Positions 1 to 64,000 of a stretch of DNA of 64,000 bases are shown piece after piece (the stretch's first letter is position 1; every line of letters begins with the position of its first letter). The notes below the pieces were generated by a model. The model was not told where the DNA came from, made no database searches, and saw only the letters and a program-made list of their open reading frames with translations. Both the position numbers and the translations under genes were made by a program. The DNA lies in NCBI RefSeq assembly GCF_008326425.1, contig NZ_AP018929.1, forward strand, positions 2,432,875 through 2,496,874, given 5' to 3'. This DNA comes from Sulfuracidifex tepidarius (lineage in GTDB: Archaea > Thermoproteota > Thermoprotei_A > Sulfolobales > Sulfolobaceae).

Positions 1-296
1 ACTACAAGTTCCTGAAAGACGATATGAGAAGGGCATCTAAGTTCTTCAACTGGGAGTCCTTGGACATGTTAAAGGACGTATGGAAGATAGACGATGAAGT
101 AATAGGGAAGATAAAGAAAGACGCAGAGTATGTGGAGAACAACCTTGGGATAAAAATAGGAGAAGATAACGGTTATGAATTTAAGAAACATAGACTGCTG
201 AGCAGCATGTTCACATTATCCGTAAGAGAGGGTGAAACTGCAGAGGCAAAGCGCTTCCTTTATGAGATGGCAGTAGTAAGAAGATCTCTAGGGTAA
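1..296 (+). CDS. Uncharacterised protein, C-terminal fragment (5' truncated by window edge)
   Basis: The reading frame is open from the first complete codon at base 3, so the gene begins before the window and the ATG at 24 is probably internal. The visible ~98 residues are charged and helical, without a signal peptide, membrane segment or recognisable motif. The stop lies 2 bases before the TTG start of the downstream P-loop ATPase, so the two are probably co-transcribed. I do not recognise the family and assign no function. Confidence 0.6.
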   Translation, partial: YKFLKDDMRRASKFFNWESLDMLKDVWKIDDEVIGKIKKDAEYVENNLGIKIGEDNGYEFKKHRLLSSMFTLSVREGETAEAKRFLYEMAVVRRSLG

Positions 297-298
297 AC

Positions 299-1114
299 TT
301 GATCAAGATCTTAGTAAGCGGGGTTGTGCCGTTTGACTCTGGCAAGACTACTTTTTCTCTCAGACTTATGGATCTGATAAAGGAGATAGTAGGTGAGAAA
401 ACAGTATTCCCCTTCAAGCCAGTTGCTGGGCATAACTTGTGGTACAGCGAGCACACTATAGACGAATCCCTAAAACACGGCTTGCTGTTGGGTAACGATG
501 CACTCAAATATCTACAGAAGAGTAATCTAAATCCTAGGTACATCAACCCAGTTGCGGCTGCATCAGTACCGGTGGATCTGGACAAGTTATCCTTCGACTT
601 CACGGAATATGAAAGATACATGTTTGAAGGATCTTTCGTATTGATGAGGGAAACCACAATTCAAGGAAAGGAAATTCACGATAATTATTTCGTCAATAGG
701 AAGATTCTAAACATGTCAGTTCAGTCGTTATCAAAGAAGATGAGTAAAATGATAGACCTTTTCATGCCTGTTAGTGTAGATGACATCACATCTAGAATTC
801 TGAATGCCCATGAGAGGGTCTCGGAGTTCTTCAAGAGTGTAGCCAATTTAATTCAACCCGAGGTAACTATCATAGAGTCTTATAACGATGCCCTATCTCC
901 GTTGTCACTAGATTCACTAGACTTGGCCTTCATTGTCTCTCCTGGAAAGGCATTCGCAGTAGAAGGAGAGAGAGTTATCCACATCATGAAAGTAATGAAT
1001 TCTCCACCGTGGATAGTAAGAACTGGATCTGTGTTGAGATACCTAAGGAGTCACATTATAAAGTCGTTCGAATTACCAGCAGAGAAAAGCGTACTAGATC
1101 TAATATTTCACTAG
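299..1114 (+). CDS. Predicted P-loop ATPase/GTPase
   Basis: The protein has 271 residues and a Walker A-like motif at residues 8-18 (GVVPFDSGKTT) right after the first beta strand, which suggests a nucleotide-binding fold of the SIMIBI/dethiobiotin-synthase-like type. No clear Walker B or partner domain is visible; the rest is mixed alpha/beta. It starts at TTG 299, two bases after the upstream stop; no ATG lies near the P-loop. This resembles the archaeal group annotated only as predicted P-loop ATPase/GTPase. Substrate and role are unknown. Confidence is high for the gene and moderate for the fold. Confidence 0.7.
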   Translation: MIKILVSGVVPFDSGKTTFSLRLMDLIKEIVGEKTVFPFKPVAGHNLWYSEHTIDESLKHGLLLGNDALKYLQKSNLNPRYINPVAAASVPVDLDKLSFDFTEYERYMFEGSFVLMRETTIQGKEIHDNYFVNRKILNMSVQSLSKKMSKMIDLFMPVSVDDITSRILNAHERVSEFFKSVANLIQPEVTIIESYNDALSPLSLDSLDLAFIVSPGKAFAVEGERVIHIMKVMNSPPWIVRTGSVLRYLRSHIIKSFELPAEKSVLDLIFH

Positions 1115-1216
1115 GTTTCCCTTATCTAGAATTAACCTTGAGATTAAGACATCTGTAAGAGTTTCTATACAAACTGAACGTCAATAATATTGAACCAAAT
1201 ATCTTCTTGTTTTAGT

Positions 1217-1272
1217 AAAAAGGAAAGAAAAATAAGAGAAAGATGAAAAGGGGAAAAAGAGGGAAGGAAAAA
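1217..1272 (-). terminator. Pyrimidine/U-rich transcription terminator of the sqr-DUF1641 unit
   Basis: Read on the minus strand, the ~55 bases just after the DUF1641 stop are almost pure pyrimidine with several runs of four to five T. Crenarchaeal RNA polymerase terminates at such U-rich tracts without a hairpin. The tract also separates this unit from the convergent ATPase gene. Confidence 0.5.
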
Positions 1273-1273
1273 T

Positions 1274-2332
1274 TTACTGTTTCGCTTGTGTAGCTATCTT
1301 CCCTGTATTAGGATCGTATAGCTTTCCTATCTGCCTAAGTGCTGCGAAAGCAACTCCCATACCTCTCTGTACGTCAGGGTCCTTAAGTTCTCCAAGTATT
1401 GCCCACATACCCTTTACCGGTTTAACGTTCTCTGTCTTTAAAGCCTCTCCAGTTGCACTTATTAAGTAAGTAAAGTACTTGAAGTTGTTCAAGTCTATTG
1501 TAGCAAGGTCCTTGGTTATCTGATTCCAGTATGTCATTAAGTTAATTGTGAAGTCGTTTACCATGGCACCTATAATCTTGCCTAAAGAGTCTTCGTCTTT
1601 TATCAGACCTTTCACTGGGTCCAGAACTCCGTTTCTACTCAGATCTTTCAGGATGTCTAACACATTCTTCACCGCAACTACAGTATCCTCATCAGCCACA
1701 GTATCTACTAAATCAAGGAGATTTCCCCATCTGCTCAGGAGACCCATTGTCCTGTCGTTTACGATAGCACCTAAGATCTTACCGAGATACTCCTCATCAG
1801 TAAGCATCCCGCGAATGGGGTCAAGGATTCCGCTGTTCTTTAGGTCTCCAAAGAAGCCAAGGAGGTACTTCAGGTTGGAGATAGTGTCAGCGTCCATGAA
1901 CATATCAACGAGGTCTAGAAGCTTGTTCCAGTTAGTAGCGAGTGCCATTGTCCTGTCGTTTACGATAGCACCTAAGATCTTACCGAGATACTCCTCATCA
2001 GTAAGCATCCCGCGAATGGGGTCAAGGATTCCGCTGTTCTTTAGGTCTCCAAAGAAGCCAAGGAGGTACTTCAGGTTGGAGATAGTGTCAGCGTCCATGA
2101 ACATATCAACGAGGTCTAGAAGCTTGTTCCAGTTAGTAGCGAGTGCCATTGTCCTGTCGTTTACGATAGCACCTAAGATCTTACCTACATATTCTTCGTC
2201 ATCTAAGACTCCTCGTATCACATCGAGAAGGCCTAGCTTATCTGCACTTTGAATTATATCGAGAACTCTATTTAGGCTTTCTAATTTTTCTTCAGAAAGA
2301 AGTCTATCTAAAGCATCAAGTTGAGTATTCAT
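1274..2332 (-). CDS. DUF1641 repeat protein, partner of sulfide:quinone oxidoreductase
   Basis: The 352-residue helical protein contains four ~67-residue repeats, each with a core like LGKILGAIVNDRT followed by a W-N-LLDLVD segment and an LDP-(I/V)-(R/K)G segment. These are features of the DUF1641 family, which in Sulfolobales commonly sits beside sulfide:quinone oxidoreductase. Here the start lies 9 bases after the sqr stop, so one operon is likely. Repeats 1-2 and 2-3 contain a perfectly identical 67-residue block encoded by identical DNA (201-bp period), which points to recent internal duplication. No membrane segment or signal peptide is seen. The role is inferred: accessory or membrane-associating factor for SQR. 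Confidence 0.8.
   Translation of the reverse strand: MNTQLDALDRLLSEEKLESLNRVLDIIQSADKLGLLDVIRGVLDDEEYVGKILGAIVNDRTMALATNWNKLLDLVDMFMDADTISNLKYLLGFFGDLKNSGILDPIRGMLTDEEYLGKILGAIVNDRTMALATNWNKLLDLVDMFMDADTISNLKYLLGFFGDLKNSGILDPIRGMLTDEEYLGKILGAIVNDRTMGLLSRWGNLLDLVDTVADEDTVVAVKNVLDILKDLSRNGVLDPVKGLIKDEDSLGKIIGAMVNDFTINLMTYWNQITKDLATIDLNNFKYFTYLISATGEALKTENVKPVKGMWAILGELKDPDVQRGMGVAFAALRQIGKLYDPNTGKIATQAKQ
1744..2185. repeat. Perfect 201-bp tandem duplication inside the DUF1641 gene
   Basis: Bases 1744-1944 and 1945-2145 are identical by eye, and the first 40 bases of the unit occur a third time at 2146-2185 before diverging. The 201-bp period equals 67 codons, so the reading frame is kept. Zero synonymous differences imply a very recent duplication, gene conversion or strong slippage, or an assembly artefact. 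Confidence 0.9.
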
Positions 2333-2341
2333 GGAAAAAAA

Positions 2342-3577
<1,236 letters not shown>

Positions 3578-3770
3578 CTACTTATATGTTCATTTAACGT
3601 ACTTAATAAACCTTTTTAAAAAACTCTTTACAACCTAGAACTTTGTAATTATTTGTCTTTATAAGCCTTTTTATATATAAAAAACTTAATATTTAATAAT
3701 ATTCGGACATAGTTAAAAATGACAAAGAGAATTTGGAACCAACGAAGCTAAGACAGCCACTCACTTTTAA

Positions 3771-3802
3771 TTTATCAAGTATAGCTTACGATTTATCGAG
3801 TA
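3771..3802. promoter_or_regulatory. Pair of 11-bp direct repeats phased at 21 bp (operator-like)
   Basis: TTTATCAAGTA (3771-3781) and TTTATCGAGTA (3792-3802) differ at one base and start 21 bases apart, two turns of B-DNA. This is the geometry expected of a tandem protein-binding site. The proximity to a regulator gene with two winged-helix domains is suggestive; function is inferred. Confidence 0.4.
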
Positions 3803-3812
3803 GAATTTAGTA

Positions 3813-3842
3813 ACTTATAGCATTTTATGTTTTGCTATAAGT
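3813..3842. repeat. 10-bp perfect inverted repeat with 10-bp spacer
   Basis: ACTTATAGCA (3813-3822) and TGCTATAAGT (3833-3842) are exact reverse complements around a 10-base AT spacer. It could be an operator for a dimeric regulator. A transcribed hairpin is possible, but no terminator role is evident because no gene ends nearby. Confidence 0.5.
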
Positions 3843-4003
3843 ATTAAGCAAGTATAATAACAATATACTATTAAATAAGTATTTTCTACATTTTATAGAA
3901 CTAATATAATAACATAGACAATAAGTAAAATTTTGAACATACATCCTTTATTAACAGATATATGAAAAAAAACTTTAAAATCATTAAAGTACACATTATT
4001 ATT

Positions 4004-4594
4004 ATGTTATCACTAGAAGACAAGTACGTAGAAGTGAAAGGAACTAAAATTCATTACCTTGAGAAGGGAAATGGAAGGCCATTCCTCCTATTTCACGGCG
4101 CGAGATTCAACGCCTATACCTATAAAGAGACAGGCACGATAGATACAATAGCTGATTCAGGTTTTAAGGCTATATCAGTAGATTTCCCCGGCTATGGGAA
4201 ATCATCATCAGGGTCTTTCTCAGGCATCAGTGATTTCATCAATTATTTCATTGATGAAACGAAATTCGAAAAGCCAATAATCCTAGGTGCATCGATGGGT
4301 GGGGAGGCCGTGTTAGGCTTCGCAGTGAAACATCCTGACAAGGTAGGTGGCCTTGTCCTTGTAGGTGCTGTAGGGGTCTCCTCTTATGAACGCGAATTAC
4401 CTAAGTTAGATGGAAAACCGGTCCTGCTTATATGGGGCTCTAATGACAGCGTGTCGAGCAGGAGTAACGCTGAGTTAATCCAAAAGTATGTAAAGACGTC
4501 CAAGTTCTTCACGATAGGGAAACAGCATGCGTGCTATCTAGACGATCCCAACGGCTTCAATGAGAAGATAAAGGAATTCCTGAAGGGTCTTTGA
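4004..4594 (+). CDS. Alpha/beta hydrolase
   Basis: The 196-residue protein has a complete catalytic triad: Ser97 in the nucleophile elbow GASMGG, Asp148 in WGSND and His175 in GKQHAC. The oxyanion-hole segment FHGARF is near residue 30. The family hydrolyses esters or related bonds; the substrate cannot be read from sequence. ATG 4004 is preferred over ATG 3962 because a TATA box (3971-3980) lies ~27 bases before it, inside the longer version, and the conserved fold begins right after. The stop overlaps the start of the next gene (TGATG), so the hydrolase and the winged-helix regulator form a translationally coupled pair. Confidence 0.82.
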   Translation: MLSLEDKYVEVKGTKIHYLEKGNGRPFLLFHGARFNAYTYKETGTIDTIADSGFKAISVDFPGYGKSSSGSFSGISDFINYFIDETKFEKPIILGASMGGEAVLGFAVKHPDKVGGLVLVGAVGVSSYERELPKLDGKPVLLIWGSNDSVSSRSNAELIQKYVKTSKFFTIGKQHACYLDDPNGFNEKIKEFLKGL

Positions 4595-5238
4595 TGTCAG
4601 AAGAAGACCAAATACTCATGGATAAGCTGAAGGATGTTCTAATAGATTCTAGATATTTACAAGTTTTAGAACATTTAAAGAAGGCTAATGTGGACTATGG
4701 AAAATCCATTATGTTAAACACTAAAATTCCAATACAGGAAGTTGTTGATATACTAGATTACCTAGAAAAGAAAGGACTAATAGAGAGAGTCCACGGTGCG
4801 ACTCTAAAGAATACTGAGGCTAAATACAAACTCAGTTCTGAAGTCCACAAGCATCATACTTACTATACGCTGACAAGAATAGGGGATCATCTGCTTAGAA
4901 GGCTTGACGAAAGGATGCTGATAAAAGGGTACATCTCGCTTCTGAAGTCTGATGAACTTTACCTTTCGCTAGTCTCGTTGGCTGATCAACTGAACGCCGA
5001 TCATGCCCTAACTTACGCTAAACTTACCCACAAACCAATAGAGGAAATAATACCTAAACTTGAGGAGTTGGAAAGAATGGGAATAATGGAGGAAGCTAAA
5101 GCAAAGGTCATAAAGTTCGGGGAGAGAAAGTCTAAGCCGAAGAAAGAGACTAGGACACACCATAAATATTACGGGCTGACAAGAACTGGGGAGATGGTAG
5201 TAAGGGAGATGAAGAGAAAGGGAATTATAGGAAAATGA
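4594..5238 (+). CDS. Tandem winged-helix DNA-binding protein
   Basis: The 214-residue protein is an internal duplication of a winged-helix domain. Each half has a helix-turn-helix region followed by a signature with HHxYY-LTR-G (HKHHTYYTLTRIGD near residues 88-101 and HHKYYGLTRTGE near residues 190-201). The basic segment KFGERKSKPKKE precedes the second signature. The ATG overlaps the hydrolase stop by one base. It is probably a transcription regulator; the phased direct repeats upstream of the operon are candidate operators, implying autoregulation. A predicted-PadR/MarR-like annotation would also be reasonable. Confidence 0.75.
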   Translation: MSEEDQILMDKLKDVLIDSRYLQVLEHLKKANVDYGKSIMLNTKIPIQEVVDILDYLEKKGLIERVHGATLKNTEAKYKLSSEVHKHHTYYTLTRIGDHLLRRLDERMLIKGYISLLKSDELYLSLVSLADQLNADHALTYAKLTHKPIEEIIPKLEELERMGIMEEAKAKVIKFGERKSKPKKETRTHHKYYGLTRTGEMVVREMKRKGIIGK

Positions 5239-5352
5239 AGAGAGATAAGAAGAAAAAGTTGCGCATGCATATTCTAGATATTTAATTAGACATCGATCTT
5301 TATATTTATAAATTTGTGATTTGTACCAAAAATCTGTACATCCTTATTAATC

Positions 5353-6288
5353 TCATTTGCTTATCTTTGCGATTACATCGTCCCTAATTTTCTCAACTGA
5401 TTTGAGAAGTGGCATCATGAGAATCTCTTTCTTGTTTTCATCTATCGTCTTCTGAAGAACTTGATCTATGTTTCTTCTAACGATGAGCTCAACCATCTTG
5501 ACTCTCCTATCCACAATTCTGCGCCTGAAAATACCGTTTGACTCAAGGAAAGATTTATGCTCTTCGAACATGTCTACTAACTCCTTTATCCCTTCTCCCT
5601 TAGTTGCAACGGTCTTGGTAACGATTGGCTTCCACCCATCTCTGAAGTTAATCTCTGCTGAATCTATGACGAACTTAGTAGAGATATAAGACGCCTCTGC
5701 TTCAGGTTTATCAGCCTTGTTTATAACGTAAAAGTCTCCTATCTCCATTATTCCCGCTTTCAGGGCTTGAATTTCGTCTCCTGTCCCTGGAACTGTAAGC
5801 ACTGCTATTGTATGTACACTAGATACGACTTCGGTATCAGTTTGCCCGGCCCCAACGGTCTCAACTATTATTCTATCGTAACCTAATCCGTCGAGGGCCT
5901 CTATCAACATCAACGCTTCAGCAGAAACCCCACCTAAATGACCTCTTGATGCCAAACTTCTTATGAAAACATTACTCAACATGCTTCTGTCCTGCATCCT
6001 TATGCGATTACCCATGAAGGATCCTTTAGTGAAAGGGCTGGAAGGGTCTATCATTACTACTCCAACTTTGTGATGCCTCCTTACATACTCGTCGATTAAG
6101 GCTCCAATGATTGTGCTCTTCCCAGCGCCAGGTATTCCAGTAATGCCAACTACGTGAGCCGAGCCGGACCTCTCTGCTAAGTACTCTAATGCCTTCAACC
6201 CCTCTGGATCAACGTACTCTATTTTTGTAAGCAGCCTGGCTATTGCAAGTTCCTCTCCCTTGAGAGCTCTCTCAAGAAGCATGCTCAA
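5353..6288 (-). CDS. meaB: Methylmalonyl-CoA mutase-associated GTPase MeaB
   Basis: The 311-residue G protein loads and protects the adenosylcobalamin cofactor of methylmalonyl-CoA mutase. Visible motifs are Walker A GIPGAGKST at residues 51-59, the switch region with VVMIDPSSP, ETVGAGQTD as the Walker B/switch II part and NKAD as the base-specificity motif. The length is normal for MeaB/ArgK. The start overlaps the mutase small-subunit stop by 17 bases, showing coupling. In Sulfolobales the mutase acts in the 3-hydroxypropionate/4-hydroxybutyrate cycle; that link is from family knowledge. Confidence 0.93.
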   Translation of the reverse strand: MSMLLERALKGEELAIARLLTKIEYVDPEGLKALEYLAERSGSAHVVGITGIPGAGKSTIIGALIDEYVRRHHKVGVVMIDPSSPFTKGSFMGNRIRMQDRSMLSNVFIRSLASRGHLGGVSAEALMLIEALDGLGYDRIIVETVGAGQTDTEVVSSVHTIAVLTVPGTGDEIQALKAGIMEIGDFYVINKADKPEAEASYISTKFVIDSAEINFRDGWKPIVTKTVATKGEGIKELVDMFEEHKSFLESNGIFRRRIVDRRVKMVELIVRRNIDQVLQKTIDENKKEILMMPLLKSVEKIRDDVIAKISK

Positions 6289-6703
6289 CCTTTTGGCCCC
6301 TCTTCTTAGCTACGGCTTGCTTTATGAATTCAGAAATCTCCTTCAAGTTAGACCCAGGCATGAAAACTTGATCTACTCCCATATCCTTCAGAGTCTGAAT
6401 GTCTTGAGGTGGTATTACTCCTCCTACCACAAGGACAACGTCATCTAGCTGGTTCTCTCTCATTAACTTAGTGATATGAGGTACGAGCTCCAGATGAGCT
6501 CCGCTTAATATGCTTATTCCTATCACGTCAGCGTCTTCTTGAACTGCTGCCTTCACGATCTGTTCTGGAGTCTGCCTCAGACCGGTATAGACTACTTCCA
6601 TTCCTGCGTCCTTCAAAGCCCTAGCTATTACCTTAGCTCCTCTATCATGTCCATCCAACCCTAGTTTTGCCACTACTACCTTGATTCTTTTCTCCGAAGA
6701 CAT
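6272..6703 (-). CDS. Methylmalonyl-CoA mutase, small (B12-binding) subunit
   Basis: The 143-residue protein is a stand-alone cobalamin-binding domain. It carries the base-off/His-on motif DGHDRG with the cobalt-ligand His near residue 19, followed by the conserved GAKVIARAL and YTGLRQTPEQ segments and a GG-V-P loop at about residues 94-99. The catalytic TIM-barrel subunit is not in the window, so this is the split archaeal form. It is the first gene of a two-gene unit with meaB. Confidence 0.93.
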   Translation of the reverse strand: MSSEKRIKVVVAKLGLDGHDRGAKVIARALKDAGMEVVYTGLRQTPEQIVKAAVQEDADVIGISILSGAHLELVPHITKLMRENQLDDVVLVVGGVIPPQDIQTLKDMGVDQVFMPGSNLKEISEFIKQAVAKKRGQKVEHAS

Positions 6704-6817
6704 CGAAGAACTGTAATCTTTAAAACGTTTAAACCTTTCGGCTATTTAGTCTCTATAAATAATATGGATTTGACATAAATTCTAGAAACTTTTTTGAGTA
6801 ACATAGCCTAATTACTA

Positions 6818-7222
6818 ATGATGACCGAGCTCTCAGGAACTACGCTGAAGATTTATAATTACATGATCAAACAAAAAAAGCCTGTAAAACTGACTAAGAT
6901 TCAGAAAGATTTGAACATGAGCTCGAAGTCATTAGTTCATTATCATTTGAAAAAATTGATAGAAGAAGGACTAGTAAAAGAAGTTGACGACGGTTATATA
7001 GTTAGCAAGGTAGTTCTAGAGGATTACATTAGGATAAGGAGCATGGTATTGCCCAATTCAATATTTCTGGCTTCCTTCTTCATATCTTCTCTTGTTCTAT
7101 TCGTTATCATTTCTCTATTTTACTCTGGTAACGATACGAGCAGCATCTTTGCAGGACTTGTGATAGCCACAGCGTCGGCTTATTTTGTAAGGGATGTCGT
7201 GAGGAAGATTAAAAGGTTTTAA
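6818..7222 (+). CDS. Winged-helix protein with C-terminal membrane anchor
   Basis: The 134-residue protein begins with a winged-helix domain of about 70 residues (LTKIQKDLNMSSKSLVHYHL is the turn and recognition helix) and ends with two hydrophobic segments around residues 77-97 and 104-124. It is probably a membrane-tethered DNA-binding regulator of the small type common in Sulfolobales. The start is the first of two adjacent ATGs at 6818. Target genes are unknown. Confidence 0.72.
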   Translation: MMTELSGTTLKIYNYMIKQKKPVKLTKIQKDLNMSSKSLVHYHLKKLIEEGLVKEVDDGYIVSKVVLEDYIRIRSMVLPNSIFLASFFISSLVLFVIISLFYSGNDTSSIFAGLVIATASAYFVRDVVRKIKRF

Positions 7223-7237
7223 CACCTTAGGATTATA

Positions 7238-7525
7238 CTATACTTTTGTAATATAGTAGTAAAAAACTAATAAAGATGAAAAAGCCAGAATTAGAGTAGC
7301 CAAAGAAGGATATATGTAGATAGGATTAGAGTTATTTCTCCACATTATGAAGTCAGTTAAAAAGGAAAAGAACTCTCCTACCAGTAGTAAGGCAAGGACA
7401 GATAGTATTTTAGTTAAACCACTTTTAAATTCCTTATTTAGTCTAAAGAATTCAATCATAATAAGAACTGTAATAATTATTCCTATAATTGCAATAGAAA
7501 TATGTAAATACCAGATTTTTATCAT
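7238..7525 (-). CDS. Small three-helix membrane protein
   Basis: The 95-residue protein is mostly hydrophobic, with three predicted membrane segments (about residues 7-25, 39-58 and 70-92) and no recognisable motif. It is convergent with the winged-helix membrane protein, only 15 bases between stops. An opposite-strand frame of 70 residues overlaps it but looks non-coding. The gene is probable, not certain. Confidence 0.5.
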   Translation of the reverse strand: MIKIWYLHISIAIIGIIITVLIMIEFFRLNKEFKSGLTKILSVLALLLVGEFFSFLTDFIMWRNNSNPIYIYPSLATLILAFSSLLVFYYYITKV

Positions 7526-7642
7526 TTTAGAGTATAGTAGAAACGATTCCTTTATTTAATGTTTTCCCTAAATTACATAACTAGTTAAAAGGAGTACAGT
7601 GCTTCGAATAAGAATATAAAATACGCTATAGTTAAGAATCGT

Positions 7643-8350
7643 GTGAAAGGCTGGTCAATGGTAGCTGCTGGCATATTGGCATCTATATTCTTTGCAGCAG
7701 TAGCACTTTACGTTCCCTATGTTGTATTACACTCAGAAAGAATAAACGGAGTCATAACGGTTTCAGAAGATGGAACTTTAAACGAATATAATCAGACTGC
7801 ACTATTGCTGTCAACGCCCAGAACCTGGAATGAAGCACCAGCATATCTTTCATCGAACTATTCTAAAGTCATTGTATTACTCTTGAATTATAGCTCAATT
7901 GAATATAATAGCTTATCTAGTGACGGAAAAGAAAATAATACTGCAAATTACACTACTTTTTATAGTTATTCATCTTCTACTTTTAACGGGAGTCAGATCT
8001 TCCTTTTCGTGATGAACTCCTCTTTAGTTTGTTCTAGAGGAGACACTTTTTCAGTATATCCCGATCTAATTTCTATAAATGCGTCAGAGATTTTACCCCT
8101 GCTTATATCGTTCTCTCCAAACGATTCAATATACTTCCCAATTTACTCTCACTATTATACTGTAAAGAGCGTAAGATACACTTACAATCCCTCTGAGAAC
8201 AAGGTTTATGTCCAACTTTACCTTGATTTCCACATAAAGGAAAATCAGTTTGACCACTACCAAGTAATGATCATAGTAATACCTCTGAGGGACACAGTGG
8301 GCTCAATTCAGAACATTGCATTCATAGTTCAAAACAAAGAGATTAATTAG
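7643..8350 (+). CDS. Secreted or membrane-anchored protein of unknown function
   Basis: The 235-residue protein starts with a hydrophobic segment (residues ~5-28) that can act as signal anchor, followed by an extracytoplasmic domain rich in Ser, Tyr and Asn with several N-x-S/T sequons, typical of glycosylated Sulfolobales surface proteins. No catalytic motif is seen. The GTG start at 7643 is taken; ATG 7658 is an alternative. A TATA-like ATATAAAATAC lies about 25-30 bases upstream. Confidence 0.6.
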   Translation: MKGWSMVAAGILASIFFAAVALYVPYVVLHSERINGVITVSEDGTLNEYNQTALLLSTPRTWNEAPAYLSSNYSKVIVLLLNYSSIEYNSLSSDGKENNTANYTTFYSYSSSTFNGSQIFLFVMNSSLVCSRGDTFSVYPDLISINASEILPLLISFSPNDSIYFPIYSHYYTVKSVRYTYNPSENKVYVQLYLDFHIKENQFDHYQVMIIVIPLRDTVGSIQNIAFIVQNKEIN

Positions 8351-8556
8351 TATCGCTCATATAATATGACAAATAGAGGTCATCAAAGTTTTAAAATGCT
8401 TTGCGTCACTAGCTAACTCTAGTCCTCGTGCATTAAATATCATAAAAAGTCTCTATTAAGATTTAGAAAGAAGGGTAAAGTGTTTCTGTTTAAATTTGAA
8501 TTTAAAATAACTTTTATATATCTTTCTTTTTACTGCATAAAAACCGTGATATTTGC

Positions 8557-9420
8557 CTATAGCTCTAAATCCTTGAGCGTAAAGTATATTGATGCTTGAG
8601 CATTGGAGTCCTCCTGAAGTGGCGATCTGCAGTTCCCCACATATAAACCTCTATACTTCATAGCTATCTTAACGCCTGTTGGATAGTCTGGCAGAGACGT
8701 CACCTGAGCTAGCATCCTAATTTTGTTTGCTAAATCTATAACCTCGGAGTTAATCCCTGCCTCAGATTTCTTAGCTATCTCCACTAATAATTCAGGGGCA
8801 AAGTTTCCAACTGCGGTAACTATACCTTCTACTTTATCTACAATTGCTTGAAGAACTGTAACGTCGCTCCCAGAAAACAGCTCAAACTTTAACTGATCCT
8901 TAAGACTTACAAAGGAAGATAGTTCTTCTAAGTCGCTAGTTGACACTTTCATCCCGTCTATCAAACCTTCCTCGATTAATTTCCTTATGTAATCTATGGG
9001 AATATTCAACCTAGTAGACGACGGATTATAATAGAAATAGACCTTGTTTCCAGTCTTCCTTAAAGACTCAAAATACATCATCAAACCCTTGAGCCCCGTG
9101 ATATGATAAGTAGGAGGCAAACTGAAGACCGAGCCGACTCCCAAGTCTATCATTTTTCTAGTTAACCTTATGGCATTGCTTACAGAGTCCGAGCTAACTC
9201 CTACAATTACATTTTCCTTATCTTTGCTTCTCTCTAGTACACTTTTAACAACAGTCAGTTTCTCATCTTCGTTTAGCATGTTGAACTCTCCAGTAGTGCC
9301 AAGAACCCAATAAGAGGAAATCCCATTTTTCCTCTGGAAGGAAATCACCTGATCTAAGGCGTTAACATCGAGCTCCTCTTTCAGATTAAATGGCGTTACT
9401 AACGCGGTTATTATGTTCAT
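8557..9420 (-). CDS. DapA/KdgA-family aldolase (class I, Schiff-base)
   Basis: The 287-residue TIM-barrel enzyme carries the family motif GTTGE at residues 41-45, the general acid/base Tyr131 in YYNPSS and the Schiff-base Lys158 in DGMKVS. The family includes dihydrodipicolinate synthase, N-acetylneuraminate lyase and the 2-keto-3-deoxy(6-phospho)gluconate aldolase of the Sulfolobus branched Entner-Doudoroff pathway. Divergence from my memory of Sulfolobus KdgA makes a paralogue more likely than the main KdgA. The exact substrate cannot be set. No pathway genes flank it. Confidence 0.8.
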   Translation of the reverse strand: MNIITALVTPFNLKEELDVNALDQVISFQRKNGISSYWVLGTTGEFNMLNEDEKLTVVKSVLERSKDKENVIVGVSSDSVSNAIRLTRKMIDLGVGSVFSLPPTYHITGLKGLMMYFESLRKTGNKVYFYYNPSSTRLNIPIDYIRKLIEEGLIDGMKVSTSDLEELSSFVSLKDQLKFELFSGSDVTVLQAIVDKVEGIVTAVGNFAPELLVEIAKKSEAGINSEVIDLANKIRMLAQVTSLPDYPTGVKIAMKYRGLYVGNCRSPLQEDSNAQASIYFTLKDLEL

Positions 9421-9474
9421 TTTAAGGTCGATTTAGTAAAAGGTTTATTTACTTAAAAACTGAATGTTAAGTTA

Positions 9475-9873
9475 ATGCAGATATCCAAGAGGGAATACGA
9501 CTACCTTACAGTTATAAAGAAGTACAACGACGAGAATAGCGGTGCGAAAATAACTAGAATAGCTAAAGAAATGGGTATCTCTCCTGCAAGTGTTTTCGAG
9601 GAAATAGACCATCTAGTAGACAAAAACCTAGTTAGAAAGGAAAGAGATGGGATATGGATAACTGATTCTGGACAAAGGGAATATGACGAATGGACAAAGA
9701 CTCATAGAGTAGTAGAGACTTTTTTAGTCAGACTAGGTTTCGACGAGAAATCCGCTTGTGACTTCTCCAAGAAGTTTGACTACGCGATTCCGGAGGAAGT
9801 TATGGAAAAACTTTATGTATACCTAGGCAAACCTAAAACATGCCCTCATGGAGGCGAGATTAACCAAGAATGA
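9475..9873 (+). CDS. DtxR/MntR-family metal-dependent transcription regulator
   Basis: The 132-residue protein has an N-terminal winged helix (ITRIAKEMGISPASVFEEID is the helix-turn-helix) followed by a dimerisation region ending in CPHGGEI, the metal-site signature of the DtxR family. It lacks the SH3-like third domain, as short members do. Its stop overlaps the ATG of the DedA gene by 4 bases. The pairing suggests metal- or envelope-linked regulation of the operon. Confidence 0.85.
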   Translation: MQISKREYDYLTVIKKYNDENSGAKITRIAKEMGISPASVFEEIDHLVDKNLVRKERDGIWITDSGQREYDEWTKTHRVVETFLVRLGFDEKSACDFSKKFDYAIPEEVMEKLYVYLGKPKTCPHGGEINQE

Positions 9874-10454
9874 ATTTCACCCCTAGTTCTTATTCCATCC
9901 TTCTCATATTGATGTTTCTAGAGGCCCTCGGTCTTCCAGTACCGAGCGAAGTTATAATGCCTCTAGCGGGATACTTCTCCTCACAAGGTCAATACGATCT
10001 TCTAGGTGCTATATTAGTAGGAACAATTGGAGCTACAATAGGCTCTTTTTTAGACTATTTCATAGCCTTATTTTTAGGAGAACCAATTCTCCTCAGATAT
10101 GGGAAATACATTAGGCTAACTCAGGCAAATCTAAATAAAATGTACTTATGGTTTAATAAATATGGTGTTTTCGCTGTATTTTTTGCTAGATTCCTTCCTG
10201 CAGTCAGAGCTCTAATCTCTTACCCTGCAGGACTGGCTAAGATGAACTTTTTGAGGTTTTTCATTGCGACATTCGCAGGCCAGTTCCTATGGAACGGGGT
10301 ACTAGCATACGTAGGATTTCTATTTGGTAGAAACTATTCCACAATAGTATCACAAATTGATCATCTAACCTATATTATAACAATAATACTAATTATAGCG
10401 TTAATAGTTGTTATTATTTTATACAAACATAACTTTTTAAAGTATAAACGATAA
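9870..10454 (+). CDS. DedA-family membrane protein
   Basis: The 194-residue integral membrane protein shows the DedA/SNARE-associated signature: an early EALGLPVPSE segment, the central GATIGSFLDY segment and the FFARFLPAVRALISYPAG motif with functional Arg residues. About five or six hydrophobic segments are visible. The family is linked to lipid carrier recycling and membrane homeostasis. The start overlaps the DtxR-type gene (ATGA). Confidence 0.85.
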   Translation: MNFTPSSYSILLILMFLEALGLPVPSEVIMPLAGYFSSQGQYDLLGAILVGTIGATIGSFLDYFIALFLGEPILLRYGKYIRLTQANLNKMYLWFNKYGVFAVFFARFLPAVRALISYPAGLAKMNFLRFFIATFAGQFLWNGVLAYVGFLFGRNYSTIVSQIDHLTYIITIILIIALIVVIILYKHNFLKYKR

Positions 10455-10463
10455 ATACATCTC

Positions 10464-11360
10464 ATGCTTCCAGATCCATCATTTTCAGTGACTCTTTCTC
10501 CATTACAGCTAGTTCTTTCAGTTATCTCAGGTATTCTAGTAGGGTTCAGTCTTGGACTAATAGGAGGAGGAGGTTCGATACTTGCTATTCCCCTTTTGTT
10601 GTACTTTGTAGGCCTAGCTTCAGAGGCTAAAACTCCAGCTGAGTATAGCTACATTGTTCACTTGGTTCTGGGAACAACTGCGCTAGCTGTAGGTTTAAAT
10701 GCGTATCTGAATGCGTACATGCATTTCAGGAGAGGAAATGTAAGAATAAGACAAGGCATATTCTTCACTATTCCTGGGATATTAGGTGATGTAATAGGAG
10801 CATATTTAAGTCATCTCATGTCAGGGGCTTTCGTACTTTTTCTCTTCAGCTTCCTAATGATAGCAGTTGCGGCGAAGATGTGGAGAACGAAATGCAAATC
10901 GCTTCAAACCACTAAACCTACTATCACAAAAGAAAATGGAAGTGGAGGTCTTTCTTCTTTGATCTCGGGCGTAAACCTACAAAGGGTCATCCCGGCAGGA
11001 CTTGCCGTAGGTTTCGCCTCAGGTTATTTTGGAATAGGGGGAGGATTCCTTGTAGTACCTGGGCTTCTCTTCAGTTCTTCGCTTGATATGCTAAGGGCAG
11101 TGGGTACGTCTTTAATAGCAGTAGGTACTTTCGGAGTTACGGCAGCATCAACTTATGCCTTTTACGGTGATATAAATATCATAGTCAGTTTACTATATCT
11201 TGTTGGTGGCATTGCAGGAGGTTACGCCGGCGCATCTGTAGCATCAAGCATACCAAAAAGCACTCTTAGGAAAATTTTTGCCATAATTATAGTCGTAGTG
11301 GCATTCTATACAATGTATCAAAATATAAACGGATTATATTATCTTTTGCATTTAATTTAA
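10464..11360 (+). CDS. Sulfite exporter TauE/SafE-family permease
   Basis: The 298-residue polytopic protein has two half repeats, each opening with a glycine-rich motif (GLIGGGGSILAIPLL and GYFGIGGGFLVVPGL) that is diagnostic for the TauE/SafE family. About eight membrane segments are visible. Substrates in the family are sulfite, sulfoacetate or other sulfur anions; sulfur export would suit a sulfide oxidiser, but this is inference. It lies 9 bases after dedA and is followed by a T-rich tract (11364-11380). Confidence 0.85.
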   Translation: MLPDPSFSVTLSPLQLVLSVISGILVGFSLGLIGGGGSILAIPLLLYFVGLASEAKTPAEYSYIVHLVLGTTALAVGLNAYLNAYMHFRRGNVRIRQGIFFTIPGILGDVIGAYLSHLMSGAFVLFLFSFLMIAVAAKMWRTKCKSLQTTKPTITKENGSGGLSSLISGVNLQRVIPAGLAVGFASGYFGIGGGFLVVPGLLFSSSLDMLRAVGTSLIAVGTFGVTAASTYAFYGDINIIVSLLYLVGGIAGGYAGASVASSIPKSTLRKIFAIIIVVVAFYTMYQNINGLYYLLHLI

Positions 11361-11497
11361 TATAATTTCTTTTTATTTAGATATCTATAGAACCTATCTT
11401 AGAAAACGAATTATTACTGTGATAATTATTAAAAATATATAATAAATTAATTATTTATGAATAAATCTGTATTTCAAAAATATCTACATATAAATAA

Positions 11498-11785
11498 TCA
11501 CATAGAATCATAATATTGCCTTATCATCAATTCCAGTTTACTTATAAGAGAAGGTAATATTTCTTTTAGAGACTGATAATCCTCTTCTTCAACTGCTTTC
11601 CTCATATCGTCCGACAGTTTTCGTAACTCAGGAAATTTAGAGCACTTCATGATTGTAGTTGCAGATTCCCTTTTAACCCAAGGAAAAACGGTCTTCTGTT
11701 GCCTTTCATCCACGTGGAGTTTCACCTTCTCTAAGGAGGTCTTAATTAGGATGAGATCCTGAAGTTCGAGAAACTTTTTCGACAT
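11498..11785 (-). CDS. Small helical protein of unknown function
   Basis: The 95-residue protein is charged and helical, with Cys47 in IMKCSKFPEL. There is no membrane segment or known motif. Its ATG directly abuts the divergent ATG at 11786, so one of the two starts is likely to be further inside. Confidence 0.55.
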   Translation of the reverse strand: MSKKFLELQDLILIKTSLEKVKLHVDERQQKTVFPWVKRESATTIMKCSKFPELRKLSDDMRKAVEEEDYQSLKEILPSLISKLELMIRQYYDSM

Positions 11786-11824
11786 ATGAATAGTCTTTTT
11801 ACTCGTCAGCTTAGAAAACTATGC

Positions 11825-12286
11825 ATGAAATTAAGGGAGTACTACGCGTACGTCTTTATCGTTGCTACTATAGTAACTCTAATCTTCTTGTCCTTTTTCC
11901 CTCTAGTTCCAGTAGGTGACGAGGAACTAGCAGGAATCTCACCTACCGGAGTTCATTACAACTTATCTCTCCCTGTAGGAATATCTTTCTCAGCTTTCCT
12001 AGCCTTGATGCTTTTCTTTATTTCTATTGTAATTTTCTACGGGAGTAAGTCGTTGTTTTACAATGTTCTGATAGATGCGTCAGCGATCTCTTTCATTTTC
12101 CTCAATTACCTGAACTTCTTCCTCATATATGAAACCTTTAAACCAGAGATACTGGTTCTTCCCTTTTTTGTAGAAATCTCTTTCCACGGAACAAAAAGCT
12201 TAGTCCTGGATCTGGGACAAATAGTTCTAATAGTGTTCCTCTACAGACTTTACAGGAGAGCTAAGCTCAGAGTTAATAATGAGTAA
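11825..12286 (+). CDS. Four-helix membrane protein of unknown function
   Basis: The 153-residue protein has four hydrophobic segments (near residues 10-30, 55-75, 85-108 and 125-145). ATG 11825 is chosen because the upstream ATG 11786 touches the divergent gene's start and adds only a basic 13-residue tail; 11786 cannot be excluded. No family is recognised. It ends about 20 bases before the structured RNA region. Confidence 0.55.
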   Translation: MKLREYYAYVFIVATIVTLIFLSFFPLVPVGDEELAGISPTGVHYNLSLPVGISFSAFLALMLFFISIVIFYGSKSLFYNVLIDASAISFIFLNYLNFFLIYETFKPEILVLPFFVEISFHGTKSLVLDLGQIVLIVFLYRLYRRAKLRVNNE

Positions 12287-12305
12287 AATTAATGCTATTT
12301 AATAA

Positions 12306-12376
12306 CCCCGCCTATCCATCACCTCCAGAGTCGCGGTGTCCGTGCCTAAGAAGGAGGTCAGCAAGGCGGGGCACAG
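12306..12376 (+). ncRNA. Candidate H/ACA-like guide RNA (pseudouridylation guide)
   Basis: This GC-rich stretch contrasts with the AT-rich surroundings. It folds as a lower stem CCCCGCC (12306-12312) with GGCGGGG (12365-12371), an internal pocket (12313-12320 and 12359-12364), an upper stem ACCTCC (12321-12326) with GGAGGT (12353-12358), an asymmetric purine-rich loop resembling a kink-turn, and an apical stem CGCGG/CCGTG with a 3-base loop. An ACA triplet follows at 12373-12375, exactly 14 bases after the upper stem, the spacing rule for archaeal H/ACA guides. The predicted target would read UUGCUG-UN-GAUGGAUA. Target and expression are untested. Confidence 0.55.
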
Positions 12377-12377
12377 T

Positions 12378-12431
12378 TGGTGATGACGCCGACATAGGTT
12401 GATCAGTGATGACGGGTCGATTACCTGAAAC
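12378..12431 (+). ncRNA. C/D-box sRNA (2'-O-methylation guide)
   Basis: Boxes are in textbook archaeal order: C box GTGATGA (12380-12386), 12-base guide (12387-12398), D' box TTGA (12399-12402), 3-base spacer, C' box GTGATGA (12406-12412), 12-base guide (12413-12424) and D box CTGA (12425-12428). Both guides are exactly 12 bases. By the D+5 rule the predicted targets are CCUAUGUCGGCG (modified at the fifth base, U) and GUAAUCGACCCG (modified at the fifth base, U). It lies directly after the H/ACA-like hairpin and 33 bases before the UDG gene. Confidence 0.8.
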
Positions 12432-12461
12432 TTAAAATTCCTTTATGTACTGTGAAAAAGG

Positions 12462-13091
12462 ATGAGCTCGTTAAGTGATCTAGAGATCGAAATAAGGGCA
12501 TGCAAGAAATGTAAGTTGTTTGAGGCTAGGAAAAATGCAGTACCAGGAGAGGGAAATCCTCACGCTAAGCTGATGTTCATAGGTGAAGCCCCTGGCTTGA
12601 ATGAAGATATCCAAGGTAGACCTTTCGTAGGAGCAGCGGGAAAACTTCTAGACAAGATGATCCATGACGTGCTTGGACTAGAACGTAAGGATGTCTTCAT
12701 CACTAACGTAGTTAAATGCAGACCGCCTAACAACAGGGATCCCATGCCTGAGGAGATTAGCGCGTGTTCTCCATATCTTGTTTCACAGATACGTCTGATA
12801 AACCCACAACTCATAGTCACCCTAGGTAGACATTCAACGGGTTTCCTTTTCACATACTCAGGTGTAGATTTCCCCGGTATTACAAAAGTGAGAGGAAAAC
12901 CTCATACACTTAGAATAGGTAGGCTAGAGATCAAGGTGTTTCCTACCTACCATCCAGCAGCAGCACTTTACAATCCTAACCTGCGAGAGACCATAAGAGA
13001 CGACTTCGTGAGAATAAGATCCGAGATAAACTCAAATTCATACACTATAGATCAATTCTTCGATCCCGATGGATCTTCAAATAAAAGGTAA
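12462..13091 (+). CDS. udg: Uracil-DNA glycosylase, family 4 (iron-sulfur)
   Basis: The 209-residue enzyme removes uracil from DNA to counter heat-driven cytosine deamination. Family 4 features are visible: 4Fe-4S ligands Cys14 and Cys17 (CKKC) plus two further Cys near residues 86 (VVKCRPP) and 102 (ISACSP), active-site motif 1 GEAPG and motif 2 YHPAA. The length is typical. The 3' end overlaps the SDR gene by 23 bases. Confidence 0.92.
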   Translation: MSSLSDLEIEIRACKKCKLFEARKNAVPGEGNPHAKLMFIGEAPGLNEDIQGRPFVGAAGKLLDKMIHDVLGLERKDVFITNVVKCRPPNNRDPMPEEISACSPYLVSQIRLINPQLIVTLGRHSTGFLFTYSGVDFPGITKVRGKPHTLRIGRLEIKVFPTYHPAAALYNPNLRETIRDDFVRIRSEINSNSYTIDQFFDPDGSSNKR

Positions 13092-13848
13092 GAAAGTCCT
13101 AGTTACCGCATCGAGTAAAGGAATAGGCTTTGCAATAGCTAAAGCATTCCTCCTAGAAGGAGCCGAGGTCTCAATCTCGTCACATTCTAGAGAGAGGTTG
13201 GAGAAGGCTGAGTCCGAGCTATCAAGGCTCGGGAAAGTTCACTCCTTTCTTGCAGATCTGAGGAACATAGATGACGTGAAATCTCTAATCAAACAGGCTT
13301 ACGAAGAGATGAGCGGAATAGACGTTTTCTGCTATGTCACCGGCTCTCCTAAGCCGGGGAACGTTCTCACGCTCTCGGATGAGGACTGGAAGGAAGCATT
13401 TAACCTTCTTCTCCTCAACGCTGTCGTGGCAGTGAGGGAAGTCTCAAAACTCATGAGCAGAGGAGGAAGGATAATACTCTCTACGTCCATGACCCTGAGG
13501 GAACCTCTCCCAAACCTTGACCTATCTAACGTAGTCAGGCTATCGCTGGCAGGTCTAGTTAAGACCGCTTCTAACGAGCTCGCAGAAAAGGATATCCTAG
13601 TTAATGCAGTACTACCGGGCTGGACTATGACTGAAAGGGTTTCACAACTCGTTAAAGACAGAGCCTCAAGGGAATCTAAAACCGAGGAAGAAGTCCTCAA
13701 GGATATAACGTCGGTAATACCTTTAAGGAGAATCGGAAGCCCCGAAGAGATAGCTAATGTATTCTTGTTCCTAGCCTCTTCTCTCTCAACTTACATTACG
13801 GGACAACTGATAACTGTAGATGGAGGATTTGTTAGAGGAATCTTTTAA
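13069..13848 (+). CDS. Short-chain dehydrogenase/reductase-like protein lacking the catalytic Tyr-Lys pair
   Basis: The 259-residue protein has a classic SDR Rossmann fold: TASSKGIG for the cofactor loop (residues ~11-18), a DLRN segment, and the C-terminal INGLVDGG-like end (ITVDGGF). The catalytic YxxxK position instead reads SNVVR, so both Tyr and Lys are replaced, while the conserved Ser region (STSM) remains. It may bind NAD(P) without normal dehydrogenase chemistry or use another mechanism. The start overlaps the UDG gene. Fold call is firm, activity uncertain. Confidence 0.8.
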   Translation: MDLQIKGKKVLVTASSKGIGFAIAKAFLLEGAEVSISSHSRERLEKAESELSRLGKVHSFLADLRNIDDVKSLIKQAYEEMSGIDVFCYVTGSPKPGNVLTLSDEDWKEAFNLLLLNAVVAVREVSKLMSRGGRIILSTSMTLREPLPNLDLSNVVRLSLAGLVKTASNELAEKDILVNAVLPGWTMTERVSQLVKDRASRESKTEEEVLKDITSVIPLRRIGSPEEIANVFLFLASSLSTYITGQLITVDGGFVRGIF

Positions 13849-13872
13849 AGGCATAGGGCAGATAATACCGCG

Positions 13873-13894
13873 TTTTTCTCTATCTAGAGAAAAA
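13873..13894. repeat. Perfect 10-bp palindrome after the SDR gene
   Basis: TTTTTCTCTA and TAGAGAAAAA are exact reverse complements separated by two bases. Read on either strand the arm ends in a T run, so it could act as a bidirectional terminator or as a regulator site before the downstream ATPase gene. Confidence 0.45.
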
Positions 13895-13955
13895 ACATAG
13901 AATAAAGTACTCAAGGAATATAACTCCATTTCCACAGTATTACTTGTGATGTACA

Positions 13956-15443
13956 GTGAAGATTACCGACTTACACATACAGAACTTTAAAAGCATATCA
14001 GAAATAGAATTAAACGATATAGGAGGATTCAACGTAGTTGTAGGATACAACGGATATGGAAAGACTAACTTTCTCACTGCAGTCTATCTCTTCCTGAGAA
14101 ATCTGTCCTCAGGAATTGAGAAGAAATCTATCGAAGATAGGAACAACGAGCTTCTTCTCCTCTGGAAAGGCTATGATACATCGTCGGAAATGAAACTAGG
14201 AGGAAGAGTAGAGTTCACTTCAGAAGAAGCAAACAAAATACTAGGAAAGAACGCTCCGATAATCCTTGAAGTGGAGAACGAAGTGAAGTATAGTGGAGGA
14301 TATGCTGAATGGACCGTGAACAGACTCGTGATTAACGGCTCTCCCCCAGGGAAAGATGACTTACAGATAGTTAAGAAGATATCAGATTACGCTTCTCAAC
14401 ACGTGGAATACGTTCCAATATTCGATCAAACGTATTTCGATGAGACTATGAAGAGAATGATGGACATGAACAGCTCTCCTATAAACCTAAGGAGGTACTG
14501 GTACGACTTCGTCAACTTAGTGAGTAAAACTATACCGGAAATAAAGGGAATGGAGTTCTGGGAAGGAAGGAAGTTAGTCCTTAACGTATACGACATGCCC
14601 ATATACATAGACTGGGCTGCAAGCGGATTTCAGAGAGTCCTTCTGATGCTCTTCATTATCTGGCTCAGCGGAAACAAAATTCTCCTCGTAGAGGAACCCG
14701 AGATAAACATGCACCCCACTCTTCAATCTAAGATAGTCAAACTAATGAAAAGCTGGACTGATTCTGGAGTTCTACAAGCTTTCGTCACCACTCACTCTCC
14801 TTACATAGTTTCCTCTACAGTTGATTCATATGTAGTGCTAAGAAGGAATCAGGGTAGTTCAACTGCTGTTTTGGTGAAACCAAGGGAAGGGCTTAAGAAC
14901 GTACTCAGCATTTTAAAGGCCAACCTAAGCGATATAGTTTTCAATAGAATAATAATTTTGACTGATAGTAACGCAGAACCAGTGGTAGTGAGCAATTGGC
15001 TGAGAAGGTTAAATATAATTCCAGAGGACAGTGGAGTGCAGATCTTTAAGGTAGCATCTAATTTAGAACTAGACAACTGGCTAAAATTAAGGAAAATGCT
15101 TAAACTTGATATGATATTTCTAGGCATGTGTGATAGTATAGACGTCAGCTTGAGAGATTACTGTGTTCCAATGTCAAGGGAAGTTGAGAGTTATTACAAC
15201 AAGCAGGTTTTACTTAACGTGTTGAAGAACGTTGGAATATCTCCTGATGACAAGGAATTAAAGGATCTAGGGAAAGAGGAGAACTTGAAGTGGCTCTACA
15301 ACTTGATGAAGAAGAGAGGAATTGATTATAACCAGTTGAGGATGTCCATAGGAGAAATGATAAGTCAAGTGGACACTGTGGAGATACCGAAAGAGATTGA
15401 GATTCTTGCAAATAAGATTAAATCCATCCAAGCCGTAAACTAG
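13956..15443 (+). CDS. RecF/OLD-like AAA ATPase
   Basis: The 495-residue protein opens with the SMC/RecF N-terminus (IQNFKSI) and Walker A GYNGYGKTN near residue 32. A Walker B segment LLVEEPEINMHP and the H-loop TTHSPY follow near residues 245-275. The C-terminal ~170 residues occupy the place of the TOPRIM nuclease domain of OLD-family proteins, but the acidic TOPRIM motifs are weak (IILTDSNAEP). The start is GTG 13956; no in-frame ATG precedes the motif. The role could be DNA repair or defence; context (UDG, membrane protein) does not decide. Confidence 0.75.
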   Translation: MKITDLHIQNFKSISEIELNDIGGFNVVVGYNGYGKTNFLTAVYLFLRNLSSGIEKKSIEDRNNELLLLWKGYDTSSEMKLGGRVEFTSEEANKILGKNAPIILEVENEVKYSGGYAEWTVNRLVINGSPPGKDDLQIVKKISDYASQHVEYVPIFDQTYFDETMKRMMDMNSSPINLRRYWYDFVNLVSKTIPEIKGMEFWEGRKLVLNVYDMPIYIDWAASGFQRVLLMLFIIWLSGNKILLVEEPEINMHPTLQSKIVKLMKSWTDSGVLQAFVTTHSPYIVSSTVDSYVVLRRNQGSSTAVLVKPREGLKNVLSILKANLSDIVFNRIIILTDSNAEPVVVSNWLRRLNIIPEDSGVQIFKVASNLELDNWLKLRKMLKLDMIFLGMCDSIDVSLRDYCVPMSREVESYYNKQVLLNVLKNVGISPDDKELKDLGKEENLKWLYNLMKKRGIDYNQLRMSIGEMISQVDTVEIPKEIEILANKIKSIQAVN

Positions 15444-15447
15444 TAAC

Positions 15448-15741
15448 ATGGAAAGCCTTGTTGAAGCTGGGACTGTTCTCATACTAATTGGCTTCTTCAT
15501 TGTCTTTATAGGAATGTTTTACGAGTTCTTCAAGGGAGTTAAGAAATCTACTACAAGGGAGAATAGTGAAAGAGAGGAAGAGGAACAGGAGAGAAAAAGT
15601 GAGTTCGGAGGTGTCATATTCATAGGTCCAATACCGATAGTCTTTGGGTCTTCTAAAAGAATATCAAAATGGATGATAGTTGCTGCCATTATAATTACTG
15701 CAATCCTAGTGTCGCTCTACATAATACCCTTCATCATTTAA
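15448..15741 (+). CDS. DUF131 / TIGR00304-type membrane protein
   Basis: The 97-residue protein has an N-terminal and a C-terminal membrane helix joined by a very acidic and basic linker (EREEEEQERK), then the signature GGVIFIGPIPIVFGS before the second helix. That signature marks a small archaeal membrane family of unknown function. The start is 4 bases after the ATPase stop. Confidence 0.8.
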   Translation: MESLVEAGTVLILIGFFIVFIGMFYEFFKGVKKSTTRENSEREEEEQERKSEFGGVIFIGPIPIVFGSSKRISKWMIVAAIIITAILVSLYIIPFII

Positions 15742-15859
15742 AAGGAAACTAACAAATTGCATATAGACGGCTTTTAAGAACTTTTGCTTTGATAAACGGA
15801 AACTTTCACGTCGCTTAGTAGAACCTTGGGATTATTCTACAACTTTTCATCAATGATAA

Positions 15860-15895
15860 GATTTTTAAAAAAGGGGGAAAAAGGAAAAGAAATTT
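15860..15895 (-). terminator. U-rich terminator of the glutamate dehydrogenase gene
   Basis: On the minus strand, downstream of the gdhA stop, the sequence is a pyrimidine tract with several runs of five or six T (for example around 15866-15890). It resembles the tract after the DUF1641 gene in composition. Confidence 0.45.
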
Positions 15896-15932
15896 AACTA
15901 AATTCTGCAATGTCCATCAATTTAAAGGAACT

Positions 15933-17201
15933 CTACATCATACCCCTGAGTTTTGATGCCTTGACTACTCTGTCTATAGATATAGCCATCGCAGAGGTTC
16001 TCAAATCATAGTCAGAGAATCTTCTTTCATGCTCACTATACATAGAGGAGAAAGCTCTTTCCATTCTGCTTATAATTAGCTTCTTGGCTTCTTCATCCTC
16101 TACTATTTCACCCATCTTATTGTTAGCCCATTCCACGTAACTTCCAACCACACCTCCTGAGTTAGCTAATATATCAGGGACAACGATCACGTTCATCTTC
16201 CTTAATATTTCGTCTGCATCGGCAGTAAGTGGACCGTTAGCCCCCTCTACTATCATCCTCGCTTTGATATGGGACGCGTTGGCTTTGTTCACGACGTTCT
16301 CTATAGCAGCTGGTATCAAAATATCGCAGTCCGAAGTTAGAAGTTGCTCATTTGTAACCTTCTTTCCCTCATATGATGACACTGTTTCCCCACTTCTCTT
16401 CATTTCCATTAGTTTATCAGCATCTATTCCCTCTTCGTTTATTACTCCTCCTTTCGAATCACTTACTCCTATTATTTTCCCTCCCATTTCCTTAATGAAT
16501 TTGGCTGCGAAATATCCCACATTTCCGAATCCTTGAATGATCACTCTCTTACCTTCTATCCCGTCCATGAACTTCTCAGCTGCTGACTTAGTAATAACGG
16601 AAAGCCCTAGTCCTGTGCTATATTCCCTTACACTAAGTCCTCCTATCTCAACCGGCTTCCCTGTAAAAGATGCGAAGTCCACTTTTCCACTTACCTTAAC
16701 ATATTCGTCCAGAAACCAGGCCATTATTTGTGGATCTGTATTAAGATCTGGAGCTGGTATATCAATATCACTACCAATGTAGTTATATATTGCCTTAACG
16801 TATCCCCTAGAAAGTCTTTCTAACTCGTCCTTTTGAAGGCTCTTGGGGTCAACTCTAATTCCACCCTTTCCTCCTCCATATGGAAGACCTAGAAGGGAGT
16901 TCTTCCACGTCATCATCATGGAAAGTGCCATCACCTCAGTTTGAGTCACATTAGGTGAGAATCTAACCCCTCCCTTGTATGGGCCTAAAGCGCTGTTGTG
17001 CTGAGATCTCCAGCCAGTGAACGTCTTAACAGTTCCATCGTTACCCTTAATGTTTATCTTAACTTGGATTACCCTTTCAGGTTGTGAGAGCGAATCAACA
17101 ACGTCCTTATCTAAGGAAAGTATTTGGGCTACCCTCTCTAGCTTCTTGACTTGCTGGGTATACAGATCTGAGGATACTATATCTGAATAAACTGTGCTCA
17201 T
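15933..17201 (-). CDS. gdhA: Glutamate dehydrogenase
   Basis: The 422-residue enzyme catalyses reversible oxidative deamination of glutamate, linking nitrogen and the TCA cycle. It shows the substrate-site segment [11 protein letters not shown], the DLNTDPQIM segment, and the cofactor Rossmann motif GFGNVG. The length fits hexameric archaeal GDH. The frame stays open to a TTG at 17222, but ATG 17201 is preferred: a TATA-like TTTTAATA sits about 27 bases upstream and the family N-terminus begins near there. A T-rich terminator follows. Confidence 0.93.
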
Positions 17202-17266
17202 AAAAGACAGATCTTCTTTCAAATATTAAAACTCCTTTATCTACTTACTTTAAAAAATATCATATC

Positions 17267-18598
17267 TTACCCGAATCTCCTGTGAAGAAGCAAAAGGATT
17301 GCAACAATTACAAGAGTGACGATAACAGCAATTATCATGGAGTCGTATGAATTTACCGGCTTATACGGCAAGTTAGTATCGCTCAAGCTATGATACGGAA
17401 AACTGACGCTAGGAGGAATATAATTATTACCTATGAATGATATCTCACCTTCGGTTATTGGAGTTCCTGTAGACACACTGACTTCCTTGAGCTTCAACAG
17501 AAGTCCATCCTTTCCTAAATACAGATACTGGATTAGAGTACCAGCGGAAGAAACGTTCTTGTACAAGTAAGAAGTGAAAGTACCAGCAGGTGTTGTTACC
17601 TTAGTTTGGTTCACAAACATGAAGTTCTCCCCGTTAAATGTTATGTTCTTGTTTCCAACTTGAGGAGAGAACGTGGTGAAGGTCTCATTGAGCTCATTCA
17701 AGCTTAGATAATTATATACAGAGACTCCGTCAATGGATCTAGAAGCTACTACAGACTCATTTGGTAATGTCCTTAGCTCAAACTCGTTAAGCGCGATTAC
17801 TCCATTAGAGAAGACTAAAGGATAGAACACCTCTATCTCTGAGGTGGGAAGTAGGGTAGCAGCTGTTGGATTGAACTCATATATTGAGTACTGATATGTA
17901 GAGTTTATATCACTTTGATTCAGGTTGGGTATTAAATTAGCTAAGCTTAACGTAAAGGTGTTAAAGCTTTTCAGTGACATATTGAAAGTGGAGTTATCCA
18001 AATAATAAATTACTCCGTTACTTAAAACTGTCATATTGTAGTTCCCTGCGCTATCAATTACCTTGAAATCATAGGCAGTTTCTTGATTTCCATTCAGATT
18101 AACCGTGACCTGCTTTAAGAATTCAAATACAAGAGAGGAACTTGGAGAAGAGATTCCGTAAGTTAAGTTAGCCAGATAATTCGGTAAGACGAATGGGTAC
18201 TCAAGGGTAAAGGGGTCGAGTTCAGGATTGATGGTGAAGTTGCCCTTGTAGAATGAAATGTTCTGGGTCGTGTAGTTTCCCGATATTTTAACGGTGAGGT
18301 TTCCGTAGGAGTTATATTTTATAACAGAGTAATTTACAAGATATGTAGCATTTATTTTTTTAGTAGCCATAGTGGAACTTGTTGTGTTACTTTTAGTAGA
18401 ATTAGATGTTTGTTTAGTTACCCCTGTTACTGTGGCGTTAATCTGCTTAACTAAATAACTCATGGAAGAAGGTAAAGTAAGGGAACTATCTACTTTACCT
18501 ACATCAGGAGGCTGATAAGAACTAACTAAAGCTAATGAAGGCAAAGCTACCTCGCCAACCAATAGTAATGTGATAAGAGCTAAGAGTAAACCTTTCAT
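17267..18598 (-). CDS. Cell-surface glycoprotein, type I membrane anchored
   Basis: The 443-residue protein has a Sec-type signal peptide (residues 1-25, hydrophobic core LLLALITLLLVG), a large Ser/Thr/Asn-rich ectodomain with more than a dozen N-x-S/T sequons, and a C-terminal membrane helix (about residues 418-437) followed by a short basic tail. This is the layout of S-layer-associated or sensor/adhesin-like Sulfolobales surface proteins. No enzyme motif is visible. Its ATG lies 41 bases from the divergent Nudix gene. Confidence 0.65.
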   Translation of the reverse strand: MKGLLLALITLLLVGEVALPSLALVSSYQPPDVGKVDSSLTLPSSMSYLVKQINATVTGVTKQTSNSTKSNTTSSTMATKKINATYLVNYSVIKYNSYGNLTVKISGNYTTQNISFYKGNFTINPELDPFTLEYPFVLPNYLANLTYGISSPSSSLVFEFLKQVTVNLNGNQETAYDFKVIDSAGNYNMTVLSNGVIYYLDNSTFNMSLKSFNTFTLSLANLIPNLNQSDINSTYQYSIYEFNPTAATLLPTSEIEVFYPLVFSNGVIALNEFELRTLPNESVVASRSIDGVSVYNYLSLNELNETFTTFSPQVGNKNITFNGENFMFVNQTKVTTPAGTFTSYLYKNVSSAGTLIQYLYLGKDGLLLKLKEVSVSTGTPITEGEISFIGNNYIPPSVSFPYHSLSDTNLPYKPVNSYDSMIIAVIVTLVIVAILLLLHRRFG

Positions 18599-18639
18599 CA
18601 GTGGAAACCGTAAGGTACAAAATATTAATTTTTATCCAT

Positions 18640-19077
18640 ATGCCTATGGACAGACCACTTGTTGCGGTAGGAGGACTGATCATGAAGGATGGAAAAGTTT
18701 TGCTTGTAAAGAGAGGAAAGCCCCCGAACGCAGGGACGTGGGCTATACCCGGAGGGAAAGTGGAGTACGGGGAAACACTTCAGGAAGCACTAAAGAGAGA
18801 GATAACGGAGGAAACCGGACTACTGGTGGAGCCGGGGAAAGTAGTAGCTCTAGTTCAGATAATAAAAGAGGGCTTCCATTACGTCATTTTCGACTTCTCG
18901 TGCGAAATCGTAGGGGGGAATTTAGAAGCCTCCTCTGACGCAAAAGACTCGAGGTTCTTCTCGCTAGAGGAGATTAGAAGGTTGGAGACTACCCCGTCCA
19001 CTATCGAGATGATCGAAAGGTATGCGAAAAAGGAGGAAATACCTTTATTTATTCTAGACAGAGATCTACAAAAGTAG
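18640..19077 (+). CDS. Nudix hydrolase
   Basis: The 145-residue protein contains a full Nudix box, with glycines and acidic residues spaced as GX5EX7REUXEEXGU (core REITEETGL). It probably hydrolyses a nucleoside diphosphate derivative, such as ADP-ribose or a damaged nucleotide. ATG 18640 is chosen over GTG 18601 because an AT-rich TATA-like stretch (18617-18632) falls inside the longer version. ATG 18646 is also possible. The substrate is not determined. Confidence 0.87.
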   Translation: MPMDRPLVAVGGLIMKDGKVLLVKRGKPPNAGTWAIPGGKVEYGETLQEALKREITEETGLLVEPGKVVALVQIIKEGFHYVIFDFSCEIVGGNLEASSDAKDSRFFSLEEIRRLETTPSTIEMIERYAKKEEIPLFILDRDLQK

Positions 19078-19206
19078 AAGCATTTTCCTTCTTAGTTATT
19101 TAGAAATTTGATTATTTCTTCATTATGATAACTTTTTGATTTAGTCTATTCGTGCATAGATGAACAAACTCTTTTTTTAAAAATCTTCTCTTTTTGTCAG
19201 TATTAC

Positions 19207-20604
19207 TTACTCTAACCTCCAAGTTGACCCTTCTTTCGAGTCCATAATTTTAATCCCAGACTTAGCTAGAGCGTCCCTTATCAGGTCTGACGCTTCATAC
19301 ATCTTCTTCTCCCTTAGATTTTTCCTAACTTCAAGTATGTTCTCTACCAAGGTGTTCATGTGCTTCCCTTGCGATTCCAACTCATCATCAAGAACTCCAA
19401 ACACTTGATTGAAGTCACGCATTAAGTCCATTGCCGTCACGGCACTGAGGAAATCTCGCTCCTGTTGTATTTCTGTAAATATTAAAGAGGCAAGATCATG
19501 AATTGAAGCTAAAGCCGAAGGTGTGTCGAAGTCGTCATCTAAGGCTTGGTAAAACCTTTGCCTCATCGTCAGCACTTTCTGGAAAGTCCTAATCCCATCT
19601 TGAGAAGAGTAGAACTTATTTCCCTCCCTAAGCACTGACCTCAGTATAGCTAGGGCGTTATGAAACCTCTCAATTGAGCTCTTAGCTTGTTCCATTGTTT
19701 CGTCACTGAAATCAACGTTACTCCTATAGTGGGAAGAGAGGAACCATAGCCTAAGCGTTGAAGGACCCCATTCCTTTAGAGCGTCCTTAAGGGGTATTAT
19801 GTTACCCAAAGACTTGGACATCTTCTCCTTCTTTATTGTTATGAAAGCTGTATGTACCCAATACTTCACCCACGGATGCCCAATGAGAGATTCGCTCTGA
19901 GCCCTCTCGTTTTCATGGTGCGGAAATATCAGATCCATTCCTCCCCCGTGAATGTCGAAAGTCTCCCCCAGATATCTGGTGGACATGGTAGAACATTCGA
20001 TATGCCAGCCCGGTCTTCCTCTCCCCCATGGAGATTCCCAGAAAGGTTCGTTCGGCTTAGAAGCCTTCCATAGCGCAAAGTCATAGGAATGTCTCTTTTC
20101 CTTTATCGTTTCTTCTCCTTGATTCCACAAGTTCTTCATGGTGTTGGAGAGCTCTCCATATTTATCGTACGTATCCACGTCGAAGTACACGCTACCGCTT
20201 TCCGCTACATACGCCTTACCTTTCTCTATCAGCCTGCTCACAAAATCGATTATATCTTTCACATGTTGAGATACCCTCGGATGGAGGTCAATCTTTACCT
20301 TGAGTAGCTCTAAGGACTCCAAGTAGCTGTTACTGTACATGGCTACTATCTCTTCCCATCCCTTTCCAGTCTCATTGGATTTCTTTATTATCTTGTCATC
20401 TATATCTGTAATATTCTGTACCCTAATTACGTCATAACCCTTAAGCTTGAAGTACCTGCTCATCATATCATAAGCTACGAAAGTCCTACCATGGCCTATA
20501 TGAACTTCATCGTATACTGTAGGCCCGCAGACATACATTTTAACTGTAGAACCGCTGGGTTCGAAGTCCTGAACAGACCTGCCAAGCGTATTGAAAATTC
20601 TCAT
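19207..20604 (-). CDS. cysS: Cysteinyl-tRNA synthetase
   Basis: The 465-residue class I synthetase charges tRNA-Cys. Signature motifs are HIGH (HIGHGRTF near residue 37), a zinc-binding Cys in YVCGPT, the zinc-site segment WHIECS and HHENE, and KMSKS (EKMSKSLGN). The C-terminal helical anticodon-binding region is complete. It starts 5 bases after the isomerase stop in a three-gene minus-strand run. Confidence 0.96.
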
Positions 20605-20609
20605 ATGAC

Positions 20610-21512
20610 TTACAAGATTGAGGACGGCTTAAATAAATTAGAAGTCAACTCCCTAGCTCTGGGTATATTGTACAGTTTATCTGGTATCTCGTGAAGAGAC
20701 TCAGCCATGGCAATGGACATGATTCCCCCTATCATCATGAGTGAACTAACGTTCATGAGATCATCATCATAAAAGCCCTTGACTAAAGTAGCATGTAGAA
20801 CTTCTGCCGTAATCGAGTCTATTTCACTTGAATATATCACTACAGGATGAAGGTTATACCCGTGAACGTAACTCTCCACCTCGTTATGATTTACCTCTGG
20901 TATCTCGCCGTAAAACGCAGGGTATTTGGCGTTTTCATTTACCTCCTGCTTATACCTCTTGGCTATACCTAGAAAGCGTGATGAGTAGAAAACAGGTATT
21001 TTCCCCATCACCAAGTTAGCCAAACTAGTACCCTCTTTGACTATTTCGTCCTTCTTCTCCTTCACGCCTAGAGCTAGCCTTTCGAGGTTTAGCTTATCCC
21101 CAGTCTTCTCAGACACTATCTTGAGGAGAGGCGTTATCAGGTAAGGAAAAGAATATCTGGTTTGAGATCCTGCCTTAACTGTCACTTGTTTTATCCCTTT
21201 CTCTTTGGCGAACTTGCCAAGGATTCCGCCTGAGGTTATTATTATCACGTCTGAACCCTTCTGGATAGCCCTCTTTACATCCTCTATCGTCTCCGACGTG
21301 TTACCAGAGTAGCTAACAGCAAGGAGGGTTTCATTTCCTTCTAAAGAATTCCCTATCTCAGGAAAGAATATCCTAGCTATATCACCTATTATACCACTCC
21401 CTCCGATTCCGGAAAAGGAAAATTTCGAAAACTTAGCTTCTGGCACTTCCATCTTTAACGCTTCATCGAACTTAACGTCCCAGTCTATGTAAGGGTTTTC
21501 CATCTCATTCAT
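20610..21512 (-). CDS. Bifunctional phosphoglucose/phosphomannose isomerase
   Basis: The 300-residue SIS-domain enzyme interconverts glucose-6-P or mannose-6-P with fructose-6-P. The phosphate-binding SIS motifs [10 protein letters not shown] and SYSGNTSET are clear, and the catalytic Glu/His segment NHNEVES matches the archaeal PGI/PMI family. Length is typical. The start overlaps the stop of the upstream helical protein by 4 bases; ATG 21503 is an alternative start. Confidence 0.9.
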
Positions 21513-21946
21513 GCCTTTTTCATGCTAATACTAACATTTATGGTTGCTGGTGTTCCTGAAACTGAAATATTGATATTTTCAACTCCCATCTCTTTCGATA
21601 CCTCCTTTATCATTAGCACGGCCTCTGAAATGGAGAACGAAATTGAAGAGATCAGCTTCTCCACAACGTCTGCTATTCTTTCCTTCATTAACATGGATAG
21701 TGATGTAGGTTGCATGAGGTACACATTGATAAGGTTTATTTTCTCAAGCAACTGAAGAAAATTTCCTAAAAGCTCATCCCACTCCTTCTGCTGTGATGCT
21801 TTCTCCATTGCTGAGAGATTAGATACCATCTTCTGTATCTGTGATTTGACGAACCTAACGGTATCAGCTTCATTGAATGAAAGCTCATTTTCCCTAATAG
21901 AACTGAGTTCCTTGTATACTTCATCGAATTTAGTTTCTGCTTTCAT
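21509..21946 (-). CDS. Helical protein of unknown function
   Basis: The 145-residue protein is mostly alpha-helical with a short beta end (NINISVSGTPATINVSISM). No motif is recognised. It is the first gene of the run with the sugar isomerase and cysS (4-base overlap), so it is expressed with them. Confidence 0.65.
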   Translation of the reverse strand: MKAETKFDEVYKELSSIRENELSFNEADTVRFVKSQIQKMVSNLSAMEKASQQKEWDELLGNFLQLLEKINLINVYLMQPTSLSMLMKERIADVVEKLISSISFSISEAVLMIKEVSKEMGVENINISVSGTPATINVSISMKKA

Positions 21947-21996
21947 GAGATAAATTTTCCAATGATAGTTATAAAGGTGTTTCTTAAGGAGAATTT

Positions 21997-23310
21997 ATGG
22001 AAAGAGTTCTTATAATAGGTGGAGGGGCCGCAGGGATGACTGCTGCATCATGGATTAGAAGGTTGGCCCCTAACATGAAAGTGACAGTGCTCGAATCGAC
22101 CTCAATGGTGAGCCATGCTCCTTGCGGGGTTCCCTACTTCCTGGAGGGGCTCTTCGACGACCCTAAGCTTTTCATGACTTACGAACCTTCATTCTTCATC
22201 CAAAAGAGAGGGATCGATCTGAGAGTTAACGCTAAGGTAAGAGAGATAGACGTCTCTTCCAGGGTAGCTAAGATAGGGGATGAGAACGAAACCGTTGAGT
22301 TCGATTACTTGATCATTGCAACAGGGTCAATTCCGTCGGAAATCAAGACTGATGGAAAGGACAAAGTGTTCTTCGTTCACCATCCTGCACATGCAGAGGA
22401 ACTCCGAAAGGCACTTTGGTCCCTCGAAAAGATTGCGGTTATAGGAGGAGGGATTCTAGGAGTTGAGACGTCCGAGGCGTTGGTGTCAAAAGGAAAGAAG
22501 GTAGTCATGATACACCACGGAAGCCGTCCCCTCAACAGGATGTTGGACGATGATATGGCGTCTTTCATTTCTCCTAAGATAGCGAGAGACCTAGACATGA
22601 GGCTATCTGAGTCGGTGCTGGAAGTAAGAAATGGAGGAAGAACTGTGATCACTAACAAAGGAGAATACAAGGTGGACGGAACAGTTGTAGCAATAGGAGT
22701 AAAGCCTAACTCTTCCCTTGTGAAAGGACAACTAGAACTGGGAATTCATGGATCAGTGGTCGTAAACGATAAAATGGAGACATCAGAGAAGGGTATCTAC
22801 GCTGTCGGAGATGTAGCACAGTCGACAAACGTGATCACTGGGAAACCAGATTGGGTTCCTTATGCTCCAGTGGCTAATAAGATGGGTTTCGTAGCAGCGT
22901 TTAACGTAGCAGGTTTGGAAAAGAAGTTCCCTGGGGTTGTCGGTACTATGATCACTAAATATAAAGAGACCCAAGTAGGCAAAGTAGGTCTAACCTACGA
23001 AGAAGCTTTGAAGACTAACATGAAGGCAGTAGAAGCTAAAGTTCAGCACAAAACTAGAGCTAGATATTACCCGGGTTCTAAAGACATATGGGTGAAGCTG
23101 ATAGCTGAGGAGAGTTCCGGCAGAGTGTTGGGGGCTCAGATAGTTGGTGACGAAGAGGTATTAGGAAGGTTAGACGTTCTAGCCTTAGCAATGATGAAAG
23201 GGCTAACTGTAGAGGACTTATTCTTCATGGAGAACGCTTACCTTCCAGCTGTAGCCAGGGTATGGGATCCTATAGTTCTAGCTGCGAGGAAGATATACGC
23301 TGGAGACTAG
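21997..23310 (+). CDS. CoA-disulfide reductase-like FAD/NAD(P) oxidoreductase
   Basis: The 437-residue flavoprotein has two dinucleotide folds (GGGAAG near residue 8; IGGGILGVE near residue 148) and the YAVGDVAQ segment. The redox Cys43 (HAPCGVP) is a single active-site Cys as in CoA-disulfide reductase, where Cys43 cycles through a mixed disulfide with CoA. NADH oxidase or elemental sulfur reductase activity occurs in close relatives. The C-terminal dimerisation domain is complete. Confidence 0.87.
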   Translation: MERVLIIGGGAAGMTAASWIRRLAPNMKVTVLESTSMVSHAPCGVPYFLEGLFDDPKLFMTYEPSFFIQKRGIDLRVNAKVREIDVSSRVAKIGDENETVEFDYLIIATGSIPSEIKTDGKDKVFFVHHPAHAEELRKALWSLEKIAVIGGGILGVETSEALVSKGKKVVMIHHGSRPLNRMLDDDMASFISPKIARDLDMRLSESVLEVRNGGRTVITNKGEYKVDGTVVAIGVKPNSSLVKGQLELGIHGSVVVNDKMETSEKGIYAVGDVAQSTNVITGKPDWVPYAPVANKMGFVAAFNVAGLEKKFPGVVGTMITKYKETQVGKVGLTYEEALKTNMKAVEAKVQHKTRARYYPGSKDIWVKLIAEESSGRVLGAQIVGDEEVLGRLDVLALAMMKGLTVEDLFFMENAYLPAVARVWDPIVLAARKIYAGD

Positions 23311-23368
23311 GAAAAAGAGGTATTACCGACTTTAATCGCACCATATTTAAATATTTCGATCATTAAAT

Positions 23369-24493
23369 ATGTTTTGTACAATGACGTTGCAGAGGCTAGA
23401 CTTAAGGACTGTCTTGTATGACGTGGTAGAAAAATACATTGCGGGGTACTTCGATAACGACGTCCTTGAGAAAGGAGAGACCGAATGGTATGAAAGTGAA
23501 GTTTCGATCCCAGCTACTGACGTAGATGACCTCATCAAAGAGGCGTCTATTTCTTCGATCCCTGACGTGTTTGCTGTTGATGGGAGTAGCAGGACGTTCA
23601 TTTCCTCAAAGGGAGTAGTAAGTATAGCCTCTGTATCGATCTCTTCAAACCGTTACCCTTTAGTAGGAGTTTACCCATCCGTCTCGGGCTTACCTAATTT
23701 AGATCTCTCGGTTCCATTCATAGCCCTCGCATCGTCATTCAAATATCCCGGAATAACGCCTTTCCTTTACTGTAACAACATGATTTCCACTGTCTCCATC
23801 GACGGAACTCCATTCAGCTCATTCCAGAACCCCGAAACTATAGAAGCTGAGATAAGATTGGCTCTGGAGACCGAAGCTATTTTGTCAAGTAAAATAAACA
23901 GCGGTTCCCTCCTGATTGTAGATGGACCTATTTTCCCTCCTTCAATCTTCCTGAGATATCAGGTTAAGGAAAAGTTAAGTCGAAGGAGGAAAACTATATT
24001 GAACGACAAGAAAGTTGTAGGCATAGTGAAGAGGCTAGACAAGTCTCAGTTCTTGAGGTCGTCCCTTAGGGAAGATTTCAGAAAAGAGTTCGTCATTAGG
24101 TACAAGGTTGATCCGTTAGCGTTCCTGAACGATGAGGCATTCCTTTTGAGACTTTACGATACTGTAGAATCAAGACCTTACAAACCTATAGTCGTGGGAC
24201 CTTTCAGAAAGGAAGATGAGACCGAGGTGTTCATTAACTATTTAGTGTACCCTTTTCACCCTTACGTTAAGAGGTTCTCAGTCCTGAGGATTGAGACCAC
24301 CACGAAGGACATGGAGGTTCCAAACATAATCTCCTCGTTAGACTTCACAAAGGACGGAATACCCTCTGTCCTAGCTATGGCAGACTCTTCGGCTAAGGCT
24401 GTAACTTCCGGTATACTGAGAGTCATTTCAACGATCATGGAAAGAATAGGGGTACAAGCGAGTTTCAGCTCTAGAATAGGGGTGGAGACGTGA
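23369..24493 (+). CDS. NurA-domain nuclease
   Basis: The 374-residue protein has the NurA layout: an early AVDGSSR metal-site motif near residue 70, a central LLIVDGPIF motif and a VGIVKR segment, all consistent with a metal-dependent 5'-3' nuclease. A 4-base overlap (GTGA) couples it to a HerA-type translocase. Mre11 and Rad50 are absent on either side, unlike the canonical Sulfolobales nurA-rad50-mre11-herA operon, so this may be a paralogue. The start is ATG 23369 or ATG 23381; a TATA-like TTTAAATATTT lies ~25 bases upstream. Confidence 0.82.
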   Translation: MFCTMTLQRLDLRTVLYDVVEKYIAGYFDNDVLEKGETEWYESEVSIPATDVDDLIKEASISSIPDVFAVDGSSRTFISSKGVVSIASVSISSNRYPLVGVYPSVSGLPNLDLSVPFIALASSFKYPGITPFLYCNNMISTVSIDGTPFSSFQNPETIEAEIRLALETEAILSSKINSGSLLIVDGPIFPPSIFLRYQVKEKLSRRRKTILNDKKVVGIVKRLDKSQFLRSSLREDFRKEFVIRYKVDPLAFLNDEAFLLRLYDTVESRPYKPIVVGPFRKEDETEVFINYLVYPFHPYVKRFSVLRIETTTKDMEVPNIISSLDFTKDGIPSVLAMADSSAKAVTSGILRVISTIMERIGVQASFSSRIGVET

Positions 24494-26304
24494 ACGATGA
24501 ATCGCTATTCAACGATATAAAGGAGAGGATATCTCAGGCTAACACTCTAGCTGTGACCCTCGGATCTCAGGTCATAGGAAAAGTAGCACGACACATGCCT
24601 TCCAAAGTATCTCCAGAAGATATAACTGTGAATGTTTCAGTTGACCCGGTAACATACTACAAGCTACCATTTCTAGGTAGGGTTGGTCTATTCCTGGGTG
24701 CTGTAGATATAAAAACTCTGTACTTCGTGTTGCTCAGAATAGTTGGTTATGAAAGGACTGATGCGACGTCTCTTTTTGTAGGAGACTCTAGCGTATTGAG
24801 TGCGTCCTCTACCAACGAGGACGAACCTGGCTCGCTCATCACTAACGTTACCGTAAAATGCGAACCCTTGACGAGGATGGACGTCCTCTCAGGAGGAGAG
24901 CTGGAAGTAGCTGACTTAGTCCTCGAACCGCAGTCTCCAGTCTTTCTTCCTTACTCCGACATTATAGAGAAAGCCTTAGACACAAAGAGGGGGAAACTAT
25001 ATCTAGGCTATCTGGATAACGCTTACACGAAAGTCAAGGTAGGGATTTCCCCTGAAGACCTCAACTTTCACGTTTCTGTGCTCGGAACTACTGGTGCAGG
25101 AAAGACCTCTTTCATCAAGGACGTAATCGGAGGAGTTTACCTGACCGAGGCCGACTCCAAGACCTTCGTCCTTGATGCCACTGGAGACTATTATAACGTG
25201 TTTTTACCGCCTAACATGAGAGACGTAGCTGTCTCGAGAGGGATCTCGGAGTTCTCAAGTCTTTATGGTTCATCAATACGTGACTTGAAGGTCAACATAG
25301 TGTTCCCGTTGACTTGGAAATGGAGAAGGAAGAACCAAGTGAAGACAGTTGAGGACATCACAAATCTGTACTTCAACACTTACGTGAAACCCCTAGTAGA
25401 TTTCATTCAATCCAGGGGGATATCTCTGAAGACTAAAGTTGATGGGAACGAAATAACGCTGAAAACAGATTACTGGGAAGCCTCTGCATCAATTCATCCA
25501 TTCTTCTTCAGGTTTTCAGAAATAAGAGGACTTTTCCATAGGTTAAATCCGTACTTCACAGAACAAGCTTCTCAGTTCCTGAGGCAATACATTTCAACCC
25601 ATAAGGATATAAGAACACTGGACCAACTAGCGGATTCATTGGATGATGAGGAGTTCGAGAATTACAGCGTTCATAAAAGTACTAGAGACAATATAAGGAG
25701 AGGACTTTATATCCTACGTGATACGGGTCTATTCGACGTCCCCGCTGAGAAGGATAAGTTCAAGGACTTCCTGGAGGGGAGCCAACGGCTTGTAATAATA
25801 GACTTATACAATAGCGAAATAGATGAGTTCTCTCAAAAGATCTTGGCCTACTTTTTCTTGGACAGAATCTTCGATCATAGGGAAAAGCAAATGCGTACCG
25901 GAGCAGTAAAAGGGAGGTTCCTGATTGTAATAGACGAGGCACACAGATTCTTTCCGTCAGGTAAAGGCGGAGACGACGACACATATTACGTGAGGAGGGT
26001 GGCCGGGAAAATAGCCACCATGATGAGACTTGGCAGAAGAAGGAAACTGGGTTTCATGTTCGCAACCCATAACCCTATGGACCTAAGCGATATTGTCATT
26101 CAGCTCTCAAATACCAAAGTACTCTTCAGGATTAAGCAAGAGGTAGGTGAAGAAATGGGGCTCTCTAGATCAGAAGCTAAAGCTCTCTCATGGGAGAAGA
26201 ACGGAGTAGCTTACATACTTTCGCCTTGGTTCAGAGAGGGGAAGGTAAAGCTCAAGGTTCCAGTGCCTCCTCCTTTGGGTCACTATGACATTTCTAGAAC
26301 GTAA
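24490..26304 (+). CDS. HerA-type DNA translocase ATPase
   Basis: The 604-residue ATPase has Walker A GTTGAGKTSF near residue 202, Walker B FLIVIDEAHRF near residue 480 and the C-terminal arginine-finger region after FATHNPMDLS. This is the HerA/FtsK group that pumps DNA to NurA at ends. It is longer than classical HerA (about 500 residues), with a larger N-terminal part. It starts at GTG 24490 overlapping nurA. Whether it is the main HerA or a paralogue depends on what lies elsewhere in the genome. Confidence 0.85.
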   Translation: MNDESLFNDIKERISQANTLAVTLGSQVIGKVARHMPSKVSPEDITVNVSVDPVTYYKLPFLGRVGLFLGAVDIKTLYFVLLRIVGYERTDATSLFVGDSSVLSASSTNEDEPGSLITNVTVKCEPLTRMDVLSGGELEVADLVLEPQSPVFLPYSDIIEKALDTKRGKLYLGYLDNAYTKVKVGISPEDLNFHVSVLGTTGAGKTSFIKDVIGGVYLTEADSKTFVLDATGDYYNVFLPPNMRDVAVSRGISEFSSLYGSSIRDLKVNIVFPLTWKWRRKNQVKTVEDITNLYFNTYVKPLVDFIQSRGISLKTKVDGNEITLKTDYWEASASIHPFFFRFSEIRGLFHRLNPYFTEQASQFLRQYISTHKDIRTLDQLADSLDDEEFENYSVHKSTRDNIRRGLYILRDTGLFDVPAEKDKFKDFLEGSQRLVIIDLYNSEIDEFSQKILAYFFLDRIFDHREKQMRTGAVKGRFLIVIDEAHRFFPSGKGGDDDTYYVRRVAGKIATMMRLGRRRKLGFMFATHNPMDLSDIVIQLSNTKVLFRIKQEVGEEMGLSRSEAKALSWEKNGVAYILSPWFREGKVKLKVPVPPPLGHYDISRT

Positions 26305-26672
26305 ATGGAAAAAGGAAGCATGATTAATCGCGTTTTTACTCTGGAAATATCTCTATACCTAGTAGGACCTGCTCTTTGAAATGCAATTTAGATCTAAAAC
26401 CAGTAACACGGAACGCTAGATTCTTCCGATCAGATTTTATCGTGTTTCAAGTATTTTTTTATCCCAGTCAAGATTCAAACTAGTATAGCAGCGAACTCTT
26501 GAATTTTTAGACATTACATATTTTTCAATCTTATAAAAATTCATATGAAGATTGAGAAGAATTTAAAATTTATTTCTAATTTTCTAAAATTAATATAAAG
26601 ATGAATTAGCCTTGCCTCTCACATGAGATTAAGACGATAAATAGGTGAAGTTAAAAACTGATTAAGTGAATT
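26305..26672. other. AT-rich intergenic region, no gene seen
   Basis: The 368 bases between herA and the next gene contain no credible reading frame, RNA fold or notable repeat. Only AT-rich promoter-like sequence near the 3' end (about 26560-26650) is visible. Confidence 0.5.
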
Positions 26673-27065
26673 GTGAGCATGCTAAACGAGGCTATACGTA
26701 AATTCTTGAAAGAGAAAAACAAAGACAACGCTATACTCTTCATGAAAGAGGTCTCAAGTCTAATACCACCTTCAGATGATTTTTCCATCTTCCTGGTGAA
26801 GAGAGGACCTCACGAATACCATCTCGACAGGAAGGGCTTATTCATACAGAGTATAAGCGAGGATGAATACCTACCTTTTTTGTCCGGTACTGAGAAGAGA
26901 GTGGATTTCTCCTCATTTCCTGAAGATGCAGTAAAGAAAATAGATTACATAGAGATCCTCAAGCAGCTGAGGGACATCCTCCTGGACTTCTCTCGAAGAG
27001 GAGGAGAAAAATATACTAAGATGGCTGAGGAAATTAATGCTCTGATATTTGAAAACTTGAAGTAA
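26673..27065 (+). CDS. Small acidic protein of unknown function
   Basis: The 130-residue protein is mixed alpha/beta with acidic segments (SEDEYLPF) and a C-terminal helix. No motif is recognised. The start is GTG 26673, or ATG 26679 two codons later. It sits 8 bases before the thioesterase gene and probably shares its transcript. Confidence 0.6.
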   Translation: MSMLNEAIRKFLKEKNKDNAILFMKEVSSLIPPSDDFSIFLVKRGPHEYHLDRKGLFIQSISEDEYLPFLSGTEKRVDFSSFPEDAVKKIDYIEILKQLRDILLDFSRRGGEKYTKMAEEINALIFENLK

Positions 27066-27073
27066 AACGGACG

Positions 27074-28027
27074 GTGATCCTAACGAAGATCTGCGACACT
27101 GAGGTCACAGTAGTGAAGCTGATACATTACGGAGACACTAACTTCATGGGCAGACTCCACGGAGGAGATATGTTGAGTTTCCTCGCTGAGGCAGGCATGC
27201 TCTCAGCCAGGAAAGTGACCAGAGGTTTGACTCTCCTAGCTTCCCTTGATGACGTGGAGTTCAGGAAACCCGTCAATCTAGGAGACATGGTAGAGATAAG
27301 GGCTGAGACGCTCCACAAGGGAAACACGTCAGTTGAGGTATCAATGAGAGCCATCGTGATGGGCGAAGAGGTAGTATCGGCGTCAGGATCTTACGTCAAG
27401 GTCGATGACCTGCTCCGGCCTATACGCATTATTGAAGACATCGACGTGTCCCCTTCCTACCAAAAAAGGGTAGAGGAGGCCTTGGAAAGACGAGCGAAGA
27501 GACTTAAGCAGTTGAAAGGGGACATGAGGTTCAACGTCCAGGATCCAACATCGGGGCTCAGGTACAGAGTAACCACGTCTTTGCACGTTTCGCCTGATAT
27601 GACTTACGACGGTAGAATAATCTCTGCAGGGAAATTAATGAAGCTCATGGACGATATGGGAGGTACATTAGGCCTCAAATTGATAGGATACACCCGTTAC
27701 GATGACGACACATCAGACACAGTAGTGACTGTTGCAGTGAGAAACCTCTCTTTCTATTCTCCCGTGAGGCTCAACGATATCGTTACAATAAGGGCTGGGA
27801 TCACTTATGTAGGAAAAACATCCATGGAGGCCGTGATCAACGTAATAAGAGAGGACCCCGGTTTCAACGTTACTGAAAACGTGAGCACTGCATACTTCTC
27901 TTATGTTAGGGTCGGAAGGGACGGTAAACCTAGGAGGATGCCTGAGTATACTCCTTCTTCTCCTGAGGAGAAACAGGCTTACTCTGAAGCCGTTTCAAGG
28001 AGAGATATGCAGAGAAAGAGAACATAG
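27074..28027 (+). CDS. Acyl-CoA thioesterase with two hotdog domains
   Basis: The 317-residue protein is an internal duplication of the hotdog fold. Domain 1 has GRLHGGDMLSFLAEAG with the catalytic Asp/Glu helix; domain 2 has GRIISAGKLMKLMDDMGG. Each is followed by the central strands of an acyl-CoA hydrolase of the BACH/ACOT type. It probably releases free CoA from acyl-CoA. It starts at GTG 27074. The last 98 bases overlap the end of the convergent MFS gene. Confidence 0.82.
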   Translation: MILTKICDTEVTVVKLIHYGDTNFMGRLHGGDMLSFLAEAGMLSARKVTRGLTLLASLDDVEFRKPVNLGDMVEIRAETLHKGNTSVEVSMRAIVMGEEVVSASGSYVKVDDLLRPIRIIEDIDVSPSYQKRVEEALERRAKRLKQLKGDMRFNVQDPTSGLRYRVTTSLHVSPDMTYDGRIISAGKLMKLMDDMGGTLGLKLIGYTRYDDDTSDTVVTVAVRNLSFYSPVRLNDIVTIRAGITYVGKTSMEAVINVIREDPGFNVTENVSTAYFSYVRVGRDGKPRRMPEYTPSSPEEKQAYSEAVSRRDMQRKRT

Positions 28028-29069
28028 CTATTGCGAGAGCATAGAAACTCATCATATATGCTCCGAACAAAGTTTCAGCCACTCCTACTGCTAACCCGCC
28101 TATTATCGAGGCAATATCTTCAGCAGAGTTTAGCAGACCTAACATTGTAGCTCTATTTCTCTTCAAACCCTTTACTACCACTGAGAAGAACGCAGTACTA
28201 TACACGGGAAATATTGGACCGAAAGCCATGAAGAAACCAACTATTCCTAAACCTATTTTCAGCTGAGACACTACCAGCAAGGCTAGAGCTAGAGATATAA
28301 CTGCTCTTCCTACTATCGATAAGTAGATGTACTTGATTTCCTTACCTTTAATCATGGATACCGCCTTGTTGTAAACGAACTCGTCTACAAGGTAGAGAAT
28401 GGTATAACTCAGGAATACAACGTATTCCGGGTTTCCCATGTCGTAATTCAGAGGGACGTAAACTGTAAAGAACAGTTCTGCAGAGAGGTTAAAAGCAAAG
28501 TAAGAGATTACTGGGTAATACAAGCCCTTCAAGTCATTCATCATTTCCTTCCTGTTTGCGTTCGTTCTGCCGTCATAGCTAGGGACGAAGAGCATGTTGA
28601 ACACCAAGGAAACGAGGAAAAGTCCTATTACCACAAGCGGATTGGGGTAAACTGAGGCAAGGATGCTCCCTGCTATATTACCTGCAAGAGAAATCTCTGA
28701 AAGGACCGAATTTCCTCTCACTAGATCATCCTCGGTCATGGTCTCTAACAGGACGAGGGAGTAAAGTGGGGCATCTAGGGCAGATATGAAGCCTATCATG
28801 GAGTAACCTATGAGACCATTAAAGGAATACACTGCTCCCGACATTGCGCCCATGGAACTCAACACGATCAAAAGCCCCTTCCTTGTCTTCATACTGTCTA
28901 GAATCAATCCCCACAAATACGATCCAATTCCATTCAGCCCATTATATAGAGCAGTTATGAGACCTAGCAACAATAACGAATGATGAACTGCGTAAAAATG
29001 TACGGGATAAACCAAGCTAACCTCCGTCAAGGCCGTTGTTATAAAGAACTGGCCTATGAACTTCCTCAC
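27930..29069 (-). CDS. MFS transporter
   Basis: The 379-residue protein has about eleven hydrophobic segments and the MFS loop motif between helices 2 and 3 (GLILDSMKTRKG). The substrate is not evident. The C-terminal hydrophilic tail after the last helix extends into the convergent thioesterase gene, with 98 bases overlapping. Confidence 0.8.
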   Translation of the reverse strand: MRKFIGQFFITTALTEVSLVYPVHFYAVHHSLLLLGLITALYNGLNGIGSYLWGLILDSMKTRKGLLIVLSSMGAMSGAVYSFNGLIGYSMIGFISALDAPLYSLVLLETMTEDDLVRGNSVLSEISLAGNIAGSILASVYPNPLVVIGLFLVSLVFNMLFVPSYDGRTNANRKEMMNDLKGLYYPVISYFAFNLSAELFFTVYVPLNYDMGNPEYVVFLSYTILYLVDEFVYNKAVSMIKGKEIKYIYLSIVGRAVISLALALLVVSQLKIGLGIVGFFMAFGPIFPVYSTAFFSVVVKGLKRNRATMLGLLNSAEDIASIIGGLAVGVAETLFGAYMMSFYALAIAMFSFSAYLSLKRLQSKPVSPQEKKEYTQASS

Positions 29070-29257
29070 AAAGATAGGGCTAATCTAATTCCCTTTAAAA
29101 AGGCATAGAGCCTAGAACGTTACTTTACCTCATGGGATGCTAGAGACAAACGATGAAATGAGACTATATATACGTGCGGGTACATCGGAAAAATTCACAA
29201 GTAATATAGATCATTAATTCCTAAAAAAGGATGTTTTTTCTCTCTCATTTACTTTCT

Positions 29258-29815
29258 CTATCTCCAAATTTCAAGTATATCTTGATTGGAAAGTACTGGG
29301 AACATCATGGACATATTAGCTAAGGATCTCTCATGGGCTTCTTTGTTTCTCGAAGATACTGCCTCCTTAGCGATTACCGGGATGATGCCCAGATTGAAGG
29401 CGTGTCTGGCTGAACTTTCCACTCCTATTTCAGTAGCGATTCCGGTGAATATCATGGCTATCTTCCCTGCGTTTCTCATCAAAAGCTCTACATTGGTACC
29501 GACGAAAATGCTCGCTGTGTTCTTGTTTAGTATGTAGTCGCCTTGCTCAGGCTTCAGTTCTTCAACTATGTCACCTAAGTTCATCCTCCATCCTTTCCTG
29601 AGGGGTGATTCGAACTTCTCTGGAAAAGGAGTTATTTTAGTGTAAATTATTGGAATCCCCTTAGACCTAGCAGAGTGTATTAACTCCCTGGTCTTCGCGA
29701 TAAATTCTTCTTTGTTAAATATCGAATTCACTAGAGCCTCTTGCACGTCCCACACAACCAAGACTGAATTATCTTTATTTACTAACTTTACCGTATCCGA
29801 CGGATTGAACGACAT
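29258..29815 (-). CDS. Isochorismatase-family protein lacking the nucleophilic Cys
   Basis: The 185-residue protein has the isochorismatase/cysteine-hydrolase fold: catalytic Asp in [10 protein letters not shown], a Lys in YTKITPF and the signature [13 protein letters not shown]. In the canonical signature a Cys stands where Gly is seen here (TxxCVE becomes TEIGVE), so nucleophilic catalysis is unlikely. The real isochorismatase clade also lacks Cys, so non-Cys chemistry is possible. The function remains unassigned. Confidence 0.8.
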
Positions 29816-29989
29816 GGTAAAGTGTAGTAAAGATATATCTTAAAACTTTCTTCAAATCAATGCGTTACAGAAAACTTCAATTTCTTTAGGTATTAAGCCT
29901 GGCTGATTCGCTTTAATCCTGGGTTTACCGTTTACTTAAAAGATAGTTTAACCTGAGCTCTAATAATAGTAGGAGTGATCCACGAAATA

Positions 29990-30388
29990 TCAAATCAGCT
30001 GTTCAGTACCTTGTGATCTGGAATGAAAGAAGGAGAGAAGTTCTTTACCTTCACCGGCCCTCACTTCTATGCTCGATGGCTCTGTGACCTCGAAGAGTTC
30101 CCATTTAGTGAAAAGCTTGAACTTAACTGCCACATATGCGTGCCCTTCCATTGTAAACATTGATAAAAAGTCTAAAAGTTTTCTAATCTGAATTTCTCTT
30201 ATTTTTAGTTTCGGTTCCCATGTGCTCTTCACCTCAAAGGCCAGCAAAGTATCTCCAAAAGTGGCGAAAACGTCAGGAAGAGGATTCGGTGAAGAATTCG
30301 AAGTCGGTATTCTAACAGCTTTAAATCCTAACGAAGTGAGCGTTTTCACCAGCTCCCTCTCCGCATTTCGTCCTATATCCTTGTTCAC
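29990..30388 (-). CDS. Holliday junction resolvase, Hjc/Hje family (Hje-like)
   Basis: The 132-residue nuclease resolves four-way junctions. The motifs are Glu in NAERELV near residue 10, a flexible loop rich in Ser/Asn ([10 protein letters not shown]), catalytic Asp in LPDVFA and Glu-x-Lys in FEVKST. The loop and spacing resemble the Sulfolobus second resolvase Hje more than Hjc, in my judgement. It stands alone between the isochorismatase homologue and the TFS-like gene. Confidence 0.88.
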
Positions 30389-30476
30389 GAAATAAGGCTA
30401 TAGGAGAACAATTAATAAGACTTTAGAGACATTGAGAGAACAGGGATTTCACCCTTATATGAAACGGTGCTTATAG

Positions 30477-30770
30477 ATGAAGTTCTGTCCTAAATGCAAA
30501 AGCGTTATGACGCTGAGAAACGGTATTGCTTCCTGCAGAAACTGCGGATATAAGATCAAGGCTGATGAGGAAATGATCCTCAAAGAGAGATATGACCACT
30601 CCCACGACAAAATGATAGTAGCAGACGGTAAGAGGATTCAAGGTCGACTTCACTCTGTTCTCTGTCCAAAATGCGGATCTTCAGTCTCCATCCTTGTTAA
30701 CCCGAGGAAGAGAACATACAAGTGCTCCCTTTGCGGTAATATATTCAGTGAAAACGGTTCCTTTACGTAG
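30477..30770 (+). CDS. TFS-like RNA polymerase factor with degenerate catalytic hairpin
   Basis: The 97-residue protein has the two zinc ribbons of TFS (archaeal TFIIS homologue): N-terminal FCPKC...CRNCGY and C-terminal CPKCGS...YKCSLCGNIF. Active TFS has an acidic Asp-Glu pair in the hairpin between the last two Cys pairs; here that hairpin reads VNPRKR, so the acidic pair is replaced by basic residues. The Sulfolobus paralogue TFS4, which also lost these residues, is a known RNA polymerase inhibitor. By analogy this may be a regulator, not a cleavage factor. Confidence 0.82.
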   Translation: MKFCPKCKSVMTLRNGIASCRNCGYKIKADEEMILKERYDHSHDKMIVADGKRIQGRLHSVLCPKCGSSVSILVNPRKRTYKCSLCGNIFSENGSFT

Positions 30771-30957
30771 AAGTTGTGAACCATCGTTCTTACCTAGAAA
30801 CCTTGTCTCTGGCTCATAAAGAGTTTTGGTAATAGGCACACGCTAAGTAAAGGTGTAAAAGCGACGTAAATAACATAGGTAGCTTAAATTTCCATATGAG
30901 TCAAAATTTTACATAAATCCCTGGCCAATCAATAATAACAACATACAATTATTTACA

Positions 30958-31042
30958 TGCGGGAGGTGGGATTTGGACCCACGCAGGCCTACGCCACCGG
31001 AGCCTCAGTCCGGCCCCTTTGGCTTAGCTCGGGCACTCCCGC
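30958..31042 (-). tRNA. tRNA-Leu (anticodon GAG)
   Basis: Read on the minus strand, the 85 bases fold as a class II tRNA. The acceptor stem is GCGGGAG/CTCCCGC, the anticodon stem CCGGA/TCCGG encloses the loop CTGAGGC with anticodon GAG, there is a long variable arm, and the T arm is GTGGG-TCCAAAT-CCCAC with discriminator A. No intron is present and CCA is not encoded. A TATA-like TTTTTATG (31067-31075, minus) lies about 29 bases upstream. Confidence 0.93.
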
Positions 31043-31105
31043 TCACTTTATTACTAAAATAAAGGGCATAAAAACGTTTTCTAAGCCAGGATCCTCATAA
31101 TTAAC

Positions 31106-31115
31106 CTTTAATAAG
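31106..31115 (+). promoter_or_regulatory. TATA box of the aRF1 gene
   Basis: CTTTAATAAG is centred about 27 bases before position 31138, so transcription is expected to begin roughly 5 bases before the ATG at 31144. This makes ATG 31144 the natural start of the aRF1 message, ahead of the in-frame stop discussed for that gene. Confidence 0.55.
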
Positions 31116-31143
31116 AATAAGACGAAATACATCTCGATTAGGG

Positions 31144-32254
31144 ATGAGTCTTTGACAAGTACTCAATAAGTAGACAGGAGCTTAAAGTTCTCCTCAGAGA
31201 GCTAAAGAAATGGTCTGCACCAGCTACAGTACTTCTATCACTTTACGTTCCTGAAGGTAGACCAGTAGCTGATGTGGTGAACTTGTTAAGAGAGGAGGCA
31301 TCCATATCCCAGAACATAAAGCTGAAGCGAACCAGAGATGCCGTGGAGTCAGCCATAACTGGAGCTATAGATAGGCTCACTCAATTGCCGAAGATACCCC
31401 CAAACGGGCTAGCTATGTTCTGCGGGGAGAACTTTGATAGCGGAGAGTATAAATGTTACATGTTCTCGCCTCCTGAGAAGGTTCTGGTCTTCTTTTACAG
31501 AACCGACAAGAACTTCCATACGGAATTCCTAGAAGACATGGTTGAAGACTCCGAAGCGTTCGGTCTAATAATAGTGGAGAGAGACCAAGCGACCATAGGT
31601 TTACTCAGGGGTTCCAGGATAGAAGTTCTAGAGGAATTCGAGGGTTACGTCCCCGGAAAACACATGATGGGTGGACAATCACAGCGACGTATAGACAGGC
31701 TAATAGAAGAAGCTTACGACCACTTCCTGAAAGAGGTAGGAGAGAAGGTCAATACATATTTCGTGCCTATAATTGAGGACAAGAAGATGCGTGCGATACT
31801 CCTTGGAGGCCCCGGTTACGCTAAAGAGGACTTCTATAAAGGCGACTACGTAGACTACAGAGTGAAGAAACTGATATTACAACCACTTTACGACCTTGCG
31901 GATCAGGGGGAGGTGGGGCTCCGCGACATGGTAGTGAAGGCTTCAGACATATTGAAGGAACAGAAGTACATAAAGGTCAACAACCTCATGGATGAAATAA
32001 AATACCACTTAGCGAAGGACGATGGAATGGTAATTTACGGAATAAATGAAATAAAGAAAGCCATAGAGCTTGGTGCTGTAGACTCACTAATTGTTTACGA
32101 CGATCCTAACAACCAAGAACTTCAAAGTTTAATACAGAAAGCTGAAGGCTATGGGACAACAGTTTTCGTGGTGGGAAGCGAGTTACCTGATGCAGAATGG
32201 GTTGGGAAAACCTTCGGAGGCGCTGTAGGGAAATTAAGGTTCAAATTATTATAA
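31144..32254 (+). CDS. prf1: Peptide chain release factor aRF1, joined by a +1 shift at CTT TGA C
   Basis: aRF1 reads all stop codons and triggers peptide release. Motifs: NIK in SQNIKLKR (residues 57-59 of the joined product), GGQ in MGGQSQRR (176-178) and a complete domain 3. The main frame (downstream of 31154) encodes the conserved N-terminus [10 protein letters not shown] and [14 protein letters not shown] but has no ATG, GTG or TTG between the upstream stop (31145-31147) and GTG 31274. The promoter-near ATG 31144 reads M-S-L and then TGA. Skipping T31153 in CTT TGA C joins the two into 369 residues, a normal aRF1 length. An indel or sequencing error is the alternative. Starting at GTG 31274 would lose 43 conserved residues. 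Confidence 0.85.
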
Positions 32255-32277
32255 TATAAGTAATAATATCAACAAAA

Positions 32278-32331
32278 TTCTTCTTTTTATTCTAAATTAT
32301 TTTACTCGAATTTTACCTTTCTTTCAATTTG
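32278..32331 (+). terminator. U-rich terminator after aRF1
   Basis: Several T-rich runs (TTCTTCTTTTTATTCT and further T tracts) lie 25-75 bases after the aRF1 stop, consistent with crenarchaeal termination, before the convergent phosphoribosyltransferase gene. Confidence 0.4.
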
Positions 32332-32335
32332 TATA

Positions 32336-32974
32336 TTATAACTTCCCTCTGTATTTCATCTCTCTCAAAATTTCCTCTATAGAGATAGGGGGAACTGCAC
32401 CATAGCTGTCAACGAATTCCTTCTCTAACTCTTCAGAGCTCGTCACCTTGCCTTTCTCGTTCATTATTTTGCTCACTAGGTTTATCATGTCTTCCCAGTA
32501 GTTCCATGGGTACATGAACCACGTCCATTCTTTCACTTCCTCCGCATAGAAGTCTGGAGTCGATTTGGAAGCAGTGACTATGTGTTGCATCGTGGCAGTC
32601 TTAACCACGGAAGGGGAGAAGTTCTTCACCACGAAGTCCTTAGCCAGATCCATGCTGTCCCCGGTGTCTGTTATATCGTCTATGACGAGAGCGTTCTTTC
32701 CCTCTAATGATAAAGTGTAGCTATATTTCACCTTAGCTTGAGGCGTGTGAGACGCTGTCTCCACCCAGTGTTCTATTTTTATGGATAGGACGTCCATGAC
32801 TCCTAAAACGTCCGCAACAATTCTGGCAGGAACGAGACCACCTCTTGCAACTGCAACTATGACATCTACCTTGTATCCACTTTCTCTCACTTTTCTAGCT
32901 AAAGAAGTGGATAACTTAACTGCGTAGTCCCAAGTCACTACCTTGACGGGTATCTTCAAGACTATTACCATCAC
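32336..32974 (-). CDS. Purine phosphoribosyltransferase
   Basis: The 212-residue type I phosphoribosyltransferase has the PRPP-binding motif [13 protein letters not shown] near residue 93 and the early loop [13 protein letters not shown]. Relatives salvage xanthine, hypoxanthine or guanine. The neighbour across the divergent gap is MTA phosphorylase, which releases adenine, so a role in purine salvage is likely; the exact base is not determined. Confidence 0.83.
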
Positions 32975-33061
32975 CTTAATCAGAAGGAAAGTTAAAAATC
33001 TTCTGACCGACGTCGTTCTTCGCGAAACAAATTTTTTTATTGAATTTAAGAAAGTTAGCCT

Positions 33062-33874
33062 GTGTTAGAGCAAAAAGAAAGAGCCTCGGTCGCAATAATA
33101 GGGGGTTCAGGAATTTACGATCTGTCATACATAAGCGACGTTAAGGAAATCAAGGTGTACACACCCTACGGCTCGCCCAGTGATTTAATCTCGGTAGGTA
33201 GGATGGGCAACGTTAAGGTAGCGTTCCTTCCCAGACACGGGAAGAACCATAGAATCCCTCCCCACATGATAAACTACAGAGCCAACATATGGGCATTGAA
33301 GGAGTTAGGAGTTAAGTGGGTCATTTCCGTTTCCGCTGTGGGAAGTCTAAGGATGGACTACAAACCTGGAGACTTCGTGGTTCCGGATCAGTTCATAGAC
33401 ATGACAAAGAAGAGAGAATACACTTTCTTTGATGGCCCGGTCGTAGCCCACGTCTCTATGGCAGACCCCTTCTGCAACTCGCTGAGAAAGAGGCTAATAG
33501 AGAAAGGTAATAGTCTGGGCATTGTAGTCCACGGCCAGGGAACATACATCTGTATAGAGGGCCCTAGGTTCTCAACCAGAGCTGAAAGCAGGGTTTGGAA
33601 GGACTCCTTTAAGGCAGACATCATAGGAATGACAGCAGTACCTGAGGTCAACCTAGCGTGCGAGGCCCAAATGTGTTATGCAACATTAGCTATGGTCACC
33701 GACTACGACGTTTTCGCCGACATCCCAGTGACTGCAGAGGAGGTAACTCAAGTGATGAAGAGGAACACCGAAAACGCGAAGAAGCTTGTGATGGAAGTCA
33801 TCAAAGATTTACCCGAATCTCCAAACAGGGAAGATTGCTCATGCTGCAGTTCACTGGAGAACGCATTACTGTAA
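33062..33874 (+). CDS. mtnP: S-methyl-5'-thioadenosine phosphorylase (MTAP II type)
   Basis: The 270-residue enzyme splits methylthioadenosine with phosphate into adenine and methylthioribose-1-P. Motifs: GGSGIYDL at the N-terminus, the phosphate-site segment [12 protein letters not shown], the [10 protein letters not shown] segment and the [12 protein letters not shown] substrate site. Near the C-terminus Cys259, Cys261 and Cys262 form a CSCC cluster, matching the CXC (Cys259/Cys261) that stabilises S. solfataricus MTAP II. It starts at GTG 33062. The 3' end overlaps the next gene by 34 bases. Confidence 0.95.
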
Positions 33875-34605
33875 AGGAACTTGATATAGAAACCAAGCCG
33901 GATTACATAGTCTATGACGACGCGGGCTACCTCCCTGCATCCTCCTATGCCAGAGGACTTTCTTCCCTGCTGTTCTTTGCACCTAAGGTATACAACGTTC
34001 ACGAGTTTACCTATACCGTAGCCCCTTATTGCGACCTTGGAAAGGTAGTGGCTTTCGTCGGCGACGAAGAGAACGTGGTGAGGATCACAGATACGTTAAG
34101 ATACATCGAAGCTAGCTTGCAACTCTTCACGTGGAAACTTCCTCAAGGTTTAGAAAAGAAGGGAGGAGATGTTAATATCACCCTATTTGAGGGAAACAAG
34201 TACGGGTCCGTGTCACTGGCGTTCTCAATTCTAGCTTCATTATCTAAGTTAAAGAGAAATCCTAGGACTGAAAGAATACTCGAGCAACTTTCAGACTTCT
34301 CTGACCTCCAGCCGTGGCTGGACAGCCTAGGTCAAGGAATAGATGTTTCAAGGTATCAAGTTATACTTTCACCTATAATGGAACCAGCATCTTTCCACCT
34401 CAGGAAAGCTGGTCTTGATGTAAAAACCATGGCAAACTATAATATATTAATTAACTCATTAATAATATATAATGGTTCTGACATGATGTCTATGAGAAGA
34501 GTAATAACAATGATGTCAAGTAAAGGAGTAGAAACTAAACAGATTCTCCTAGATTCTGATCCACTTATGGCTCCTTCATATTTAACGATTAAAATGGGTG
34601 CTTGA
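33841..34605 (+). CDS. Conserved-looking protein of unknown function
   Basis: The 254-residue protein starts at ATG 33841, inside the 3' end of mtnP (34-base overlap). Upstream codons in the same frame are antiparallel to mtnP use and non-coding. It is alpha/beta; glycine/serine-rich turns followed by strands (VVAFVGDE) vaguely resemble a degenerate SIS sugar-isomerase fold, but conserved motifs are missing. It lies one base before the ATG of the prenyl synthase, so a coupled role is possible. Confidence 0.65.
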
Positions 34606-34606
34606 A

Positions 34607-35449
34607 ATGTCTTTGCTAGAGTTCTGGGGGAAAACTAAATCAACAATAGACTTGATGATAGAGGACTTCTTGAAAGGAGTGAAGGAATGGGAGGTTCTCG
34701 ACATGTCGAACTATATCATGAAAGACGGGAAGAGGTTCAGAGGGACTTTAACTCTCTTCTTCACCGAAGCCTTGGGAGGTAGCTTAGAGTCTGCGTTGAA
34801 GGGAGCTGTGGCTACAGAAATACTTCATTCGGCGTCCCTGGCTCTCGACGACATAGTAGACTATGATGTGACTAGAAGGGGAGACAAGTCAGCTTGGCTC
34901 GTGTACGGGAACAGGAAAGTGATATTCGTAACTAATTTCCTGATACCTACAGCACTGAACATGATCTCCAGCTACGGCGAAATAGCCCTAAACACAAGCA
35001 TCAATTTATGGAGAGACACTGCGGTGGGTGCGCTGAAAGATCTTTATGGTAAAAGTGAGGAATATGAGTTAACAATTGATCTAAAAACAAGCAGTTTGTT
35101 CAAGTTGTCTACATGCATAGCTTCTTTCGCGTCGAAGAGAGTTGACCTATTAGACTCTTTGCTGGAAATGGGGAGGTTACTGGGAGTGATGTATCAGATC
35201 ATAGATGACTACATAGACATCAGGACAGTCAAACCGGGGCAGTTAGTAGGAAGCGCCAGACAACTTTACGATCTAACTGGAGATAAGGCAGAAGAGTACG
35301 TAAAGACGAACTTCACCAAGTATAAGGAAACCTACTTAAACATAACTAAGTCATTACCTTTCATCCAGAAATTCAGGAACGATATAGAGCAGATGCCGGA
35401 CTTCCTTGTAACGGGACTTCTTAACGAGGCTGGCATAGATAGTTTTTAA
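34607..35449 (+). CDS. Polyprenyl (geranylgeranyl/farnesyl-type) diphosphate synthase
   Basis: The 280-residue trans-prenyltransferase carries the first Asp-rich motif DDIVDYDVTRRG near residue 80 and the second motif IIDDYID near residue 198, plus the KDGKRFRG substrate segment near residue 40. It condenses IPP with allylic diphosphates for archaeal ether lipids or quinone tails. ATG 34607 is chosen over GTG 34598 because it directly follows the upstream stop. Chain length is not readable with certainty. Confidence 0.88.
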   Translation: MSLLEFWGKTKSTIDLMIEDFLKGVKEWEVLDMSNYIMKDGKRFRGTLTLFFTEALGGSLESALKGAVATEILHSASLALDDIVDYDVTRRGDKSAWLVYGNRKVIFVTNFLIPTALNMISSYGEIALNTSINLWRDTAVGALKDLYGKSEEYELTIDLKTSSLFKLSTCIASFASKRVDLLDSLLEMGRLLGVMYQIIDDYIDIRTVKPGQLVGSARQLYDLTGDKAEEYVKTNFTKYKETYLNITKSLPFIQKFRNDIEQMPDFLVTGLLNEAGIDSF

Positions 35450-35484
35450 ATTAATGAAATTATGCGGAAACATGGTGAAATAAT

Positions 35485-36372
35485 ATTAAAATTGCTGTCA
35501 TTCACGAGTCACAGAAAGTTACTGAAGCATCAAAGGAATTATTACAAGAGATAAAACTACAAGGACATTCAGCTTATTATATTAGACCATCTAAATTGAA
35601 TGTAATTCTAGGATCCCAAGGGGAAGAGATCAATTATGCTGGGAGGAAATTCACGTTAGATGGAGCACTTCTGAGAAACGTTGGGACAATAACTACTACT
35701 GAACAGCTAGTGAAGAGGTTTGACTCTCTAAAGGTCTTGAGAAACGTTGGGACAGTCACAATTAACTCGCCGGAGTCTATTATGCTCGCTAGGGACAAGT
35801 TCGCCAGTCTGCTAGAACTGGCAAAGAATCACGTCCCAATACCTGAGACGGCAATGGTGGAAGACCCCAGAGAGGCGATGACGCTCACCGAGAGATGGGG
35901 AGAGGTGGTCATCAAACCGTTGATCGGAAGTCTAGGCCTTGGGTCTGTCAAAGTGAGCGACCCTGACATAGCCTATAGGGTGTCAAAGTCAATCCTTTCA
36001 GTAAACCAGCCCGTTTACGTCCAAAAATATGTGAAGAAGCCTGACAGAGACATAAGGGTGTTCGTGGTGGGAGACGAGGTGATAGGAAGTATTTTCAGAT
36101 TTTCCAACGGAAGCTGGAAGACCAATGTGGCTCAAGGTGCGGTAGCACAGATGCTTACGATCTCATCAGAGATAAAGGAAATTGGGCTGAAGGTAGTTAA
36201 GGCGATGAAGATGGACTACGCAGGGATAGACGTGGTAGAGGACACTGAGGACAACAGCTACAAGGTATTAGAAGTGAACGCGTCTCCCCTATGGCACGGG
36301 TTCAAGACAGCAACTGGGATTAACCCTGCAAAATTTATAGTTAAACACCTCTTAGAAATGATTAAGAAATGA
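35485..36372 (+). CDS. RimK/LysX-like ATP-grasp ligase with probable ATT start
   Basis: The 295-residue ATP-grasp protein has the central VVIKPLIGS lysine segment, [13 protein letters not shown] and the metal/ATP site [10 protein letters not shown]. It resembles RimK/LysX ligases that add amino acids to protein or carrier termini. The frame encodes a good family N-terminus ([10 protein letters not shown]) beginning after an in-frame stop, yet no ATG/GTG/TTG occurs before TTG 35596, which would delete the first 37 residues. ATT 35485 lies 6 bases after a GGTGA Shine-Dalgarno (35474-35478), so ATT initiation is proposed. The substrate is unknown. Confidence 0.75.
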
Positions 36373-36588
36373 GGACTAACAAACCGACTGAATGGTGAGG
36401 ATGAGCTCTCGCCCTGATCTATTCGAACTAAACTGAGAGTTAAGAAGAAATTTGAAGTAACTGAGCTGATTGAGATGAGGGTTAACTAGAAAATTTCTGC
36501 AAATAAGATTTAGATTAATAGCAAATACAAAACTGTGTGTCTATACACAATTATTGCTCTCCAATTGCAACATTTAAAAAAGCTTGAC

Positions 36589-37041
36589 CTAGTCTACGTT
36601 TCTTTTCTCCTTGAGGACTCTCAACACTATCATGGTATAGGTCGACGTAACTCCCTCCAAATTCCCGAGTTTATCTAAAACCTTAGCGAGCTCTTCCCTT
36701 GTCTCTACCCTCACCTTCAACAACGCATAGTATTCCCCTGTAACGTCATATATCTCGAATATTTCCTTTTGCTTTATTAACTCCTCTATTACCTTTTCGT
36801 ACTGTTTAGGCTCTGCCTTTATCATGACGAAAGCAACTACGCTTAACCCTATCTTATCGAAGTCTATGTCGGTGTAAAAACCCCTTATAACACCGTTCTC
36901 CTTTAGCCTCTTTATCCTCATGTATATCGTTGCTTCGCTTAAGTTCAACATCTTAGCTAGACGAGAAAAAGGAATCCTAGAGTCCTCTTGAAGTATGTTT
37001 AGTATTCTCTTATCTACATCGTCAAGATAGTATGAATTCAA
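36589..37041 (-). CDS. Lrp/AsnC-family transcription regulator
   Basis: The 150-residue protein has the Lrp N-terminal helix-turn-helix ([20 protein letters not shown]) and a C-terminal RAM ligand-binding domain with the [11 protein letters not shown] strand pattern. It overlaps the upstream flavoprotein stop by 4 bases and may regulate that operon. The effector is probably an amino acid. Confidence 0.9.
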
Positions 37042-38030
37042 AAGATTGTCCTCCCCAACAACTTTAGAAGATCAAAGTTGTTAAAGTCACCTAAAGCTAC
37101 TTTCAGTACTAGCTTAGGATCCGACTTCATGAGCACTTTGGTCAGTCCTTTCAGTTGCTCTTTCCCTTTAGACTGAGCTACTATCTTGGCATGCACGTTA
37201 AGAGTGTTGTAAAGTTTGGATTTCTTAAATTCCTTGGAAAAATCTTTGTCGTTCAATAAGGAATCAGCGTAGATCTTAGCTGAGAGGATAGAAGGTCTTA
37301 TTCCTTCCCCTGTCAACGCATAAACGGTACCTAAGGCTTCGCCTATGTATTGCCCGTTAAGTCTCTCCTCGACTATCCCTGTATCGGAGACCCTCGCCCC
37401 GTGGAAGAACAACGTCTTGCCCTTGACCAATGGCTTGAGCCTTTCGCGGAGGAAGTTAACGTCAGCGTATCCTCCTATGCCTATCTTTGCGCCATCTCTA
37501 TCAGGAAATACCCAAGCGTAACCTAAAAGGTCACTATAGAAGTAAAAGTCAACGACTTCAGGATCCTGTTGAAAGTCAGTGACATACTGGATAGCGGGGA
37601 CAGACCTATCCTTGGGTAATGAGTAATGACCGTTGGCGAAGACTATCTTATCGGCGTGTATTTCCTCCGATCCGACGTAAGGTTTGCCTTCACGTACAGA
37701 CACGTTGGATTTATACTTCACGTCAAGCTTAGAAGCCATATCTCTGAGGAGCATGGGCTTATCTACAATGTACCCAAGTCTTTCCTCTCCCCTTATATCG
37801 TGGACTACTTTCCCGTCAAGGAAAATCCTGAAACCTTTTATTTCACTTACAATGTGTTCTTTCTTCAAGGGGACTATTTCCTCTACCCCATTCATGAGCC
37901 CCCATGCGCAGGGTTTATACCCAACGTTGTCCAGGCCCTCATAGACTGTGACTTCGTAGTTCCTTCTCCCCTTCATTGTCCACGCTAGGGAGAGTCCAGC
38001 AGGACCTCCTCCAACTACAGCTATGTTCAT
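37038..38030 (-). CDS. Geranylgeranyl-reductase-family FAD oxidoreductase
   Basis: The 330-residue flavoprotein has the N-terminal FAD fold GGGPAG, the active-site loop KPCAWG (geranylgeranyl reductases have KPCGxG) and the [17 protein letters not shown] segment. It is shorter than the main GGR at 40.4 kb and is probably a paralogue acting on isoprenoid or another unsaturated substrate. It forms a unit with an Lrp regulator (4-base overlap) and a membrane protein upstream. Confidence 0.8.
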
Positions 38031-38042
38031 TGTATCGACCTC

Positions 38043-38549
38043 TCACTTTCTAAAATACATCATAGCTAAAATTCCCATTATTAGAAAGCCTGAATAAACT
38101 ACTATAAGTTCATAGAAGTTGCCCATGAATCTACCTATAATTCCTCCTACGAAAACGAACAGGAGTAAAGCCAAGAATCCGTTTCCCATGGAAAGAAGTC
38201 TTCCTGCACTGACTGGCAAAATGTTCTTCAAAAATTTGAGCGAGAGAGCCAGTGATATTACAAACGGAATTGAATCAACCAGAGCCATTGCAGCGAAATA
38301 TCTGGGAGCAGTAGGGAGTATCAAGAAGACTCCGAGACCAGCACCTAAAGCCAGAATGCCTGAAAAATAGAGGCTTGTAATGGAGGCTTTATACCCCGTC
38401 CAAGGTCTTTCCTTGTTTAGGAAGTAACCTACCAACGCTAAGCCTATGATAGACCCTACGATAAATGCGGGTAAACTGTGCACGAAACCAGGGACAGCAG
38501 TGAGGAGAATCACCACCACTGATATTGTGAGGATTGTTGAGTCCTTCAT
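38043..38549 (-). CDS. Polytopic membrane protein of unknown function
   Basis: The 168-residue protein has about six hydrophobic segments and no recognisable motif. It is 12 bases upstream of the flavoprotein gene on the same strand, so a shared transcript is likely. Confidence 0.7.
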   Translation of the reverse strand: MKDSTILTISVVVILLTAVPGFVHSLPAFIVGSIIGLALVGYFLNKERPWTGYKASITSLYFSGILALGAGLGVFLILPTAPRYFAAMALVDSIPFVISLALSLKFLKNILPVSAGRLLSMGNGFLALLLFVFVGGIIGRFMGNFYELIVVYSGFLIMGILAMMYFRK

Positions 38550-38602
38550 GTTCGAAGGAAGTTGTAAGTTAAAAATAAAAAATATATCTGTGATAGAAGA
38601 GT

Positions 38603-39418
38603 GTGATATCTTCTGCTCCAGTGATTATTTTACATGGAGGTGCAGGATACTGGGAAGGTAAGAATTTAGATAGTGTTAATTCTGCCTTGAGGGAAGCCTC
38701 CAGAAGGGGCTTCGAGGAGTTCCGGAGGGGTTCCTCTATAGAGGCTGTAGTTGAGGCAATATCGTTCATGGAAGATTCAGGAGTATTTGACGCGGGTAAA
38801 GGTAGTGTAAAGAATAGCGAAGGTGAGGTGGAGATGGATGCAGGAATTATGGATGGGAAAACATTATCTGCAGGGTCAGTGGTTCTGGTGAGGACGGGTA
38901 GCCCCATAAGGAAAGCTTTAGAGGTCATGAAGAAAGGTAAGCATGTCATAATAGCGGAAAGGAAAGGTAATTGGAATACCACGTTTAACTCAGGCAAAGG
39001 CGGTGATACCGTAGGGGCAGTAGCATTAGACCTAGAGGGTAGGATAGTAGCAGGTACTAGTACTGGAGGAATATCAGGAAAGGAGCCAGGGAGAATAGGG
39101 GACTCTCCTATACCTGGAGCCGGATTCTACGCTACAGAGAGGGTAGGTGTCTCGTCAACCGGGATAGGAGAGGTTATTCTAAGGGTACTTCCAGCAAAGG
39201 AAGTAGATACACTGGTCTCCATGGGGATCCTCTTAGACGACGCACTAAATTCCGTGGTAAACAAGGTAAGTCGCATGTTCGGTAAAGGAAATATAGGAAT
39301 GATAGGAGTAAGTAAATATGGTGATGTTTCTGCTCATTTCAACACTAAAGGCATGCCAAGATGTTATCAAAATAAAGAGAAAATCCAATGTTTGGTATTC
39401 GATGGGGATTTCTCATGA
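38603..39418 (+). CDS. Isoaspartyl peptidase/L-asparaginase (Ntn hydrolase)
   Basis: The 271-residue precursor belongs to the plant-type asparaginase family that self-cleaves before a Thr. The N-terminal HGGAG motif (residues 11-15) and the cleavage site [11 protein letters not shown] with Thr136 are visible, with GTSTGG and GDSPIPGAG in the beta subunit. It repairs isoaspartyl peptides or hydrolyses Asn. The start is GTG 38603. The stop overlaps the next ATG (ATGA). Confidence 0.88.
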
Positions 39419-39954
39419 AGACTCTCGTCTTGAGTAACATAAGGTTCCCTGAACCTCATATAGAGAGCACACTATCGACCATAATAAAGAAGGAGGAACC
39501 GGAGACAATAGTCCTTGATGGGGATACCACACAGTGTTACTGGGACTACGAGTGTCCAAGAGTAATAGACGTGCTTTACGTGATAAGAAGCATAGCTCCT
39601 TGGGCACAAGTGGTTTACGTACAAGGCGACATGGATCCACATGCAGTGAAATGCATTACAGCAGAGCCCAGGTATAGGGAGGAGATAATAGGTACAACCA
39701 TGTACATCACGGAGGCAGCTTCAGTGAAGTATTACATTTTACACGGACATCAGGGAGATTTGGATCAGCTAAGGAGGAGCATAGGTGCCGGACCTTGGGA
39801 CTGGGTAGTCCTAGGTCAGCCCAAGAGATTGGAAGTCGACAAACTAGCGAGGGTCATTTACGTGGGAGGCATAACTAGGGAATATCCTCCTGAGAGTAGA
39901 GGTTACCTAGTTCTCACTGACTCGTCTCATTATATAAGAAGTCTCAAGGCGTGA
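39415..39954 (+). CDS. Calcineurin-like phosphoesterase homologue with altered metal motif
   Basis: The 179-residue protein has a metallophosphoesterase order of motifs: [10 protein letters not shown] (normally D-x-H, here N and R), VLDGD, YVQGDMD in the GNHE position and LHGHQGD (GHxH position). The changed first and third motifs suggest weak metal binding or a distinct clade. ATG 39415 overlaps the upstream TGA; earlier in-frame codons lie inside the asparaginase gene. The role is unknown. Confidence 0.7.
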
Positions 39955-39998
39955 TAAAGTGAAAAATTATTTTATATGATAGTACCTTAATCTCTTCC

Positions 39999-40382
39999 AT
40001 GTCAATAACGTATAGACCGATCATCATAATCTCGTCAACTAGACAGGACAAGATCCCAGACTTGATCAAGGACGTTTTCAGGAGCTCCAGAGCTAGCAGC
40101 GGTAAGAAGGTGTATCTGCATTACATTAACGACATACCTTTCCATGAGTTCACTTCATATGCTAGAGAACCACTCCTTGACAACATAGACCTCGGAGTTG
40201 AGATATACACATGGAAAGAAAATGAAATAGAGAAAATGTTCAAAGTAATTAATGAGGAGTTCTCAGACAACGTAGGGATAATATTTTACTGTGATGAGGA
40301 TAAAAAGTCACTCATCAAGAAAATTTCTCAATCTTTACCTAATTCCTTCAAAGTTAACTTGGTTAAGGATATGTGTAAGTAG
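39999..40382 (+). CDS. Small alpha/beta protein of unknown function
   Basis: The 127-residue protein has alternating strands and helices and no recognised motif. It has a TATA-like upstream stretch (about 39965-39980) and precedes the geranylgeranyl reductase by 39 bases. Confidence 0.6.
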   Translation: MSITYRPIIIISSTRQDKIPDLIKDVFRSSRASSGKKVYLHYINDIPFHEFTSYAREPLLDNIDLGVEIYTWKENEIEKMFKVINEEFSDNVGIIFYCDEDKKSLIKKISQSLPNSFKVNLVKDMCK

Positions 40383-40421
40383 TTTTATAGCTACTGCAGG
40401 TTATTAATTAGACAGATAGTC

Positions 40422-41777
40422 TTGAAGGACTTAAAATACGACGTTCTTATTATTGGGGGCGGAATAGCAGGCTCTTCAACTGCTTGGCATTTGGCAGGGA
40501 AGGGAATAAAGATTCTATTAATTGATAGCAAGCCTTGGAATAGGATAGGAGACAAACCTTGTGGAGACGCTGTAAGTAAGGAACATTTCGATAATCTAGG
40601 TCTACCTTATCCCGAGGGAAACCAACTTGAAGGAAAGATAGAAGGCATAAAACTGTATAGTCCTGATATGAAGACCGAGTGGACGGTCAAGGGAGAAGGG
40701 TTCGAGCTGAATGCTCCAGCTTACACTCAACGCTTATTGAAGGAAGCAGAGAACAGGGGAGTAGAGGTCATGGATAACACAACTTCCATGAAGCCTTTAG
40801 TCGAAGGAGGTAGGGTAGTAGGTTCAGTAATTTTTAACAGGAGAACAAACGAGACTTTAGAGGTAAGAGCTAACGTAACTGTGGATGCAACAGGGTACTC
40901 AATGAGTTTCAGGAGCAAGCTTCCTCAGCCTTTACCAGTAACTGAGCCACTCGACGATAAGGACACCGACGTAGCTTACAGGGAAGTGTTATACACCAAG
41001 GACGAAATTGAGGACTACAAGTACCTCAAGATATTCGTTTCCCAGAAAGCCTCTCCAGGAGGATATTGGTGGTACTTCCCGAAGGGTGCTGATAAGGTAA
41101 ACGTTGGTCTTGGAATACAAGGAGGAATGGGGTATCCCAGCATCCACGAGTTCTACCACAAGTATCTTGACACATATGCCTCTGATGTAGATAAGAACAG
41201 ACTAGTAGTGAAAGGAGGGGCTCTGGTTCCGACCAGAAGACCTTTAGCGAGCATAGTCTGGGACGGAATGGCAGTGATAGGAGACTCGGCTTTCACTGTC
41301 AATCCAGTACATGGAGGTGGCAAAGGATCAGCAATGATATCAGGATTCTGCGTTGCAAGGTCTATAATGAACGCAGTAGAGAAGGGAGATTACTCCAAGG
41401 AATCAATGTGGGACGCAAATATGTGCTATATACAGAGATACGGTGCTAAGCAAGCTAGTCTAGATCTCTTCAGGCGCTTCTTACAGAGACTGTCTGACGA
41501 CGACATAGACTACGGCATGAGAAAGAAAGTAATAAAGGAGGAGGACTTGCTTACAGCAAGCGAAAAGGGAGATCTACAACTGTCGGTAGCTGAGAAAGCA
41601 ACTAGAGTGATCGCAGGATTAGGTAGGCCATCTTTACTGATGAAGCTCAAAAGTGTAGCTGAATACATGAAAAAGATAAAGGAGCACTACGCCGAATACC
41701 CGAGCAACCCAGAGGATTTGATGAAGTGGAAGTCTGTAACTGATTCTCTAATCCTAGAATTTAATAAAACCATTTGA
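40422..41777 (+). CDS. Geranylgeranyl reductase (archaeal ether-lipid saturation)
   Basis: The 451-residue flavoprotein hydrogenates geranylgeranyl chains of archaeal ether lipids; length matches the S. acidocaldarius enzyme. It has GGGIAGS at the N-terminus, the KPCGDAVS loop near residue 46 with the redox-linked Cys, and the substrate-shielding YWWYFP motif near residue 208. The [14 protein letters not shown] segment closes the FAD site. It starts at TTG 40422. The 3' end overlaps the convergent DUF2070 gene by 24 bases. Confidence 0.92.
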
Positions 41778-43367
41778 GAGAAGAAAAAGGACCAAGAACA
41801 CAGAATAAGGTATGACCAAAGGTATCCAGAACGTTTTTGATGCGTACCTTCCAACTTTTTCTAAACCGTCTAACATAGATGATATTACCTTACCTACAGT
41901 TTTAGCTCTAGTTTTAACCACTGTGTAGCGAATCTCGTCTACCTCTTTCATAGAAATTAAAGACTTCTCTATGTGCTCTCTAACTATGTTCTCCATTCCT
42001 GTGCATGGTCTTGCAGGTAGGTAAGTTGTGATCGTTGAGGAGCCAGCACAAGAATGATCGTCAGGGGTTACCATGATAGTCCTATCTACGAGTCCACTTC
42101 CTGCTCTAATCACACATTCTCTAGTTTCATGTTCCGAGTTGTTAGCATAGAAATATACTATTGCTACCTTTCTTTCACCATCTCCTAAAGCTATAACTCT
42201 AAACCTTCTATTACAATATCCTTCGCATGTATGAGGTAACTCCCCTTCACTATATCCCAGATAGAGTTTCTTCTCTTCTCTCTTGCTTTTACTAAGGAGG
42301 AAATTCCTTAGCTCATTGATCTCAAACTTATCGAAGTCCCTTGTAAGGAAAGTGTTATGTGTATCGATAACGAAGTTGTGGTTCTTCATTATAACACTCC
42401 ACAGATTACCTGGTAGGTCGTCTATGCCGTAAGTAGGTCTCTCAAGCAACGAAACTGAGAAGTCCGAGAAACGCAACGTAGTCACATCGAAGTTGGATAC
42501 TTTATTGAATTCTATACCAGCAAAGAAAGATTTGTCCCAGATCTGGCTATTTTTTGCTTTTTCTTCTATTATCTTAACGATTCTATCAGTTTCTTTAGAT
42601 GTGGCCAAGTTTATTTCATGACTTCCAGGTCCATGAAACACTATAGCGTCTTTGATCTCACCCTCGACCTTGTAAGGCAACCTAGCGCTACCCTGACTTC
42701 CGAAAATGCCGAAATGAATTTGAGGTAATACAAAGAGTTTATCTCCTAGTCTTATTAATACTATGCCAAGTTCTTTTTCCTCTCCTATCCTGTCGAACAA
42801 GTTATCTAAAGGAACTGAGTCCTTCTCCATTATTGCCTTCATAAACGGCCTCAATAACGTAAACGAGGTTATGCCTACAATTTTCTTTCCTTTCCTATTT
42901 ATGCTCCAGAGGTAGGCATAATAAAGCGTTGACACGGCAATAATATAAACTAAATAAATTAGCAAATCTCTTGGAAAGAAGATTATAGGTAAAAGCGAAA
43001 TTAGAAAACTAATCAATAGGGATCTCTTTTCTCCATATTTAACGAACATTGAAAAGGAAAGTATTGGTAGGGAAAAGCCGAACGCAAAGAAGGAGATCGA
43101 GAAGAAGGATAAGAGGAGATACGGAATGCCAGTAACGTCGCCTAAGAAGAGAGCGGTCTTTAGATTCCTCAAGAAGAGCAGAGATATAACGAGAAAATAC
43201 AAAAGGAAAGCGTACAACATGGAGACTAAGCTAGCCTCTAGTAATCTTCCGAAAATTAACGCGTATTCGAATATGCTGAAAAGTGCCACCTTTTTAATGT
43301 CAGGCAAGCCTTTCAATTTGGAGTAATAGTGTCTGGTAAGTTCTTCAGAGTTCACGATATACAGCAA
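41754..43367 (-). CDS. DUF2070 membrane protein
   Basis: The 537-residue protein has about six N-terminal membrane segments (to residue ~160), a long cytoplasmic domain with the archaeal DUF2070 segments ([12 protein letters not shown] and FVIDTHN) and one C-terminal membrane helix. The HxH/DTHN residues look catalytic or metal-binding but the function is unknown. It converges on the geranylgeranyl reductase. Confidence 0.85.
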
Positions 43368-43375
43368 CCAGCGGG

Positions 43376-43687
43376 GTGAAAAAAATTTTCCTAGACAAAA
43401 GTAAGCTTAAATCGTGTCTAAACGCAGAGAAAGTAATTGAAAACGATCTTGGTAGTTGCGAATTGTATGTTATAAAATTTCAGCAAGATGAAGATTACCT
43501 CGTTTTCGTCTTCCAAGGAAGGAATACAAGGTATTTCAAGATAATGAGACCTTTCATAGGAAAGTGGAACTGTTACGAAGCCATCTACCATGCAGAAGGT
43601 CTTTTCGGCTTCGCCGATGAGAACCTAGAGTTTAAAATAAAGGAGAAATTGGAGAGGTTGAAGGAAAGTGAACCTAGAGAGATATGA
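43376..43687 (+). CDS. Small protein of unknown function
   Basis: The 103-residue protein starts at GTG 43376, 8 bases from the divergent DUF2070 start. It has mixed alpha/beta character with a single Cys pair far apart. The 3' end overlaps the HAD gene by 20 bases, supporting an operon. Confidence 0.6.
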
Positions 43688-44459
43688 ACTAATAATAAGC
43701 GACATTGACGGAGTTCTCTTGATGGAAGGTGAACCGATCTGGGAGAACGTGAAGGCTATAAGGGAGTTGGTATCTAATGGAAAGAAAATAGTTCTGATAA
43801 GCAACAACTCAGGTTTCAACAGAGTACTCCTGTCCAGACAGCTCTCATATTTAGGGATAAACATTGAACCTTCTATGATAATCACTAGTGCCGTCTCCAC
43901 CGCGATGTACCTTAAGGAAAAGAAGGACGTTCATACTACATTCGTAGTGGGGGAGGAGGGACTTTCAGATGAACTCAGAGGTTACGGTTTTAGAGTACTC
44001 ACCATGAATGAAGCTAACGTCCAGCTTCCTGACAGCGTCGTAATAGGCTTAGATAGGCTTAGCACTTACGACAAGCTTTCCCTTGCAATGAGGTGTATAC
44101 ATAGGGGTTCGCTGTTTGTAGCGACGAATATGGACAGGCTTTGGCCCTCTAAAGAAGGGTTAAAGCTCGGAGCAGGCTCTCTAGTTAAAGCAATATCTTT
44201 CTCCTTAGGTAAGGACCCAGATTTCGTCGCTGGTAAACCCAACCCTTGGATGCTCGAGGTAGCAATGGAAAGGGCAAACATCAAGGACGAAAAGAAGGTA
44301 ATAATTATAGGTGACCAGTTGGAGACAGACATTAAGATGGGTAATGATAAGGGAATAGACACTGTCCTTACGCTTACAGGTATATCAACGATGGAGGAGG
44401 TAAATAGGAGCATGATAAAACCAACTTATACTGTAAGTAACCTCCTTGATCTGATATAA
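43668..44459 (+). CDS. HAD-superfamily phosphatase, NagD-like
   Basis: The 263-residue protein has HAD motif I as ISDIDGVL, motif II as LISNNS, the Lys motif as GKPNPWML and motif III as [11 protein letters not shown], all typical of the NagD/PGPase class. It hydrolyses a phosphorylated metabolite. The start is GTG 43668, overlapping the upstream gene. Confidence 0.9.
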
Positions 44460-44470
44460 CCTTACTAATG

Positions 44471-44478
44471 TTTTTAAA
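44471..44478 (+). promoter_or_regulatory. TATA box of the sdhABCD operon
   Basis: TTTTTAAA lies about 27 bases before 44501, so the transcript would be nearly leaderless for ATG 44504. This supports that ATG as the start of sdhA, not the upstream TTG at 44495. Confidence 0.55.
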
Positions 44479-44503
44479 CATCTTCCCGTAACTGTTGTAT
44501 GAA

Positions 44504-46204
44504 ATGGAGAAACTCTCTTATGACGCAGTAGTTTTAGGGGCTGGGCTATCTGGTCTGATGGCAGCACACGAGATAGGAAAGGAAGGTTTCAAGGTAGCTA
44601 TAATCTCGAAGGTTTTCCCGACTAGATCTCACTCATCATCAGCTGAAGGCGGAATAGCAGCGTATATACCAGGTAACTCAGACCCTAATGACAATCCAGA
44701 TTACATGACTTACGACACGGTAAAAGGAGGGGATTACCTAGTTGACCAAGACGCAGCTGAACTTCTCTCAATGAAGTCAGGAGACATAGCCACAGTGATG
44801 GAAAGATGGGGTACTCTATTTAACAGACAGCCAGACGGGAGGATAGCAATAAGATACTTCGGAGGGCAGACATATCCGAGAACTAGATTCGTTGGAGACA
44901 AGACTGGAATGGCTTTGCTTCATACTATCTACGAAAGGACTTCAGGCTTGGATGTAGATTTCTACAGCGAATGGTTTGCCCTCGATTTAATCAGGGATCA
45001 GGAGCGTGTGAGGGGAGTCATAGCGATGCAGATGAAGAACATGACACCTGTCTTCTTTGAGGCTAGGGCAATAGTAATGGCTACCGGGGGAATGGGAATG
45101 CTGTACAGACACTCCACTAACAGTTACATAAATACTGGAGACGGATATGCTATGGCTCTGAGAGCTGGAGTTGCGCTCAAGGATCCTGAATTCGTCCAAT
45201 TCCATCCTACAGCCCTTTACCCTTCAGACATTCTGATAAGCGAAGCTGCAAGAGGAGAAGGTGCTGTACTGATAAACAACAAGGGAGAAAGGTTCATGAA
45301 GAGGTACGCGCCAAACAAGCTGGATCTGGCACCGAGGGACATCGCTTCGAGGTCAATACTGACAGAGGTGAAAGAAGGAAGAGGATTCCCAGGCGGGTTT
45401 GTAGGGCTAGATCTAACCCATCTAGGACCAGACTATATAAAAGAGAGGTTGGCTCTAGCCTATGAGGCTGCAAAAAGCTTTTCGGGGATAGATGCCACTG
45501 TAGAGCCAATACCAGTGAGACCGGCGCAGCACTATTACATGGGAGGCATAGATGTCGACATCACTGGAACTAACCATGACCTTAGAGGTCTATTCGCTGC
45601 AGGCGAAGCCGCATGTGTGTCGGTCCATGGTGCGAACAGATTAGGATCTAACTCGCTTCTGGAAACACTAGTGTTCGGAAGAGAGACCGGTAGGACGGTA
45701 GCCGATTACCTCAAGTCTACCTCTAAACCTTCCAGTTCGGTGGAGAACATAGAACTAGAGAAGATGTTAGATGAGGCATATTCTTTCGTTAAGAGCGAGA
45801 GTGGAGTCCACTTTGGAGAGGTCCAGAACAAACTCAGAGACATTATGTGGGAAAAGGTAGGCGTCTTCAGGGAGGAGAAAGGAATGCAGGAAGCTGTAAA
45901 GGAAGTGAAGGAACTGAGGCAACAAGTCACGAAAATGTACGTTAACGACAAGAGCAGGGTGTATAATACCGAGTTCTTCAATGCACTGGAACTGAGAAAC
46001 ATGATGGACTTAGCGATAGTGATATCGTCGTCTGCTTTAAACAGAAAGGAATCTAGGGGAGCTCACTATAGGCTTGACTACACCCAGAGAGATGATGAAA
46101 ACTGGTTGAAGCATACCATTTCTTACCTTAGAGGAAACACGGTTGAGATAAGCTATAAACCTGTTAAGATGACCAAGTGGAAGCCAGAACCCAGAGTTTA
46201 TTAG
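44504..46204 (+). CDS. sdhA: Succinate dehydrogenase flavoprotein subunit SdhA
   Basis: The 566-residue subunit oxidises succinate to fumarate using covalently bound FAD. Motifs: [12 protein letters not shown] for [16 protein letters not shown] with the His for covalent FAD attachment, [11 protein letters not shown], and the active-site Arg/His segments [14 protein letters not shown]. It matches the S. acidocaldarius length. It is the first gene of sdhABCD, starting at ATG 44504 downstream of a TATA box. Confidence 0.95.
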
Positions 46205-46212
46205 GTGATTAA

Positions 46213-47235
46213 ATGCCAGAAGTCAAACAAGTGGAAGGAAAAAACGTTGAGGTAAACTCTCAACCCAAATCCTCAGCTATAAGGAATGAGGAGAAAGAAA
46301 TAGTAGTAAAGATAAAGAGATTCTCTCCAGATAAAGGAGAGTGGTGGCAGGAATACAAGCTGAAGGTAGATAGGTTCACTCAGATGACAGAAGTGCTGAG
46401 GAGAATAAAGACAGAACAGGACCCGTCCCTCTCATATAGAGCTGCGTGTCACATGGCCGTTTGCGGAAGCTGTGGAATGAAAATAAACGGTGCCCCTAGG
46501 TTAGCTTGTAAAACCCTTGCCATAGAACTTACTAAAGAATACAACTCAAATGAAATAACCCTAGAACCAATGGATCTATACCCCAGAGTGAAAGACCTGG
46601 TAGTGGATCTGGACGACTTTTATGAAAGAATGTACAAAGTGAAACCTAGGCTTTACCCATCTGAGGAGATACTCGAAGGAAAAGCCGAGCATAGACTTGT
46701 ACCAGAGGATCAAAGAGAACTGTGGAAGTTTGCTCAGTGTATATGGTGTGGTCTCTGTGTTTCATCATGCCCATCAGTGAGAAACGATGCGGAGTTCCTG
46801 GGTCCCGCTGCTCACGCTAAAGGGTACAGATTCTTGGCCGATCCCCGTGATACCATAACAGAAGAGAGAATGAAAATACTGGTAGATAGTTCGTGGCGTT
46901 GCACCTATTGTTATCAATGCTTCAACGTATGCCCGAGGGACATAGAGCCGGTGACCACGATAAAGAAGACCAGAGCATGGAGTAGCAAAATGAAGGACAA
47001 AACTAAGGTTATAGAGACTGGTGAAAAGCACATCAATGCTATAGCTGACACGATAAGGAAGTCGGGAAAGCTGTTAGAGGCAGAGGTTTACCTTAGAACT
47101 TACGGTTTGGTACAAGCGATGTCTGACATGTTGTACATGTTGAAGAGCGGTAGAATGAAGTATACACTGATCAAGGAGGTTCCTGTCAAAGACTTAAATG
47201 ATATAGAGAAAGTAATGAAGGGTGACGAACAATGA
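46213..47235 (+). CDS. sdhB: Succinate dehydrogenase iron-sulfur subunit SdhB
   Basis: The 340-residue subunit relays electrons. Cys motifs are visible: a 2Fe-2S site ([10 protein letters not shown] ... LACK), a [12 protein letters not shown] 4Fe-4S site and a [12 protein letters not shown] site. Sulfolobales SdhB differs from bacterial SdhB by having a full second 4Fe-4S motif in place of 3Fe-4S. There is a ~35-residue polar N-terminal extension. Its stop overlaps sdhC by 4 bases. Confidence 0.94.
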
Positions 47236-48107
47236 AAGTAGCTTACTACCCGGGTTGTGCGACCCACGGTCTTTCGAAAGACGTCGATATAGCGACGAAG
47301 AAAGTAGCAGAGGTTCTAGGACTTGAATTGGTAGAAGTGGAAGACTGGAACTGTTGCGGCGGAGGTTTCTTAGATGAGAAAGACGAGGACGCCCACGTAG
47401 CATTGAACTTGAGGAATCTCTCCAACGTAGAGAAGATGGGATTAGATAAGATGGTAACTCCTTGTAGCGTCTGTTTAGGTAGCCATAGACTAGCCACTTA
47501 CAAGTACAACGAGAACAAAGACCTTAGAAAGAGAGTAGACAAGAGGATAAGCGGAACAAGCATAAAATACGAGAACAAAGCCACAGCGGAGCACTTAGTT
47601 TGGGTTTTAGTTAGAGACGTAGGGCTGGAGAACATAAAGAAACATGTAAAGAGAAGCCTAAACGGGTTAAAGGTGGGGGCATATTACGGATGCCAAATGC
47701 TTAGACCAGAGCAGATCATGGGATTCGAGCTTTCGTTTAAACCACACTCCCTTCAGGATTTAATATCAGTTACTGGAGCAACACCAGTGATGTTCCCTAT
47801 GGCAACAGCGTGTTGTGGTTTCCCACTGATGGGAAGCAACCCGAAGGGAGGTTTGAAACTCGCATTCAACGTTCTAAACTCAGCTAAAAGCAGCGGTGCC
47901 GACATCATGATACACCCATGCTCATTGTGTCATCTACAGCTAGATACACTCCAAGATAAGGTGAAAAACGAGTTTAACGTTGGATGGACTCTTCCTGCAA
48001 TTTACATCACTCAGCTCTTGGGACTATCGTTCGGACTTTCTCCTGAGGATCTAGGTCTAGGAAACTACGCTAAGGGAGTTCTGAAGCAAAAAGGGGTGAT
48101 TCAATGA
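47232..48107 (+). CDS. sdhC: Succinate dehydrogenase subunit SdhC, HdrB-like
   Basis: The 291-residue soluble subunit replaces the usual membrane anchor. It carries two CCG domains (NCCGGGF near residue 42 and ACCGFPLMG near residue 195) with CSVC and CSLC pairs, as in heterodisulfide reductase HdrB. In Sulfolobales it helps attach the complex to the membrane and quinone. A 4-base overlap joins it to sdhB and sdhD. Confidence 0.93.
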
Positions 48108-48469
48108 ATGTAAATGAAATAGCAGAGGTCATCTCCTCGATTGGAGGACAACTAAAAGGATGGAAAGAAGTCTCCGAGAGACCTGGAAAAGCACCATTTG
48201 CTAAGGAGAGCGAATACGAAATACCTAACTTGATTACAGGAAAGATACATTTAAGGAATAACGGAGATCTCTACGTCTTTGTGGTGTCTAAAGACGTCTT
48301 CAACTGGAAGAACAGAGTTAAAGAGTTGAAGCTGAAGGGAGAAGTTGTAGACGCGGCTGGAGGAATGATGTGGATAACTGAGAACAGAAAAGAAGATCTC
48401 TTAGATGACCTCAAATACCTTCGGAACTTCTTAGAGAATTTAAGAACTGCTGCTCAGCAGAAGCACTAA
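48104..48469 (+). CDS. sdhD: Succinate dehydrogenase subunit SdhD
   Basis: The 121-residue last gene of the operon overlaps sdhC by 4 bases. It is hydrophilic with amphipathic segments and no membrane helix, consistent with the Sulfolobales SdhD that binds the membrane peripherally. The identity rests mainly on gene order. Confidence 0.8.
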
Positions 48470-48812
48470 GTCCTTTCCATCTATTTCGTCATTGATTTTC
48501 ACAATTATACAAAAAGGTATTTTTGAATATATAGATAGAATTTCTCTAGACTTTTCCCAGAAAGGTTAAGATAATTATCTTGTCGGTCTAAATTCTTACT
48601 TAACGCTAAAGACTATATGTAAAGCAAGGCATAACATTATCTACTACATCCATGCCGTATCAAGATAAGATAAAGAGAAGAGATAATCTCTAACTTAAGT
48701 CGAAGCTATCAAGAAATTGAGGCCTCAACCTCATTCTCCCGTGTGACTCACGGGCGTTAGTTGAGTATAGCCGTCGCCAATATATCTATATTTTCGCCTT
48801 TTAAAAATATGA
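48470..48812. other. Intergenic region holding a possible IS605-type remnant
   Basis: The 343 bases separate sdhD from the convergent VWA gene. Most is AT-rich. Around 48720-48780 there is a GC-rich stretch with a stable hairpin (CCCGTG-TGACT-CACGGG, 48738-48754). No other gene is seen. Confidence 0.5.
48721..48790 (-). mobile_element. Possible decayed IS200/IS605-family end (TnpB C-terminus/omega-RNA-like)
   Basis: On the minus strand a short open segment encodes IGDGYTQLTPVSHTGE followed by a stop at 48731-48733, and another frame of the same DNA encodes NARESHGRMRLRP. Together with the stable hairpin at 48738-48754 this looks like the 3' end of an archaeal IS605-type tnpB, where the end of the gene doubles as guide-RNA scaffold. 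No upstream tnpB body remains. This is from memory of the family and is uncertain; a non-coding RNA hairpin is the alternative. Confidence 0.35.
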
Positions 48813-50174
48813 CTAGGCCTCCACAACCCTGAGAAGATCGTCATGATCAAGCTTATATGTAGCTAAATAGGTATCCGCAACTCTCCTCAAATCAGCGTTA
48901 TCTCCCCTTATCATTACAGCTACTAAAGTAGAATTTGAGTCTCTGAGGGATCTCCTTACTGTCGTTTCTGCTATCTTGTCCTCTCCATCTGTGAGTAGGA
49001 TTATCTCACTAACTCCCTTCACATGCCCTTCCTTTATATCCTCACATGCAGATATCACAGATCTACTTATGTCTGTACCGCCTCCTCCCCTAATCTTTCC
49101 TATATATTCAATCATCTTAATTACATCCTTGCTCTTTGCGTTACGCATGACCTTTATGAGAGGATAGGGAATGTTGTCAAAGAACCTGAGGTAAAAGTCT
49201 CTGTTTTCCCTTCTTGCCCTGCTGTATAGGGCAAGAGCTACAGCCTTAGCCCATATTATCTTTTCTCCGTCCATGCTTCCGCTTTTGTCCAGGAGGAGAT
49301 ATATAGGACCTACGCTTTCTTTAACTTGTTTCTGATAGAGAAGAACCTGACCTTCAGCTAGTTTCAGGTAAAAAAGCTCATCTGGCAATGCAAGCTCTGA
49401 TGATACAACTCTCTCAATGTCGCTTCCCTCCTCGTAACCATATAACTCTCCTCTCGAATATCTAGTTGTTCTCTTCTTCGAAATTGAACCTAGCTTTGGT
49501 AAGCCGCTTAAGAACTCAAGTATTTTCCTAACCTCGGTATTCCTAGAAAGCCTAAGAACCTCGTGTATTTCTCCCTCGAAGTTGAGCATACTTCCCGTTC
49601 CAGCACCGTTTCCTCCCACTATCTTCTGCATGTTTTTAACAGCATTCGCGTCCTCCATCGCTTTCGACATGGCCTTTTCGTGAGCTTGCTTCAACATCTT
49701 CTCCAAGTTTTGTTGGCTAGTCTTGTCTCTTGACCTCTGCTCCCTTCCCTGACCTGAAGAGGTATTCTTCATTAAACCGTTAAGTATTTGGTCTGCAGCG
49801 TCCCTTTCTTCTTGGGACTGTGAAGTACGCTTTATCTTTTCTAACTCTTCAATTAAGTGTTGCATGTAACTTACAGTTAGGGCTACGCTCACAGCAGAGT
49901 TAGCTATTGAGTATTCCCTGTTCTTAATTACCAAATCAGAAGATACAATCGAGTTCAAAAGAGAGTACACTATCTTCTTGTCATCCGAGACTTCCGACTT
50001 AGTAGACATCAGTGGCAAAGGAAGGTAATGTATGTAGAAAGTATCTATTAGGAAGTTAGGTTCCAGCTGAAGTTCCCTACCTGAAACTTTCTTCAGAGTG
50101 TAAAGGATCCTCTCTCCCCTGAACTTTACTATGGGATCCTCGTAATCTACTCCTCTTAACATCCCCTCGCTCAT
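48813..50174 (-). CDS. VWA-domain protein, MoxR partner
   Basis: The 453-residue protein ends in a von Willebrand A domain with the MIDAS motif DKSGSM near residue 296 and TDGED near residue 400. The N-terminal half is helical. It overlaps the MoxR-type ATPase by 4 bases; the pair resembles RavA-ViaA and CoxDE systems that act as metal-inserting or remodelling chaperones. The client is unknown; the operon lies convergent to sdh. Confidence 0.85.
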
Positions 50175-51319
50175 GGATATATCCCCAGCTTACGGGCTAC
50201 CTTCTCCATGAGTCTATCAATTTCGTCTAAGACCTCCTTGGAGAAGGACTCAACTTTCTCATCCCCACTTTCCTTACCTAAGGCTACAATTCTATCCCTA
50301 GTTGCCTTCAAGGTTCTTATCAGCTCAACTAACCTTGGATCGGTCTCGTTGGCAGCATCAACGTATTTAGCAGCTTCCTTTATGTTGTTATATATCTCAT
50401 TGAGCTCTTTCATGTACTTGATTGGAGTCTTAAGTTCCTCTGACAGTAACGCAGATACCTTCTCAAAGTCGTCTAATTCCCTAGGTGCTATATACTTCAA
50501 TACAATGAGATCTTCCTCGTTCGCCTTCAGCCTTCCGTTCAATATTGAATGGGCTGAAACTACCTTGAGAACTTTACCTTTCCTTCTATCCGTTAGATGA
50601 ATTCCCTTCTCTTCTAACATGGCATAAATTTTCAATAATTTACTCTTTACACCAGACAAATCTACCTGAGATATGTAAGTGTAAAGTTTATCCAGATGTT
50701 CTATGGACATCACAGGTTCTTTCACCGCCCACTTTGATGTGAACTCTATTTCCCATGCCGAATCTACTAACTGCCTCCACATGTCTTCTCCTATTGGTTT
50801 CGCATAATGCCTGAGAAGCAACCTATCATATAATGCATCCAGCTCGGGTTCGTCTGGTATCCTGTTGCTTGCACTTATCAAAGTCCTTAAAGGTACTTTA
50901 ATCACGTTATAACCGTCGTAAATTACCCTTTCGTTCAAAAGGGACAACAATGCGTTCAAGATAGCCGAGTTAGCATTGAAGATCTCATCGAGAAAGGCAA
51001 CTTCGCTCTCTGGCAGTCTGTCTTTCGTTATCCTTCTGTATACTCCCTCCTTCAATGAGTTTATGTCCAAAGCACCGAAAAGTTCAGCTGGCTCAGTATA
51101 TTTAGTTAACAAATACATGAAGAACTTTGCATTCATCAATTCTGCTGCTCTCCTAGCTAAAGCGGATTTAGCTGTTCCAGGCTCTCCTATCAATATTACG
51201 TGTTCCTTAGTTAATAGGGCTAGCGTGAGGACTTTTGCCTCCTCCTCTCTACCAACGAATGGCGTCATTAAGGATTCCATAAACTTTTTAGGAAGATCTA
51301 GAAAGTCTTTCTCGCTCAT
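50171..51319 (-). CDS. MoxR-family AAA+ ATPase
   Basis: The 382-residue ATPase has Walker [11 protein letters not shown] near residue 37, Walker B VAFLDEIF near residue 106 and a sensor region with [10 protein letters not shown]. These are features of the MoxR/RavA subgroup, which works with VWA proteins in complex maturation. It is first in a two-gene unit with the VWA gene. Confidence 0.9.
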
Positions 51320-51660
51320 TTCTGTCCCTTCTAATCTCTCATTAACGGCTTATAAACAAAAATTAAGAATCAAAGATATCTTTTTAGTATGAGACGAAAT
51401 TATTTAGACAAACTAATTTTTTTACCCTTTAACCAGCTAGATCTTAGCATTTTATGAAAATCTATTCATGTTCTTACATTAATCTACTATAAATTTCTGT
51501 TTTTAATGCAATTTTTAAAATAAAAATAAAAATATCATACTAGGAAACTTTAGACTAAATCAGAAACTTTAACTCAAAACAACGACTGCTAGTTCTTTAA
51601 AACAAACTTTTTAAATGTAGAAGACGAGGTATTTTAAATAAATCGTAAGAGTCGAGTAGT
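51320..51660. other. AT-rich divergent intergenic region
   Basis: The 341 bases between moxR and ssb are very AT-rich with no reading frame or RNA fold of note. A TATA box TTTTAAATA (51632-51640) lies about 25 bases before the ssb ATG. Confidence 0.55.
51632..51640 (+). promoter_or_regulatory. TATA box of ssb
   Basis: TTTTAAATA is centred about 25 bases before ATG 51661, predicting a leaderless transcript, the usual arrangement for first genes in Sulfolobales. Confidence 0.6.
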
Positions 51661-52134
51661 ATGGTAGAAAAAATAGGTAATTTAAAACCTGGTATGGAAA
51701 ATATTTCTGTAGTTGTAAGGGTTCTTCAGGTTTCTGAGCCCAAAGATATCCAAACCAAGAATGGTCCTAGGACAATAAGCGAGATAATGGTAGGAGACGA
51801 GACTGGTAGGGCAAAGCTAACAGTTTGGGGAAAACAGGACGAAGCACTAAAGGAGGGTTCAATAGTAAAAATTGATAACGTATGGACAACAGCTTTTAGG
51901 GGTCAGGTACAGTTAAACGCTGGAAGTAAATCCACTTTCTCAGAGTCAGACGAGCAGATTCCCGAAGCCTCTGAAATTCCTGAAACTGTTCCTGAAGCAC
52001 CACAGGACTATTCTCCACCGAGACGCAACTTCAACAGAGGAGGAAGAAGATTTGGAGGTGGAGGATACAGACAAGGAGGTTTCAATAACTACGGAGGAAG
52101 GAGAGGAAGAGGAGAGGAAGAGGAAGAAGAGTAA
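51661..52134 (+). CDS. ssb: Single-stranded DNA-binding protein SSB
   Basis: The 157-residue protein has one OB fold (residues ~1-110), with the ssDNA-stacking aromatic region around LTVWGKQD and IDNVWTTAF, and a flexible C-terminal tail with RGG-type repeats ending in six Glu. This is the Sulfolobus SSB layout (about 148 residues), functionally similar to RPA and bacterial SSB. Its stop overlaps the next ATG by one base (TAATG). Confidence 0.94.
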
Positions 52135-52442
52135 TGGATTTTAATGAAATGAAAGAAAGAAAGCCTAGTAAGAAAGGAGAATTTCTTGATATGGCAGAAG
52201 ATGGGCAAAACTTCATTATAAAGCTCTCTGATGATAAGGTCTTCGAAGTCCATCCCGTAGCTTATTACGTTTGGTCTTTATGCGACGGAAACACGAGTGT
52301 TGAAACAATAGTAGACAAAATAGAGGAAGAAATAAAGAAAGAGCCTGAGGGAAGCCAATCTGAAATTACAAAGGATCAATTAATTGAGCCCGTAGTTACG
52401 ATATTAAATGAACTCGAGAAAGCTTCTCTAATTATGTTTTAA
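52134..52442 (+). CDS. PqqD-like (RiPP recognition element) protein
   Basis: The 102-residue protein has the PqqD winged-helix fold signature: an early strand pair, then YYVWSLCDGNTSVETIVDKI and a C-terminal helix. Such domains bind leader peptides in RiPP pathways, but no radical SAM partner or precursor is visible here. It is coupled to ssb by one-base overlap and is followed by moeA, a possible cofactor link. Function is unassigned. Confidence 0.7.
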   Translation: MDFNEMKERKPSKKGEFLDMAEDGQNFIIKLSDDKVFEVHPVAYYVWSLCDGNTSVETIVDKIEEEIKKEPEGSQSEITKDQLIEPVVTILNELEKASLIMF

Positions 52443-52468
52443 AATGTTTTTTAGCACATTATAAACTC

Positions 52469-54109
52469 ATGAGATCAATTCTGAGTGATTCTTCTTTAAT
52501 TTCACAAGTTGAGGCTATAGACAAGTTATCTTCTATTTTAGGATCGTTAAAGGAGACTGAGATAGAGCTGTCCTCATCACTAGGCAAAATTTCATCAAGA
52601 GACGTTTTTTCTCCCATAGACCTACCTTCCTTTTCCAGATCTACAGTAGACGGTTACGCTGTGAAAAGCTTATGTACGCCCGGTAAATTCTCCTTAAAGG
52701 GTAAGGTAAACATCGGAGAAAGCCCTCAAATGAAAGTTGAAAGTTGTGAAGATGTAGTCGAAGTTGATACCGGTTCGGTAATACCTGAGGGTGCTGACGC
52801 AGTAGTCAAGATAGAGGATACTCGAAGCGAAGATGGGAAGATTATAATACCGTCTAAAGTGGACTTCGGATCGAATGTAGGATGGATAGGAAGTGATCTG
52901 CCCTCAGGGATTAAAGTGCTTAGAAGCGATTCCCTTATCACGCCAGAAATTATTGGTCTTCTTTCAGCCTTAGGCCTAACTAAGGTTCACGTGTATTCAA
53001 CTCCTAAGGCGTTCATTGTAAGCACTGGAAATGAGCTCGTAAGTCCAGGTGAAATCATAGAGGAAGGAAAGGTCTACGAGTCCAACCTCTACTACCTGAA
53101 ATCAGCCCTGATAGAGGACGGAATGGAAGTGATAGGGACAAGGACAGTGAGAGACGACTATGACGCGATTAAAGATGCAATCCTGAAAGGAGTTAAAACA
53201 GCCGACTTAGTAGTCACTACAGGAGGAACTAGTGCAGGAGAGAGGGACTACGTTTATAGAGTTGTGAAAGAGATGGGAGAGATGATATTTCACGGGATTA
53301 GATTCAAGCCGGGGAAACCAACGTTCGTGGGTAGGATAAATGATATTCCAATAATAGGTCTACCCGGAAACATGGTCTCCACAATCATGGTTTACAGGAA
53401 AATAGTCAGACCTTCTCTGGAAAGAAAATTCAAGATAAAGGCTAGAGAAAGGATCACAGTGAAGGCTAAATCTCTGCTAGAAATAAAAGCTGATAAAAAA
53501 AGGTTCACTTACATACCGGTGTTGCTCTTCAGGAAAAGCTCTGAATACTATGCGTTACCTCTGAAGTTCGATAGCTATATGATAGGAACCTTCTCCATGG
53601 CAAACGGTTACATAGGGCTGAGCGAGGGGTTTTTCGTAAATGAGGAAGATGAGGTCACTGTAGAAGTAACTAACCCTCCAGGGGATACAACAATAGTAGG
53701 AGAGGAAGATCCAGCTGTCCCTTCTACGGGAATCTATTATCCCCTTGGGAGTTTACCTGCCTTAAAAATGTTAGAAAAGAAAGTCGGTGATGTCCTAGTG
53801 CTGAGCTCTCTGGTGAAGGTACCAGATGATTTCGATCTGGAGATCAAAAGAGAAATACTCTCTAATGGACAAGGCGCTGAAATAGGTTACGATGAATGGG
53901 TGTCACTTTCAAAATATGTCAAAAATCCTTCAGTTAAGCTAAGATATAGGTCTTTAATAAAACGCTTCATAGGGAAAGCCAAAGTGATAGGCCCGTCTTC
54001 ATATGTCCAGTCGGGTAACGAAGTTGGAACAGAGTCCCTCTTCGTTATAGCAGTAACAGAGATGGGAAAGCAATTGATAAAGTCGTTCAAGGTAAACAAG
54101 AGCACTTAA
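52469..54109 (+). CDS. moeA: Molybdopterin molybdotransferase MoeA with C-terminal extension
   Basis: The 546-residue protein inserts molybdate or tungstate into adenylated molybdopterin. The MoeA part (about residues 1-405) shows the STVDGYAVKS segment, TGNELV, TTGGTSAGERDY and LPGNMVSTI. The last ~140 residues form an extra domain similar in place to the PBP-like domain of other archaeal MoeA fusions. The cofactor serves aldehyde oxidoreductase-type enzymes. The start is ATG 52469. Confidence 0.9.
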   Translation: MRSILSDSSLISQVEAIDKLSSILGSLKETEIELSSSLGKISSRDVFSPIDLPSFSRSTVDGYAVKSLCTPGKFSLKGKVNIGESPQMKVESCEDVVEVDTGSVIPEGADAVVKIEDTRSEDGKIIIPSKVDFGSNVGWIGSDLPSGIKVLRSDSLITPEIIGLLSALGLTKVHVYSTPKAFIVSTGNELVSPGEIIEEGKVYESNLYYLKSALIEDGMEVIGTRTVRDDYDAIKDAILKGVKTADLVVTTGGTSAGERDYVYRVVKEMGEMIFHGIRFKPGKPTFVGRINDIPIIGLPGNMVSTIMVYRKIVRPSLERKFKIKARERITVKAKSLLEIKADKKRFTYIPVLLFRKSSEYYALPLKFDSYMIGTFSMANGYIGLSEGFFVNEEDEVTVEVTNPPGDTTIVGEEDPAVPSTGIYYPLGSLPALKMLEKKVGDVLVLSSLVKVPDDFDLEIKREILSNGQGAEIGYDEWVSLSKYVKNPSVKLRYRSLIKRFIGKAKVIGPSSYVQSGNEVGTESLFVIAVTEMGKQLIKSFKVNKST

Positions 54110-54133
54110 ATTGTTAATAACATGTAGTCATTC

Positions 54134-55051
54134 GTGGACTGCAGGAAATCCTTTGCGTTTTCAAGTTCGGCAAACTTAGGATCTGGCTTTGACATACTCT
54201 CTGTGGCTCATGACGCTTTCTTTGATGAAGTAGAGGCTTGCATTTCTTCAGACGGAATAAGAGTTAGCGTTGTAGGAAATGAAGTCATGATTCCCGAGGA
54301 TCCCCTGAGGAACTCTGCAGGATTTTCAGTGATTTCTCTTCTGAAGGATTATGGGATCAAAGATGGAGTAACACTAAAGATTAAGAAAGGTGTGCCGGCA
54401 GGGTTGGGACTAGGAAGCAGTGGAGCTTCTGCTGCAGCTGCAGTAGCTTCTGTAAATTCATTATTTTCCTTAGGTTTGTCTAAGGATTCTATGGTCAAGT
54501 ACTCTATGCTGGGAGAAGGTGCTGTGGCTGGTACACCGCACCCAGACAATGTCGCCGCAAGTATATTTGGAGGTTTCGTAGCAGTTCTCGGGGAAAGAAC
54601 TGTCAATCTTAGTCTAAAGTACGACGACCTGAAATTCATCCTCTTTATTCCGTCTCTAGCTTCAAACGATAAGACCAAGAAAGCAAGGGAGCTGGTACCT
54701 AAGATAGTAGAGACATCAAGTTACGTCAAGAATATGAAATATGGGTTATCTCTTGTTCTAGGGCTAGAGAGGGGAGATAGGGATCTCATTAGGCATGGCT
54801 TAAACGACGAAATAGTAGAGAAAGCGAGACTACCAATGTTCCCATACTATCCTAAGCTAAAGGAGATCGCATTATCTGGAAACGCTATAGGCTCATGCGT
54901 AAGCGGAGCCGGACCGTCTATAATCGTCTTTGCTGACAATGAAACCGATGTCAATCTAATTGAAACTGAAGGTGAAAAGCTAATGGAGTCTATGGGGTAT
55001 TCAGTAAACATAAAACAAGCGAAAGTCGGAGGTGGTGTCAGAGTTGAATGA
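54134..55051 (+). CDS. thrB: Homoserine kinase
   Basis: The 305-residue GHMP kinase phosphorylates homoserine for threonine synthesis. The ATP motif GLGLGSSGASAAAAV lies near residue 92 and the C-terminal SGAGPSI motif near residue 257. It starts at GTG 54134; no ATG is close. It overlaps the downstream PLP enzyme by 20 bases, giving an amino-acid operon. Confidence 0.9.
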   Translation: MDCRKSFAFSSSANLGSGFDILSVAHDAFFDEVEACISSDGIRVSVVGNEVMIPEDPLRNSAGFSVISLLKDYGIKDGVTLKIKKGVPAGLGLGSSGASAAAAVASVNSLFSLGLSKDSMVKYSMLGEGAVAGTPHPDNVAASIFGGFVAVLGERTVNLSLKYDDLKFILFIPSLASNDKTKKARELVPKIVETSSYVKNMKYGLSLVLGLERGDRDLIRHGLNDEIVEKARLPMFPYYPKLKEIALSGNAIGSCVSGAGPSIIVFADNETDVNLIETEGEKLMESMGYSVNIKQAKVGGGVRVE

Positions 55052-56177
55052 TTCAACCAAGTCCGTGGACGAAAGAATCGACGAAAAGACGGGAGCAGTC
55101 ACAACACCGATTTACCAGACTGTAGCCTTTGAGTTTCCTGAAGGAGAAAAATACAGATATTCCAGGGAAGCTAATCCTACTGTTTGCGAGTTGTCCCGTA
55201 AGATAGCTCAGATTGAAGAGGCTGAGATGGGAGTCTCATTTTCGTCAGGCATGGGAGCAATATCTACTACTATGTTTCATTACGTTTCACCAGGGAAGAC
55301 AATTGTAATACATAAAGATATGTTCGGTAGATCGTTCAGATTTTTCAACGATTTCTTAAAGGGCTGGGGAGTTAACGTAAAAGTGTCTAACATAGGTACG
55401 GCGTCACTTCTCGACGAGATTAATTCTTTGCCTAGAGTTGATGTTGTATTCATAGAGAGCATTACTAATCCCTTGTTGAGAGTCCTCGACGTGGAAGAGA
55501 TCTCAAAAGTCACAAAAGAGAAAGGAGGGTCTTTAATAGTGGATAATACATTCGCTTCCCCTATCAACATGAAGCCGATAAAGCTTAATGCTGACATAGT
55601 AATAGAAAGTGGATCCAAATTCATATCTGGTCACAATGATGTTATAGCGGGACTCGCAGCTGGACCGCGAGACGTAATGGTGAAAATTGATTTGATGAGA
55701 AGAACAATGGGTACTTCTATGGATCCGCACACTGCTTACTTAACTATCAGAGGAATGAAGACTCTTAAGATCAGAATGGACGTCATAAATAGAAATGCGT
55801 TAGCAGTAGCAGAGTTTCTCGAAGATCATCCAAAGGTTTCTAAGGTATATTACCCGGGACTAAAGTCACATGAAGATTTCAGAATAGCGTCCAGAATACT
55901 GAAAGGATTTGGAGGTGTAGTCAGCTTTGACGTTAAGGGTTCTGCGGAAGACGCGTTAAAAGTCATGAAATCTCTAAAGGTGATAATCGCAGCTCAAACC
56001 TTGGGCGGAGTTAACTCGATTATATCACACCCTCCTTCCATGAGCCATCGCACGTTGTCACCAGAAGAGAGGAAAGCTATTGGAATTAACGACTCCCTCC
56101 TTAGGCTATCAGTAGGAATAGAAGACCAAGAAGACTTGATATCAGATCTAGACTCGGCCCTTAAAGTGCTGTCCTAA
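55032..56177 (+). CDS. Cystathionine gamma-synthase/lyase-family PLP enzyme
   Basis: The 381-residue Cys/Met-metabolism enzyme has the SFSSGMGAI cofactor loop, the VDNTFASP segment and the PLP-Lys in ESGSKFISGHND. The family includes cystathionine gamma-synthase, gamma-lyase, and O-acylhomoserine sulfhydrylase; the exact reaction cannot be set. Homoserine kinase directly upstream suggests methionine or threonine-linked sulfur metabolism. The start is among GTG 55032, GTG 55035 or TTG 55044. Confidence 0.85.
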   Translation: MVSELNDSTKSVDERIDEKTGAVTTPIYQTVAFEFPEGEKYRYSREANPTVCELSRKIAQIEEAEMGVSFSSGMGAISTTMFHYVSPGKTIVIHKDMFGRSFRFFNDFLKGWGVNVKVSNIGTASLLDEINSLPRVDVVFIESITNPLLRVLDVEEISKVTKEKGGSLIVDNTFASPINMKPIKLNADIVIESGSKFISGHNDVIAGLAAGPRDVMVKIDLMRRTMGTSMDPHTAYLTIRGMKTLKIRMDVINRNALAVAEFLEDHPKVSKVYYPGLKSHEDFRIASRILKGFGGVVSFDVKGSAEDALKVMKSLKVIIAAQTLGGVNSIISHPPSMSHRTLSPEERKAIGINDSLLRLSVGIEDQEDLISDLDSALKVLS

Positions 56178-56475
56178 CTTCTCGCTTTATTTCTTCTTCT
56201 AGTAAAGCTTTTATTTCGTACCTATGGAGTCTGCTTAAATGCAGATATAAACCCTTTTTTGTGAATGGACCTTTATTACAGATCTTACAATAAAATACAG
56301 AGTTCTGAGAAAACGTTAGCCAATAAGATATGTTGTCTGTGGCCTTGAAAGCTATGTCTTTAGAAGAAATTCCCACCAGTTTAATTATTTCCTGATTATC
56401 AATCCTAATTTTACATGCCTTCTTTATTGTGACGTCAACTAGTTTTTCCGCTGTTATTGCGATTCCGGAGTCCAT
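56161..56475 (-). CDS. Small C2H2 zinc-finger protein
   Basis: The 104-residue protein has one C2H2 finger (FYCKICNKGPFTKKG with a following HLSRLH) near residues 61-84 and an N-terminal beta region. Such single-finger proteins are typical of Sulfolobales and may bind DNA or RNA. It overlaps the PLP gene end by 17 bases and the next upstream gene by 22 bases. Confidence 0.7.
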   Translation of the reverse strand: MDSGIAITAEKLVDVTIKKACKIRIDNQEIIKLVGISSKDIAFKATDNISYWLTFSQNSVFYCKICNKGPFTKKGLYLHLSRLHRYEIKALLEEEIKREVRTAL

Positions 56476-56963
56476 TTCCTATCACGAACAGAAGCTATAC
56501 CTAAAGCTATGACCACGGCAGAGATGAGACCGTTTATTTTATCTCTCTCAATGAATTTGGCCAACTTATTTACGTCTACTCCTAAGGAATTAAGTATCCT
56601 TTCGCATCTAACCTCTATGTCTGCTTGATCAATAGAAAGAATGCCACTCTCAAACCTCCTCTTAAAGTCTAACAATAAATCGAGAGAATACCCAAGCTCA
56701 TCCTCTGAAATATTCTCAAATATTTCAGTTATTTTCTTGGTAATCATATCGCCTAAAGCTTCTACCATTCCGGGTACATAAGATATTGGAGACATCTCGA
56801 CTATCCAAAGGTCAACGTATTTTCTCATGGTCTCCTGAACAGTGTAATCGCATTCACCAAGACCCTCTACTATCGAGGAAGCACTTACTATATGAGCTAC
56901 CGCTTCACCTATTCTTAATTCATCATAAGAACGAGAAGACCTTGAATCTATTCCTACGCTCAC
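56454..56963 (-). CDS. Helical protein of unknown function
   Basis: The 169-residue protein is largely alpha-helical, with a weakly hydrophobic stretch near the C-terminus (ISAVVIALGIASV). No motif is recognised. It overlaps the zinc-finger gene by 22 bases, so both are probably one transcript. Confidence 0.65.
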   Translation of the reverse strand: MSVGIDSRSSRSYDELRIGEAVAHIVSASSIVEGLGECDYTVQETMRKYVDLWIVEMSPISYVPGMVEALGDMITKKITEIFENISEDELGYSLDLLLDFKRRFESGILSIDQADIEVRCERILNSLGVDVNKLAKFIERDKINGLISAVVIALGIASVRDRKWTPESQ

Positions 56964-57522
56964 TCTGCTTTCACTAATCTTTTCTTTCTAGAGCTCTGTT
57001 TTTAAGAGTCGTGTAACAGATAATACGTTAGTATTTCTGAGAGAAAGCTACCTGAGTAATCCTCCTATGTTATCGAGAAAAATGAATCCAATAATTTATA
57101 AACTGACTTACACAGCAGTTAATGACTTCATATCTTGTCAGTTTGAAGCCCACATCTCTAATCTGATATTGGTTTTTAGAGAATTTATATTTTAATCTAT
57201 TCTAGAAACATAATCAAAATTCATATTATTATCTTTTTCGTAATATATAAGCGTTATGTTCACCTTAATTACCTTCTCATTTAAACTTCATTTACATGGA
57301 ACGAATATCCTTATAGTTAATGAGGATTATCCTGATAGTAATAATTACATGACATTTAGCTACCAAGCACGGTAAAAGGCTTATAAGGAGTTGACTAAGA
57401 CTCAAATTTAAATTCAAAAATATGCTGGTTAAATTGTTTTTAACTCTAATAATTTTAAGTTTGTTAGAAAATATCTTTAGGGACTCCTAAGCTTATATTC
57501 TTTTGATCCCTTTATAATCTCT
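56964..57522. other. AT-rich intergenic region, no gene seen
   Basis: The 559 bases are AT-rich with no convincing frame, tRNA or guide RNA boxes. A TATA-like TTTATAAT (57510-57517) is just upstream of the next gene's start, which is too close to serve a normal start and may support a later one. Confidence 0.45.
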
Positions 57523-58062
57523 GTGAATACGCTAGATGAGTTGAAAACTGAGTACAACTTTAGCGAGGAAGAAATGGAATACGCTCTCTCGCGTGCTAAG
57601 GGGATAATATTTGGTTTCGCTATGGAATACAGGGCAAGGAGAATACTAGAGGACATGAATTTCACTAACATAAGATCTGTTGATATGCCAACGCATGACA
57701 TAGAAGCAGAGAAGGACGGGAAAACTTTCTACATAGAGGTTAAGGCAAGCAAGAAGTCTCCCACAAAGGAATACAGCGCTTACAAGATAGCAATGATCGC
57801 CTCCCTAGACGGACCTCATCTGACTCTTTTAATGAAGCCAGAGCCAAGTCTATTAGTAACTGAGGACATATTGAGCGAGCCTAAGAAAATACTTCTCAGG
57901 TTCTTCAGGCTACTCTATGAGGGAAAAACCGAGGATGTTCTCTTATTTATAGAAGATTCTCACAATAGAGAAATAATAACTTCATACGGAAAGGTTATAA
58001 AAAGCGTAACGTCCAGAATGAAGGGGGTCGACGATTTAGATTTCATAAAACTTGTTACTTGA
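57523..58062 (+). CDS. PD-(D/E)XK-like nuclease-fold protein
   Basis: The 179-residue protein has a nuclease-like arrangement: Glu in YRARRILEDM, Asp in PTHDIEAEKDG and Glu-x-Lys in FYIEVKAS (residues ~55-85). This is the PD-(D/E)XK core, as found in Holliday resolvases and restriction-type enzymes. The C-terminal half is helical and unassigned. It starts at GTG 57523. The end overlaps the KH gene by 27 bases. Confidence 0.6.
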   Translation: MNTLDELKTEYNFSEEEMEYALSRAKGIIFGFAMEYRARRILEDMNFTNIRSVDMPTHDIEAEKDGKTFYIEVKASKKSPTKEYSAYKIAMIASLDGPHLTLLMKPEPSLLVTEDILSEPKKILLRFFRLLYEGKTEDVLLFIEDSHNREIITSYGKVIKSVTSRMKGVDDLDFIKLVT

Positions 58063-58587
58063 CCTCTTTAGCTTCTCCATCTTGTATTGCATCAGCTCCT
58101 TCTCGGCCCTATCTAAATACTTATAGACAGATTGGTGTTCTCTACCTAAAATTATTAGCTCAACTGCTTTTCTTGCTACTGCGACCTGATCGAAAGGACC
58201 TATGAACGAAATGTGATTTTCGTGAATTGACATAATAACTCCAGTATATTCTTCAATGAACTTCTTTGTTTTCCCCTTTTCTCCAATTACTCTAGCCTTA
58301 ACTCTCCTCATGTCGTCCTGGTCTTTTCCCATGGTTTCTTTCAAATCTATAGTTTCAAGTTCATATTCGTCGCTTAGCAACTTCAACGCATCAGTTACGT
58401 TAAAGCCAAGACCTATAGCCTTAATCACGTTTGTAGCTTTCATTGCATCATAAGGATTCCCTTTTGGGATCACGTTGTAAGTCTTGGTCTTCTCGTCAAA
58501 GGATATCTCGGAACTAGTCATGTCACTTAATCTCTGAATAATCTTGTTGACTTCCGGAATTTTTTGATCTTCCACCGTTATGAACAT
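58036..58587 (-). CDS. KH-domain ribosome-maturation protein (Dim2/Pno1-like)
   Basis: The 183-residue protein has two KH-like domains, the second with a GxxG-type loop in the GEKGKTKKFIEEYTG segment. It matches the archaeal Dim2/Pno1 homologue that chaperones 16S rRNA 3' end maturation. ATG 58587 is chosen over GTG 58596 because it follows a strong GGTGATCC Shine-Dalgarno. It overlaps rio1 by 65 bases. The neighbours RIO1 and aIF1A act in the same process. Confidence 0.88.
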   Translation of the reverse strand: MFITVEDQKIPEVNKIIQRLSDMTSSEISFDEKTKTYNVIPKGNPYDAMKATNVIKAIGLGFNVTDALKLLSDEYELETIDLKETMGKDQDDMRRVKARVIGEKGKTKKFIEEYTGVIMSIHENHISFIGPFDQVAVARKAVELIILGREHQSVYKYLDRAEKELMQYKMEKLKRSSNKFYEI

Positions 58588-59353
58588 TTGGATCACCTAA
58601 AAGATTTGACAGGAAAGAGTTAGTTTCCTGCACTTCTATGCCTCTGTCTGCAAAGAACCTATTTATGTTTTCTACATCTTTTCTTAGCATTTCTATAGAA
58701 TTCTCATTCTCTAATGGTGTGGATTGGCTTACATCAATGATGTAAGGAAGATTATCAAAGACTAAGATATTATATTCACTTAAATCCCCGTGCACTAGCT
58801 TAGCTCCCCTAACCATCTTAGTAATCTGTTCTAAGATGTCCAGATACATGCTTTCGGTTATCTCGTCCTCAGGGAGCTCTCGCAAAAGAGGTGCTCTTAT
58901 TCCATTATCGCCTATGAAATCCATCACCAGGATGTTTTTATAAAAAATGTATGGCTCTGGAACTCTCACCTTAGCGTCATACATCTCTCTCAGGTTACGG
59001 AACTCTTTTTTCGTCCAGAGCTCAATTAGGCTTCTCGTGTTCCCAGTTTTAGCTTCTTCAAATCTGTAGTCTCCCTTAGTATATTTCTGAACGGCCCTCT
59101 TGCTCTGGGCTGTTGAAACATAAAATATCTTTATAGCATAAAATTTTCCCTTTGAGTCCTTCCCAGGATAAATTTTAGCTTCCTTCCCTGAAGATATGGA
59201 TCCAAAGATCTCCTCTAGGTTGAGCTTTCGAGAAACTATCATAAGGTTATTGAAAGTCGTGTAATCTATTGTCGAATCTACTACTTTAAAAAGATCTTCA
59301 TCTTTCCTTCTTTTCTCTTCCTTCTTTTTGAAGTCTGGGGGTCTCTTGGGCAT
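58523..59353 (-). CDS. rio1: RIO1-type serine protein kinase
   Basis: The 276-residue kinase has the ATP loop SGKEAKIYPG, the Lys in YAIKIFY, the catalytic loop VHGDLSEYN and metal site IIDVSQS. RIO1 helps late small-subunit maturation. The C-terminus (about 20 residues, polar) reads into the KH gene. It starts 2 bases after the aIF1A stop. Confidence 0.93.
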   Translation of the reverse strand: MPKRPPDFKKKEEKRRKDEDLFKVVDSTIDYTTFNNLMIVSRKLNLEEIFGSISSGKEAKIYPGKDSKGKFYAIKIFYVSTAQSKRAVQKYTKGDYRFEEAKTGNTRSLIELWTKKEFRNLREMYDAKVRVPEPYIFYKNILVMDFIGDNGIRAPLLRELPEDEITESMYLDILEQITKMVRGAKLVHGDLSEYNILVFDNLPYIIDVSQSTPLENENSIEMLRKDVENINRFFADRGIEVQETNSFLSNLLGDPNVHNGGRSKNSGSQQDYSEIK

Positions 59354-59355
59354 AA

Positions 59356-59685
59356 CTAACCTCTTAGCTGATCCAGAACTTCCCTTGAAACCACCTTCTC
59401 TTCAACAAGTCTCTTTATATCATCATTATTATATTTATAGGTTATATCACACTTGTTAGGTTGAAAGTCCCAGATCCCAACTAGTACTACGTCCCCCTCT
59501 CTCATCCAAACCTTTTTCCTTATTTTACCTGGTATTCTAGCCATCCTTTCTTTTCCGTCCAAACAACTCACAACTATATGATCACCTCCCAGCATCTTCT
59601 TAACTACACATATGGCTTCACCGTCTCCGGGCTTTGGTACATTTCTATTTGTAGGAACTTCTGGCTGCTTGACCTTTTTAGACAA
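59356..59685 (-). CDS. eif1a: Translation initiation factor aIF1A
   Basis: The 109-residue OB-fold factor binds the A site during initiation. It has the family start [15 protein letters not shown] and a C-terminal tail after the OB fold. It is the first gene of the aIF1A-RIO1-KH unit. Confidence 0.95.
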
Positions 59686-60232
59686 CTATTTAACCACCTT
59701 TCTGACTATCTATAGGAAATGCTACATAAAAGATTATTTATACTATCTTCAAACTTCTCTTTATATAGTATCAAATAAAAATAGATAAATAATACGTGAA
59801 GCAACAACTTGACCCTTCATTCTGAGTTGTTGTGTCTCCTCATTTCATTGATTCGGATTTGGGAGATCCAATTTAAAGAAAGTCAGAAGGAACTATAGAT
59901 GTGATTAGAGTATTCTAAGGTTTACATGTCTAGCTCTCGAGAACTTTTTCCTATCTACTCATTGACCTGCTATTTGGGGATGAGTGCTGTAAAGCAGATT
60001 TTGCCCCTAATTCTAGATATAAGCTTCTCATGCATTTCGTCCTAATGATCCTCAGGCTTTATCACCTTGTTATCAGGTTATATTAAGATATCTATTCCAT
60101 ACTTTCCCATCTTCAATGTAAGCCTTGGTACGTCACGCCTTCAAGTAGAAATATGAGTGATAGAAAAACACAAAAAGAGTATAATGGTAAATTATTGTTA
60201 TTGTACTGTTTATACAATATTTTTACTGTATC
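59686..60232. other. Intergenic region downstream of thiolase
   Basis: The 547 bases contain a short inverted repeat CAACAACT/AGTTGTTG (59802-59809 and 59825-59832). A minus-strand frame near 60080-60150 shows a short peptide-like segment (AYIEDGKVWNRYLNI) broken by stops, a possible gene relic. Otherwise no gene or RNA is seen. Confidence 0.45.
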
Positions 60233-61426
60233 TTACATCTTCTTCAGAAGCTCTATAGCGATAGCTGTAGATCCTCCAGTTCCGTGACAAATACTTGCTA
60301 TGCCTTTCTTTCCGTCCATTTTGCTTAGCACATCTATCAGAGTAGTGACTATTCTTGCTCCACTGGCGCCTATTGGATGTCCTATAGCTATTGCTCCGCC
60401 GAACACGTTGAGTTTGTCGTATGATATACCGAGATATCTATTTGCTAAAACGCTATTCACTGCAAAGGCTTCGTTGTTTTCAAAGTAATCGAAGTCCGTT
60501 ATCTCAGCGTTAAGCTTCTTTAACAACTTTTTGACTGCGAAAATTGGAGCCTCAGTGAACTTCCAGCTCTCAATTCCAGCCCAACTGAAGCCTAGAACCT
60601 TAGCCAGCGGCTCTAATCCCCTCTCCTTGACTGCCCTTTCACTCATAATCACCATTGCAGATGCTCCGTCAGAGAGTTGGGACGAATTGCCTGCTGTGTG
60701 AAACCCATCTTCGCCAAAGGCAGGCTTTAACTTCTGGAGCTTTTCAATTGATGTGTCTGCCCTTATTCCCTCGTCGGAAGTTACCTTCTGACCTTTAATT
60801 TCTACTTCCACGAGCTCGGCCTTGTTTAAGCCCTTTGATGTCGCCTCATAGGCCCTTCTTTGGCTTTGATAAGCAACCTCATCAAGTTCCCTCCTGGTGA
60901 AATTATGCGATTTTGCTACCATATCTGCCTCTTGGCCCATGAGCTTCATATTGAAAGGATCGGTCAGTCCGTCCATCTGCATGGTGTCTATGAACTCCAC
61001 CTTGTTTGGAGGCATTATAGTTTTGACACCCCACCTCAAATCGCTCTTCACAGCTAACATAGATTGGCTCATGCTTTCTACTCCACCAGCTACAACTACT
61101 TCGGCGTCCCCGCTCTTAACCATTTGAACAGCGTTCATGATGCTCATCATTCCTGAAGAGCAGACCATGTCTACCGAGTAACCGTCAACTTCCATGGGTA
61201 TTCCTGCCTTCACTGCGGCTTGTCTGGCTACGTCCTGACCGTGACCGGCCCTAAGTATGTTACCCATTATAGTTATCTCAACTTCCTTTGGATCTACCCT
61301 GCCTCTTGCTAAAGCTTCCTTAATTGCAATTGCCCCCAAATCGGAGGGTGAGATATCTTTATAAGCTCCACCGAACTTGCCTATTGGAGTCCTCACAGCC
61401 GAGACAATATATACGTTCTCAGTCAT
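60233..61426 (-). CDS. Acetyl-CoA C-acetyltransferase (thiolase)
   Basis: The 397-residue thiolase joins or cleaves acetyl-CoA units. The nucleophile Cys89 lies in VDMVCSSGM, the second Cys in SICHGTGG near residue 377, and the His in IGHPIGASG near residue 347. In Sulfolobales such thiolases act in the 3-hydroxypropionate/4-hydroxybutyrate cycle (acetoacetyl-CoA cleavage) or isoprenoid synthesis. ATG 61426 is chosen over TTG 61429. Confidence 0.93.
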   Translation of the reverse strand: MTENVYIVSAVRTPIGKFGGAYKDISPSDLGAIAIKEALARGRVDPKEVEITIMGNILRAGHGQDVARQAAVKAGIPMEVDGYSVDMVCSSGMMSIMNAVQMVKSGDAEVVVAGGVESMSQSMLAVKSDLRWGVKTIMPPNKVEFIDTMQMDGLTDPFNMKLMGQEADMVAKSHNFTRRELDEVAYQSQRRAYEATSKGLNKAELVEVEIKGQKVTSDEGIRADTSIEKLQKLKPAFGEDGFHTAGNSSQLSDGASAMVIMSERAVKERGLEPLAKVLGFSWAGIESWKFTEAPIFAVKKLLKKLNAEITDFDYFENNEAFAVNSVLANRYLGISYDKLNVFGGAIAIGHPIGASGARIVTTLIDVLSKMDGKKGIASICHGTGGSTAIAIELLKKM

Positions 61427-61460
61427 CAATAGTAAAGAGGGCTTATACTATTTAAACTTT

Positions 61461-62714
61461 TTAAATTAAATGTCCCTTCAGATCAAAGAACGAGGCTTCA
61501 TCAATCTTCGCGCTGACGCGGACGCCAAGCTCATGGTCACCTCTCACTACTACTGGTATGTAATTTACGGTTCTCCCTATCACGGATCCTTGTCTGCCGT
61601 TCTCTGTTAAAAGCAAGCTGGTTAGCTTGCCTTCATATTCCTTATGGATAGAAAGGGAAATATCCTCATAAAGTTTGTATGCCATGTTCATCCTCTGCTT
61701 CTTAACTTTATCAGGTATCTGAGGCATTGATGCGCTCCTCGTGTTAGACCTCATAGAGTATATTGCTAAATGAATCCTCTCAAATCTCATATCTTTCATT
61801 AATGATAATGTGTTCTCAAATGCTTCCTCCGTCTCTCCCGGATGACCCACTATTATATCCGTTGTCACATTCAGAAACGGTACTTTAGCCCTCAATTCCC
61901 CGACTATGCCCTTATATTGATCTATAGTGTATTTCCTGTTCATCAGTTTCAAAACTTCGTCGTCTCCGCTTTGTACTGGGAGATGGATGAACTTATAAAC
62001 ATTCTTGAGTTTCAGAACGTCTATTAGCTCATCTATTATGGAAGAAGCTTGTTCTGGGGTCATCATTCCTATCCTGATCATGAAATCACCTTCTAAATCT
62101 GCAACTTGCCTAACAACTTCTGGCAATCTTATGCTGGCTCCATAATCTAGCCCGTACGCAGCGGTATCCTGACCAGTAAGTTCTAACTCGACTGCTCCTT
62201 TAGATAAGGCAAACTTAGCTGACTCTATAATTGAACGGAGGGGGTAACTCCTCAGCTTGCGCCTAGCTAGTTTTGTAATACAGAAATTACAATTCCCAGC
62301 GCAACCGTCGGCGATGGGAATTATCCCTATTTTACCTTCCATCATATGAGGAGTTATAGAGGCTCTTTCTCCGTTCAGTGCAGTCTTTATGTTTCCATCG
62401 ACTATATCTCTTACCTTCTCTATGGCTTGAGGTCCTATGAGCGATGCCTCTGGGGCTACGCTCATGACGGTTCCAGGCTCTGCTCCGCTTAAACAACCTG
62501 CAACGACAAGTTTTTTGCCATATTTCCTGAGTTCCGAAATCCTCTTCTTCATCCTCTCTTCTGTCTCCAACCTTACGGCACAAGTGTTTATCATTATCAA
62601 GTCAGCGTCTTTTGGATCATTCACGAACTCCCTGTCCTTAAGTAAGGTCTTCATGATCAAGGTATCTCCCTTATTTAGAGTACACCCATATGTTTCGATG
62701 TAGATCTTTTGCAA
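61461..62714 (-). CDS. tRNA methylthiotransferase (archaeal MtaB/CDKAL1-type)
   Basis: The 417-residue radical SAM enzyme adds a methylthio group to t6A37 in tRNA. The N-terminal UPF0004 domain has Cys in YGCTLNK, TCAV and AGCLS for one cluster, the radical SAM motif CAGNCNFC near residue 141 and a C-terminal TRAM domain. The eukaryote/archaea-type MtaB is preferred over bacterial MiaB. The start region lies opposite the aIF2-beta promoter. Confidence 0.92.
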   Translation of the reverse strand: MQKIYIETYGCTLNKGDTLIMKTLLKDREFVNDPKDADLIMINTCAVRLETEERMKKRISELRKYGKKLVVAGCLSGAEPGTVMSVAPEASLIGPQAIEKVRDIVDGNIKTALNGERASITPHMMEGKIGIIPIADGCAGNCNFCITKLARRKLRSYPLRSIIESAKFALSKGAVELELTGQDTAAYGLDYGASIRLPEVVRQVADLEGDFMIRIGMMTPEQASSIIDELIDVLKLKNVYKFIHLPVQSGDDEVLKLMNRKYTIDQYKGIVGELRAKVPFLNVTTDIIVGHPGETEEAFENTLSLMKDMRFERIHLAIYSMRSNTRSASMPQIPDKVKKQRMNMAYKLYEDISLSIHKEYEGKLTSLLLTENGRQGSVIGRTVNYIPVVVRGDHELGVRVSAKIDEASFFDLKGHLI

Positions 62715-62723
62715 CGCTAATCA

Positions 62724-62734
62724 TCATTAATTTA
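62724..62734 (+). promoter_or_regulatory. TATA box of the aIF2-beta gene
   Basis: AATTTAAACCC lies about 27-30 bases before GTG 62759, predicting a nearly leaderless transcript and excluding the upstream ATG 62690 that overlaps the opposite gene. Confidence 0.5.
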
Positions 62735-62758
62735 AACCCGGACGTTAATAGGGTTAGT

Positions 62759-63178
62759 GTGAGTTCAGAAAAGGATTATTTATCGCTTTTAGACAGGCTT
62801 TATTCTAAGGTTCCAGAGAAGGCCAAAAAGCAGGGAATTCAAGCTTTACCAGAGCTCAATATATTTAACGTAGGAAATATGACTATAGTAAAAAACTTCG
62901 GAGAGTACTGTGATAGACTTAGAAGGGACCTAAAGGTATGCACTAAGTATTTGCTAAAGGAACTAGCTGCTCCTGGAACCATAGAAAATAATGGTCAACT
63001 AACAATACAAGGTAAATTTTCCTCACAAGTGATCAATACTCTCATGGAGAGATTCATACATTCTTACGTCCAATGTATGACATGTAAGAGTATAGATACT
63101 GTACTTAAAATGGATAAGAAGGTATGGATCATATCTTGCTTGGCATGCGGAGCTCAAACTCCAGTAAAGCCACTGTGA
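62759..63178 (+). CDS. eif2b: Translation initiation factor 2 subunit beta (aIF2-beta)
   Basis: The 139-residue subunit has the alpha-beta central domain and a C-terminal zinc ribbon (CMTCKS ... CLACGA). Length matches the archaeal factor when GTG 62759 is used; longer frames run into the divergent methylthiotransferase. It is the first gene of a run with DUF424 and Nmd3, all translation-linked. Confidence 0.95.
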   Translation: MSSEKDYLSLLDRLYSKVPEKAKKQGIQALPELNIFNVGNMTIVKNFGEYCDRLRRDLKVCTKYLLKELAAPGTIENNGQLTIQGKFSSQVINTLMERFIHSYVQCMTCKSIDTVLKMDKKVWIISCLACGAQTPVKPL

Positions 63179-63183
63179 TCTGC

Positions 63184-63480
63184 ATGAAAGTACATCTCAA
63201 CATCATAAGGGCGCAAGGATATGTAATGATAAATGTATGTGAAGAGGGTCTCTTGGGGAAGAGGTTCAAGGAAAACGATTTGGTTCTTGATATAAACGAA
63301 AAGTTCTATGGAGGTGATATTGTGGAGTCTGAGTATGCTCTAGGTCTTATAGATGAAGCCACTGTAATGAGCATAGTGGGATCTACATTAGTTGATGAGG
63401 CAATTAGGAAAGGTATAGTCCATAAGGATGGAGTAAGAGAAATAAGCGGAATAAAGATAGCACAAGTATACAACTTGTGA
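63184..63480 (+). CDS. DUF424 protein
   Basis: The 98-residue protein starts at ATG 63184, 5 bases after the aIF2-beta stop. It matches the small archaeal DUF424 family, which is often found next to aIF2-beta and Nmd3. The first strands contain VMINVCEEGLLGKRF. A translation-associated role is likely but unproven. Confidence 0.85.
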   Translation: MKVHLNIIRAQGYVMINVCEEGLLGKRFKENDLVLDINEKFYGGDIVESEYALGLIDEATVMSIVGSTLVDEAIRKGIVHKDGVREISGIKIAQVYNL

Positions 63481-63487
63481 AAAAGTG

Positions 63488-64000
63488 ATGCTCTTGAACA
63501 CGAAGAAGTTCTGCGTCTCGTGTGGAAGGGAAGACGTTGAGCTCATAGATCTTCTATGTCCTTCTTGCTACTCAAAACGAAAAGAAATATTTTCCATACC
63601 AAGGTCAATAAACGTAAAGATATGCAAGATATGTGGGTCTCAATGGTCATCTGGAAAATGGGTGAAAGCAGGAGACCTTGAGGATACTGTATATGCCGAG
63701 ATCATGAAACATGCTAACATAGATGAAAACGTTAAGGAGTATAAGGCTGATGTAGGACTAAGTAAAGATAAAAACGGCAAAGATATAGCAGTAGTAATTT
63801 TTACTGGAAAAATAGGAAATGAGGCAGTCTCGGTCAGGAAAGACGTATACATAAATATTGAAAATTCGTTATGCGACTCATGTATGAAAAAAAGAGGAAG
63901 GTTTTACGACGCTATAGTTCAGCTGAGAAGCAAGAACGGTAACTTGAATGAAAAAAGAGTATTCTTTGAGTCATTTTTTTCAAGGGAAATAGTAGATAAT
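63488..64000 (+). CDS. Nmd3-family ribosome export/maturation protein, N-terminal part
   Basis: The frame is open to the window edge, giving 171 residues of a longer protein. The N-terminus has Cys pairs (FCVSCG ... LCPSCY, then ICKICG and LCDSCM), the zinc-binding treble clefs of archaeal Nmd3, a 60S-associated factor. The start is ATG 63488 or GTG 63485. It sits right after the DUF424 gene. Confidence 0.8.
   Translation, partial: MLLNTKKFCVSCGREDVELIDLLCPSCYSKRKEIFSIPRSINVKICKICGSQWSSGKWVKAGDLEDTVYAEIMKHANIDENVKEYKADVGLSKDKNGKDIAVVIFTGKIGNEAVSVRKDVYINIENSLCDSCMKKRGRFYDAIVQLRSKNGNLNEKRVFFESFFSREIVDN

Follow-up and report, generated by a model that had tools for sequence, protein, structure and literature searches.

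The gene for the archaeal class I release factor aRF1 at this locus appears to depend for its expression on an obligatory +1 programmed ribosomal frameshift, which aRF1 very probably autoregulates at the stop codon within its own gene. Comparison of related sequences leads us to give this reading a probability of about 0.88. The interruption of the aRF1 frame is more than a chance event, being present in all 31 genomes sampled from the family and in the majority of genomes from seven further groups of family rank. Positions below refer to the window, the whole 64,000-nucleotide stretch of DNA that was analysed, which belongs to a complete 2.56-Mb Sulfolobaceae assembly.

A broken aRF1 frame

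The window reads ATG AGT CTT TGA C from 31144 to 31156 (ATG 31144-31146, AGT 31147-31149, CTT 31150-31152, TGA 31153-31155, C 31156), exactly where the earlier note had placed it. The ATG opens a zero-frame mini-ORF on the forward strand (31144-31155) that encodes Met-Ser-Leu and then stops. The aRF1 frame lies +1 relative to this ATG and is without a usable start of its own: it opens at 31148 (GTC TTT GAC AAG and onward), immediately 3' of an in-frame TGA at 31145-31147, its first ATG, GTG or TTG is the GTG at 31274, and it ends at 32254. The earlier note had described the same in-frame stop and the same lack of a standard start before 31274, and the window bears it out. Skipping one base is the sole way of joining ATG 31144, and with it Met-Ser-Leu, to the aRF1 frame. 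The shift site CTT TGA C would thus span 31150-31156 on the forward strand, with GAC as the next codon, and the main coding frame entered after the shift would run from 31154 to its stop at 32254 on the same strand.

The translation of this frame scores 420 bits against TIGR03676, the aRF1/eRF1 equivalog family, for which the cut-off is 234.7, and it exceeds the cut-offs of all three Pfam domains, eRF1_1, eRF1_2 and eRF1_3. The GGQ motif of domain 2 is present (MMGGQSQRR), and solved homologues exist (PDB 3AGK and 8HKU). Neither Pfam nor NCBIfam gave a match to the bacterial RF1/RF2 family; because both return eRF1/aRF1 families only, the product is an aRF1/eRF1 class I release factor and not a homologue of RF2. 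No phage match was found. Translation from GTG 31274, the first standard start codon of the aRF1 frame, would yield a shortened protein with no need of a shift. Such a start would delete the conserved N-terminus common to ordinary aRF1s and the solved Aeropyrum pernix protein, and the codons upstream of it display the third-position variation typical of coding sequence, which makes it exceedingly improbable. Internal stops reported for some other aRF1 genes (L065 and L209-L211) turned out to be their C-terminal stop codons.

The reverse strand just upstream of aRF1 carries a divergent gene (30958-31042) for tRNA-Leu(GAG), the tRNA that reads the slip codon CUU. The two genes are no more than about 1.5 kb apart in 12 of the 24 Sulfolobaceae loci checked, and shared synteny is enough to explain their proximity. 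A genome-wide search limited to one pattern, exact ATGNNNCTTTGAC, returned three occurrences in the same genome; the other two (L204 and L205) are at genome positions 1056263 and 1898587.

Conservation and distribution of the proposed shift site

The aRF1 loci of 31 Sulfolobaceae genomes, representing 11 genus groups with protein identities of roughly 60-98%, all carry ATG AGT CTT, then TGA (29 genomes) or TAG (2), and then aRF1 in the +1 frame. Up to and including the shift site, not one of them has a start codon in the aRF1 frame, and ATGAGTCTTT is invariant throughout. Identity is complete from -1 to +9 relative to the ATG and nearly so at most positions from -8 to -2, and the variable third positions of the aRF1 frame begin directly after the shift. 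The Ser and Leu codons of the shift site are each identical in all 31 genomes; elsewhere in the gene, one codon is shared by at most 16 of the 31 at fully conserved Leu columns and by at most 12 at Ser columns. Two of these genomes (G008 and G016) match the Sulfolobus acidocaldarius aRF1 chain (PDB 8HKU) at 100% and both have the break, so that S. acidocaldarius, or a species identical to it over that part, carries it as well. One-base breaks are common artefacts, and the earlier note had allowed for a sequencing error or a recent one-base indel private to this genome; an identical break in independent assemblies of 31 genomes refutes both, leaving them a negligible probability. The same conservation supports that note's central claim of an archaeal release-factor gene in need of a +1 shift. 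Comparison of relatives, which it had proposed, finds CTTT-stop together with the break in every Sulfolobaceae genome checked and NTTT-stop in other families.

The wider group comprised 156 genomes, one of them from a neighbouring order. In 111 of the 156, a start codon leads through a few codons to a stop and aRF1 follows in the +1 frame. The codon before the stop is NTT in 109 of these break loci, distributed as ATT (46), CTT (39), TTT (22) and GTT (2); the remaining two have TAT TAG. At every one of the 109 NTT sites the stop is kept, as TAG in 77, TGA in 30 and TAA in 2, and all three stops occur at the shift position within a single family (f3). Whenever Ser comes next in aRF1, its codon is AGY (77 of 77 cases), compared with 47% in the rest of the gene. 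Likewise, TTT is used at the site in 109 of 109 loci and TTC never, against a 63% share of TTC among Phe codons elsewhere. From this constancy of stop, AGY and TTT, it is the stop codon together with NTTT that selection appears to retain.

An in-frame start at or upstream of the site is absent from 86 of the 109 NTT loci. It is formally conceivable that translation begins in the aRF1 frame at a non-standard codon such as GTC 31148, with no frameshifting at all, since archaeal start codons are incompletely known and a related genome outside the trait (L034), which lacks a standard in-frame start, may use ACG. Against this, the codon preceding TTT varies (GTC, GTT, GTA, CTA, GCA, ATA, GCT and others); L054 has TAA there, and its aRF1 frame begins with TTT immediately after that stop. 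What is conserved is the zero-frame start and stop, not an in-frame start codon, and the retention of TGA, TAG or TAA would be left unexplained. We consider such a start very improbable.

Families f6, f7, f8, f9 and f11b are without the motif; as a rule, an ordinary start codon in the aRF1 frame stands at the corresponding position. Aeropyrum pernix (G055, 100% to 3AGK) has a TTG in frame, and the f11b genomes encode M-S-L-S-D-K in frame, the sort of N-terminus that a shift would yield. Some 60 loci sampled from further families in the class and phylum showed no equivalent break. On the aRF1 tree the trait requires five changes, most simply explained by about one old gain, after f7 and f6 had split off, and four losses, with moderate support (86-94) for the branches that decide this history.

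Several loci depart from the pattern. Genus g22 has GTG, 7 nt and ATTTAGT, that is, one extra base between GTG and ATTTAG; a second, in-frame GTG has been regained in three of its loci (L050, L258 and L263), and two others (L255 and L264) lack a standard start codon in frame with aRF1, their GTG lying in the third frame. In genus g71 (L101 and L244) the site is GTG ATG AAG TAT TAG C, with UAU rather than NUU before the stop. An alternative in-frame GTG exists in L042 and L150, and a clear start is absent from L259. These exceptions mark the edge of the distribution, and the Sulfolobaceae case is unaffected by them. At L034, which belongs to f8 (G047), the aRF1 gene has no ATG, GTG or TTG in frame and reads ACG AGC TAC there, and its sister L080 has an in-frame ATG nearby; an ACG start or a sequencing error is possible.

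Leader, Shine-Dalgarno-like element and proposed mechanism

A TATA-like box of the predicted aRF1 promoter, TTTAATAA, is located at 31107-31114 on the forward strand. In the 31 Sulfolobaceae loci taken together, A+T-rich TATA-like elements cluster between -39 and -33 relative to the ATG. The leader GATTAGGG (31136-31143, forward strand), corresponding to -8 to -1, is nearly invariant in the same loci, and the sequence immediately upstream of it is unconserved. Judged only by the spacing from the TATA-like box, transcription is predicted to start at or near 31136, giving an mRNA leader of about 8 nt.

Complementarity to the 3' end of 16S rRNA, which in this genome is GGATCACCTCA, marks a candidate Shine-Dalgarno-like element, AGGGATG (31140-31146, forward strand), which overlaps the start codon and ends 3 nt before the P-site CTT. 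In all families with the break, complementarity peaks in segments ending 6-7 nt before the shift stop, placing the end of the element about 3 nt from the P-site codon. The peak is -5.0 kcal/mol in the Sulfolobaceae and -6 to -9 in other families; at the equal place relative to the start codon, the window as reference gives -0.8 over all its ATGs and -1.2 over its gene starts. The element is GGTG overlapping a GTG start in f2, and in the Sulfolobaceae AGGG abuts the ATG. So short a distance is too near for usual Shine-Dalgarno initiation and would suit a frameshift stimulator. Families with AUU as the slip codon tend toward stronger elements, an impression from few families that may reflect compensation. 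A stimulatory RNA structure downstream was not detected, the segment 31136-31235 folding no better than its shuffles (z -0.78).

We propose that ribosomes would initiate at ATG 31144 of a nearly leaderless mRNA and make Met-Ser-Leu, whereupon peptidyl-tRNA-Leu would be held on CUU with UGA in the A site. When aRF1 is plentiful, termination at UGA would release the tripeptide. When aRF1 is scarce, the ribosome would pause and tRNA-Leu would slip by one base from CUU to UUU, aided by base pairs between the AGGGAUG region and the 16S rRNA 3' end, after which translation would resume at GAC to give full aRF1. The frame break, its conservation and the conserved signals are observed; slippage, pairing with rRNA and feedback are what we infer from the loop known in bacteria. 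That the retained stop switches between TAG, TGA and TAA is what one would expect with an omnipotent release factor as the sensor. All three stop codons are read by archaeal aRF1 (PMC3521657), and any of them would therefore be allowed at the site.

A +1 shift of constant efficiency, indifferent to the level of aRF1, would equally make use of the site, and a set ratio is described for other frameshifts (PMC8211752). The product of the gene, however, is the very factor that reads the stop of the site, and the stop, of all three types, is always retained, which a slip site free of feedback would not need; we therefore regard a constitutive shift as improbable. Some features sit less comfortably with the proposed frameshift. 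In four families the slip codon is AUU, for which the rules known from E. coli predict poor re-pairing with UUU. The ATG, GTG or TTG present in frame in 23 of the 109 NTT loci could act as a start, the Sulfolobaceae Shine-Dalgarno-like element is weak at -5.0 kcal/mol, and genera g22 and g71 are exceptional. The predicted N-terminal peptides did not turn up in the papers searched for them.

The proposed archaeal release-factor recoding and other systems

Release-factor frameshifting is textbook autoregulatory recoding that has been described as bacterial, with giant viruses as the exception, and a 2012 paper states that such regulation is absent from archaeal and eukaryotic release-factor homologues (PMC3521657). 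Term searches of reviews on archaeal recoding (PMC8211752) and on frameshifting (PMC5009743) retrieved no passage on an archaeal release-factor frameshift, and the retrieved passages of the former do not name aRF1, RF2 or prfB. Nor does one occur in the retrieved passages of a survey that looked for frame transitions across 1106 genomes (PMC3711429), in which an upstream frame of three codons would be easily missed. In the papers searched we found no earlier report of an aRF1 frameshift; earlier publication in subscription papers or preprints is possible.

The comparative pattern makes it likely that an ancestor of most Sulfolobales acquired an autoregulatory +1 frameshift in its aRF1 gene, with an origin separate from that of bacterial RF2, and that the two came by convergence to share the same slip codon, stop, Shine-Dalgarno-like stimulator and spacing. 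In the archaeal version the stimulator would cover the start codon of an mRNA with hardly any leader, and aRF1, because it reads all three stops, would sense total termination capacity. The hallmarks of such recoding in an essential archaeal gene for a non-homologous, omnipotent factor suggest that self-control of release factors by slipping has evolved at least twice. If true, a cellular archaeal gene would hold a +1 frameshift of great age that has been retained in many lineages, Sulfolobus acidocaldarius included, and all three stops, four slip codons and several losses offer a natural comparison. A further implication is that the annotated starts of aRF1 in Sulfolobales genomes may be wrong.

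Frameshifting has a precedent in the Sulfolobales in fucA1, the alpha-L-fucosidase gene of Saccharolobus (Sulfolobus) solfataricus; that case, reviewed in PMC8211752, differs in being a -1 shift in a metabolic gene that is interrupted in some strains only. Closer in protein family is the eRF1-type factor of Mimivirus and Megavirus, for which autoregulation by recoding has been proposed, although that gene is viral and has two recoding events, one frameshift and one readthrough (PMC3521657).

In mechanism the proposed shift resembles that of bacterial prfB, where high RF2 favours termination at UGA and low RF2 a slip from CUU to UUU (PMC8710568, PMC5009743). Both are class I release-factor genes in which a short zero-frame ORF precedes a main frame in +1, and CUU as the slip codon, followed by UGA C, is common to the window and prfB. 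A zero frame closed by a stop right after a slippery NUU, with the main frame in +1, is found in the window and at the 109 NTT sites, and the arrangement is kept in distant relatives (111 of 156 genomes). Close 5' of the slip codon is a Shine-Dalgarno-like element, putative by its complementarity, which ends 3 nt before that codon, as does its counterpart in E. coli (AGGGGGUAUCUUUGAC, PMC8710568). In contrast to prfB, the archaeal protein is of the aRF1/eRF1 type, to which RF2 is non-homologous, and it reads all three stops, with UAG, UGA and UAA all found at the site. At the archaeal sites AUU, UUU or GUU can replace CUU as the slip codon, the zero frame has about 3-6 codons rather than 25, and the Shine-Dalgarno-like element overlaps or abuts the start codon.
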